From: an uncultured Bacteroidales bacterium
GTDB taxonomy: Bacteria > Bacteroidota > Bacteroidia > Bacteroidales > Bacteroidaceae
Direction: 5' to 3'
Length of the DNA: 38,309 bases
Assembly: GCA_902779315.1 (NCBI GenBank)
Contig: CACZBC010000020.1
Coordinates: 1 to 38,309 of the forward strand
Shown piece by piece: positions 1 through 38,309 of this stretch. Numbering within the stretch: the stretch's first letter is position 1; each line of letters opens with the position of its first letter. Made by a program: the position numbers and the translations under genes. The notes beneath the pieces were generated by a model that ran no database searches, was not told where the DNA came from, and saw only the letters and a program-made list of their open reading frames with translations.

Positions 1-81
1 AAGAGCCGCCTCGCGAATGGGACTTGCAGCAGACAGCTTGTTCTCTGCGGGATGAACACCGCCTATCTTAAATGTCTTCAT
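1..81 (-). CDS. rnfC: RnfC, N-terminal 27 codons (cut by window edge)
   Basis: The reverse strand reads from an ATG at 81 into MKTFKIGGVHPAENK, the typical start of RnfC, the peripheral NADH- and flavin-binding subunit of the Rnf ion-pumping ferredoxin:NAD+ oxidoreductase. The remainder lies beyond position 1. The start overlaps the stop of rnfB as ATGA (78-81), so the two are probably translationally coupled. Only the N-terminus is visible, so the call rests on that motif and on the position directly after rnfB. Confidence 0.85.
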   Translation of the reverse strand, partial: MKTFKIGGVHPAENKLSAASPIREAAL

Positions 82-968
82 ATCTGCTTTTCCTTTTCTT
101 GTTCAACTTGTGGTTCTGCCGTTGCAGGCTTCTCTTTCTTAGGCGGGAAGTTGAAGCCGTGAATGGCTCCCTTCGGACAAGCTTCCTCGCACTTGCGGCA
201 CATCTTGCACTTCTCGGCATCGATGTAGGCGAGGTTGTTCTCGAGCGTGATTGCCTCGAACTTCTCGCAGGTCTTTACGCACTTGCCGCAACCGATGCAG
301 GAAGCCTTGCAAGCTTTGTTGGCGATGGCTCCCTTGTCTTTATTGTTGCAGAGAACGACGACGCGACGGCCTTTCGGACCTTTCAGACGAATCTCGATGA
401 TGCCTCGCGGACAAGCTTTCGAGCAAGCGCCACAAGCCGTACACTTCTCCTCATCTACCTCGGGAAGACCAGTCTCGGGGTTCATGTGAAGCGCGTTGAA
501 CTGACACTTGGAAACACAGTCACCACAACCCAGGCAACCATAGCCGCAGCCTGTCTCACCCATACCAGTCATCTGTTGTACGCGACAACTCTTGGCTCCA
601 TCGAATTGTGCTTGACGAGGACGATTCTCGCAAGTGCCGTTACAACGAACGACAGCCACTTTCGGAGCAGCAGCCTCTACTGCCAAACCAAGGATGCTGG
701 CCACCTGTTCCATGACAGGTTGGCCACCTACAGGACAGAGCTTGCCCTCCAGACTACCTTCGTTTGCCGCCTTTACGCAAGCAGCGGCAAAGCCAGAACA
801 ACCAGGGTAGCCGCATCCACCGCAATTGGCCTGAGGCAGGACTTCTCCCACCTGTGCAATGCGTGGATCTTCATGCACAGCAAACTTGTGAGAGACTACA
901 AACAGAATCACCGCTGAAGCGAGTCCGATGAGTCCCAGCACACATACTGCAATCAGAATTACATTCAT
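78..968 (-). CDS. rnfB: RnfB, ferredoxin-type subunit of the Rnf complex
   Basis: This 296-residue protein is the iron-sulfur electron-entry subunit of the Rnf complex, which couples ferredoxin oxidation to NAD+ reduction and ion export at the inner membrane. An N-terminal membrane segment (about residues 2-26) is followed by a four-cysteine Fe-S domain (CGGCGYPGC, then a later Cys pair) and several ferredoxin-like clusters: CGYGCLGCGDCVSKC, CTACGACSKACPRG, CIGCGKCVKTC and CKMCRKCEEACPKG. The C-terminus is a Lys/Glu-rich tail. It lies 19 bp after rseC and overlaps rnfC by 4 bp, the gene order commonly seen in Bacteroidetes. Nothing looks damaged. Confidence 0.97.
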   Translation of the reverse strand: MNVILIAVCVLGLIGLASAVILFVVSHKFAVHEDPRIAQVGEVLPQANCGGCGYPGCSGFAAACVKAANEGSLEGKLCPVGGQPVMEQVASILGLAVEAAAPKVAVVRCNGTCENRPRQAQFDGAKSCRVQQMTGMGETGCGYGCLGCGDCVSKCQFNALHMNPETGLPEVDEEKCTACGACSKACPRGIIEIRLKGPKGRRVVVLCNNKDKGAIANKACKASCIGCGKCVKTCEKFEAITLENNLAYIDAEKCKMCRKCEEACPKGAIHGFNFPPKKEKPATAEPQVEQEKEKQI

Positions 969-987
969 AATTATTGTTTTATTTTGT

Positions 988-1404
988 TTAGTTAGTTTCT
1001 ATCTTAAAGGAGAATTGCTTGTCCAGCTTGTCTCGAAACAAGAATAGTATGCCATAATAGATGGCGAGGAACAATAGAGCAGCTAACGCTCCAATGCCGT
1101 CTCCGCCCAGACGAGTGCCAACGAAGAGTGCGACGAGCATGATGATGAGCGGAATGACGTATGCCAACACGCTTGCTCGTAGTCCTTGTCGAACGGAACC
1201 AATCAAGGTGACATTGTCGCCAACTTGCAGAGTGGGGTAGTGACCTTTGACTTCTATCACCTTCTCTTTGCTCTCGCTGCTGCGGCAAAGTTGACGAGCA
1301 CTGCAACTGCTGCAAGCAGATGCCTGCAGAATCCGCACCAAGCAACTCTTTGCCCCTATGCTTTCAACAATGCCTTCGTGTCGTATGGTTTCTACCTTGT
1401 TCAT
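988..1404 (-). CDS. RseC/MucC-family membrane protein
   Basis: The 138-residue product fits the RseC/MucC (SoxR-reducing system) family: a short cytoplasmic N-terminal domain with clustered cysteines (Cys21, Cys31, Cys34, Cys40; core ACSSCSARQLC), then two adjacent transmembrane segments (about residues 75-96 and 100-122) and a short charged tail. Its position as first gene before rnfB is the usual Bacteroidetes arrangement and suggests a role in assembly or redox maintenance of the Rnf complex; that role is inference. The ATG at 1404 follows a TATCTTTG-type promoter box at 1422-1429 on the same strand. Confidence 0.9.
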   Translation of the reverse strand: MNKVETIRHEGIVESIGAKSCLVRILQASACSSCSARQLCRSSESKEKVIEVKGHYPTLQVGDNVTLIGSVRQGLRASVLAYVIPLIIMLVALFVGTRLGGDGIGALAALLFLAIYYGILFLFRDKLDKQFSFKIETN

Positions 1405-1421
1405 TTATCTCCAAAATCATG

Positions 1422-1429
1422 CAAAGATA
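1422..1429 (-). promoter_or_regulatory. Possible -7 box for the rseC-rnf operon
   Basis: The reverse strand reads TATCTTTG, matching the Bacteroidetes TAnnTTTG element. It is 18 bp upstream of the rseC ATG, which would give a very short leader. No clear TTTG -33 partner is seen at the expected spacing, so confidence is limited. Confidence 0.45.
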
Positions 1430-1502
1430 TATTTTTCCGCCCAATATACCTAATTATATTTAATAGGATTTTGCTTTTTTGCATAAAAAACCTCTTTTGA
1501 TG

Positions 1503-1532
1503 TTTGTTTTTACCTGATAAATGTTAACTTTG
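1503..1532 (+). promoter_or_regulatory. Probable ispE promoter (-33/-7)
   Basis: TTTG at 1503-1506 and TAACTTTG at 1525-1532 are separated by 18 bp, close to the Bacteroidetes consensus. The ispE ATG lies 33 bp further downstream. Confidence 0.6.
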
Positions 1533-1564
1533 CACAGGAAAAAGCAAAGAATAACACATATAAT

Positions 1565-2389
1565 ATGAATCAACATCACCTCATAAAGACTGGTTGCAAA
1601 ATCAACTTGGGCTTGAATGTCGTTGAGCGTCGAACGGATGGCTATCACAACTTGCAGACTATCTTCTATCCTGTTCCGCTCTTTGACGAACTGACAATAA
1701 GGGAAAGTGAAGATGAGGATGTGCTGATTTGGGGGGGAAATCCTTTGGAGGGTGATGTGCAGGACAATCTTGTTTTACGGGCAGTTCGCTTGCTTCGCCA
1801 AGAAGGTTTCTCAGTTCCTCCATTAAACATTGATTTGAAGAAAGTCATTCCGAGTGGAGCCGGATTAGGTGGAGGCAGTAGTGATGCCGCTTGTATGGTT
1901 ACGACACTTGCCCGTCTTTATGACCTTCCTCTTTCTGAGGAGCAGATGGAATTGCTTGTCGGCAAGCTTGGAGCCGATTGTCCGTTCTTCATTAATCCAA
2001 GACCTTTGTATGCTGAAGGAATAGGTGATGTGTTCACGCCTATCTCGTTGAATTTGAGTGGATGGTACTTGATGCTTGTTAAGCCGGAAGTGTATGTTTC
2101 CACTCGCGAAGCTTATGCGGGAGTCCATCCCCACATGCCCGCTTATTCTTTGCTTGAAACAATAAAGTTACCTGTAGGGCAATGGGTGGGAAGAATGGTG
2201 AATGATTTCGAGGAGAGCATCTTCTCCAATCATCCTTTGCTTGCAGAAATCAAGCAGGAACTCTATCGTCAGGGTGCCGCTTATGCTTCTATGAGTGGTA
2301 GTGGCAGCACAATTTTCGGTCTTTTCCGTTCGCGTCCAAATTGCGAACAGGTCTTTGCGGACCACTTTACCTTTGTCTGTCAGCTATAA
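1565..2389 (+). CDS. ispE: 4-diphosphocytidyl-2-C-methyl-D-erythritol kinase
   Basis: IspE phosphorylates CDP-methylerythritol with ATP in the non-mevalonate (MEP) isoprenoid pathway. The 274-residue protein has the features of the GHMP kinase fold: CKINLGLNVVERRTDGYHNL near the N-terminus, the glycine-rich ATP loop IPSGAGLGGGSSDAA at about residues 97-111, and the late motif MSGSGSTIFGLF. The length matches the family. The ATG at 1565 follows a recognisable promoter. The stop codon overlaps the stop region of the convergent YihY gene. Confidence 0.97.
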   Translation: MNQHHLIKTGCKINLGLNVVERRTDGYHNLQTIFYPVPLFDELTIRESEDEDVLIWGGNPLEGDVQDNLVLRAVRLLRQEGFSVPPLNIDLKKVIPSGAGLGGGSSDAACMVTTLARLYDLPLSEEQMELLVGKLGADCPFFINPRPLYAEGIGDVFTPISLNLSGWYLMLVKPEVYVSTREAYAGVHPHMPAYSLLETIKLPVGQWVGRMVNDFEESIFSNHPLLAEIKQELYRQGAAYASMSGSGSTIFGLFRSRPNCEQVFADHFTFVCQL

Positions 2390-3658
2390 GTCGATGAGGA
2401 GCGCATCCTCGTTTTCGTTGCGAAGACTGCGTAAAGCATCCCATTCAGGCGTTCCTGTCTGCCAGACGAGGGACGGATTTTCTATGCCGTGAGAGTCGAT
2501 GCGACGTGTGACCATTCCTACTGTGATACGGTGAATGTCGATTGCAGGCAGGTAGTGTGGCTCGTCTCCAGGTTCGTTGTGTGCTTCGACAAGCAGTTGC
2601 ATGTCTGTCAGTTCGCTGAGGAGAATGCCTACAAGGCTGTCTGGAAGGTGTGTGTCAACTGCGAGACGATGGGCTGTGAAGGGTTTCAATCCATTTGAGA
2701 AGTGCTTGCATATTCGGCTCATCAACAGGAGGATGAGGGTGTCGCGATAGCGTCTGCTCAGTTCGTCGCTGATTCGTTCGAATGCGTATGTGTGGATGCT
2801 TTGGTTGGCATAACACAGTTGGGCTCCAAACAGACAGATGCACCATGAAATCTGCATCCAGAGCATGAACAACGGAATGGCTGCGAAGGAGCCGTAGATG
2901 GCGTTGTATGCGCTCAACTTTATCTGATAATGTACGTAAACCCACTCAACGATCATGAAGACTGTTCCTGCCAGAATGGCTGGCCAAACTGTGTGTTTCC
3001 ACTTGACTCGAGTGTTTGGCATCGTCTTGAAGAGCACCATGAAGACCAGTACTGCAAAGATGATGGGGGAAACATGGAGGAAGAAGGTGTTCGTCTTGCT
3101 GAGCAGTTGTGTGTTTGGCAAAAGGGTGCGGAATGTCTGCAGGAAGATGTTCAGGCCGCTCGTTATGACGATGACGAAGGGCAGCAGCAGGAAGACTCCG
3201 AAGTAGTCGATGACTTGCCGATAGATTGTACGCGAGCGTTTGACGTACCAAATCGTGTTGAATGCTTCCTCGATGTTGGCTGTGAGCGAGAGCAAGGTGT
3301 AGAGCAGGAATATCAGACCGATGCCGATGAAGACGCCGCCTTTGGTGTGCTGGAGGTAGGACTCCACGAAATAGAGTATTGTGTCGGCAATGTCTGGATT
3401 TCCTTCGAGCGAGTTCCTCAGCTTTGTCTCGATGATGGTGTCGAAGCCGAAGCCTCGGGCAATGGCGAAGATGATGGCCAGAACGGGGACGGCTGCCAGC
3501 ATGCTGCTGTAGGTGAGGGCAGAAGCATAGCTCAAGATGTGGTTCTTCTTGATGCATTCCCAAGTGATGACGAACCGCTTCAGTATCCTCAACCCCAGTC
3601 GTTCCATACGGCTGAGCCGCTTTTCATTGACGCTCCATATGTGCTCTAAACTAACCAT
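2384..3658 (-). CDS. YihY/BrkB-family inner-membrane protein
   Basis: The product (424 residues from this start) belongs to the YihY/virulence factor BrkB family of polytopic membrane proteins, whose function is unsettled despite an old RNase BN label. The core has six hydrophobic segments between about residues 45 and 285, with the family region SYASALTYSSMLAAVPVLA. A hydrophilic C-terminal part of roughly 130 residues resembles a winged-helix-like extension. A longer frame exists up to 3727, but its first 23 codons lie in the 3' end of the RNase P RNA gene, so the first Met after that RNA (MVSLEHI) is preferred. The next Met, at 3607, is an alternative. Confidence 0.88.
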   Translation of the reverse strand: MVSLEHIWSVNEKRLSRMERLGLRILKRFVITWECIKKNHILSYASALTYSSMLAAVPVLAIIFAIARGFGFDTIIETKLRNSLEGNPDIADTILYFVESYLQHTKGGVFIGIGLIFLLYTLLSLTANIEEAFNTIWYVKRSRTIYRQVIDYFGVFLLLPFVIVITSGLNIFLQTFRTLLPNTQLLSKTNTFFLHVSPIIFAVLVFMVLFKTMPNTRVKWKHTVWPAILAGTVFMIVEWVYVHYQIKLSAYNAIYGSFAAIPLFMLWMQISWCICLFGAQLCYANQSIHTYAFERISDELSRRYRDTLILLLMSRICKHFSNGLKPFTAHRLAVDTHLPDSLVGILLSELTDMQLLVEAHNEPGDEPHYLPAIDIHRITVGMVTRRIDSHGIENPSLVWQTGTPEWDALRSLRNENEDALLIDL

Positions 3659-3671
3659 ATTCTCAGAAAGA

Positions 3672-4052
3672 AAAGTCAGCGAACCTGTAAGCCGGGTTCT
3701 GTCACCCTCGAAAGGGTTGCTTGCCATTTATCTACGAACAGTGTCACCACTGCCCTCTATCGTTCTACCCTCCAGCTCGAGCGGGCCGCCCTCTCTTTGT
3801 GTTCGCCGGTTTACATGAACTTTCAACTCTCGGAGTGCACAGCATCGACATCACTGCCGACCTGGTGAGCTCTTGCCTCGCCTTCTCACCCTTACCTCAC
3901 GAATGAGGCGGTTCTTTTCTTCTGCACTTACTGACCCTTTCGGACCTCTTCCTGTTAGGAAGCGAGATGCCCTGTGTTGCCCGGACTTTCCTCTCCCTGG
4001 AAATGCCCTTCGAGGGGGCATATCCAAGCAGCGACAAGCCGGTTCACTGCCT
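3672..4052 (-). ncRNA. rnpB: RNase P RNA (class A)
   Basis: The catalytic RNA of RNase P, which matures tRNA 5' ends. On the reverse strand the universally conserved blocks are present in order: GAGGAAAGTCCGGGC at 3979-3993, GGTAAGGGTGAG and GGCAAGAGCTCACC between about 3895 and 3863, and ACAGAACCCGGCTTAC at 3687-3702. The ends can pair as helix P1 (CAGTGAACC at 4041-4049 with GGTTCGCTG at 3677-3685). Length is about 380 nt. End positions are estimated from P1 and may be off by a few bases. Confidence 0.96.
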
Positions 4053-4063
4053 TTTTCTGGGGA

Positions 4064-4094
4064 CAAAGGTACGAATAAGTGAGCGAAATACAAA
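4064..4094 (-). promoter_or_regulatory. rnpB promoter
   Basis: On the reverse strand TTTG (4091-4094), a 19-bp spacer and TACCTTTG (4064-4071) match the Bacteroidetes housekeeping promoter exactly. It sits just upstream of the rnpB 5' end, as expected for a strong stable-RNA promoter. Confidence 0.8.
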
Positions 4095-4261
4095 AGGAAA
4101 ACCAAAGTTTTTCTTTTAATTTCCGAACGGGAGTACTTTCGAGTCTAATCTCAAGGGTGAGAATAACGGAAATGCTATCCAAGTTTTTCGGTGCTTCCTC
4201 CAAGCGGACTTGCAGATTGACAAAGCCGAAGCTGGAAAACGTGGGCAAGGTAAATCTCAAT

Positions 4262-4393
4262 CGTCACACTAGTAAATCGCCAACGTCACACTAGTAAATC
4301 GCCAACGTCACACTAGTAAATCGCCAACGTCACACTAGTAAATCGCCAACGTCACACTAGTTGTTTGCGATTGTCACACTAGATGTTTGCCAA
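4262..4393 (+). repeat. Array A of the 22-bp direct repeat family
   Basis: Six units of 22 bp. The first four (4262-4349) are identical, with core TCACACTAGTAAAT and end CGCCAA. Units five and six keep the CACACTAG half but diverge after it, reading TTGTTTGCG and ATGTTTGCC. There are no spacers between units. Confidence 0.95.
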
Positions 4394-4575
4394 CATCGCC
4401 TTTCATGTCAGTCAAGATGTCAAGTTTCGGGTTTGGCATTGTTTTTGTTGCTTTAGTTTTCAGACATGGATAAATAAATGTAAAAAACATTCAGGCTCTG
4501 TTTAAGAACCGTTAAGCATTAGTTGGACAGTGTTAAAGATTGGGAAAAAATGGCAGCTATAATGGAAAATGTATT

Positions 4576-4583
4576 TACCTTTG
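4576..4583 (+). promoter_or_regulatory. Probable -7 box of htrA
   Basis: TACCTTTG fits TAnnTTTG and lies 47 bp before the htrA ATG. No clear TTTG partner is visible 19-21 bp upstream, so an alternative sigma factor or an activator is possible for this envelope-stress gene. Confidence 0.55.
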
Positions 4584-4630
4584 CGTCGTGAAACAACTCG
4601 AGTACTAACAATTAAAAACTAAATAGCATT

Positions 4631-6124
4631 ATGAAACAGACAACGAAGAATTGGTTTGGTGCAGCCCTGCTCGTTTTGGGCAGTAGTGCAGTTACTGGTG
4701 CCGTTGTTAGAGGAACGGCATCGAACAGTCAGCCTCTCACCCCAGAACCTGTTGCAGCAATGCCTGCTCAGGTTGCGGCTCCTACTGGTCTTGTCGATTT
4801 GACTGGGGCTGCCGAGAGTGCTGTGGGAAGTGTCGTATATATTAAGGTAACGCAGACGGGCAAGACACAAAGAGTGCAGATCCAAGACCCGTTCAGCGAT
4901 TTCTTTGGTGACTTCTTCGGATTTGGTGGCAGAGACGGACAACCTCAGCAGCGCGAATACAAGCAGCCAGACCGTCATGCTGCAGGTAGCGGCGTGATTA
5001 TCTCAACCGACGGATACATCGTGACGAACAATCATGTTGTAGGCGAGGCTGACGAGATAGAGGTGAAACTCAATGACAACCGTGAGTTCAAGGGCCGCAT
5101 CATAGGTTGCGACGCTACGACCGACCTTGCGCTCATCAAGATAGACGCTAAGGATCTGCCTGCCATCAAGATTGGCAACAGCGACGACCTCAAGCTAGGG
5201 CAATGGGTGCTCGCAGTCGGCAATCCCTTCAACTTGACCAGTACCGTTACGGCTGGCATCGTAAGCGCGAAAGCTCGTACGCTTGGCGCAAACGGCATTG
5301 AGAGTTTCATCCAGACAGATGCTGCCATCAACAGTGGCAACAGTGGTGGCGCTCTTGTCAACGAGAAAGGCGAACTGGTGGGCATCAATGCTATGCTCTA
5401 CAGTCAGACAGGCAGTTACAGCGGCTATGGCTTCGCTATTCCAACCTCCATTATGAATAAGGTGGTGGCCGACCTCAAAGTCTATGGAACCGTTCAGCGC
5501 GCCATCCTTGGTGTTCAGGGAATCGACGTCTCGACTTGGATAGACAATGAGAAAGCGAAAGGCAACGACCCAGACCTCGATGTGGTGGAAGGCGTCTATG
5601 TGGACAAAGTGAGTGATGCAAGCGCAGCCGAAGAGGCAGGACTGGAGAAAGGTGACGTCGTGACCGAGTTCGACGGGAAAAAAGTCACCAAGATGTCAGA
5701 GCTGCAGGAAGCGATTGCTCAGCATCGTCCAGGTGATAAGGTGAGTCTGACCTACAAGCGCGGCAAGAAAGAACACAAGGCGAATGTGACTTTGCGCAAC
5801 ACTCAAGGCACCACTAAGGTGATGGAGGAAGTTGACCTCGACCAGATGGGAGTCGCTCTCAAACCTATCAGCGAAGACGAACAGAAGACGCTTGGCGTCG
5901 ATTACGGCTTGACGATTACTGCCATCCGAAACGGCAAGATGAAGACTGCTGGAGCCGCTAAAGGCACAATCATTCTGCAAGTCAACGACCAGAAGATGCA
6001 GACAGTAGAAGATTGGGAGGAAGCCGTCAAGAGTGCTAACCAAAGCACAGACCGCACTCTTTGGATTAAGGCCATCACTCCAAGCGGCAGAAAAGTCAGC
6101 TATGTGATTGAACTGGACGAGTAA
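4631..6124 (+). CDS. htrA: Deg/HtrA-family periplasmic serine protease
   Basis: This 497-residue protein is an S1C protease/chaperone that degrades or refolds misfolded envelope proteins. An N-terminal hydrophobic export segment (about residues 9-26) is followed by the trypsin-like domain with the full triad: His135 in TNNHVVG, Asp165 in TTDLALIK and Ser238 in NSGNSGGAL. Two PDZ domains follow (about 290-385 and 405-495), the layout of DegP/DegQ. It appears monocistronic, with its own promoter and a strong hairpin terminator 45 bp after the stop. DegP and DegQ cannot be separated from the sequence alone. Confidence 0.96.
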   Translation: MKQTTKNWFGAALLVLGSSAVTGAVVRGTASNSQPLTPEPVAAMPAQVAAPTGLVDLTGAAESAVGSVVYIKVTQTGKTQRVQIQDPFSDFFGDFFGFGGRDGQPQQREYKQPDRHAAGSGVIISTDGYIVTNNHVVGEADEIEVKLNDNREFKGRIIGCDATTDLALIKIDAKDLPAIKIGNSDDLKLGQWVLAVGNPFNLTSTVTAGIVSAKARTLGANGIESFIQTDAAINSGNSGGALVNEKGELVGINAMLYSQTGSYSGYGFAIPTSIMNKVVADLKVYGTVQRAILGVQGIDVSTWIDNEKAKGNDPDLDVVEGVYVDKVSDASAAEEAGLEKGDVVTEFDGKKVTKMSELQEAIAQHRPGDKVSLTYKRGKKEHKANVTLRNTQGTTKVMEEVDLDQMGVALKPISEDEQKTLGVDYGLTITAIRNGKMKTAGAAKGTIILQVNDQKMQTVEDWEEAVKSANQSTDRTLWIKAITPSGRKVSYVIELDE

Positions 6125-6135
6125 AACGACTTGAT

Positions 6136-6166
6136 AAGTTAACAAGTTATACAAGTTGACAAGTTA
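6136..6166 (+). repeat. Short tandem array, AAGTT every 8-9 bp
   Basis: Four copies of AAGTT(A/G) at 6136, 6144, 6153 and 6161 lie directly after the htrA stop and before its terminator. They belong to the class of short tandem arrays seen at several other places in the window. Confidence 0.7.
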
Positions 6167-6169
6167 TTT

Positions 6170-6203
6170 CCCCGAATCCTTTTGCGGGTTCGGGGATTTT
6201 TCG
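6170..6203 (+). terminator. Intrinsic terminator of htrA
   Basis: CCCCGAATCC (6170-6179) pairs with GGGTTCGGGG (6186-6195) around a 6-nt loop and is followed by ATTTTTCG. Its loop also carries the -33 element of the next promoter. Confidence 0.85.
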
Positions 6204-6211
6204 TATCTTTG
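6181..6211 (+). promoter_or_regulatory. Promoter of the PqqD/kinase cassette
   Basis: TTTG (6181-6184), exactly 19 bp, then TATCTTTG (6204-6211). The -33 lies in the loop and the spacer in the stem and T-tract of the upstream terminator. The first gene starts 22 bp downstream. Confidence 0.78.
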
Positions 6212-6233
6212 TGCCCGCAAAAACTATATGTAA

Positions 6234-6665
6234 ATGAATAACTCTTTGAAGTCAATATGTCTGGCAATACTTTGTGTGTTTGCCTTTCAGACTCTTGAAG
6301 CCAAGCCGAAGAAGGTCGTGCAGAAGCCTGTCTATATGATTGGAGTGGGCTTTTCGTTGGTCGATTCGATGGTTTTCATCACCGATATGCAATTGGTGGA
6401 CAGTATCACTATCGAGAAGAAGACGAAGTTCTTGGTCGACCGTCAGCTCTATTCTTTCCAGTTCCAACGTTATCTGGAGGGTGCATACAAGGGCGGTCCT
6501 TACGTTCCAAGCGTCTTCTTCAGCCCCAGCAGAAAGAAGATGGAGCGCAAATACCTTTCCCTGCACAAACGATATGTCCAGAGCAAAGACTTGCGGATGA
6601 TACTTGTTGACATCAGCCAGTTTCGCTTCAAGTCAGAGAAATACATCGAGGAGACAACAGAATGA
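6234..6665 (+). CDS. Secreted protein of unknown function, first gene of the cassette
   Basis: A 143-residue protein with a signal peptide (about residues 1-23, ending ...TLEA before KPKKVVQKP). The mature part is basic and contains YMIGVGFSLVDSMVFITD followed by a Lys/Arg/Tyr-rich half. I recall similar small secreted proteins in other Bacteroidales, but no function. The gene overlaps the kinase-like gene by ATGA (6662-6665), so its expression is probably coupled to that cassette. It lacks a RiPP-like leader/core layout, so calling it a substrate of the cassette would be speculation. Confidence 0.8.
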   Translation: MNNSLKSICLAILCVFAFQTLEAKPKKVVQKPVYMIGVGFSLVDSMVFITDMQLVDSITIEKKTKFLVDRQLYSFQFQRYLEGAYKGGPYVPSVFFSPSRKKMERKYLSLHKRYVQSKDLRMILVDISQFRFKSEKYIEETTE

Positions 6666-7540
6666 AGACCAATTACTATAAGATAGGCGGCCATTCTCTT
6701 GCCGTCAAGTTCGTCGATGAGGCGAACGACGAGAAGCTCATCCCCTCGTTTGCTCCGTTCCGATTGGAGGAGAAACCTGAAGATTTGCTCTTCACGATAA
6801 CTGTTGACGACCATATCGAATGGCAGGAAAATGGCGACGAGATAGGTGTGTTTGATTGTGGAGGCTGCGATCATGGCGTTTACCGCATGCCTGATGGCGG
6901 CTATCAGTTCACCATTCACGATGTCCGAAATGTGCTATGCAGTCGCATGCAAAGTAATGTCGACTTCAGTGTCTGCCAGGTTTCGCTTTTCGGAGACACA
7001 TGGGTACAGCGCAATTACGGTTTGAATAATGCCTTGATGATGGCCTATGCTTTCGCCTCAGCCCAGATGGGAACGATGCTCATGCACGCTTCTGTGATTC
7101 GATGCGATGGCAAAGGTTATCTCATGACAGCTCCAAGCGGTACAGGTAAAAGCACGCATACACGCCTTTGGTACGACAACATTCCAGGATGCGACCTGAT
7201 GAACGACGACAATCCTGTAGTTCGGGTTATTGACGGCCAAGCCATCATCTATGGAAGTCCTTGGAGCGGTAAGACGGCTTGCTATCGTAACATTCAAGCG
7301 CCGATTGGAGGCCTTGTCCGCATTCAGCAGCGACCTGAGAATAGCATCCGCAAACTCAGTCCTATCGAAGCTTTCTGCAACCTCTTGCCTGCAATGAGTA
7401 ATATGAAGTGGGACGAGCGCGTCTACAAAGGCGTATGCGATGGCATCAGCGAACTTATCCACCTTGTAGGAATGTATGAACTGGGTTGCTTGCCAAACGC
7501 GGAAGCAGCCATACTTTGCCACGATACTATTGCGAAATGA
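6662..7540 (+). CDS. HPr kinase/PEPCK-like P-loop protein
   Basis: The 292-residue protein resembles the HprK/PEP-carboxykinase-like P-loop family. It has a Walker A loop APSGTGKST at residues 157-165, an acidic NDDNP stretch (181-185) in the Walker B-like position and a second GSPWSGKT element (198-205). The N-terminal 110 residues are a mixed beta domain. Relatives of this family modify lasso-peptide precursors in some clusters, and many Bacteroidetes copies sit beside PqqD-like genes. It is flanked by 4-bp overlaps on both sides. The substrate is unknown; a true HPr kinase role is unlikely because no PTS gene is near. Confidence 0.85.
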   Translation: MKTNYYKIGGHSLAVKFVDEANDEKLIPSFAPFRLEEKPEDLLFTITVDDHIEWQENGDEIGVFDCGGCDHGVYRMPDGGYQFTIHDVRNVLCSRMQSNVDFSVCQVSLFGDTWVQRNYGLNNALMMAYAFASAQMGTMLMHASVIRCDGKGYLMTAPSGTGKSTHTRLWYDNIPGCDLMNDDNPVVRVIDGQAIIYGSPWSGKTACYRNIQAPIGGLVRIQQRPENSIRKLSPIEAFCNLLPAMSNMKWDERVYKGVCDGISELIHLVGMYELGCLPNAEAAILCHDTIAK

Positions 7541-8064
7541 AGGAACTCATTAAAAGATTGATACGAGCCTTGCTGACTCCTTTCCGTAGGCGTTATCAGA
7601 AGCGCAACGGAACCACCTCGAATCAGCCTCGACGCGAGTTGCCGAACGATGCCTGGTTGGGTGAAGTTTCGCAGATGTTGCGGGAGGGGAAACCTTACGC
7701 CATCTATGTCAAGGGCTACAGTATGCGTCCCTTCATCGAGCACACTCGCGACCGTGTCTTCCTCGAGAAGCGCGACACATACGACATCGGCGATGCTGTA
7801 CTTGCTCAGATTGCTCCTGGCCATTATGTCCTGCATCGTATCATCGAGAAGCAGGGCGACAACCTGACCTTGCAAGGCGATGGAAACCTGAAAGGCGTGG
7901 AGCTTTGTAAGGAAGGGGATGTGAGTGGTGTCGTAACGCAATACATCCGTCCGAATCGTATCATTCCGGCTGACGACCCCAAGCTCGTTCGTCGCATCAA
8001 GTTGTGGCGAAAGTTGCGACCAATCAGAAGATATTTGCTTTTAATTTATAACTCAATAAGATGA
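7537..8064 (+). CDS. S24/S26-family peptidase-like protein
   Basis: The 175-residue product has the signal-peptidase/LexA-like fold signature YVKGYSMRPFI with the likely nucleophile Ser62, then RDRVFLEK, GDAVLAQ and YVLHRII. His100 stands where bacterial type I signal peptidases usually have Lys, as in the SipW/archaeal type that uses Ser-His. There is no convincing membrane anchor; the N-terminus is a basic amphipathic stretch. A longer frame opens at 7486, but the ATG at 7537 makes an ATGA overlap with the kinase-like gene, like the other junctions in this set, and is preferred. Its target could be a peptide bound by the PqqD-like protein; that is inference. Confidence 0.85.
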   Translation: MKELIKRLIRALLTPFRRRYQKRNGTTSNQPRRELPNDAWLGEVSQMLREGKPYAIYVKGYSMRPFIEHTRDRVFLEKRDTYDIGDAVLAQIAPGHYVLHRIIEKQGDNLTLQGDGNLKGVELCKEGDVSGVVTQYIRPNRIIPADDPKLVRRIKLWRKLRPIRRYLLLIYNSIR

Positions 8065-8327
8065 AAATCAAGAAAGGATTTGAACTTCGCGAGGTTTGCG
8101 GTGAACACATCATCGTAGCTTACGGCAGAGAGAATATCGACTTTAACAAAGTCATCAGTCTCAACGAATCGGCTTCCTTCCTTTGGAAGAACATCGTCGA
8201 CAAGGACTTCGATGCCGAGACGATGGCTGGGTTGCTTCAGCAGGAATATGAGGTGGATGCCGAGACTGCTTTGAAGGATGCTCAGGCTTTGCTCGACGAA
8301 TGGACAAAGGTGGGGCTGACGGAGTAG
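8061..8327 (+). CDS. PqqD-like peptide-binding protein
   Basis: An 88-residue protein of the PqqD family, the winged-helix RiPP recognition element that binds leader peptides of modified peptides. Typical features are the N-terminal beta strands (FELREVCGEHIIVA), the ISLNESASFLW motif and the helical C-terminal part rich in Asp/Glu/Leu. It starts with an ATGA overlap (8061-8064). There is no radical SAM enzyme, no pqqA-like gene and no PQQ pathway in the window, so the gene symbol pqqD is not used. A small precursor peptide gene was looked for in the adjacent gaps and not found. Confidence 0.9.
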   Translation: MKIKKGFELREVCGEHIIVAYGRENIDFNKVISLNESASFLWKNIVDKDFDAETMAGLLQQEYEVDAETALKDAQALLDEWTKVGLTE

Positions 8328-8352
8328 TTCACAATTAGTTTATTGTTAGGTC

Positions 8353-10260
8353 ATGCTGCTGGAGTTTCTGCAGGACATGGGCGATACGTTGAGGTTGCCT
8401 GTCACGTTCGTCATCATCGAGTTCATCGGCACATTTGCCTTTGCCATCTCTGGCGTTCGTCTGTCCTCGACCAAGCAGTTCGACATCTTCGGAGCTTGGA
8501 TTGTGGGTATGGCGACTGCTATTGGTGGCGGAACGATTCGTGACCTCATGCTTGGCGTCAATCCCTTTTGGATGACGAATGGCAGCTATTTTGTCTGCTG
8601 TGCCCTTGCGGTGTTGGCTGTGGGGATGTTCGGCAAATACATTATCCACCACAACTATACTTGGTTCATTTTCGACACGATAGGTCTTGCCCTTTTCAAT
8701 GTTGTCGGCCTTGAGAAAGCACTTACTTTCGGTCATCCTTATTGGGTGGCGATTACGATGGGAGCCGTGACTGGTGCTGGAGGCGGCATCATTCGCGATG
8801 TCCTGATGAACGACGTTCCGCTCATTTTCCGTAGCGAGATTTATGCCCTTGCTTGCGTGGCTGGAGGCTTGGTTTATGTGGCCTGTCTGGAACTCGGATT
8901 GAGTGTTGAGATTAGTGCTCTGCTGAGTTCGTTCATCGTGATTCTGATTCGCATTCTTGCCGTCAAGTTCCATTGGCAATTGCCCGTCCTGAAAGGCGAG
9001 GACAAGCCGTCAAACAACGAAAGTAACATCCTTCGCGTCATCATCCTTCTGTTGTCTGTTGTCAGTTGTCCGTTGTGCGCAAACGCCCAGGTTCAGCAAG
9101 TCTTCAATCGCAACATCAAGACACTTACCCTGACTGTTGACGACGACCCGACTTTGCCGCCGTATCTCGCTTTGAGAGGTCATCAGCATATTGATATCGA
9201 GTGGGACGAGATGAGCCATGAATACAAGCGCTACCGTTACCATATCGACCATTGCGATTGGGATTGGCAGCCGACTGACGACATCTTCGAGAGTGATTTT
9301 CTGGAAGGCCTGAACGACCAGCTGATCGAGGACTTCGAGAAGAGTTTCAACACCACTCAAATCTATACGCACTACCGGCTACGCGTTCCATCGAAAGAGA
9401 TTCGGCTTCGACTGAGCGGCAATTATCGCGTCCGCATTTACGAAGAGGACTCGGAGGACGAGCCCGTCTTGGAGGCACGCTTCTGCATTTACGAGCGCGA
9501 GGCTGGTATCATCGCAGAACTGAGCAGCAACACTGATATCGACTTCAATGACCGCCATCAGCAAATGACGCTCTCCGTCGGATTCGGAGGCCTGCAAGTC
9601 TTCGACCCTCAAAGGGAACTGAAAGTCATCGTCATGCAGAATCGTCGTTGGGACAGCAGGATAGAGGGGCTGGTGCCCAATGTCCGCAAAGCCAACGGAA
9701 TCGAGTTCACGCACAACCGCAGTCTTATCTTCCCTGCTGGCAACGAATACCATCGCTTCGAGATTCTGGATGTGCATCGGACGGCTACAGGTGTGGACCG
9801 AATCGACTGGTTCGAGCCTTACTATCATGCCACACTCTTTCCTGCCGTCGTAGACAATTCCTACAGTTATGCCGAGGACCAGAACGGTGTTTATGTTGTG
9901 AGGAGCTCGGACAACTACGATGACTGGACGACGGCCGAATACGTTGTGGTTCATTTCTTCTTGGAGACACCTCGTTTACCTGGAGGCGACGTCTATGTGA
10001 GTGGCTGGTGGACGGGCCAGACATTCAATCCCGACTGCAAGATGGAGTACGATGCCGAGCACGGATACTACCATGCAGCCATCTTGCTCAAGCAGGGCTA
10101 TTATAGCTACGAGTTCATCCAAAAGGACGGACTGACGCAGCGAACGATGGGCAGCTTCTTCGAGACCGAAAACGAGTATGAGGTGCTTGTCTACTATCGT
10201 CAGCAAGGTTCCCGCTATGACCGCTTGGCTGGTTACAGCATCATGCACAATGCAATGTGA
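8353..10260 (+). CDS. Fusion of a TRIC cation channel and a T9SS plug (DUF5103) protein
   Basis: One open frame of 635 codons. Residues about 12-215 are a UPF0126/TRIC-type channel with seven hydrophobic segments and the repeated signature AIGGGTIRD and GAGGGIIRD; the section ends RILAVKFHWQLP, where stand-alone proteins end. Residues 226-246 (starting ILRVIILLL, ending CANAQ) look exactly like a signal peptide, and residues 250-635 match DUF5103, the protein proposed to plug the SprA translocon of type IX secretion. No ATG lies near the second part. Each half is complete, so this appears to be two genes joined in frame. A 7-bp tandem array (9051-9078) sits in the junction. Confidence 0.88.
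   Translation: MLLEFLQDMGDTLRLPVTFVIIEFIGTFAFAISGVRLSSTKQFDIFGAWIVGMATAIGGGTIRDLMLGVNPFWMTNGSYFVCCALAVLAVGMFGKYIIHHNYTWFIFDTIGLALFNVVGLEKALTFGHPYWVAITMGAVTGAGGGIIRDVLMNDVPLIFRSEIYALACVAGGLVYVACLELGLSVEISALLSSFIVILIRILAVKFHWQLPVLKGEDKPSNNESNILRVIILLLSVVSCPLCANAQVQQVFNRNIKTLTLTVDDDPTLPPYLALRGHQHIDIEWDEMSHEYKRYRYHIDHCDWDWQPTDDIFESDFLEGLNDQLIEDFEKSFNTTQIYTHYRLRVPSKEIRLRLSGNYRVRIYEEDSEDEPVLEARFCIYEREAGIIAELSSNTDIDFNDRHQQMTLSVGFGGLQVFDPQRELKVIVMQNRRWDSRIEGLVPNVRKANGIEFTHNRSLIFPAGNEYHRFEILDVHRTATGVDRIDWFEPYYHATLFPAVVDNSYSYAEDQNGVYVVRSSDNYDDWTTAEYVVVHFFLETPRLPGGDVYVSGWWTGQTFNPDCKMEYDAEHGYYHAAILLKQGYYSYEFIQKDGLTQRTMGSFFETENEYEVLVYYRQQGSRYDRLAGYSIMHNAM
9051..9078 (+). repeat. 7-bp tandem array in the TRIC/plug junction
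   Basis: Four heptamers, GTTGTCT, GTTGTCA, GTTGTCC and GTTGTGC, encode part of the signal-like segment. The same heptamer family occurs on the opposite strand in lysA. Confidence 0.85.
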
Positions 10261-10304
10261 TTTTGTGATTTTGTGACAAAGTGACAAAGTGACATCGTGA
10301 CATT
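10257..10304 (+). repeat. 8-bp tandem array (GTGANNNN x6)
   Basis: Six 8-bp units: GTGATTTT twice, GTGACAAA twice, GTGACATC and GTGACATT. The first unit contains the stop codon of the fusion gene. The last two units form the left arm of an 18-bp perfect inverted repeat whose right arm is at 10464-10481. Confidence 0.9.
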
Positions 10305-10463
10305 AAGCTCCATCCAAATTGCAAACATGCCTGTAGTATAACGTAAGTTATTATATATTAATATATTATAATATTATATTATAATTACTATAATAATATG
10401 TAGTATATCCCTTTATTGTTATTGATGGGCATTCCGAGAAAAATGGACAAACCCGCATCCACC

Positions 10464-10496
10464 TTAATGTCACGATGTCACGATGTCATATGTCAC
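10464..10496 (-). repeat. Inverted partner of the GTGAC array
   Basis: GTCAC-type 8-bp units on the + strand are the reverse complement of the array at 10257-10304. Positions 10464-10481 pair perfectly with 10289-10306 (18 bp), enclosing a 157-bp AT-rich interval. Confidence 0.85.
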
Positions 10497-10603
10497 ACTT
10501 TGAGGGAAGTACCATTGAAAATCTGGCAGTTAGCAAACGGACGATGCGGGGGAATGCTGAAAAACACGTAAATTAGGTTGATTCGGGCAGCGTAAAACGT
10601 AAA

Positions 10604-10669
10604 CGACACACGTTAAAATAGCCAACGACACACGTTAAAATAGCCAACGACACACGTTAAGTTTGAAAC
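10604..10669 (+). repeat. Array B, variant of the 22-bp repeat family
   Basis: Three units of 22 bp. The first two are identical, with core CACACGTTAAAAT and end AGCCAA; the third diverges after CACACGTTA. The scaffold (CGNCACAC ... AAAT.GCCAA) matches the other arrays, but the centre is GTTA instead of TAGT. Confidence 0.85.
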
Positions 10670-10727
10670 TTCACTGTGCTGCATTTTTCTCAAAATTGCG
10701 TTCTGATTACCAAAAATTGGCCTTCTC

Positions 10728-10758
10728 TTTGTGTTCTCAGCTTTTTTGTGTAACTTTG
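10728..10758 (+). promoter_or_regulatory. Promoter of the AmpG-like gene
   Basis: TTTG at 10728-10731, 19 bp, TAACTTTG at 10751-10758; the ATG is 20 bp further on. Confidence 0.78.
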
Positions 10759-10778
10759 TGCCATAAATACCAGATTAC

Positions 10779-12029
10779 ATGAAAACGACAAAACCGCTTC
10801 TTTGGGTGCCCAGTCTCTATCTGGGCGAATCGCTTCCTTACGCAGCTGTGATGCTGATGTCGCTCGTCCTCTATCAGGAGATGGGCTTGACCGATACGCA
10901 AATCACGCTCTATACGGGCTGGCTGGGCTTGCCTTGGGTGATTAAACCACTTTGGAGCCCCATCGTGGACGGCATCAAGACGAAGCGTTGGTGGATTCTC
11001 GCCATGCAGTTGCTCATCGGGGCTGCGCTGGCGGCGTTGGCTTTCACTTTGCCCACCAGTTTCTGGCTTCAAGCCTCGCTTGCCCTGTTCATGCTGATTG
11101 CCTTCAGCAGCGCCACTCACGACATTTGTGCCGACGGTTTCTACATCCTCGGCCTTTCGAATAAGGATCAGGAACTCTATGTCGGCCTCCGCAATACCTT
11201 CTACCGCATCGGAATGGTGCTGGGGCAGGGTGGTCTCGTCATGCTGGCTGGCCTTTTGCAGAAGAGCGAGATGAGCATTCCGCTTTCGTGGAGCATAACA
11301 TTCCTCGCCGTTGCTGGTCTGATGTTGATGCTTGCAGCTTATCATTGGAAAGCGCTTCCTCAGCCTGATTCCGACACCCCTAAAGGGGAGAAACTCAATG
11401 TGTTGGAGGATTTTGGAATGACATTGAAGGTCTTCTTTACGAAGCCGCACCTCATCACGGCTTTGCTCTTCATCCTGCTTTTCCGTTTGCCTGAAGGACT
11501 TTTGACGAAGATTGTGCCCCTTTTTCTGAAGCGAACAATTGCAGAGGGCGGCTTGGCGCTCACGGATGTACAATACGGCTTTGTCTATGGCACTTTGGGT
11601 GTGATCGGTTTGCTTGGAGGCGGTATTGTCGGTGGTTGGCTTGTGTCGAAATTCGGGCTCAAGAAGATGCTATGGCCACTCGTGCTATGCATCACTTTGC
11701 CTGACATCGTTTATGTCTATCTTAGCTACATCCAGTCGCAAAGTCTGCCTCTCATCGCAACTTGCGTCTTCATCGAGCAGGTGGGCTACGGATTGGGCTT
11801 CACGGCCTACACGCTCTATCTCGTCAGCTTCTCTCATGGCGAACGAAGTACCTCCGTATTCTCGTTCTGCACGGCTTTCCAATACCTTGGTGGCGTGATG
11901 CTGCCAGGCATGGTGAGCGGTTGGATGTCCGACCAGATGGGCTATCAGCAGTTTTTTATTGCAGTGATGGGCTTCTGCCTAGTCACCTTTGCAGTTACGG
12001 CCTTAGTGAAATTACCAAAAGAGAGTTGA
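10779..12029 (+). CDS. MFS permease, AmpG-like
   Basis: A 416-residue major facilitator with about 12 membrane segments. The N-terminal part (LYLGESLPYAAV, YTGWLGLPWVIKPLWSPIVD) and FSSATHDICADGFYI match AmpG-like muropeptide importers, which return anhydro-muropeptides to the cytoplasm for wall recycling. The next gene, one base downstream, encodes a DUF1460 amidase-type protein, which fits peptidoglycan turnover. The central loop contains SDTPKGEK, encoded by a small CCCCTAAAGGGG palindrome. The exact substrate is inferred. Confidence 0.87.
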   Translation: MKTTKPLLWVPSLYLGESLPYAAVMLMSLVLYQEMGLTDTQITLYTGWLGLPWVIKPLWSPIVDGIKTKRWWILAMQLLIGAALAALAFTLPTSFWLQASLALFMLIAFSSATHDICADGFYILGLSNKDQELYVGLRNTFYRIGMVLGQGGLVMLAGLLQKSEMSIPLSWSITFLAVAGLMLMLAAYHWKALPQPDSDTPKGEKLNVLEDFGMTLKVFFTKPHLITALLFILLFRLPEGLLTKIVPLFLKRTIAEGGLALTDVQYGFVYGTLGVIGLLGGGIVGGWLVSKFGLKKMLWPLVLCITLPDIVYVYLSYIQSQSLPLIATCVFIEQVGYGLGFTAYTLYLVSFSHGERSTSVFSFCTAFQYLGGVMLPGMVSGWMSDQMGYQQFFIAVMGFCLVTFAVTALVKLPKES

Positions 12030-12030
12030 T

Positions 12031-12894
12031 ATGAAAGGAGTTTTTGCCATAATATGTTGTTGGTTCGTCTGCCTTCAGATTAGCAGTCAGAACAGCCCTG
12101 TCAGTTATACAAAGGAGGATAGTCTTCGAGTCGTTGAACTATTAGAGAAAGGTTCAAAAGCCCCTGCAAATGAAGTGCTTACCATCTTCTATGCGAAGCA
12201 ATTGATGAACCTTCCTTATGTGGCTCATACGCTTGAAATCGAGAACATGGAAGAGCATCTTGCCATCAATCTGCAGAGCCTCGATTGCACCACTTTGGTC
12301 GAGAATTGTTGCGCTCTCGCCCTCACAACTCTTCACGGTAGCAAAAGTTGGAAAGACTACCTTTCCTGGCTTCGGAAACTACGATACGATGCGGGGAAAA
12401 TAGACGGTTACAAGAGTCGCAACCACTACTTCAGCCAGTGGATTCAGTCAGGTACGAAGCTCGGTTTGGTCAAGGAAGTGGTGCCTCCAACCAACATCTC
12501 TGTGCCGATGAAACTCAGCTTGACCTATATGAGCGAACATCCAGATTCTTATCCATTGCTCAAAGTCGATATGGCAGAGCGCAAACTCATTGCTGAGATG
12601 GAGAAACGCGCTTCAGGAGCCACCGTCCGCTATATTCCGAAGGAAAGGGTGGGGGACAGTAAGAAGGTGCTCAGCTGCGTCAAGGACGGCGATATCATTG
12701 CCATCACGACAAACAAGAAAGGCCTCGATGTCAGTCATGTGGGCTTTGCAGTTTGGGGGAAGGACGGCAAGCTTCATCTGCTCAATGCAAGTAGTATCCA
12801 CAAGAAAGTCGTTCTCGAACCTATGACGCTCTATCAATACATGCAGAAACATCCTGTCCAAACGGGCATTAGAGTCATCCGACTGCAAAAATGA
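12031..12894 (+). CDS. DUF1460 protein, NlpC/P60-like amidase
   Basis: A 287-residue secreted protein with a signal peptide (about 1-20) and the DUF1460 pattern: NLPYVAHTLE, then LDCTTLVEN with the probable catalytic Cys86, and DVSHVGFAVW with His236. Members resemble papain-like peptidoglycan amidases or endopeptidases. It follows the AmpG-like gene by one base and overlaps the flavoprotein gene by ATGA (12891-12894). Acting on wall fragments before their import by the permease is a reasonable inference. Confidence 0.9.
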   Translation: MKGVFAIICCWFVCLQISSQNSPVSYTKEDSLRVVELLEKGSKAPANEVLTIFYAKQLMNLPYVAHTLEIENMEEHLAINLQSLDCTTLVENCCALALTTLHGSKSWKDYLSWLRKLRYDAGKIDGYKSRNHYFSQWIQSGTKLGLVKEVVPPTNISVPMKLSLTYMSEHPDSYPLLKVDMAERKLIAEMEKRASGATVRYIPKERVGDSKKVLSCVKDGDIIAITTNKKGLDVSHVGFAVWGKDGKLHLLNASSIHKKVVLEPMTLYQYMQKHPVQTGIRVIRLQK

Positions 12895-14111
12895 AGATAT
12901 GTATCATCGGAGCTGGAGCGGCAGGTTGCTTTTGTTCTATCCTGTTGAAGCGCAAGTTGCCTGAGGCAGTTGTCGAGGTCTTCGAAGCTGGTAAACGCCC
13001 ATTAGCAAAGGTCGCAATAACAGGAGGAGGCCGTTGCAACCTCACTAATTCTTTCCGACAAATCAAGCAACTCAAGCAGGCTTATCCTCGAGGCGAACAG
13101 CTCATGAAGCGTGCTTTGCGCAATTGGAGCCAAGAAGACACGATGGATTGGTTCGAGGGGGAAGGTGTTCGACTTGTCACGCAAGAAGATGAGTGCGTTT
13201 TCCCCGCTTCGCAAGATGCCATGCAGATAGTCAGAACACTCTTGCGTTGCATGAAAGAAGAAGGCGTCATTCTGCATAATTTACAAAGAATCAACGATAT
13301 AAGCCCTGAGCGAGGAGGCTACTCCGTCTCTTTTGCCGATGAGAACATGAAGGCTCGTCACTTCGACAAAGTGGTTTGTGCGATGGGAGGTTTGCCCACA
13401 ATGGAACGCTTTTCTCTCTTTCGTCATTTAAGCGGCCTGACCATAGTAAAGCCTGTTCCATCGCTCTTTACATTCTGCATTAAGGACAGCAGTTTGACGA
13501 GTTTGATGGGGTGTGTAGTTGAGCCAGTTACGACAAGCATAGCAGGCACAAAAATGCGTGCTGAAGGGGCTTTGCTCATTACACATTGGGGCGTGAGCGG
13601 ACCAGCCATTCTTCGTCTCTCCAGCTATGCTGCCAGGTATCTTGCAGAGCAGAATTATCAGGCACAACTTTGCATCAATTGGCTCAACACCCAAAGCGAA
13701 CAGGAAGCTCTGTCACAACTCCATGAATATCAACAGGAAAGCGCTCGTCGGCAAGTTGCGAATGAATACCCTCGCCAGTTCTCTGCAAAGCTTTGGCAAC
13801 ATTTGCTCATTCGTGCTCATATTGACCTGCAGAAGCGTTGGAACGAGCTTTCTCAGCGTGACCTGAACCGCCTTTGTGCAACACTCACGTCCGACGTCTA
13901 TCAGATAGAAGGCAAAGGTCAGTACAAGGAAGAGTTCGTCACTTGTGGTGGCATAGATCTGGCTTGCATCAACATCAGTACGCTCGAGGCTCGTCTTCAT
14001 CCAGGCCTTTATTTTGCAGGCGAACTGCTTGATGTTGACGGCATTACGGGTGGCTTCAATTTGCAGGCAGCCTGGAGCATGGCAGCAGTCGTGGCAAAGA
14101 ATTTTGGCTAA
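12891..14111 (+). CDS. BaiN/HI0933-type NAD(P)/FAD-dependent oxidoreductase
   Basis: A 406-residue flavoprotein. The FAD-binding Rossmann motif IIGAGAAG is at the N-terminus, followed by the family signature ITGGGRCNLTN and the C-terminal DVDGITGGFNLQAAWSMA that closes on FAD. The family is widespread; its physiological reaction is generally unknown. A 4-bp overlap links it to the DUF1460 gene upstream, and the transferase gene begins 52 bp downstream. Confidence 0.93.
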   Translation: MKICIIGAGAAGCFCSILLKRKLPEAVVEVFEAGKRPLAKVAITGGGRCNLTNSFRQIKQLKQAYPRGEQLMKRALRNWSQEDTMDWFEGEGVRLVTQEDECVFPASQDAMQIVRTLLRCMKEEGVILHNLQRINDISPERGGYSVSFADENMKARHFDKVVCAMGGLPTMERFSLFRHLSGLTIVKPVPSLFTFCIKDSSLTSLMGCVVEPVTTSIAGTKMRAEGALLITHWGVSGPAILRLSSYAARYLAEQNYQAQLCINWLNTQSEQEALSQLHEYQQESARRQVANEYPRQFSAKLWQHLLIRAHIDLQKRWNELSQRDLNRLCATLTSDVYQIEGKGQYKEEFVTCGGIDLACINISTLEARLHPGLYFAGELLDVDGITGGFNLQAAWSMAAVVAKNFG

Positions 14112-14163
14112 ATGTTTGGCAGTTGTCGCTTTTCTTCGTAACTTCGCTCTCGCTAAGACAGAA

Positions 14164-14766
14164 ATGCATACCTATTCAATACAAATGCTTTGCATCAACG
14201 ACCATATTGCCGACCTGAGTGAAGAGCAAACCGAAAAGCTCATCAACTTCTTGCCAGAATGGCGTCGGGAACAGGCTTTGCGCTTCAGGCATTTGCAGGG
14301 CAGGAAGGAGTGCGCCGTCGGATATATCGAACTATTGAGAGGTCTTCGAGAACAATTCGGAATAAAGGAGAAGCCAACTTTTGCTTATAACGAGCATGGC
14401 AAGCCTTTTCTGCCAGAACATCCTGATATTCACTTCAGTATCAGCCATTGCAAAGAGGCTGTCGGGTGCTTCGTCAGCAATCGCCCTTGTGGTTTGGATA
14501 TCGAGCGCATTCGAGTTGCAAAGGAAGACCTCGTTCGCCATACAATGAGCCCTGAAGAGACTAAGGAAATATTCTCCTCGAAGTGGCCAGACATAGTCTT
14601 TACTCGGCTTTGGACACAGAAAGAGGCAGTCTTGAAACTCAAGGGAACAGGTCTTGTCGACGACCTTCATTCCGTCCTCAATCCCAGCAATATGCTAGGT
14701 ATTGAACTCCAAACGACAGAAAACCCCTATATGGGATACATATTCACTATAGCCAAACAATTATGA
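14164..14766 (+). CDS. Sfp-type 4'-phosphopantetheinyl transferase
   Basis: A 200-residue enzyme that loads phosphopantetheine from CoA onto carrier proteins. Key motifs are FSISHCKEAVGCFV, CGLDIERI (metal ligands Asp112 and Glu114) and WTQKEAVLKLKGTGL (Lys153, Glu154). A longer frame opens at 14014 inside the preceding gene, but the Met at 14164 gives the family's normal start. The stop overlaps the GH130 start as ATGA (14763-14766). No polyketide or peptide synthetase is near, so the target may be a fatty-acid or aryl-polyene carrier encoded elsewhere. Confidence 0.9.
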   Translation: MHTYSIQMLCINDHIADLSEEQTEKLINFLPEWRREQALRFRHLQGRKECAVGYIELLRGLREQFGIKEKPTFAYNEHGKPFLPEHPDIHFSISHCKEAVGCFVSNRPCGLDIERIRVAKEDLVRHTMSPEETKEIFSSKWPDIVFTRLWTQKEAVLKLKGTGLVDDLHSVLNPSNMLGIELQTTENPYMGYIFTIAKQL

Positions 14767-15896
14767 GAACTCGCACAATTGCACTTGTTGCATCGATTCT
14801 GTTTCTGCTTCCTATGCAGGCACAAAAGACTCCAAACATCGAGAAAAAGTGGGCTTGGCTCGGCTTTGAGCGACCTGCTGGGGCAAACCCAATCGTTCGT
14901 CCAGATACGACAAGCCGCTTCTATTGTCCGATGTGGAAAAGGGTTGCACAATGGGAAAACAGCGAAACCTTCAACCCTGCTGCAACCATCATTAATGGCG
15001 GCATAGCACTTCTCTATCGGGCTGAGGACAACATTGCAAAAGGCATAGGTTCCAGAACCTCTCGCATCGGATATGCTTTTAGCGAAGACGGTATCCACTT
15101 CCAGCATCATGGCGCTCCAGTCCTCTTTCCTGGTGGCGATGAATGGGAAGACTTCGATGTGCCGGGAGGTTGCGAAGACCCAAGAGTCTGCATGACCGAA
15201 GACGGCCTTTATGTGATGACCTATACGAGTTGGAATCATAAATTGGCTCGACTGAGTGTCGCCACTTCAAGAGACCTAGTGCATTGGACCAAGCATGGCC
15301 CCATTTTCTCTGACGACCATAAAAGCCAGCTCAGCAAAGGCTACTCAAAGTCCGGCTCCATCGTGACTGAGATGAAGAATGGCCGCCAAGTCATCGCGCG
15401 CATCAAAGGCAAATATATGATGTATTGGGGCGAGAATTTCGTCAATATTGCGACAAGCGACGACCTAATCCATTGGACGCCGATGCTTGATGCAGACGGC
15501 AAACTCCTTCATGTTATGGACACCAGAAAGGGCTATTTCGACAGCCAACTTGTGGAATGCGGACCTCCAGCCATCAAGACTAAGAAAGGCATCATGCTCT
15601 TTTACAACGGCAAGAACCGAGGCGGCGAGAATGGGGACCAGCGATATGCTTCAGGAGCCTATTGTGCAGGTCAGGCTCTCTTCTCGCTGAAAGACCCCAC
15701 ACAGCTCCTTGACCGACTGGATGAGCCATTCTTCTATCCGGAAGACGATTTCGAGAAGAGCGGTCAGTATCCTTCCGGTACAGTCTTCATCGAAGGTCTT
15801 GTTCCATTCCGAGGCAAGTGGTACCTCTACTATGGTTGTGCTGATTCGTTCGTTGGTATGGCCATTTATGACCCTCAGAAAGCTAATAATGATTAA
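14763..15896 (+). CDS. Secreted GH130-type mannoside hydrolase/phosphorylase
   Basis: A 377-residue protein with a signal peptide (about 1-20, MQAQ/K) and the five-bladed propeller pattern of GH130: NPAATIINGGIALLYRAED, the repeated (S/T)xDxxHxx blade motifs, and GGCEDPRV at 135-142. Family members phosphorolyse or hydrolyse beta-linked mannosides. Export suggests a hydrolase like the secreted Bacteroides enzymes, because phosphorylases usually act in the cytoplasm; this is inference. It overlaps the transferase gene by 4 bp and is followed at once by a terminator. Confidence 0.88.
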   Translation: MRTRTIALVASILFLLPMQAQKTPNIEKKWAWLGFERPAGANPIVRPDTTSRFYCPMWKRVAQWENSETFNPAATIINGGIALLYRAEDNIAKGIGSRTSRIGYAFSEDGIHFQHHGAPVLFPGGDEWEDFDVPGGCEDPRVCMTEDGLYVMTYTSWNHKLARLSVATSRDLVHWTKHGPIFSDDHKSQLSKGYSKSGSIVTEMKNGRQVIARIKGKYMMYWGENFVNIATSDDLIHWTPMLDADGKLLHVMDTRKGYFDSQLVECGPPAIKTKKGIMLFYNGKNRGGENGDQRYASGAYCAGQALFSLKDPTQLLDRLDEPFFYPEDDFEKSGQYPSGTVFIEGLVPFRGKWYLYYGCADSFVGMAIYDPQKANND

Positions 15897-15920
15897 AAAA
15901 GGTGCTACAAGCACTTTTTT
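15895..15920 (+). terminator. Terminator after the GH130 gene
   Basis: The stop codon's A residues begin the hairpin: an A-tract plus GGTGC pairs with GCAC plus a T6 tract around the loop TACAA. The A-before and T-after layout could work in both directions. Confidence 0.75.
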
Positions 15921-15931
15921 CTTCAGCCATT

Positions 15932-15963
15932 TTTGGCAGAGAACGCAAAAAGTGATATATTTG
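15932..15963 (+). promoter_or_regulatory. bamD operon promoter
   Basis: TTTG at 15932-15935, 20 bp, TATATTTG at 15956-15963. The ATG of bamD is 10 bp downstream, giving a very short leader. Confidence 0.72.
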
Positions 15964-15972
15964 CGCCCTGAT

Positions 15973-16923
15973 ATGAATATGAATCGACTTATAATCCTGC
16001 TTTTGGTTCCCTGCTTGCTGCTCCTCAATGCTTGCAGCGAGTACTCTAATGTGCTCAAAAGTGCTGACTATGAGTACAAGTATGAGGCAGCCAAAGCCCT
16101 TTATGCAGAAGGCCATTATCGTCAGGCTTCGGAGCTTTTCGGCTTGTTGCTGATACCTTTGAAAGGCACTTCGTATGGCGAGGAAAGCCTTTACATGCTT
16201 GGCGAAAGCAATCTTAAGGCAAGGGACTACGAGTCGGCTGTCTTGTACTTCAAGAAATATTATCAGACATATCCGAAGGGAAGCTACATGGAGATGTCCC
16301 GTTACAATACGGGCTATTCCCTCTACAAGCAAACGCCCGACATCCGTCTCGACCAGACGAGCACGATGGAGGCTATCAGAGAGTTCCAGAACTTCCTCGA
16401 CTATTGCCCTGAAACGAACCTGAAGGAACAGGCGCATACCATCATCTACGACATGCAGGACAAGCTTGTCATGAAGGAGTATCAGTCGGCCAAACTCTAC
16501 TACGACCTCGGCACTTACACCTTCAACTGCATCTATGGCGGCAACAATTACGAGGCTTGCGTCGTGACAGCCCAGAACGCTCTGAAGGACTATCCCTACG
16601 CTTCTGCGAATCTTCGCGAAGAGCTCTCAATCCTTGTGCTACGGGCTAAATATCACCTTGCCCGTCAGAGTGTCGAGGAAAGGCGAGTGGAACGCTTCCG
16701 CGATGCTATCGACGAGTTTTACGCCTTCCAGAACGATTTCCCTGAAAGCAATTATATGAAGGAGGCGCAGGCCATCTTCAATCACTCAGAGCGCGTCGTT
16801 TCCAGGAAAGGAGTGATAATGGATGATGAAGACGAACTTGTTGTGAAGAAAGACGGCAAGTTGGAAGAAAGCACGACAAAGTCCAAAAAGAAGAAAACCG
16901 ATCAAGAACAAGAAAACATTTAA
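15973..16923 (+). CDS. bamD: Outer-membrane assembly lipoprotein BamD
   Basis: A 316-residue lipoprotein of the BAM complex, which inserts beta-barrel proteins in the outer membrane. The lipoprotein signal ends LLLLNAC with Cys21 as the lipid anchor. TPR-like helices follow (YAEGHYRQASELF, KARDYESAVLYFKKY, PESNYMKEAQAIF). The tail is Lys/Glu-rich. The frame is open from 15709, overlapping the GH130 gene, but the promoter at 15932-15963 and the lipobox fix the start at 15973 (or Met3, 15979). It is followed after 10 bp by rpoZ. Confidence 0.93.
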   Translation: MNMNRLIILLLVPCLLLLNACSEYSNVLKSADYEYKYEAAKALYAEGHYRQASELFGLLLIPLKGTSYGEESLYMLGESNLKARDYESAVLYFKKYYQTYPKGSYMEMSRYNTGYSLYKQTPDIRLDQTSTMEAIREFQNFLDYCPETNLKEQAHTIIYDMQDKLVMKEYQSAKLYYDLGTYTFNCIYGGNNYEACVVTAQNALKDYPYASANLREELSILVLRAKYHLARQSVEERRVERFRDAIDEFYAFQNDFPESNYMKEAQAIFNHSERVVSRKGVIMDDEDELVVKKDGKLEESTTKSKKKKTDQEQENI

Positions 16924-16933
16924 TTATAAAACG

Positions 16934-17269
16934 ATGGATTACAAGAAAACATCAGCACCTAACGACACCGTCAACAGAGATCCCATGAGCCTCTGCGAAG
17001 AGACAGGCAACATCTACGAAAGCGTTGTCATCATCGGCAAGCGCGCCAATCAGATTTCTGCCGACATCAAGCAGGAACTGAGCAAGAAACTCTCGGAGTT
17101 TGCCAGCACTCAGGACAACCTCGACGAAGTGTTCGAGAACCGCGAACAGATAGAAATCAGCCGCTACTACGAGAAGCTCCCCAAAGCAACCCTTATGGCA
17201 ACTCAGGAGTTCATCGACGGCAAGATATACTATCGCAACCCCAGCAAGGAAGCCACGCTTCTCGATTAA
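16934..17269 (+). CDS. rpoZ: RNA polymerase omega subunit, Bacteroidetes type
   Basis: A 111-residue protein resembling the RpoZ/Rpb6 family form found in Bacteroidetes: NIYESVVIIGKRANQI is the conserved core that contacts the beta' subunit, followed by a helical, Glu-rich section. Omega assists assembly and stability of RNA polymerase. It lies between bamD (10 bp) and DUF4293 (2 bp), an order I know from other Bacteroidales. Confidence 0.9.
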   Translation: MDYKKTSAPNDTVNRDPMSLCEETGNIYESVVIIGKRANQISADIKQELSKKLSEFASTQDNLDEVFENREQIEISRYYEKLPKATLMATQEFIDGKIYYRNPSKEATLLD

Positions 17270-17271
17270 AC

Positions 17272-17730
17272 ATGTTGCAGCGAATCCAGACACTTTACCT
17301 TCTCGCAGCCTTTGCTCTCTGCATAGGTTGCCTTTGCTCTCCTGTCGCTCACTTCATGGTAAGCGAGAGCATGGAGAAGGTGGACATGTACAACCTTTGG
17401 CTCGTTTCCGAGGGGCAGCACATGTTCTATTTCTGTCCTGTCATGATGGGCATTCTCGTCATTACGGCAACACTGGCGTTCCTCGACATTTGGCTTTTCA
17501 AGCGTCGAGCCCTTCAGATGCGTTTGGCCACTTTCTGCATGACATTGCTCGTGGCGTGGTACATCGCATATGGCGTCATTTGCTATATGCTTAGCTCAGG
17601 AATGCCAGCTACATGGCGCCCACATTGGACGGCAGCCCTTCCGGCAACGGCCTTCATCCTGCTCTACCTCGCATTCCGAGGCATCCTGAAGGACGAGATG
17701 CTGGTCCGCTCGCTCGACCGTCTGCGCTAG
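17272..17730 (+). CDS. DUF4293 membrane protein
   Basis: A 152-residue protein with four membrane segments (about 7-24, 55-74, 80-104 and 119-139) and the N-terminus MLQRIQTLYLL typical of DUF4293. Function is unknown. It is the last gene of the bamD-rpoZ operon and is followed by a strong hairpin terminator. Confidence 0.88.
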   Translation: MLQRIQTLYLLAAFALCIGCLCSPVAHFMVSESMEKVDMYNLWLVSEGQHMFYFCPVMMGILVITATLAFLDIWLFKRRALQMRLATFCMTLLVAWYIAYGVICYMLSSGMPATWRPHWTAALPATAFILLYLAFRGILKDEMLVRSLDRLR

Positions 17731-17755
17731 GAATACACATTATATATAATATAGA

Positions 17756-17787
17756 AGAAGGCGTTACCGATGGTAGCGCCTTCTTTG
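17756..17787 (+). terminator. Terminator of the bamD-rpoZ-DUF4293 operon
   Basis: AGAAGGCGTTACC (17756-17768) pairs with GGTAGCGCCTTCT (17772-17784), with a 3-nt loop, one G-U pair and a trailing TTG. With AAGA before and TCTTT after, it could work in both directions. Confidence 0.85.
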
Positions 17788-17805
17788 TCGTCTGCAAACA
17801 CAAAC

Positions 17806-17827
17806 CTTCACAGATTCACAATTCACA
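17806..17827 (+). repeat. Left heptamer array (TTCACA type)
   Basis: CTTCACA, then after one base ATTCACA twice. It is the inverted counterpart of the array at 17967-17987. Confidence 0.7.
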
Positions 17828-17966
17828 GTTTATTTTAGAGGTGTTGCACTCCTCCAGATAGTATTTTATATAGTTATATATTTACATAATTATATATATA
17901 TTAATATATATTAATAATAATTAACATTCTTAATTCAAGATTTTGAGTGCAAGGGCACAAAAATTA

Positions 17967-17987
17967 ATTGTGAATTGTGAATTGTGA
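17967..17987 (+). repeat. Right heptamer array (ATTGTGA x3)
   Basis: Three perfect copies of ATTGTGA. Its reverse complement matches the array at 17806-17827, enclosing an AT-rich core. Confidence 0.85.
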
Positions 17988-18042
17988 ATGGTCGCCCCTC
18001 CTGATACATCTGTTTTGTTGTATTTCCTCGACGGAGTCAGGT

Positions 18043-19584
18043 CTATTTCTCAAATGGATCGCCTTTGGGGTCGCGACTTACGACCCAACGGAATGCATTC
18101 ACGAAGAGCAGGTTCTGCGTGGCGTCGATGAAGCCTTCGTCGCCGTGCCCCATGTTCAGATAGACCATTCTGTACTTCTTGTTCGTCCAGACGATGGGGA
18201 AGTCGCCGAACTTGACAACATCCTTCAAGCCGAAAGGATACATCTTGGGGGAGATAGAGACAAGCACTTCTACATCGGGATTCTTCCTCGGACTGGGGTT
18301 CCACTGGTAGAACTCGCTTGCTGGAGCCACGAAAGATTGGGGCAGACTGCAAGTGACAGGGTGCTCCTGAGTGTCGCATTCCACCAGGGCAGGCTGCGGA
18401 GGCCAGTTGTTGCAATAGAATGCTCCACATCCCAGGAACTTGTTGAACCAGGGCCAATGCGTGTTCCTGTCGTTGTAGGCAGAGGCGTGAAAGCCTATCC
18501 AGCCGCCTCCATTCTCCATGTATTGCTCGAAAGCCTCCCTTTGTTTGCCGCTTGGCGCAGCATTCAGGCTGATGATGATGGAGTAGTCCTTCAGCTTTTC
18601 ATAGGGATAATCGGCTAGCGAAGTGGTGACATCCATGAGCCATCCCTCGCCGTAAGTCAGTTTGTGGAAGAACTCGATGGCTTGCTTGTCGAACTGGACA
18701 TGCGCCTCCTCGGCATGGGGTTCGTAGTGAACCAAAGCGCGGAAACGTGGAGCGCGAGCATAGTTGGCTGGATAGCCTTCTTCCTCCTGAACGGGCTCAT
18801 CGTCGTTCAAAGTCCATCTGATTGCGTTCTCAAAGAGTCGGATGAAAGCGGGATTCTCGTAGAGCGACTTGCTATGCCCGAATTGAAAATATACATTGCG
18901 AGCCTTCTTGGCCGTATTTGTCCAGATAACAGGGTGGTCGCCCATCTTGATGTTTGTCTGGATGGAATAGCTGTTCTCGTCGGCATTTGCCAGAACATGG
19001 GCGTTTTGGCGTGGACTGATGTCGTACGTGTACCATTCGTCTTCCTTGATGACAAAGGAGTGGGGCACACCTTTCGTGACTGGGTGTTGCTGGTCTTCAA
19101 GCCAAACTGTCGCGTCACACTTGTCTGCAATGTAGTTCTGGTAGCGTATCTTGCCCAAGAAGTCTGAGAACCATTCCCACATCGGGTAGCCGTCGAACTC
19201 GCCAAGCAAGCTTGCATGATGGAATCCGATGTAGCCTCCGATGCCTTTGTCTATGTAGCTTTGCATGTCTTTCTGTGCTGCTTTGCTCCAGGCATAGGGC
19301 GGGTAGTTCAGCTGAAGCACCAATTGATACTCCTGCAGCTCGCCTTTGCCGATTTCTTTTGCTGAGTTCAAGACTGTCAGCTCGATGTTGAAGCGTTCCT
19401 TCTGGCTCTCGAGCCATTGCAAACCTGCAGCAGTAAAGCCTTCGTGGAGGCCACCCCGTTCGGCCAATACCAATACTTTTCGAGGTTCGGAAGTGCTCTT
19501 CTTGTCTGTCTTTGCCAAGCAAAGAGTGGTGGAGAAGCACATTAAAACTGCTGAAAACAAACACAAAACGAAGCGTCTTACCAT
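18043..19584 (-). CDS. Secreted protein with two ThuA-like domains
   Basis: A 513-residue protein with a signal peptide (about 1-24). Two copies of the ThuA (trehalose-utilisation, class I amidotransferase-like) fold can be seen, about residues 34-255 and 285-505; each has GG(I/W)IGFHA, EHPVT and a late NMGH/FGHS motif. ThuA proteins are linked to sugar metabolism, but their reaction is mostly unknown. It follows the amylase gene by 14 bp on the same strand, so a role in alpha-glucan or sugar use is possible. Confidence 0.88.
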   Translation of the reverse strand: MVRRFVLCLFSAVLMCFSTTLCLAKTDKKSTSEPRKVLVLAERGGLHEGFTAAGLQWLESQKERFNIELTVLNSAKEIGKGELQEYQLVLQLNYPPYAWSKAAQKDMQSYIDKGIGGYIGFHHASLLGEFDGYPMWEWFSDFLGKIRYQNYIADKCDATVWLEDQQHPVTKGVPHSFVIKEDEWYTYDISPRQNAHVLANADENSYSIQTNIKMGDHPVIWTNTAKKARNVYFQFGHSKSLYENPAFIRLFENAIRWTLNDDEPVQEEEGYPANYARAPRFRALVHYEPHAEEAHVQFDKQAIEFFHKLTYGEGWLMDVTTSLADYPYEKLKDYSIIISLNAAPSGKQREAFEQYMENGGGWIGFHASAYNDRNTHWPWFNKFLGCGAFYCNNWPPQPALVECDTQEHPVTCSLPQSFVAPASEFYQWNPSPRKNPDVEVLVSISPKMYPFGLKDVVKFGDFPIVWTNKKYRMVYLNMGHGDEGFIDATQNLLFVNAFRWVVSRDPKGDPFEK

Positions 19585-19598
19585 ATCTTCTGTTCTTA

Positions 19599-21602
19599 TT
19601 AATTATATGCGACTTTACGTCCTTCTTCTATGACGATGCCTTTTTTTTTCTTGGGAGAAACGATTTTCCTGCCGTTCAAGTCATAGGGAAAACTTTGGAC
19701 TTTGGACTTTGAACGATGGACCTCGTTGATTCCCGTCTCGTTGTCTGTCTGGTCTTCTACAGTATATTTCTCGCCATCTTTTTCTCCTGTAATACAGAGG
19801 TAACAGTCTGAACGAATGCCCGTTATGTCGACTGTTTGCCTGTTCCCGCTTGTATTGGTTACGACGAGGTTGAGGTATTGCTCTGGCGAGGTGAGTTGAT
19901 AGCTCTGATAGTACCATCTCTTCCCGCCGATGTCTGTGCGATTGTTAACGCGTTTGCCTGGCCAATTCCCGCTAAACTGCGTATCGTTGTTGTCCCACAC
20001 ATAGAAAGACATGTTTGCCCAAGTGATATCCGTATGGACATAAATGGTGATGTTGTGAGGCTCGAAGATGCTGTATCCTCGACTTTGGACGCCCTGAACG
20101 GTTCCGTTCGACAGGATGCCAGCCTTCAGGGTGCAGGAGGATTCGATGCTCAAGGTGCTTCCACTCGCCAATTGAGCACTCTCGGCAGTTGGCGTGGAAC
20201 CATCCAGGGTATAGACAATCTTGGCTCCTGAGAGGTTGCTTATCGCCGTGAGTTTGACCTTCAAAGGCCCTTCGTAGGTTCCATCAGGCACATCCATCCA
20301 AACGGTATTGGCGTTACGGTTCAGGAGATAACGGAACCCTTTGCCAGAAAGGATTTCTGTGTATTGGGAACTGCCTGCGTTATAGCTGTTTGGCGAGTTT
20401 CCAACCACACAAAGCAGGGTGGCGTTCTTGCCCGTAGTGGCTTTTGCGTAGTAGTTCACGGCACTGTATCTTTCCTGAGTGGAAGAGGTGTTCGTGATGC
20501 CTGCAAGCCTTCTGGCTAGTATCATTTGCTTGAGCGCGTACTTGTTGTCCCTCCAATGTTTGTAGAAGACGCAGGGTGTGCCAGGCATAGCCAAGAGATA
20601 AGCGTTTGCGGCAAGCGTGTCAGAGCGGATGGGGTCTTGCTCTGCTCCGTTGCTCCGATGCTCTGTGTCGTGATTCTCCACAAATGTGACGGCATATTGT
20701 TTGTAGTAGTCTTCGGCCGAGAGGGGCTTCTGGTCCCAACCCAACCAACGCCAGTCCCTATTGTTGATGGCGTCTCGAACCCGATAACGGAACTGGAAGT
20801 CGAAGGCTGCGCTGGTAGGTGTGTCCGAAACATAGCCTCGTGTATAGTTCACCCATTGCCTGATTTTCTCTGTGCTGTCCCAGTATTCACCAACGCTGAA
20901 GGCAGGCTTCGCATAAGTGTTATAGTCGGCTATGAAACTCGCCCAAAAGCCCTTGACCATATCGTAGCGAAAGCCTGTATAGCCGATATCCTCGATGAGG
21001 AACTTCAGATAGGCTTTTATGCAGTTCTGCACATTCTCGCTTTGGTGGTCCAGGTCGCGGCATCCGGACCAATCCTCGCCTGTATCATCATCCTCCGAAA
21101 CGGCCAGACCGTTCTGGCTTGCCCAGTCGGAAGTGGCTCCGCCATCATCGTTCCTGCAGATGTCTGTCGGGAGCATCTGGTAGGTTTGCCCGTTATAAGT
21201 CTCGGCAGGATAGTCCACCCACGACCCGTTCACACCCAGATTGTTGCGATGATTGACGACAACATCGGCTATGAAACCAGTCCCTCTCCTTCGATAAGTG
21301 TCAATCATGCTCCTCAGTTGCGCTTCGGAACCGAAGGAACTGTTCTGGTTGAAGTAATAGACGGGCATATATCCCATCGAATTGTAGCTTCTGTTGCACC
21401 AGCCGCTTTGTGGAATCCAAATCAATTGGAAGTATGGGGCAATCTCATCAGCCTGTGCCTCGAGCTTTGCCCAAGTCGTTTCGTCGAAGGAGTCCCAATA
21501 GAATCCTTGCAGCATAACTCCTTCATAATCAGCAGGCCAGCCTTGCGAAAAGGCGGACAAATGCAGGGAGATTGCGAGGAGCAAAAGGGTGAGTCTTTTC
21601 AT
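19599..21602 (-). CDS. Secreted GH13 alpha-amylase with starch-binding and T9SS-like tail
   Basis: A 667-residue secreted alpha-amylase (signal peptide about 1-20). The GH13 barrel has DVVVNH, nucleophile Asp214 in GFRYDMVKG, acid/base Glu239 in VGEYWDS and Asp312 in VENHDTEH. After about residue 395 comes a chitobiase/FN3-like module (VYTLDGSTPT), then a CBM26-like starch-binding module (ITIYVHTDITWANMSFYVWD). The end, YDLNGRKI then KGIVIEEGRKVAYN, resembles Prevotella type IX sorting tails. A 7-bp tandem array encodes residues about 628-637, between that module and the tail. No promoter is clear; array C lies just upstream. Confidence 0.94.
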   Translation of the reverse strand: MKRLTLLLLAISLHLSAFSQGWPADYEGVMLQGFYWDSFDETTWAKLEAQADEIAPYFQLIWIPQSGWCNRSYNSMGYMPVYYFNQNSSFGSEAQLRSMIDTYRRRGTGFIADVVVNHRNNLGVNGSWVDYPAETYNGQTYQMLPTDICRNDDGGATSDWASQNGLAVSEDDDTGEDWSGCRDLDHQSENVQNCIKAYLKFLIEDIGYTGFRYDMVKGFWASFIADYNTYAKPAFSVGEYWDSTEKIRQWVNYTRGYVSDTPTSAAFDFQFRYRVRDAINNRDWRWLGWDQKPLSAEDYYKQYAVTFVENHDTEHRSNGAEQDPIRSDTLAANAYLLAMPGTPCVFYKHWRDNKYALKQMILARRLAGITNTSSTQERYSAVNYYAKATTGKNATLLCVVGNSPNSYNAGSSQYTEILSGKGFRYLLNRNANTVWMDVPDGTYEGPLKVKLTAISNLSGAKIVYTLDGSTPTAESAQLASGSTLSIESSCTLKAGILSNGTVQGVQSRGYSIFEPHNITIYVHTDITWANMSFYVWDNNDTQFSGNWPGKRVNNRTDIGGKRWYYQSYQLTSPEQYLNLVVTNTSGNRQTVDITGIRSDCYLCITGEKDGEKYTVEDQTDNETGINEVHRSKSKVQSFPYDLNGRKIVSPKKKKGIVIEEGRKVAYN
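19692..19719 (+). repeat. 7-bp tandem array inside the amylase gene
   Basis: Four heptamers on the + strand: ACTTTGG, ACTTTGG, ACTTTGA and ACGATGG. On the coding strand they encode RSKSKVQS just before the C-terminal tail. Confidence 0.85.
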
Positions 21603-21645
21603 ATTTCTCGAGGTCTTTCTGAACGAGGCTCGTGTCGTCCGTAAA

Positions 21646-21733
21646 CGTCACACTAGTAAATCGCCAACGTCACACTAGTAAATTACCAACTTCACACTAT
21701 ATGTTTTGAATCGTCACTGTGGTAGTTTGTAAC
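21646..21733 (+). repeat. Array C of the 22-bp repeat family
   Basis: Four 22-bp units. The first is identical to the units of array A, the second has TACCAA at its end, and the third and fourth diverge after TCACACTA and TCACTG. The fourth unit contains the stop codon of the C69 gene and runs into its last codons. Confidence 0.88.
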
Positions 21734-23366
21734 GGTCGCCAGTCTGCTTGATTATTTCGCGCTTAAAACGTTCTGGATAACCTGGGCGAAGAACGGGCCT
21801 GGGGTTGCCTCCAGGCGTTTTCTCGTACTGTCCACTCTCATCCATCCGCTTGATTGCCATGTCGTTATACTTCACGATGATGAGCTGGGCAAGCTGGTTC
21901 CATTCGTCCATCATAGCGCTTGCAGTTCGATGGCTGTAGGCCGAAAGGTACTTCACGGCTTCCTCTTTGCTCATGCTTGCCGCTTTGCTCTCGACCTCAG
22001 TCTGCAGAGAGTTGTAGTCCTTCTCCAGTCTGTCGCGAACTTTCTGCAGTTCAGGGAAGAGCAGACTGTAGCGCAAATAGACCATATTACTTACCCAATT
22101 CTCCACCCAATAAGCGCTTCGAGTGGAGAAGTGGAAGGCGTCGGCAGTATGTTTGTCGTAGCATTCAGGCGCTTGCGTCATGTTGCAATAACAAGGTGTG
22201 AAGACCGTCATATTTGCCTCGTCGTTAGCAAACCAAGTCACTCCGCCAATATGATTGGGAAGCCAGGAGCGCATCTGACTCACATAGACGCAAGCCGATT
22301 GTTGGGTACTGATGGGACGCTCGTTGAAATACTTCTTTCCGTCAACCTCGAAACTGAGTGGAGTGGGGCGATAAGGCATTTCCCAAGCACCCATTCCCAA
22401 GTCCTCCGTCAGAGCGAAAGGTGTGCCTTCATAGTGGTCGCGCATCATGTCCTTGACGTCTTGAACTGAAAGCGGAGCCTTGGGTCTCACGTAAAGAGGA
22501 AGAACTTGACCTTTCGTGTCGCCCATCGCATAAGGCAGATATGGGTTCATATCTTCGGCAGCCCACTTGTTGAAATAGCTCCAAACGCGAGCCTCGCAAT
22601 ATCGAAGAGCGCCAAAATCTGCGGGAGCGTAAGCGTCTGCAAATGAGAAATCTGCATCTTTTCCGTTAAAGTAACCCTTCTCCCTGGCAAAGCTGATGAC
22701 ATCTTTGGCATAGAGGCAGTTCTTCTTGTCCTTGAGCGGGAACTGATGAATGCGGCTCTGATTGGCGTGACCACTAATGCAATCGTCTGGAATTCTTACT
22801 GCCACCCAAACGGTTCCCTTGCGACCCGGGCCCTTTCCAATCATCTCCAGAATCCATGCTTCGTTCGGATCTGCAACGGTAAAGCTTTCTCCTTCACTCT
22901 CGTAGCCATATTTCTCAGTCAGTTCTGTCATGACTTGAATGGCTTCGCGAGCAGTCTTGGAACGCTGAAGACCCAGCACCATGAGCGAACCATAGTCGAT
23001 AAGTCCGCTGATGGTATCAGTCAACTCAGCCCGGCCACCATAAGTCGTCTCGTGAATCGACACTTGAAACTCGTTCATCAGACCTACAACGCCGTAAGTA
23101 TGAGCGACTTCCGGAATCTCTCCCAGGTAGTTGTTGCTCTCGTAGTGATACAGGGGATGCATTGTTCCAGCAGGATGATCGGCAGCAGGAATCACGCGAA
23201 GGGGCTCGAACGAACCATAGTCGTCCTGACTGTAGGAGATAATCACGCTCCCATCCTTCGAGGCCTTCTTGCCGACAATCAAGTTCGTGCAGGCAGAAGC
23301 ACTATTGTAGATTGAAAATTGAACATTGAAGAGCAGCGCTCCTAATAATATAATGTATCGTTTCAT
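21714..23366 (-). CDS. Secreted C69-family dipeptidase
   Basis: A 550-residue Ntn-hydrolase dipeptidase. A signal peptide (about 1-25) is followed directly by Cys26 in ACTNLIVGKKASKDGS, the N-terminal nucleophile of peptidase family C69 that is exposed by processing. Further family features are GLMNEFQVSIHETT and the central NEAWILEMIGKGPG. Length is normal. The signal peptide is encoded in part by a 7-bp tandem array. It is the last gene of the pepD operon, 6 bp after nadC, which groups two dipeptide-cleaving enzymes. Confidence 0.94.
   Translation of the reverse strand: MKRYIILLGALLFNVQFSIYNSASACTNLIVGKKASKDGSVIISYSQDDYGSFEPLRVIPAADHPAGTMHPLYHYESNNYLGEIPEVAHTYGVVGLMNEFQVSIHETTYGGRAELTDTISGLIDYGSLMVLGLQRSKTAREAIQVMTELTEKYGYESEGESFTVADPNEAWILEMIGKGPGRKGTVWVAVRIPDDCISGHANQSRIHQFPLKDKKNCLYAKDVISFAREKGYFNGKDADFSFADAYAPADFGALRYCEARVWSYFNKWAAEDMNPYLPYAMGDTKGQVLPLYVRPKAPLSVQDVKDMMRDHYEGTPFALTEDLGMGAWEMPYRPTPLSFEVDGKKYFNERPISTQQSACVYVSQMRSWLPNHIGGVTWFANDEANMTVFTPCYCNMTQAPECYDKHTADAFHFSTRSAYWVENWVSNMVYLRYSLLFPELQKVRDRLEKDYNSLQTEVESKAASMSKEEAVKYLSAYSHRTASAMMDEWNQLAQLIIVKYNDMAIKRMDESGQYEKTPGGNPRPVLRPGYPERFKREIIKQTGDRYKLPQ
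23304..23331 (+). repeat. 7-bp tandem array in the C69 signal peptide
   Basis: ATTGTAG, ATTGAAA, ATTGAAC and ATTGAAG on the + strand. They encode FNVQFSIYN at residues 13-21 of the signal peptide. Confidence 0.85.
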
Positions 23367-23372
23367 GATGCG

Positions 23373-24278
23373 TTATTTGATAATCAGTTTGTCGCTTCCT
23401 GCAGCTTTGAAACTCATGTCGAGACCTTTCACACTATGTGTGAGGGCACCAAAGGAAATGAAGTCAACACCAGCTTTGGCATAGGGAATCATCGTGTCGA
23501 AAGTGATGCCGCCACTCGATTCCGTTTCGCATCGGCCTGCAACAATCTCCACAGCCTTCTTCGTGTCTTCAGGCGTGAAGTTGTCGAACATGATACGGTC
23601 GCAACCCTCGGCAAGTGCTTCGTCCAACTCCTTCCAGTTCCTCACTTCGCACTCAATCTTCAGGTCCTTGCCTTTATCTTTCAAATATTGCTTTGCACGA
23701 CTTATCGCATTGTGAACACCTCCGCAGAAATCGATGTGATTGTCTTTCAGGAGAATCATGTCGAAAAGTCCGATTCGATGATTCATGCCGCCACCAATCT
23801 TCACAGCCTCTTTCTCGAGCATACGCATGCCAGGTGTTGTCTTGCGCGTATCAAGGACGCGCGTCTTGCAACCAGCATCGTAGATGGCTTGCTGATACTT
23901 GTGTGTCATCGTGGCTATGCCGCTCATTCTCTGCAAGATATTGAGCATGAGGCGTTCCGTCTGCAGGAGGCTCTGCACTTTTCCCTTGACGCTCATCACG
24001 ATGTCGCCAGGTTTGACGTGTGCCCCATCCTCGATATATGTCTCCACCACCATTTCGGGATCGAAACGATGGAACACCTGCTTTGCAATCTCGTTACCTG
24101 CAAATATGCCTTCTTCCTTGATGAGAAGTTTGCTTTCGCCCATCTCCGTTTCAGGGATGCAACATAGTGTTGTGTGGTCTCCGTCGCCGATGTCTTCGGC
24201 AAATGCCAGGTCAATAAGCCTGTCGTTAAGTTCTTCTACTGTAAGCATAGTTTGTTTATTGTAGGGTAGTTTATTCAT
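23373..24278 (-). CDS. nadC: Nicotinate-nucleotide pyrophosphorylase (carboxylating)
   Basis: NadC converts quinolinate and PRPP to nicotinate mononucleotide in NAD synthesis. The protein has LIDLAFAEDIGDGDHTT, the helical domain with LNILQRMSGIAT, the signature DTRKTTPGMR, and GGGMNHRIGLFDMILLKDNH. The outer ATG at 24278 overlaps rlmH by 8 bp; the Met at 24248 (MLTVEELNDRL) aligns better with usual NadC starts and may be the real one. There is a 6-bp gap to the C69 gene. Confidence 0.95.
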   Translation of the reverse strand: MNKLPYNKQTMLTVEELNDRLIDLAFAEDIGDGDHTTLCCIPETEMGESKLLIKEEGIFAGNEIAKQVFHRFDPEMVVETYIEDGAHVKPGDIVMSVKGKVQSLLQTERLMLNILQRMSGIATMTHKYQQAIYDAGCKTRVLDTRKTTPGMRMLEKEAVKIGGGMNHRIGLFDMILLKDNHIDFCGGVHNAISRAKQYLKDKGKDLKIECEVRNWKELDEALAEGCDRIMFDNFTPEDTKKAVEIVAGRCETESSGGITFDTMIPYAKAGVDFISFGALTHSVKGLDMSFKAAGSDKLIIK

Positions 24279-24744
24279 GATGATAGGGTTCGCCGTTCAG
24301 GATGGTCATCGCTCTGTAGATTTGCTCCACGAAGAACATGCGAACCATTTGGTGGGAGAGTGTCATCTTGCTCAGGCTGACTTCCTCGTTTCCACGTTTA
24401 TGTATGGCATCAGAGAAGCCGTAAGGTCCTCCAACGATGAAGACGAGACGTTTTGGTCCTGCCGACATCTTCTTTTGCATCCATGCAGCGAAGTCCACGC
24501 TTGTCCTTTCGCTGCCGTGTTCGTCGAGGAGGACTACATAATCTCCTGCTTGGAGGCTTTTCTGGATGAGTTCCCCCTCTCGTTCCTTCTGCTCGTTTTG
24601 GCTCAGTCCCTTTGTATTCTTCAGTTCTGGTATGACCTCTACGGCAAAAGGAATGTAGTGTTTTATACGGTCGACATACTCATTTATGATGGCTTCGAAC
24701 CGTTTGTCCGTGGTTTTGCCCACCACTATGAGCACACCTTTCAC
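24271..24744 (-). CDS. rlmH: 23S rRNA pseudouridine-1915 N3-methyltransferase
   Basis: RlmH is a small SPOUT methyltransferase acting on 23S rRNA in the 70S ribosome. VLIVVGKT begins the fold and FIVGGPYGFSDAIHKR plus LSKMTLSHQMVRMFFVEQIYRA form the knotted SAM-binding end. An ATG exists upstream at 24786, but the GTG at 24744 gives 157 residues, the normal family length, and a GTGA overlap with the preceding gene; GTG is therefore preferred. Confidence 0.94.
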   Translation of the reverse strand: MKGVLIVVGKTTDKRFEAIINEYVDRIKHYIPFAVEVIPELKNTKGLSQNEQKEREGELIQKSLQAGDYVVLLDEHGSERTSVDFAAWMQKKMSAGPKRLVFIVGGPYGFSDAIHKRGNEEVSLSKMTLSHQMVRMFFVEQIYRAMTILNGEPYHHE

Positions 24745-26228
24745 GGCTCGTCCTCCTCGTCTGGCGGAGCCACATATTCGTAGCAACCAGCATCAGGACC
24801 TTCGTCGGCAAGTCGACTCACACCATTCCTGTCGAATGTAGGCAAGCCGGCATAATTGCCATCTGCAAGCGAACGGATTTTGCTCTCTGCTTTTGGCGTG
24901 AAGTCGTAGATGAAGTTTTCTGTATCGAAGAGCACGAAGTTTTCTTCGCGAACGAGTTTCTCGTCCTCGTTCTTCTTTTTGTCTTGGTCGAAGATGTTGC
25001 CCACGAAATGCTCCTCATCGTCCACATGAGGCGTGTTGAGGAAGCAATGGTGGAAGAGATATTTGGAGTCGTCAGGAATGTTTTCACCCATAATGACGTC
25101 AGGACCATAGCCCGTAATGACGCAATTGATGAAGTGGGCTTTACGAAGCAACCCGTATTCGCTGTCATCTTCACTGCTCACGAGATGCAATCCGTCACCC
25201 CGATCTGCCGTGAAAGGATAGAACTGAGCCAACGTACAATATATAAATGTATGCGATCCTCCGCTAATATAGACGGTGTGGCCCATTGTGTTGCTTATCT
25301 GCGTATTAGTGACTTTGCTGACACAATTGTTGAGTTGCAGGCCGTCGCCACCAATGTTGTGGAAGATGCAGCAATCCAATGTGATGGATGGCTTCGCTTC
25401 GTCTGGCTTCACTTGCTCTGTGTCCTCAACGATGATGCCGAAGAGCGAACTATGCAAGTCGCATTGGTAGAACTCGTTTCCATAGCTGTCACGATGGATG
25501 ATGACGCCTTCCCATCTGCTTGGAGTGTTGTCGTAGAGGAGATAGTCAAACATGTGGTCCATCCTGTCACCTCGCAAAACGACAGGTTTCTCCATGCTTC
25601 CTTGAACCAACAACTTGCCATAAACGTGCAAAGCTGCATTGTCGTGGAACATCAACCTTGTGCCTTCGGTCAGAGTGAGTGTTGCACCTTTCTTGACGAC
25701 AAGCGAGTCGTAGATGACGTAGGCTTTGTCGGTCAGGAGTGTGGTGTTCTCTTCGATAATCATTCCTCCCTTTTGGATGTAGGCGTCTACGGCTCCACCA
25801 CTAAGCAAGACTGTTTGCTTCGCTCCATTCTCCAAGATGAAGTGCAGTTTGTCTTCAAAGTAAAGCGGTTCGTTGCTGCCCACTTTTGGAGGTGTCATCT
25901 CGATTCGAATGACAAGACTGTCGTGTTTCAGGACCTCGAAATCGTGCCATTCTCCATTGACCAGATAGCGTCCATCCACGTTGACGCGAAACAGACTTTC
26001 GGCTCCATCCTCGAGTTGAATGGTACGGATGCGCATTCCATTACTATTATTATTGAAGGCATAGAGCGTTTTTGTGCTGCTTGGAATGGTGCTGATGAGT
26101 GTGTCGAAGGCAATGGTATCCTTCGAGAACTCGAGTCGGAAACTGGGATTGTCCGAGAAAGTCTCGTAGTCGGAGCAAGCCACGACCAGCAAAGCCATCA
26201 AAGGCAGGAAGAGATATTTCATTCTCAT
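24741..26228 (-). CDS. Lipoprotein with right-handed beta-helix
   Basis: A 495-residue predicted lipoprotein (MALLVVAC, Cys18 as lipid anchor). The N-terminal 150 residues are a beta-rich domain found in many Bacteroidales surface lipoproteins; residues about 165-420 show parallel beta-helix repeats (ALHVYGKLLVQGSMEKPVVLRG, GGDGLQLNNCVS, GHTVYISGGSH). The end is very acidic (PPDEEDEP). Substrate or partner is unknown; polysaccharide binding is possible. It overlaps pepD by ATGA (26225-26228) and rlmH by GTGA (24741-24744). Confidence 0.87.
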   Translation of the reverse strand: MRMKYLFLPLMALLVVACSDYETFSDNPSFRLEFSKDTIAFDTLISTIPSSTKTLYAFNNNSNGMRIRTIQLEDGAESLFRVNVDGRYLVNGEWHDFEVLKHDSLVIRIEMTPPKVGSNEPLYFEDKLHFILENGAKQTVLLSGGAVDAYIQKGGMIIEENTTLLTDKAYVIYDSLVVKKGATLTLTEGTRLMFHDNAALHVYGKLLVQGSMEKPVVLRGDRMDHMFDYLLYDNTPSRWEGVIIHRDSYGNEFYQCDLHSSLFGIIVEDTEQVKPDEAKPSITLDCCIFHNIGGDGLQLNNCVSKVTNTQISNTMGHTVYISGGSHTFIYCTLAQFYPFTADRGDGLHLVSSEDDSEYGLLRKAHFINCVITGYGPDVIMGENIPDDSKYLFHHCFLNTPHVDDEEHFVGNIFDQDKKKNEDEKLVREENFVLFDTENFIYDFTPKAESKIRSLADGNYAGLPTFDRNGVSRLADEGPDAGCYEYVAPPDEEDEP

Positions 26229-27682
26229 TTCTTAGGAGCGTTTTCAAGTATAGCGAGCAAGTGGTCCCAAACCATTTGAACGGTGGGGATGAGGAGCTTT
26301 TCGTCAGGACTGTGAACGCCTCGAAGTGTGGGGCCCATGCTTATCATGTCCATTCCTGGGAACTTTTCGCTGAAGAGTCCACACTCCAGTCCTGCATGGA
26401 TGCCACGAACGATGGGGTCTTTCTTGAAGAGTTTCTTGTACTGCTCTACTGCAATATGCAGGATTTCGCTATTTGGGTTCATCTTCCATCCGGGATAGCC
26501 TTCGCCTATGTCCACCTTTGCTCCAGCCAGTTCGAAGGCTGCTGCAATGGTGTTTGCCATGTTGTGACGGGCACTCAGGATGCTGCTTCGCTGACTGCTG
26601 AGGATGTCGATGGTCTTTGTTTCCGGGTGCTTGCGGATGCTTGCCAGGTTGCTGCTCGTCTCGATGAGGTCGAGGTCTTGGCAGTAGGCATATACGCCAT
26701 TATCGACGGCTTGGAGTGCCATGATGAGTCGTTTGCTGCAGTCCTTAGTGATGGCTGATGTGGCAGGAGTTTCGCTTTCGAGTGCGAAGGTCATCGTTTT
26801 TTCTGTGACGCTATATTCCTCTTCGACATCGGCCTGATAGAGATTCCAGTCGACGGTAATGCTTTCCTTGTCTTTCGTGGGAACGGCACAAAGGCACCAA
26901 GCCTCGCGAGGAATGGCGTTGTGAAGTCCTCCAGCCTGTATGTCGACCAGACGAAGGTCGTATTTCTGCTGACTGGTATAGAGGAAGCGGGACAGCAATT
27001 TGTTTGCATTGGCGCGTTTCTTGTCGATATCGTCACCACTATGACCGCCTGTCAGACCCTTGATGGCGAGTGAGAAGGTGAAGAAACCTGCTGGCAGAGC
27101 CTCTTCCTGATAGTCAAACTGGGCAAGTGTCCTGCATCCTCCAGCACAAGACACGAAGATTTGTCCTTCGTCTTCGCTGTCGAGGTTGACAAGCAGACGA
27201 CCGGTCATGAAGTCGGATTTCATGCCTTCAGCACCAGTCAGACCAGTCTCTTCGTCTCTCGTAAAGACGCATTCCAGGGGTCCGTGCTTGATGTCGTTCG
27301 CTTCGAGCAAAGCCATTTCCATCGCCACTCCGATGCCATCGTCTGCTCCCAGGGTGGTGCCTTTCGCTTTCATCCACTCTCCATCGATAAAGGTTTGGAT
27401 GGCGTCTTTGTTGAAGTCGAACTCCAGGTCGCGATTCTTCTCGCATACCATATCCATATGACTCTGCAGAACGATGGTCTGACGGTCTTCCATACCTGGA
27501 GTTGCAGGCTTGCGAATGATGACATTTCCAGTTTCATCTCGACGGGTGTCAAGGTTCAACTTCTGTCCGAAATCGAGCAGGAATTCGATCATCTTCTCTT
27601 CGTGCTTCGAAGGACGGGGAATCTGGTTAACTTGTGCAAAACACTTGAAAACACTTTGGGGTTGTAGAGACGTTTTATTCAT
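26225..27682 (-). CDS. pepD: Aminoacyl-histidine dipeptidase PepD (M20)
   Basis: A 485-residue zinc dipeptidase that cleaves Xaa-His and other dipeptides. Metal-site motifs are all present: LQSHMDMVCE, GADDGIGVAM, RDEETGLTGAEG, NLDSEDEG and GIHAGLECG. A lid/dimer domain occupies the middle. It is the first gene of a five-gene operon (pepD, beta-helix lipoprotein, rlmH, nadC, C69) with overlaps or gaps of a few bases. The upstream spacer carries a 20-bp palindrome. Confidence 0.96.
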   Translation of the reverse strand: MNKTSLQPQSVFKCFAQVNQIPRPSKHEEKMIEFLLDFGQKLNLDTRRDETGNVIIRKPATPGMEDRQTIVLQSHMDMVCEKNRDLEFDFNKDAIQTFIDGEWMKAKGTTLGADDGIGVAMEMALLEANDIKHGPLECVFTRDEETGLTGAEGMKSDFMTGRLLVNLDSEDEGQIFVSCAGGCRTLAQFDYQEEALPAGFFTFSLAIKGLTGGHSGDDIDKKRANANKLLSRFLYTSQQKYDLRLVDIQAGGLHNAIPREAWCLCAVPTKDKESITVDWNLYQADVEEEYSVTEKTMTFALESETPATSAITKDCSKRLIMALQAVDNGVYAYCQDLDLIETSSNLASIRKHPETKTIDILSSQRSSILSARHNMANTIAAAFELAGAKVDIGEGYPGWKMNPNSEILHIAVEQYKKLFKKDPIVRGIHAGLECGLFSEKFPGMDMISMGPTLRGVHSPDEKLLIPTVQMVWDHLLAILENAPKK

Positions 27683-27700
27683 ATTAGATGTATTTTATCT

Positions 27701-27720
27701 TAATTTATAACTATAAATTA
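27701..27720. promoter_or_regulatory. 20-bp perfect palindrome between divergent genes
   Basis: TAATTTATA-AC-TATAAATTA is a perfect inverted repeat with a 2-bp centre, between pepD (-) and the small membrane protein gene (+). Its position fits an operator, but its AT content makes chance a real alternative. Confidence 0.4.
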
Positions 27721-27732
27721 CCTTTTTTATTG

Positions 27733-27740
27733 TATCTTTG
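27733..27740 (+). promoter_or_regulatory. -7 box of the small membrane protein gene
   Basis: TATCTTTG lies 20 bp before the ATG at 27761. No clear -33 TTTG is seen. A facing TATATTTG on the opposite strand (27746-27753) could serve pepD. Confidence 0.55.
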
Positions 27741-27760
27741 TGCCACAAATATAGCGAATT

Positions 27761-27925
27761 ATGTTGAAACTTGCATTACTTACGCTTGGAATTGTTGCTT
27801 TATCTGTGCTCTTTTTGTGTATTAAGATGCTTCTTAAGCCGGGAAGCAAGTTCGGAAGTGAGCATATCGGCGAGAGCAAAGCCATGCGCGACAAGGGAAT
27901 CCACTGCGTGCATAATATGAAATAA
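27761..27925 (+). CDS. Small single-pass membrane protein (54 residues)
   Basis: A short frame MLKLALLTLGIVALSVLFLC... with one membrane segment (about residues 2-22) and a cytoplasmic-type tail KPGSKFGSEHIGESKAMRDKGIHCVHNMK. I recall small Bacteroidales proteins with the same layout: one membrane helix, then a K(A/M)LRxKGIxC-like motif. A promoter box precedes it. Function is unknown. It is transcribed away from pepD, and array D lies downstream. Confidence 0.8.
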   Translation: MLKLALLTLGIVALSVLFLCIKMLLKPGSKFGSEHIGESKAMRDKGIHCVHNMK

Positions 27926-27978
27926 GAGGTGAGGCAGAAACGAGAGGCTGGGAACGTTTGCAAACATGGCGTTGTTAA

Positions 27979-28044
27979 ATTCCAATCGTATAGTGTGACG
28001 TTTGCGAATTACTAGTGTGACATTTGCGATTTACTAGTGTGACG
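27979..28044 (-). repeat. Array D of the 22-bp repeat family
   Basis: Three 22-bp units on the reverse strand. Read 5' to 3' on that strand: 28044-28023 (core TCACACTAGTAAAT), 28022-28001 (TAATTC variant) and 27999-27979 region (diverging after TCACACTA). The array lies between two + strand genes. Confidence 0.88.
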
Positions 28045-28091
28045 TTTTCAGGGATAACTGGAGTTGTTCGAACACTTTTCTGGGCATGGAT

Positions 28092-28122
28092 TTTGTAGTA
28101 TTAAATAAAAGTCGTACCTTTG
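28092..28122 (+). promoter_or_regulatory. Promoter of the his-lys operon
   Basis: TTTG at 28092-28095, exactly 19 bp, TACCTTTG at 28115-28122; hisH starts 35 bp later. No leader peptide rich in His codons or attenuator hairpin is seen. Confidence 0.8.
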
Positions 28123-28157
28123 CACGCTGAAAGCGCGAACGCACGCATATACGTAAT

Positions 28158-28760
28158 ATGAAGGTAGCCGTAGTTAAATACAATGCTGGGAACATCTTTT
28201 CCGTCATTCACGCTTTGAAGCGAATGGGGGTGGAACCCCTCTTGACGGATTTGGAAGAGGAGCTTCGTCGTGCAGACAAGGTCATCTTCCCCGGTCAGGG
28301 CGAGGCCAGTAATGCGATGGGCTATTTGCGGGAGAAAGGTCTCGACAAGGTGATTCCCTCCCTGACTCAGCCCGTTCTGGGCATTTGCATCGGTCAGCAA
28401 TTGATGTGCCGTCATTCGGAAGAGGGCGATGTGGACTGTCTGGGTATCTTCGACGCTGAAGTCAAGCGGTTTGTGCCCCTCAAGCACGAAGACAAGATTC
28501 CCCATATGGGCTGGAACTCAATCCAACCCCGACAAGTTCCAGGTTCGGAAACATCCCTCTTCGAGGGCTTGGATGGTGAGTTCGTCTACTTCGTCCACAG
28601 CTTCTATGTGCCTGTGTGTGAGCATACTGCAGCCATAACAGAATACATTCACCCCTTCAGCTCGGCCATGCAGAAGGACAACTTCTTCGCCACACAATTC
28701 CATCCGGAAAAGAGCGGCGAGGTTGGGCAGAGAATACTCCGTAACTTCCTTGAACTATGA
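28158..28760 (+). CDS. hisH: Imidazole glycerol phosphate synthase, glutaminase subunit
   Basis: HisH releases ammonia from glutamine for HisF in histidine synthesis. The 200-residue class I glutamine amidotransferase has nucleophile Cys77 in LGICIGQQLM and the His182/Glu184 pair in FHPEKSG; the oxyanion region is FPGQGEA. It overlaps hisA by ATGA (28757-28760) and starts the operon. Confidence 0.97.
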   Translation: MKVAVVKYNAGNIFSVIHALKRMGVEPLLTDLEEELRRADKVIFPGQGEASNAMGYLREKGLDKVIPSLTQPVLGICIGQQLMCRHSEEGDVDCLGIFDAEVKRFVPLKHEDKIPHMGWNSIQPRQVPGSETSLFEGLDGEFVYFVHSFYVPVCEHTAAITEYIHPFSSAMQKDNFFATQFHPEKSGEVGQRILRNFLEL

Positions 28761-29518
28761 TAGAGCTCATTCCTGCAATAGATATCATCGAAGGCAAGTG
28801 CGTAAGGCTTACCAAAGGCGATTACGACACGAAGAAAGTCTACGGAGACCCGCTCGAAATGGCTCAGCAGTTCGAGGATCTGGGCATGCGAAGGCTGCAT
28901 GTAGTCGACTTGGACGGTGCTAAGAGTCAGCATGTTGTGAACCTCTCCGCACTCAAAGCCATCACAACTCACACCCGTCTCATCGTCGACTTTGGCGGAG
29001 GCGTGAAGAGCGACGACGACCTGGAAAAGGCGTTCGATGCAGGAGCGGCAATGGTAACGGCTGGAAGCATAGCCGTCACAGACCCTGACCGCTATCTTGG
29101 ATGGCTCGCGAAATATGGCGCAGACCATCTCATCCTAGGTGCAGATGTCAGGAACGGAAAGGTCTCCATCAACGGATGGAAGGAGGATTCGGACGTTTTG
29201 CTCGAGGATTTCCTGCTCCGTTACATGCTGGAAGGCACGAAGAACGTGCTTTGTACGGAGATTAGCCGAGACGGCACACTCGAAGGACCTGCCCTGGAGC
29301 TCTATCGGAGCATTATGCGCCGCTATCCGGAGTGTCATCTGATTGCCAGCGGAGGCGTAGGAAGCACAGAAGATATCGTGGCTCTCGACCAGGCAGGCAT
29401 TCCTGCAGTCGTATTCGGAAAAGCCTTCTACGAAGGACATATAGAGATTGAGAAATTAAGAAAATTAGATAATAAGAAAGTCTCCCTTTGGGGAGATTTA
29501 GAGGGGGCCACATGTTAG
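28757..29518 (+). CDS. hisA: ProFAR isomerase HisA, with repeat-derived C-terminal tail
   Basis: HisA isomerises ProFAR to PRFAR. The (beta/alpha)8 barrel shows [14 protein letters not shown] with the catalytic Asp8, [32 protein letters not shown] and [11 protein letters not shown]. After the normal end (IEIEKLRKL) about 14 extra residues, [15 protein letters not shown], are encoded by a GC-rich palindromic repeat (29481-29509). The stop overlaps the hisF start by 7 bp. Confidence 0.96.
29481..29509 (+). repeat. GC-rich palindromic repeat at the hisA/hisF junction
   Basis: CTCCCTTTGGGGAG followed by ATTTA and GAGGGGGCC. The order (stem-loop, 4-5 bp, GAGGGGGC) matches the longer repeats flanking the DUF559 gene. 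Confidence 0.7.
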
Positions 29519-30267
29519 CAAAGCGAATCATACCCTGCCTCGATGTCAAAGACGGCCAAACCGTCAAGGGCACCAATTTCCTGCAGCTTCGTCAGGCTGG
29601 AGATCCCGTCGAACTCGGCAAGATATACAGTCAGCAAGGGGCAGACGAATTGGTCTTCCTCGACATTACCGCCAGCCACGAAGGCCGCAAAACCTTCACG
29701 GATATGGTGCAGAAAGTGGCTGCCGAGATTGACATTCCCTTTACAGTAGGAGGGGGTATAAGCGAACTTCGAGATGTCGAAAGGATGCTTTCGGCTGGTG
29801 CCGACAAGATAAGCATCAATAGTGCAGCCCTTCGCAGGCCTGAACTTATCGACGAGATAGTCAGCCACTTTGGCAGTCAAGTCTGCGTGGTTGCCATCGA
29901 TGCCCATCAGGATGAGCAAGGATGGACTTGCTACCTCAATGGAGGACGCATCCCGACAGACCGGAATCTCTTCGAGTGGGCAAGGGAAGTGAACGATAAG
30001 GGAGCAGGGGAAATCCTGTTTACCAGCATGAATCACGATGGTGTGAAGCAAGGTTTTGCATGCGAAGCACTCGCTCGACTCGCTTCGGAACTCACCATTC
30101 CCGTCATTGCGAGTGGTGGTGCAGGCAAGATGGAGGACTTCCGCGATGTCTTTGCAGAAGGAAAGGCAGATGCCGCTCTGGCTGCAAGCGTGTTCCACTT
30201 CGGTCAGATCTGCATTCCTGAACTCAAGGAATACCTTAAGAAAGAAAACATAAACGTACGAATATGA
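29512..30267 (+). CDS. hisF: Imidazole glycerol phosphate synthase, cyclase subunit
   Basis: HisF makes imidazole glycerol phosphate and AICAR from PRFAR and the ammonia supplied by HisH. The 251-residue barrel starts [20 protein letters not shown] and includes [18 protein letters not shown] and [13 protein letters not shown]. The frame is open from 29488 inside hisA, but the Met at 29512 is the family start. It overlaps hisIE by ATGA (30264-30267). Confidence 0.97.
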
Positions 30268-30881
30268 TGAAGATAGACTTCGACAAGTGTGGCGGTTTAG
30301 TACCCGCAATCATACAAGATGCAACAACGAAAGTTGTGCTCATGCTCGGCTATATGAACGAAGAAGCACTCCAAAAGACTCAGGAAACTGGGCTTGTGAC
30401 TTTCTTCAGCCGTTCCCGTCAGTGCCTTTGGACCAAGGGTGAGACGAGCGGCAACTACCTGCATCTGGTCGACATCAAGGTGGATTGTGACAATGACACA
30501 CTCTTGATTCAGGCAAAACCTGATGGCCCGACCTGTCACAAAGGCACCGATACTTGTTGGGGTGAAGAGAATCGTCCCAATCCTTTGCTCTTCTTGTCCG
30601 AGCTTAGCGACTTCATCGAGAAGCGTCATGAAGAGATGCCTGAAGGCAGCTACACAACTTCGCTCTTCAAGGACGGCTTGAACCGTATGGCTCAGAAAGT
30701 GGGAGAGGAGGCATTGGAACTCGTCATCGAAGCCACAAACGGCACCAACGAACGCCTCGTTTACGAGGGATCCGATATGCTCTACCACCTCATCGTACTC
30801 CTCACAAGCAAGGGCCTTCGCATAGAAGATATGGCAAGGGAGTTGATGGAACGTCACAATCCTGGCTGGAAGAAACATTAA
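30264..30881 (+). CDS. hisI: Bifunctional PRA-CH hydrolase / PRA-PH pyrophosphatase
   Basis: A 205-residue HisIE fusion catalysing two early steps of histidine synthesis. Residues about 1-110 are HisI, with [18 protein letters not shown] and the zinc-binding Cys residues of DCDNDTLL and GPTCHKG; residues about 115-205 are HisE, with [13 protein letters not shown] and [11 protein letters not shown]. It is usual in Bacteroidetes. The ATG at 30267 is an alternative start one codon later. Confidence 0.96.
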
Positions 30882-30893
30882 AACGAGCGAACT

Positions 30894-31565
30894 ATGATAC
30901 TGAATTACAAAGATATCGACATCTATCAGGACGACCAACTTGTTCTCGGCAAAGTGAACTTCAGCGTCGAGGAAGGCGAGATGGTGTATCTTACGGGTCC
31001 TGTCGGCAGTGGAAAGTCGTCGCTCCTCAAGAGCATCTATGGCGAACTCCCTGTTGAAGGCGGCAAAGCGGATGTGCTTGGTTTCAATATGAACCGCCTC
31101 AAGACGAAGCATCAACCTGCCCTCAGAAGGCAGATGGGCATTGTCTTCCAGGATTTCCAACTGCTTCGCGACCGTACAGTCCATCGCAACCTCGACTTTG
31201 TCCTGCGTTCGACAGGCTGGAAGAAGAAGGATGAAAGGGACAAGCGAATTGTGGAAGTGCTCGAGATGGTGAAGCTTGCCGACAAGAAAGACAAGTTCAT
31301 CTACGAACTTTCAGGCGGCGAACAACAGCGTATCTGTATTGCCCGTGCCATCCTGAACAATCCGAAAGTCATCCTTGCAGACGAGCCGACAGGCAATCTC
31401 GATGCAGAAAATGGCGAACTCATCTTGGCTCTTCTCGACGAGATACGCCGTCAGAATCATACCGCAATTATCCTCTCAACCCACAATATGCAGTGGCCCG
31501 AATATTTCCCGGGTACCGTCTATCGTTGTGAAGATGCAAAACTTGTAACAGATAATAAAGAATAA
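30894..31565 (+). CDS. ftsE: FtsE-like ABC transporter ATP-binding protein
   Basis: A 223-residue ABC ATPase with Walker [10 protein letters not shown] (35-43), Q-loop VFQDFQLL, signature LSGGEQQR and Walker [13 protein letters not shown]. The short length and sequence style fit FtsE, which works with FtsX to control cell-wall hydrolases at division. No ftsX is adjacent. It stands between hisIE (12 bp) and lysC (3 bp), so its expression is tied to amino-acid genes. Confidence 0.85.
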
Positions 31566-31568
31566 TAT

Positions 31569-32885
31569 ATGAAAGTACTGAAGTTTGGTGGCACTTCCGT
31601 TGGGTCACCTCAGAGAATGCAAGACGTTTCAAAGCTCGTTACAGAAGACGGGCAGACCAAGTTTGTTGTCCTCTCTGCTATGTCTGGCACTACAAATACT
31701 TTGGTGGAAATCTCTGACTACCTTTACAAGAAGAATCCCGAAGGTGCGAACACCATCATAAATCTGCTCGAACAGACTTATGTGGGACACATCGAGAAAC
31801 TCTATCGTACGGAAGAAGTCAAGCAGAAGACGATGAGATTCCTGCATGATGAGTTCGATTATCTGCGTTCCTTCACGAAGGTTCACTTCACAAGTTTCGA
31901 GGAGAAGGTCATCTTGGCTCAAGGCGAGATTATCAGCACCAACATGGTTGCCAACTATCTGCAGGAATGTGGGGTCAAGTCTTTGCTCATCAATGCACTC
32001 GACATCATCCGTACAGACAAGAATGGCGAGCCCGACATGAACTATATAAAGGAAAAGATAACGAAGGTTCTCGAGGCTCATCCCGACTATCAAATCTACT
32101 TGACGCAGGGCTTCATCTGCCGTAACGCTTATGGCGAGATAGATAATCTGCTGCGTGGTGGTAGCGATTATACTGCCTGCCTTGTTGGTGCTGCTGTTCA
32201 GGCTGAGGAGATTCAGATTTGGACGGACATCGACGGCATGCACAATAATGACCCTCGTTTCGTGGAACATACGGAACCTGTCCGTCAGTTGTACTTCGAG
32301 GAGGCAGCCGAACTTGCTTACTTTGGCGCGAAGATATTGCATCCGACCTGCATTCAGCCAGCCAAGTTCGCTCGTGTTCCGGTTCGACTCAAAAACACGA
32401 TGGACCCCAAAGCTCCAGGTACAATCATCAACAACGACTTCCAACGTGGTGTCATTAAGGCAGTTGCAGCTCGAGACGGCAACATCTGTATCCAGATAAA
32501 CAGCAGCCGAATGCTCCTCGCTTATGGTTTCTTGCGTAAGGTTTTCGAAATCTTCGAGACCTACAAGACCAGTATCGATATGGTCTGCACAAGTGAGGTG
32601 GGCGTCAGCGTGACGATTGACAACCGCCATCATCTCGAGGATATCGTGAACGAACTGAAGAAGTATGGAACCGTTGCGGTTGAGGAAGATATGTGCATCA
32701 TCTGTGTCGTAGGTGACCTCGCAAGCGATAATGTCGGTTTCGAAGCAATTGCTTGTCAGGCGTTGAAGAACATTCCTGTCCGCATGATCAGCTATGGAGG
32801 TTCGCCTCACAACATTTCGTTCGTGGTTAAGGCCGAGGATAAGAAGCGTACTTTGCAAGCTTTGAGCGATACACTTTTTAAATAA
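31569..32885 (+). CDS. lysC: Aspartate kinase
   Basis: A 438-residue monofunctional aspartokinase, the first step from aspartate to lysine, threonine, methionine and diaminopimelate. KFGGTSVGS (4-12), the kinase core with GFICRNAYGEIDNLLRGGSDYTA, and two C-terminal ACT domains (about 300-438) are seen; the ACT part suggests feedback control by an amino acid. It sits 4 bp before lysA, so the pair may serve lysine and wall diaminopimelate synthesis. Confidence 0.95.
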   Translation: MKVLKFGGTSVGSPQRMQDVSKLVTEDGQTKFVVLSAMSGTTNTLVEISDYLYKKNPEGANTIINLLEQTYVGHIEKLYRTEEVKQKTMRFLHDEFDYLRSFTKVHFTSFEEKVILAQGEIISTNMVANYLQECGVKSLLINALDIIRTDKNGEPDMNYIKEKITKVLEAHPDYQIYLTQGFICRNAYGEIDNLLRGGSDYTACLVGAAVQAEEIQIWTDIDGMHNNDPRFVEHTEPVRQLYFEEAAELAYFGAKILHPTCIQPAKFARVPVRLKNTMDPKAPGTIINNDFQRGVIKAVAARDGNICIQINSSRMLLAYGFLRKVFEIFETYKTSIDMVCTSEVGVSVTIDNRHHLEDIVNELKKYGTVAVEEDMCIICVVGDLASDNVGFEAIACQALKNIPVRMISYGGSPHNISFVVKAEDKKRTLQALSDTLFK

Positions 32886-32889
32886 AGAT

Positions 32890-34083
32890 ATGACAAAAAG
32901 ATTGTTACAGGATCAGAAGGAGCGTTTCGAATCGCTCAAGACGCCCTTCTATTATTACGATACAGACTTGCTTGCCGAGACGCTTTCTGCAATCAAAAGC
33001 GAGACAGACAAGCACGAGGGTTGGCATCTTCACTATGCTGTGAAGGCTTGTGCCAATCCCAAAGTACTCCGACAGATACAGCAAGCCGGCTTTGGAGCCG
33101 ATTGCGTGAGTGGTGGCGAGATACGGACTTGCTTGGAGAATGGTTTTCCTGCCGACGAGATTGTCTTCGCTGGAGTAGGTAAAGCGGACTGGGAAATCGA
33201 GCTGGCCCTTGAGGCTGGCATTCAGTATTTCAATGTCGAAAGCATTCCTGAGCTTGAGGTTATTGCTGAGATTGCCTCGCGAATGAACAAGATTGCAAAC
33301 GTCAGCTTCCGCATCAATCCTGATGTTGGAGCCCATACGCACTCGCATATCACGACGGGTCTGGCAGAGAACAAGTTCGGCATAGCCAAGGAAGATATGC
33401 TTCACGTCATCCAAGTTGCCAAGAGTTTGCCAAGCGTTCGTTTCGTGGGACTGCATTTCCATATTGGCAGCCAAATTCTTCAGATGGACGACTTCGAGGC
33501 TTTGTGTTATCGCATAAATGAGCTGCAGGACCAACTGGAAGCGGCAGGCATTACTGAAGTCCACAATATTAATGTTGGCGGAGGCTTGGGTATCAATTAT
33601 GATAACCCTGATGAGGCTCCGATTCCTGACTTCAAGTCGTACTTTGAGACCTATGCCAAACACTTGAAACTCCGTCCAGGCCAGCGTCTTCACTTCGAGC
33701 TTGGAAGGGCTGTGGTAGGGCAATGTGGCTCGCTTATAACCCGATGTCTCTATATTAAACAGGCCAAAGAAAAGCAGTTTGTTATCGTAGATGCGGGAAT
33801 GACCGAGTTGATGCGACCTGCTCTTTATGGGGCTAAGCATCACATTCAAAACCTTTCTGTCGGACAACAGACAACAGACAACGGACAAGAGACTCTCTTT
33901 AAGTACGACATAGTCGGTCCTATCTGCGAAAGCAGCGACACGTTTGCAAGGGATTTCACACTTCCTGAGACTCGTCGAGGCGACCTTCTTGCCATTCGTT
34001 CGGCAGGAGCTTATGGCGAAACGATGGCCAGTCAGTACAATTGTCGCGAGTTGCCCAAAGCCTACACAACAGCGGACATGTAA
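32890..34083 (+). CDS. lysA: Diaminopimelate decarboxylase
   Basis: LysA converts meso-diaminopimelate to lysine using PLP. The fold III enzyme of 397 residues carries the PLP lysine in HYAVKACANP (Lys52), FHIGSQI, NVGGGLGINY and GPICESSDTFA. Residues about 325-334 (GQQTTDNGQ) come from a 7-bp tandem array and look like an insertion in the loop before the GPICESSD motif. Catalytic motifs are intact, so activity is likely retained. Confidence 0.96.
   Translation: MTKRLLQDQKERFESLKTPFYYYDTDLLAETLSAIKSETDKHEGWHLHYAVKACANPKVLRQIQQAGFGADCVSGGEIRTCLENGFPADEIVFAGVGKADWEIELALEAGIQYFNVESIPELEVIAEIASRMNKIANVSFRINPDVGAHTHSHITTGLAENKFGIAKEDMLHVIQVAKSLPSVRFVGLHFHIGSQILQMDDFEALCYRINELQDQLEAAGITEVHNINVGGGLGINYDNPDEAPIPDFKSYFETYAKHLKLRPGQRLHFELGRAVVGQCGSLITRCLYIKQAKEKQFVIVDAGMTELMRPALYGAKHHIQNLSVGQQTTDNGQETLFKYDIVGPICESSDTFARDFTLPETRRGDLLAIRSAGAYGETMASQYNCRELPKAYTTADM
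33862..33889 (+). repeat. 7-bp tandem array inside lysA
   Basis: Four heptamers, GGACAAC, AGACAAC, AGACAAC and GGACAAG. They are the reverse complement of the type seen at 9051-9078. Confidence 0.85.
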
Positions 34084-34110
34084 CTATGAACTAAGGACTA
34101 TGAACTATGA
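34083..34110 (+). repeat. 7-bp tandem array over the glycosyltransferase start
   Basis: ACTATGA, ACTAAGG, ACTATGA and ACTATGA, followed by a partial unit. It begins at the last base of the lysA stop and contains several ATG codons in different frames, including the start of the next gene. Confidence 0.85.
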
Positions 34111-34637
34111 ACTCGCAGAGCGTTAGCATCATTGTCACTTGTGGGGAGCAGCAGACCCAACTCAGAGAGCTTCTGCCCAGCCTTCTTTCCCTTCGATATG
34201 GGGGCGAGTACGAGGTGATTGTGGTCGATAAGATGCACGACAAAGACCTCGAAGAGTGGCTCGAGGATATGGAAGTCCAGCATTCGTGCCTCAACCATAC
34301 ATTCTGTCCCGCGAGTTCAAGAGGCCTTGATATTCAGCGACTTGCACTCACTTTGGGCGCCAAGGCTGCCAATTATGAGTGGCTTGTCATCCTGCCTGTC
34401 GATGTGAAATTGCCGAGCGAGGACTGGCTTTTGGATCTTTCGAAGTGTTGTGGCGAAGAAGTTGGTGTTGTAATAGGCCTGACAAAGCGCAAGAGCCGTT
34501 GGAGCTGGTTCAGGAACATTTTCCGTCGTCCCTTTTCCATCTTCAATCCCACCTCTTCCGTCATTCTTTGCAAGCGCAACATCCTGTTCCAATCTAAACC
34601 CCTAAAATTGTCTAATTGCCATATCGTAAAATTGTAA
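34107..34637 (+). CDS. Short GT2-like glycosyltransferase
   Basis: A 176-residue protein with the start of a GT-A fold: VSIIVTCGEQQTQLRELLPSLLSL, YEVIVVDK and YEWLVILPVDVKLPSEDWL, where the Asp may replace the usual DxD. It is shorter than typical GT2 enzymes. The last residues (PLKLSNCHIVKL) are encoded by an 8-bp tandem stretch (34603-34642). Substrate is unknown. The start at 34107 lies in a heptamer array, so start choice is uncertain. Confidence 0.7.
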   Translation: MNSQSVSIIVTCGEQQTQLRELLPSLLSLRYGGEYEVIVVDKMHDKDLEEWLEDMEVQHSCLNHTFCPASSRGLDIQRLALTLGAKAANYEWLVILPVDVKLPSEDWLLDLSKCCGEEVGVVIGLTKRKSRWSWFRNIFRRPFSIFNPTSSVILCKRNILFQSKPLKLSNCHIVKL

Positions 34638-34642
34638 AATGC
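34603..34642 (+). repeat. 8-bp tandem stretch at the glycosyltransferase/dedA junction
   Basis: Degenerate 8-bp units, TAAAATTG, TCTAATTG, CCATATCG, TAAAATTG and TAAAATGC. The last holds the dedA start codon. Confidence 0.55.
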
Positions 34643-35262
34643 AGTCCATTCCCTTCATAGCATGGTGCCTCGAGCACTTGAACTACTGGGTCATCACACT
34701 TTTGATGGCTATCGAGAGCAGTTTCATTCCATTCCCTAGCGAGGTGGTTGTGCCTCCTGCAGCCTACAAAGCTGCTACGACAGGCGAGTTGAACGTGTTC
34801 CTTGTTGTCGTTTTCGCCACGCTTGGAGCCATCATCGGGGCTTTGGTGAATTATGGCTTGGCACGTTATTTGGGCCGACCTCTCGTGTATCGTTTTGCAG
34901 AGAGCCGTTTCGGTCATATGTGCTTGATTGACAGCAAGAAAGTGGAGAATGCGGAACGTTATTTCGACGAGCATGGAGCTGTAGGAACTTTCTTTGGCCG
35001 TCTGGTCCCGGCAGTCAGGCAGCTCATCTCGATTCCTGCAGGTTTGGCCAGGATGGGTCTGGGCCGTTTCGTGCTTTACACAACTCTTGGAGCAGGCCTG
35101 TGGAACTCTATCCTTGCAGGTATGGGCTGGTACATCGGACATTATTACAGCGGTCAACTCGAAGAGAAGGTTGCACAGTACAGTGGAGAGCTGAAGATAG
35201 CAATGCTTTTCCTAGGTGTCGCAGTCGTGCTTTACCTTGCTTATAAGGGCGTAAAGAAATAA
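34639..35262 (+). CDS. DedA/SNARE-associated family membrane protein
   Basis: A 207-residue DedA protein with hydrophobic segments and the signatures FIPFPSEVVVPPAAY, GALVNYGLARYLGR and FFGRLVPAVRQLISIPAGLARM. The family moves or flips lipids (for example undecaprenyl phosphate) and supports membrane homeostasis. It is the last gene of the operon and is followed after 40 bp by a strong hairpin. Confidence 0.93.
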   Translation: MQSIPFIAWCLEHLNYWVITLLMAIESSFIPFPSEVVVPPAAYKAATTGELNVFLVVVFATLGAIIGALVNYGLARYLGRPLVYRFAESRFGHMCLIDSKKVENAERYFDEHGAVGTFFGRLVPAVRQLISIPAGLARMGLGRFVLYTTLGAGLWNSILAGMGWYIGHYYSGQLEEKVAQYSGELKIAMLFLGVAVVLYLAYKGVKK

Positions 35263-35302
35263 TGCCTGATTCTGCTCCGACAGAAAACTTCGGAAAACAC
35301 AG

Positions 35303-35336
35303 GTCCCCCTCTCGGCGATTCGGGAGGGGGACTTTC
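35303..35336 (+). terminator. Terminator of the his-lys-dedA operon
   Basis: GTCCCCCTCTCG (35303-35314) pairs with CGGGAGGGGGAC (35321-35332) around GCGATT, a 12-bp GC-rich stem with one G-U pair, then TTTC. The stem resembles the GC-rich repeat family and may derive from it. Confidence 0.75.
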
Positions 35337-35362
35337 ATATTCTGTGAAGTGGCTCTTAAAAA

Positions 35363-35536
35363 CATCACGTAGTTAAAACGCTAACGTCACACTAGTAAAT
35401 TGCTAACGTCACACTAGTAAATTGCAAACGTCACACTAGTAAATCGCCAACGTCACACTAGTAAATTGCAAACGTCACACTAGTAAATTGCAAACGTCAC
35501 GTGTGATGTTCGCCTACGTCACGTGTGTCTATTTCT
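35363..35536 (+). repeat. Array E of the 22-bp repeat family
   Basis: Eight units in register: a degenerate first unit (35363-35384), five good units (35385-35494, core TCACACTAGTAAAT, ends TGCTAA, TGCAAA or CGCCAA), then two units with CACGTGTG in place of CACACTAG. The last runs into the stop of the epimerase gene. It lies between convergent genes. Confidence 0.95.
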
Positions 35537-36779
35537 TGCTGCTCTCTTTCTCTGCTATTCTTTCGAGCGTCTGATAGACTTGCATGAGGCCTCTCGGAAC
35601 ATGGAAACAGCCTTTCCACTTGCCGCCTTTAAGCGTGAGCAGAACCTCACCTCGGCGATTCAGGTAGCCGAACCATTCTGGATATTCCGGGTCCATAAAG
35701 TGGCTCCACACATACTCGTGGACCTTCATGAACCAATCCAAGCATTCTTGCTTGCCTGTCAGCTCATAGCCTTTAATCATCGTGATAAGTGTCTCGATGT
35801 GAACCCACCAAAGCTTCTGGTCCCATTCGAGTTGCTGCAAGGGTCTTCCCAGTCTGTCCATGAAGTAGAAGATGCCGCCGTACTGCTTGTCCCAACCGTA
35901 CTCAGCCTCACGAAGGGCGATATGAACGGCTTTGTCGATAAGGTCTTGACGACCGAGCCGCTTGCCGAGGTCCATGATGAACCACATGGCTTCGATGGCG
36001 TGACCAGGGTTGAGGAGGCGTCCTTCGTGGCAATCAACCAGCTTTCCGTCCTTGCTTACATGTTCTACAACAAGGTCCAACTCTGGGCGATAGAATACAT
36101 CCAAAACTTCGTGCAGACAGATGTCTATGGTCTCTTGAAGGAAATCTGGTTCCAATAAATCCTCAATCTCCAGGGCGACATTACAGAGAATCATGGGCAG
36201 GGCGAAGTCCTTGAGAGCTCGAGCGCCCTGAGCCGCCTTGCTCCAACGGCCTTTGGGATTGTTCCGCTTCGCAAGCACGATGTCGAAAGTCTTCTTGGCG
36301 ATGTCGGCATATTCCTGGATGCCAGTCGCCTTGTAGAGCTGACCGAAGGCAATCACGGCAAATGTGTATGAGAAGATATTGTAGGGTTCAACAAGCGGAC
36401 GGCCTTCTCTGTCGAGCGAGAAGTACCAGTTCAGCTGGCCGTCGTGCCCGTACTTCTTCAGAAACTCGGCACCCTGAATAGCCGCATCCAGCCATTCCTG
36501 CTTCTTCTCCACTTTATTGTAAAGCGTTGCCAACATCCACACCTCGCGGCCTTGCAGCCAGATGAACTTGTCGGTGTCGTAGACCTCACCATTTCGTTCG
36601 ATACATGTGAAGTACCCACCGAACTCTTTGTCTATACTGTTCTCCATCCAGAAGGGCATCACCCTGTCCAGCAGCTCGCTCTTGTACTGAGCGGCAAGAA
36701 GGTAAAAGTCAACAGCCCCCTCCCCGCTCCCCCTTTGGGGGAGTGCCTGGGTAGAAGCCTGATTATTGGTCTTATTCAT
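35529..36779 (-). CDS. N-acylglucosamine 2-epimerase (AGE/RnBP family)
   Basis: A 416-residue (alpha/alpha)6 barrel enzyme that interconverts GlcNAc and ManNAc-type sugars. DTDKFIWLQGREVWM, LLNPGHAIEAMWF, LWWVHIETL and GGKWKGCFHVPRGL carry the conserved Arg, His and Glu residues and are very close to the renin-binding protein type, favouring N-acetyl sugars over cellobiose. The first 23 residues (including ALPQRGSGEGAV) are extra: they are encoded by the left inverted repeat of the DUF559 unit, and the usual start would lie near VDFYLLA. The ATG overlaps the DUF559 stop as ATGA. Confidence 0.92.
   Translation of the reverse strand: MNKTNNQASTQALPQRGSGEGAVDFYLLAAQYKSELLDRVMPFWMENSIDKEFGGYFTCIERNGEVYDTDKFIWLQGREVWMLATLYNKVEKKQEWLDAAIQGAEFLKKYGHDGQLNWYFSLDREGRPLVEPYNIFSYTFAVIAFGQLYKATGIQEYADIAKKTFDIVLAKRNNPKGRWSKAAQGARALKDFALPMILCNVALEIEDLLEPDFLQETIDICLHEVLDVFYRPELDLVVEHVSKDGKLVDCHEGRLLNPGHAIEAMWFIMDLGKRLGRQDLIDKAVHIALREAEYGWDKQYGGIFYFMDRLGRPLQQLEWDQKLWWVHIETLITMIKGYELTGKQECLDWFMKVHEYVWSHFMDPEYPEWFGYLNRRGEVLLTLKGGKWKGCFHVPRGLMQVYQTLERIAEKESSKK
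36713..36746 (+). repeat. Left 34-bp inverted repeat of the DUF559 unit
   Basis: A GC-rich 34-bp sequence containing the stem-loop CTCCCCCTTTGGGGGAG. It is the perfect reverse complement of 37182-37215 and is translated as part of the epimerase N-terminus. Confidence 0.95.
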
Positions 36780-37165
36780 AGGATATAGTTTTTAATGGTT
36801 TCTAATACATTATCTAATTTAGTGAATATGTCTTCGTTTGCAAACCGGATTACGCGAAAGCCTAACCTCTCTATCTCGTCTGTTCGCAACTTGTCATGAT
36901 ATTGCTGACGTATGTCGTCATGATATTCTCCGTCAACTTCAACAACCAATCGTGCTGGCAGGCAAACGAAGTCTGCTATGTTGCTGGCAATAATATGTTG
37001 TCTTCTGAAAGGTTTGCCGAGCTTTTCCTGTTTTAGACAGAGCCACAATATGCGTTCTGCATCAGTTGGCAGATTCCTCATCCTCTTTGCATGCTCCTTT
37101 AGAATAGGATAAAGAGCAGGGTCAGAGGAGCAGTAGTTCGCTTTATGTCTGTCAAACTTTGTCAT
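36776..37165 (-). CDS. DUF559 (Vsr-like) endonuclease-domain protein
   Basis: A 129-residue protein of the DUF559 family, related to Vsr-type PD-(D/E)XK nucleases. RNLPTDAERILWLCLKQ and FRRQHII precede the catalytic-type residues Asp65 (IADFV) and Glu76/Asp78 (VEVDGEYHDD), and the fold ends LGFRVIRFANEDI. All active-site residues expected for a nuclease appear present. The gene lies inside a 34-bp perfect inverted repeat pair (36713-37215 overall), overlaps the symporter frame by 14 bp at its start and the epimerase by 4 bp at its end. Function of such stand-alone genes is unknown. Confidence 0.9.
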   Translation of the reverse strand: MTKFDRHKANYCSSDPALYPILKEHAKRMRNLPTDAERILWLCLKQEKLGKPFRRQHIIASNIADFVCLPARLVVEVDGEYHDDIRQQYHDKLRTDEIERLGFRVIRFANEDIFTKLDNVLETIKNYIL

Positions 37166-38309
37166 GATCAGATGCTTTGGAGCACTCCCCCAAAGGGGGA
37201 GCGGGGAGGGGGCTGACTGCTAATGCCACCAATACACTTACCACAATCCCTGTTGCTCCGAAGAGGAAGAAGTTGACGTCCGTGTAGAGGTACATGAGGA
37301 AGACGACCAGTTCGCCTGCTATGAAGCCAGTCAGGGCGGCTCGTCCCTTGATGCGCGGGAAGAAGACTGCCATGACGAAGAGACCTCCGAGGCCGCTCGT
37401 CAGCAGTCCGAGGATGGTGTTGAAGTAGTCGAGCAGGGAGGCGATGTCCCATGTGGCCATCAATAAAGCGATTCCGAGACCCATCAGTCCGCTGACGATA
37501 CACGTCCAACGGGCTACACGAAGAAGCGTCGAGTCCTTGATTGAGGGACGGAACCGCTGGATGAAGTCCACGCTAAAGGCCGTCGAGACGGAGTTGATGT
37601 TGCTCGATATCGTGCTCATCGTGGCGGCAAAGATGGCGGCAATCAACAGTCCGGCTACGCCTGCGGGCATTTGGCTCATCATGAAGTACGGGAAGATGGC
37701 ATCACCTTGCTGCATTGTGATGTCGAGGCTCGATGGGTGCGTCTTGTAGAACGTGTAGAGACCCGTGCCGATGAAGTAGAAGGCGACGGAGATGAAGACG
37801 CTCATGAAGCCGTTTAACGCTGGATAACGGTCTGGTCCGAAGTGTAGGAGATGAGGTTGTTGGCTATGCCGCCGCCGATGATGGCTACCCAGAAGGTGAC
37901 TCTTCGATAGTCCATACTCCAGATGAAGAGCCGCATCTTGTCGTTATCGACTGCCAGATTCCATGCTCCCGAGAAGCCGCCTTCGGTGTTGCCCCACAGA
38001 TAAAGGGCGGCAAAGATAGCACCACCGACCAGGATGCAGCCTTGCACGACGTCGCCCCAGATGACCGCTTCCACACCGCCCATCGTGCAATAGACGATGG
38101 TGACGAGTCCCATCAGGATGATGCAAAGGTAGATGTCGATACCCGTGACAGCGGTCAGAGCCAGCGAAGGCAGGTACATCACGAGTGCCATACGCGCCAC
38201 CATGAAGATACAGAACAGCGTGGAAGCCATCATGCGAGTGGCGAGGTTGAAGCGCTCTTCGAGTATCGCGTAGGCAGATGCCGCTTTGAGTCGGCGGAAG
38301 TAGGGTAGG
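37152..38309 (-). pseudogene. Sodium:solute symporter, frameshifted and cut by the window edge
   Basis: Two frames make one SSS-family transporter. From the window edge, LPYFRRLKAASAYAILEERFNLATR to NLISYTSDQTVIQR ends at a stop at 37814-37816; the protein continues in another frame with LNGFMSVFISVAFYFIGTGLYTFYK to 37152. The residues that normally join these parts (about 15) are missing, so a deletion with frame change near 37815 is likely. The C-terminus (SPLPAPPLGECSKASDHDKV) is encoded by the right inverted repeat of the DUF559 unit and beyond. Next to an AGE epimerase the substrate may be sialic acid or an amino sugar; this is inference. The 5' end lies outside the window. Confidence 0.85.
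37182..37215 (-). repeat. Right 34-bp inverted repeat of the DUF559 unit
   Basis: Perfect reverse complement of 36713-36746. The identity stops sharply at both ends. It is translated as the last part of the symporter frame. Confidence 0.95.

Follow-up and report, generated by a model that had tools for sequence, protein, structure and literature searches.

A DUF559 nuclease gene between inverted triplex-type repeats: a probable family of small mobile elements

The window, which is the whole 38,309-nt stretch of DNA analyzed here, contains a small nuclease gene that lies between a sodium:solute symporter gene and an N-acylglucosamine 2-epimerase gene and is enclosed by an inverted repeat. This locus raises the question of what the enclosed 503-bp unit is and how it came to be fitted into two host reading frames. 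An earlier interpretation made without database searches (the sequence-only reading) had proposed a small mobile or homing-type unit whose ends can be read as protein. Our analysis supports that kind of element. We consider it probable (roughly 0.7) that the unit is one member of a widely distributed family of small mobile elements, each encoding a nuclease that would act on the repeats at the ends of its own element.

Anatomy of the 503-bp unit

The left arm (positions 36713-36746) and the right arm (37182-37215) are each 34 nt long, 100% complementary and separated by 435 nt, so that the perfect inverted repeat described in the sequence-only reading was recovered as stated. A search for the 17-nt core hairpin of the left arm, CTCCCCCTTTGGGGGAG (36727-36743), with up to two mismatches found only the two arms within the window and nothing in 100 shuffles. 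The stem-loop claimed for each arm was also predicted in our analysis; the left-arm fold was equaled by only 4 of 200 shuffles, whereas the right-arm fold was not clearly above its shuffles (36 of 200 as good). The hairpin of the right arm (37185-37201) is followed by a tail, in which positions 37206-37212 (GAGGGGG) are the mirror of the purine stem at 37195-37201 (GGGGGAG). Stem and mirror tail could possibly form an intrastrand triplex of seven triads. As read from its sequence, this arm satisfies the ITxF definition (stem of 6-15 nt, loops of 1-6 nt, mirror third strand), with a 7-nt stem, loops AAA and CGGG, and an exact mirror. The window arm, with its CTCCCCC stem, does not match the strict TMECO consensus CCCTCNCCCN3-6GGGNGAGGGN3GGGNGAGGG, which many arms of our multi-phylum set nearly reach.

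The single gene between the arms (36776-37165, minus strand, 129 aa) encodes a Vsr/EDxHD-like nuclease of the DUF559 family (PF04480, E 1e-29). The nuclease residues said to be kept, Asp65, Glu76 and Asp78, correspond to conserved columns D43, E54 and D56 of an alignment of 26 DUF559 members, D43 and E54 being invariant and D56 present in at least 90%. Relatives found by sequence in the structure database were 3hrl (1.8e-34) and 3r3p (1.5e-7), the latter annotated as a 'mobile intron protein', and a YcjD profile is reported to pick up Vsr at 1e-5 (PMC1189080). The nuclease is under purifying selection at the window site, with a median dN/dS of 0.07 over 15 usable pairs.

Both neighbors, also on the minus strand, extend into the unit. 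The 3′ part of the symporter gene (37152-37805) has its C-terminal tail and stop codon there (37152-37215), and the epimerase gene (35529-36779) has a new start and an N-terminal extension there (36713-36779); comparison with empty sites indicated that the host start codon of the epimerase had been swapped for one supplied by the unit. The reported overlaps of the nuclease reading frame, 14 bp with the end of the symporter frame (37152) and 4 bp with the epimerase ATG (36779), proved exact. The arm is without stop codons in all six frames; its translation is SPLPAPPLGEC where it ends the symporter and ALPQRGSGEGA where it begins the epimerase. Our results refine the sequence-only reading in that the repeats are triplex-type motifs and that units and repeats also occur in frame inside proteins.

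Dispersed copies, occupied sites and empty sites

The repeat core occurs 23 times, dispersed over the genome (16 exact copies and 7 with one mismatch, the two window arms included), and reversed-pattern controls gave far lower counts than the repeat patterns. Four close inverted pairs of the core, on contigs C9, C17, C64 and C70, lack a DUF559 gene. A second repeat of this genome is present as a pair on C21, likewise without the gene, and singly on C40. Such closely spaced inverted pairs are a REPIN-like trait. All four DUF559 genes of the genome lie between inverted repeats. Many copies of the repeat and its recurrence around DUF559 genes were among the observations that the sequence-only reading had named as support. 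Both were found, DUF559 genes being flanked by inverted repeats at many loci; as a refinement, the four genes of this genome have four different arm sequences.

Empty sites had also been proposed as support. The orthologous symporter/epimerase pair lacks the unit in 21 of 30 relatives and has it in 8 (one of them cut by a contig end). The junction was occupied, empty or decayed across relatives, and gene-less pairs of other repeats were also found there. Because 8 of 30 relatives carry the unit and synonymous divergence ranges from 0.3 to saturated, the window unit is not a recent arrival. No target-site duplication was readable at the junctions, where the relatives are highly diverged. A leucyl-tRNA synthetase (LeuRS) site was occupied in 5 of 20 genomes, each with one LeuRS; these genomes were hand-picked and two were known beforehand to be occupied, and one set of 8 junctions was also hand-picked. 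Within host proteins, some units and several repeats are read in frame; among these proteins is the sole LeuRS found in each of those five genomes.

Occupied and empty alleles are a homing trait, here present at two sites and between species rather than within one. They would fit homing without transposition, in which the nuclease would cut unit-less orthologous alleles and recombination would copy the unit in, new sites being rare; the repeats would mark the unit ends and the dispersed copies would be by-products. The kinship of the window nuclease with 3r3p is consistent with this explanation, as is the placement of a DUF559 gene in the EDxHD homing family (PMC9403480). However, homing alone leaves unexplained why individual genomes among those surveyed have hairpin counts from the tens into the hundreds (one survey covered 20 hand-picked genomes), and why similar nuclease-repeat sets occur at unrelated sites. 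We regard it as the strongest of the alternatives, and unlikely.

Linkage of DUF559 genes to repeats across phyla

DUF559 genes and inverted repeats are linked in cis over several phyla. Inverted flanks with a score of at least 14 were found at 135 of 167 tested DUF559 loci (one locus, L098, counted twice, as it appears in a second set as L133) compared with 50 of 2812 control positions taken from the same loci. The loci tested were the best-scoring ones. The genus set (our genome's own 4 loci plus 30 from 100 genus genomes) gave 31/34 loci versus 6/303 control positions, the phylum set (30 loci from 170 genomes) 19/29 versus 2/275, the multi-phylum set (the best 80 of at least 573 confirmed stretches) 62/78 versus 35/1974, and the G439 family set (30 loci from 84 family genomes) 23/26 versus 7/260. 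L110 (short flank), L196 and L211 were left out, and 4 of the 30 family loci were not located by motif; L183 and L185, from one genome, have identical arms. The 32 loci below threshold include the LeuRS loci L097 and L100, and a few loci above it, such as L115, are unlike the repeat class in appearance. A null of mispaired loci was discarded in favor of control positions, since different loci have repeat families in common, which made mispairing uninformative. Nucleases that are 60-70% identical and occupy different sites had similar repeats (17 pairs, mean 0.58 versus 0.35 when shuffled, 1/5000), with the 60% cut chosen after the whole-set correlation was known. Over all 434 different-site pairs the correlation was weak (rho 0.12, reached by 153 of 2000 shuffles). 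Repeats are shared by closely related nucleases only.

Another alternative is domestication: DUF559 would be a Vsr-like regulator or repair factor by which the host resolves repeats in triplex or hairpin form, and the unit would be a maintained cis pair that is not mobile. The low dN/dS would fit such a role, and the Caulobacter DUF559 protein VsrA has been tied to the DNA damage response (PMC12907096). However, the distribution in the genus is patchy (100 of 139 genomes with any match, one to eight matches each), one genome has four copies each with a different repeat, and units are inserted inside unrelated host genes, making domestication improbable.

Hairpin numbers per genome were higher in genomes with DUF559, kinship being ignored in both comparisons. 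Within one family the median was 36.5 in 80 strong-DUF559 genomes (one of them classed as strong at E 5.3e-15) versus 1 in 65 genomes without DUF559 (AUC 0.96), and in the window's phylum the mean was 9.0 versus 1.5 (126 genomes with DUF559 and 126 without). Fewer than 5 hairpins were found in 4 of the 80 strong-DUF559 genomes. Conversely, hairpin-rich genomes without DUF559 were G224 (34), G263 (21), G168 (18), G139 (12) and G196 (10) in the phylum comparison and G565 (34), G497 (27), G539 (16) and G488 (13) in the family comparison. Repeat-rich genomes without DUF559 would be expected if the repeats were mobilized by some other enzyme, for example a RAYT/Y1 transposase, and DUF559 were a passenger caught between two copies, and Y1 transposase genes were present in 16 of 20 hand-picked genomes. 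However, Y1_Tnp (PF01797) had no match in our genome (84% complete) despite its 23 core copies, the repeat-rich genomes G317, G440 and G443 were likewise without Y1_Tnp, and if the passenger were random, several phyla would not all have this one nuclease between such repeats. RAYT-driven movement is weakened by these findings, and we rate the passenger explanation slightly below domestication.

Mirror tails were found in 46/56, 26/35 and 100/117 hairpins of three sets compared with 7%, 5% and 11% of shuffled tails; among hairpins with equal stems we took the one that scored highest for the mirror, giving a slight bias toward the observed side. Tails pointed outward in the window's genus (45/46) and mostly inward in the multi-phylum set (86/100). 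Intergenic hairpins are common in bacteria, but coincidence of GC-rich terminator-like palindromes with small genes is effectively ruled out by the control positions and the reversed patterns, and the mirror tails also speak against it.

Proposed mechanism and relation to known systems

In the mobile-element reading that we prefer, the element would consist of two inverted hairpin-plus-mirror-tail repeats of the BoxC/PIT/TMECO intrastrand-triplex class and a single DUF559 nuclease gene. We infer that the nuclease causes movement, most likely by recognizing its own repeat exposed as a single strand or as a hairpin/triplex and nicking or cutting at the repeat or at the target. Host repair would then copy the whole unit, or the ends alone, to a new location, and solo repeats and gene-less inverted pairs would be non-autonomous derivatives. 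Because the repeats are readable without stops, copies would survive at gene borders, to which they bring a new stop or a new start, and also within reading frames, in protein loops or between domains. We lean, by a small margin over even odds, toward a broader interpretation as an autonomous class of mobile element in several phyla, in which one Vsr/EDxHD-type nuclease spreads triplex-forming terminal repeats and which moves without transposase, integrase or intron. The BoxC/PIT/TMECO repeats would stem from this class, as would 'PLPxGEGxG'-like insertions that lie in frame in bacterial proteins.

E. coli carries a DUF559 member, ycjD, which makes the question testable in a laboratory strain. 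E. coli genomes with any repeat copy had 1 to 32 (median 17). The glnH-glnP repeat was rejected as an E. coli footprint, being nearly fixed (whole in 39 of 40 among the matches listed). The sapF-fabI position, where eefRABCD has been located (PMC12817139), provided no clean empty site because a TetR-family gene adjoins fabI in ycjD-less strains (seven such strains). The findings bear on how repeats enter proteins (LeuRS, MetH, epimerase) and on the role of DUF559, a large family of 'unknown function', and they suggest that a kind of mobile DNA has been overlooked.

EDxHD/Vsr-like homing endonucleases, of which I-Bth0305I is one, resemble the present system in nuclease kinship and in allelic presence and absence. 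They differ in that the gene here is free-standing between hairpin repeats and gene-less copies of its ends are dispersed. Rickettsia palindromic elements are likewise palindromes that have entered protein genes without breaking the frame; we know of none that bears a nuclease. REP/REPIN sequences are short dispersed palindromes, also arranged in inverted pairs, that flank an enzyme gene encoding an HUH/Y1 transposase (RAYT, or TnpA-REP). The likeness to them drawn by the sequence-only reading holds for the dispersed palindromes, the close inverted pairs and the one candidate enzyme gene between them; it fails for the GTAG/CGTC foot, since neither strand of the 34-nt arm contains GTAG or CGTC. 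The enzyme here is instead a PD-(D/E)XK-type DUF559 nuclease, and insertions occur in coding sequence.

The closest likeness in repeat structure is to BoxC/PIT/TMECO, with a C-rich stem, a loop, a G-rich stem, a short loop and a second G-rich stretch, dispersed and in some cases in inverted pairs (PMC4666352). According to that paper (Holder et al. 2015), BoxC/PIT was described in the 1990s and occurs in more than 260 genomes, has no mobilizing enzyme or agreed function, has never been found with mobility genes nearby, and in E. coli K-12 is always intergenic; words starting with 'nuclease' are absent from its text. A literature search that included few subscription papers found no published link between DUF559 and triplex-type repeats, and no DUF559 or ycjD paper was about repeats by its title or the opening of its abstract. 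The repeats in our study differ in that they bracket a DUF559 gene and can sit in frame in proteins. The repeats themselves have been known for decades; a nuclease gene recurrently enclosed by two of them provides a concrete candidate enzyme for BoxC/PIT.

Arms, gene and copies of the unit

The sequence-only reading had described a single DUF559 nuclease gene enclosed by a perfect 34-nt inverted repeat and fitted into two host frames. Repeat finding located the left arm at 36713–36746 and the right arm at 37182–37215, and the only ORF between them (36776–37165, minus strand) matched PF04480 with an E value of 1e-29. The proposed overlaps of this ORF with the symporter end (14 bp) and the epimerase start (4 bp) were confirmed, as was conservation of the nuclease residues; among 26 relatives, Asp65 and Glu76 do not vary and Asp78 hardly does. 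Each arm had also been described as containing a stem-loop. Folded as single-stranded DNA, the left arm did better than most shuffles (4 of 200 folded as well), whereas no clear difference was seen for the right arm (36 of 200). Within the right arm, 37206–37212 is an exact mirror of the purine stem at 37195–37201. Close to the end of the contig, at window positions 37805–37814, the frame of the symporter gene is interrupted, leaving two ORFs (37152–37805 and 37814–38308), which reflects either an assembly error or a real frameshift.

Allowing up to two mismatches, the 17-nt hairpin core was absent from the window outside the two arms and from 100 shuffles. Its predicted repetition was evident in the rest of the genome (2.83 Mb in 107 contigs, 84% complete), where 16 exact and 7 one-mismatch copies were found, the two arms included. 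With up to three mismatches, and with palindromes counted on both strands, the core gave 34 and 29 matches and the reversed pattern 2 and 1. The core formed four close inverted pairs, on contigs C9, C17, C64 and C70, oriented like the arms of the unit. A PF04480 search identified four DUF559 genes in this genome, each with a different repeat. Repeat finding recovered the arms of three; the pair on contig C28 was missed, and was identified by reading the sequence and by a 33-nt alignment. The repeat around the contig C2 gene recurs as a gene-less pair on C21 and as a solo copy on C40.

Inspection of the window also revealed short tandem arrays of 22-bp units at 4250–4361, 10602–10660, 21644–21699, 27991–28047 and 35383–35500. 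AACGTCACACTA is common to at least three of them, and the one at 27991 resembles this sequence in reverse complement.

Occupied and empty symporter/epimerase junctions

Orthologous symporter/epimerase pairs without the unit had been anticipated and do exist. Of the 30 top-scoring epimerase loci from the genus, 21 had a junction without the unit and 8 an occupied one, in one case (L066) by a partial unit at a contig end; at one locus a symporter was not found. Compared with the empty sites, the unit replaces the last codons and stop of the symporter and the ATG of the epimerase. Junction L075 lacks the unit and keeps a truncated arm, and L067 and L082 lack it and contain a solo repeat of another kind. 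The closest locus to the window in epimerase DNA (L067, 91%) is without the unit and the closest in symporter DNA (L068, 96%) has it; the unit may have been either gained or lost at this junction. In a further set of eight junctions, L271, L273 and L275 carry gene-less inverted pairs about 100–125 bp apart, a gene-less pair at L272 was read from its translated tails, and none was seen at L274 or L276. Another small ORF, presumably GxxExxY-like, occupies the same place in L277 (1546–1810) and L278 (1276–1761). The DUF559 gene at the junction is under purifying selection, with a median dN/dS of 0.07 in 15 usable of 21 pairs, most of which had high or saturated dS.

DUF559 genes and repeats across phyla

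For each of the best-scoring DUF559 loci, the 300 bp upstream of the domain were aligned with the reverse complement of the 300 bp downstream, and intervals of the same length from other parts of each locus served as controls. At a score of at least 14, inverted flanks were found at 135 of 167 loci versus 50 of 2812 controls (one locus counted twice), as expected if DUF559 genes repeatedly lie between inverted repeats. The values were 31/34 versus 6/303 in the genus, 19/29 versus 2/275 in the phylum and 23/26 versus 7/260 in the family of Stenotrophomonas terrae (G439). Three genus loci fell below the threshold (12.5 to 13) with arms visible by eye. In the multi-phylum set, the best 80 of 573 loci from records of several phyla, the values among the matches listed were 62/78 versus 35/1974, and 52/78 versus 2/1974 at a score of at least 18. 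By record title the positives included Chloroflexi, Bacillota, Planctomycetota, Verrucomicrobia, Caldisericia, Gracilibacteria, Bacteroidetes and several proteobacteria.

Four of eight plasmid-collection loci reached 14 (L126, L127, L129 and L131), among them a Deinococcus plasmid locus whose arms are about 70 nt long (L129) and one with arms unlike the class (L126). Arms were recognisable at L125 (12.5), and the flank alignment showed no matching arms at L128, L130 or L132. L130 contains ycjD of E. coli, with triplex-type repeats downstream only. Like L213–L226, it covers the sapF–fabI interval, in which ycjD is followed by such repeats; at least 80% of this interval, used as query, is present in 3362 of 5426 E. 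coli genomes, and seven strains without ycjD have a TetR-family gene beside fabI.

Hairpin number followed DUF559 presence. Among 296 genomes of the phylum, those with a strong match (E up to 1e-15; n = 126) averaged 9.0 hairpins (reversed pattern, 0.16), versus 0.55 (0.34) with weak matches only (n = 44) and 1.53 (0.42) without DUF559 (n = 126; rank test 7e-8, kinship ignored). Among 149 genomes of the G439 family, medians were 36.5 with strong DUF559 (n = 80) versus 1 without (n = 65; AUC 0.96, 7e-22, kinship ignored). For 20 of the 80 multi-phylum loci the source genomes were also examined, and all contained the hairpin, in 1 to 177 copies (reversed pattern, 0 to 4). Exceptions occurred both ways in the phylum and G439-family genomes. 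We conclude that the association between DUF559 and the repeats is strong and broad.

Repeats and units also lie within predicted host frames. The window's repeat is in frame in the middle of the L091 epimerase. A Pfam scan of eight frames with repeat copies in the window's own genome placed copies between the B12-binding and activation domains of B12-dependent methionine synthase, within the domain of an N-acetylneuraminate epimerase-like kelch protein, between the 4Fe-4S motifs of a ferredoxin-like protein and upstream of the second PLD domain of a PLD-type protein; the other four had no domain, or a copy at the end or between domains of two possibly separate genes. Among 20 genomes of one family, 5 have a whole DUF559 unit in frame at one site in leucyl-tRNA synthetase; each genome has a single gene for this enzyme, and 15 lack the insert. 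The interrupted synthetases of L267 and L268 contain more short, repeat-like translated inserts (NSSPLGRSGGDFT, NSSPSGRLGG). By eye, units were also recognised in predicted helicase-like (L269) and DNA methylase-like proteins (L095, L096, L098 and L131), and the DUF559 frame of L001, L057 and L060 continues into guanylate-kinase-like sequence. Several translated repeats are present in the units of the methylase-like proteins.

Proposed movement of the repeats and their resemblance to triplex motifs

We infer that the nuclease has a role in moving the repeats. It would introduce a nick or cut, either at the cognate repeat or at the target site, and the unit would then be copied by repair. Nucleases 60–70% identical at different sites, a cut chosen after the binned result, had a repeat similarity of 0.58, compared with 0.35 after shuffling (1 of 5000), a result that joint movement of nuclease and repeat would predict; over all different-site pairs the correlation was weak. 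Sequence relatives of DUF559 with solved structures include 3hrl, which is endonuclease-like, and 3r3p, named 'mobile intron protein'. Excerpts of published studies link YcjD to Vsr (2005; PMC1189080) and a Caulobacter DUF559 protein to the DNA damage response (2026; PMC12907096), and include one DUF559 gene in the EDxHD homing family (PMC9403480). Our literature search, which covered few subscription papers, found no report linking DUF559 to these repeats. Alternatively, a RAYT-type (Y1) transposase could mobilise them. Because Y1 transposases were absent from the window's own genome, as far as its 84% completeness allows, and from three more of 20 selected genomes, they seem not to be required.

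The DUF559-flanking arms share a common plan with the intrastrand-triplex motif TMECO (BoxC, PIT), which excerpts of Holder et al. (2015; PMC4666352) describe as consisting of a C-rich and a G-rich stem plus another G-rich stretch. Mirror tails, with at least 6 of 7 positions matching, followed 46/56, 26/35 and 100/117 hairpins in three locus sets (from 62, 38 and 124 arms) versus 7%, 5% and 11% when shuffled. In the window's genus the G-rich tail is directed outward (45/46); in the multi-phylum set most tails are directed inward (86/100 among the matches listed). According to the same excerpts, the surroundings of TMECO sites yielded no mobility functions, whereas the repeats described here bracket a DUF559 gene.
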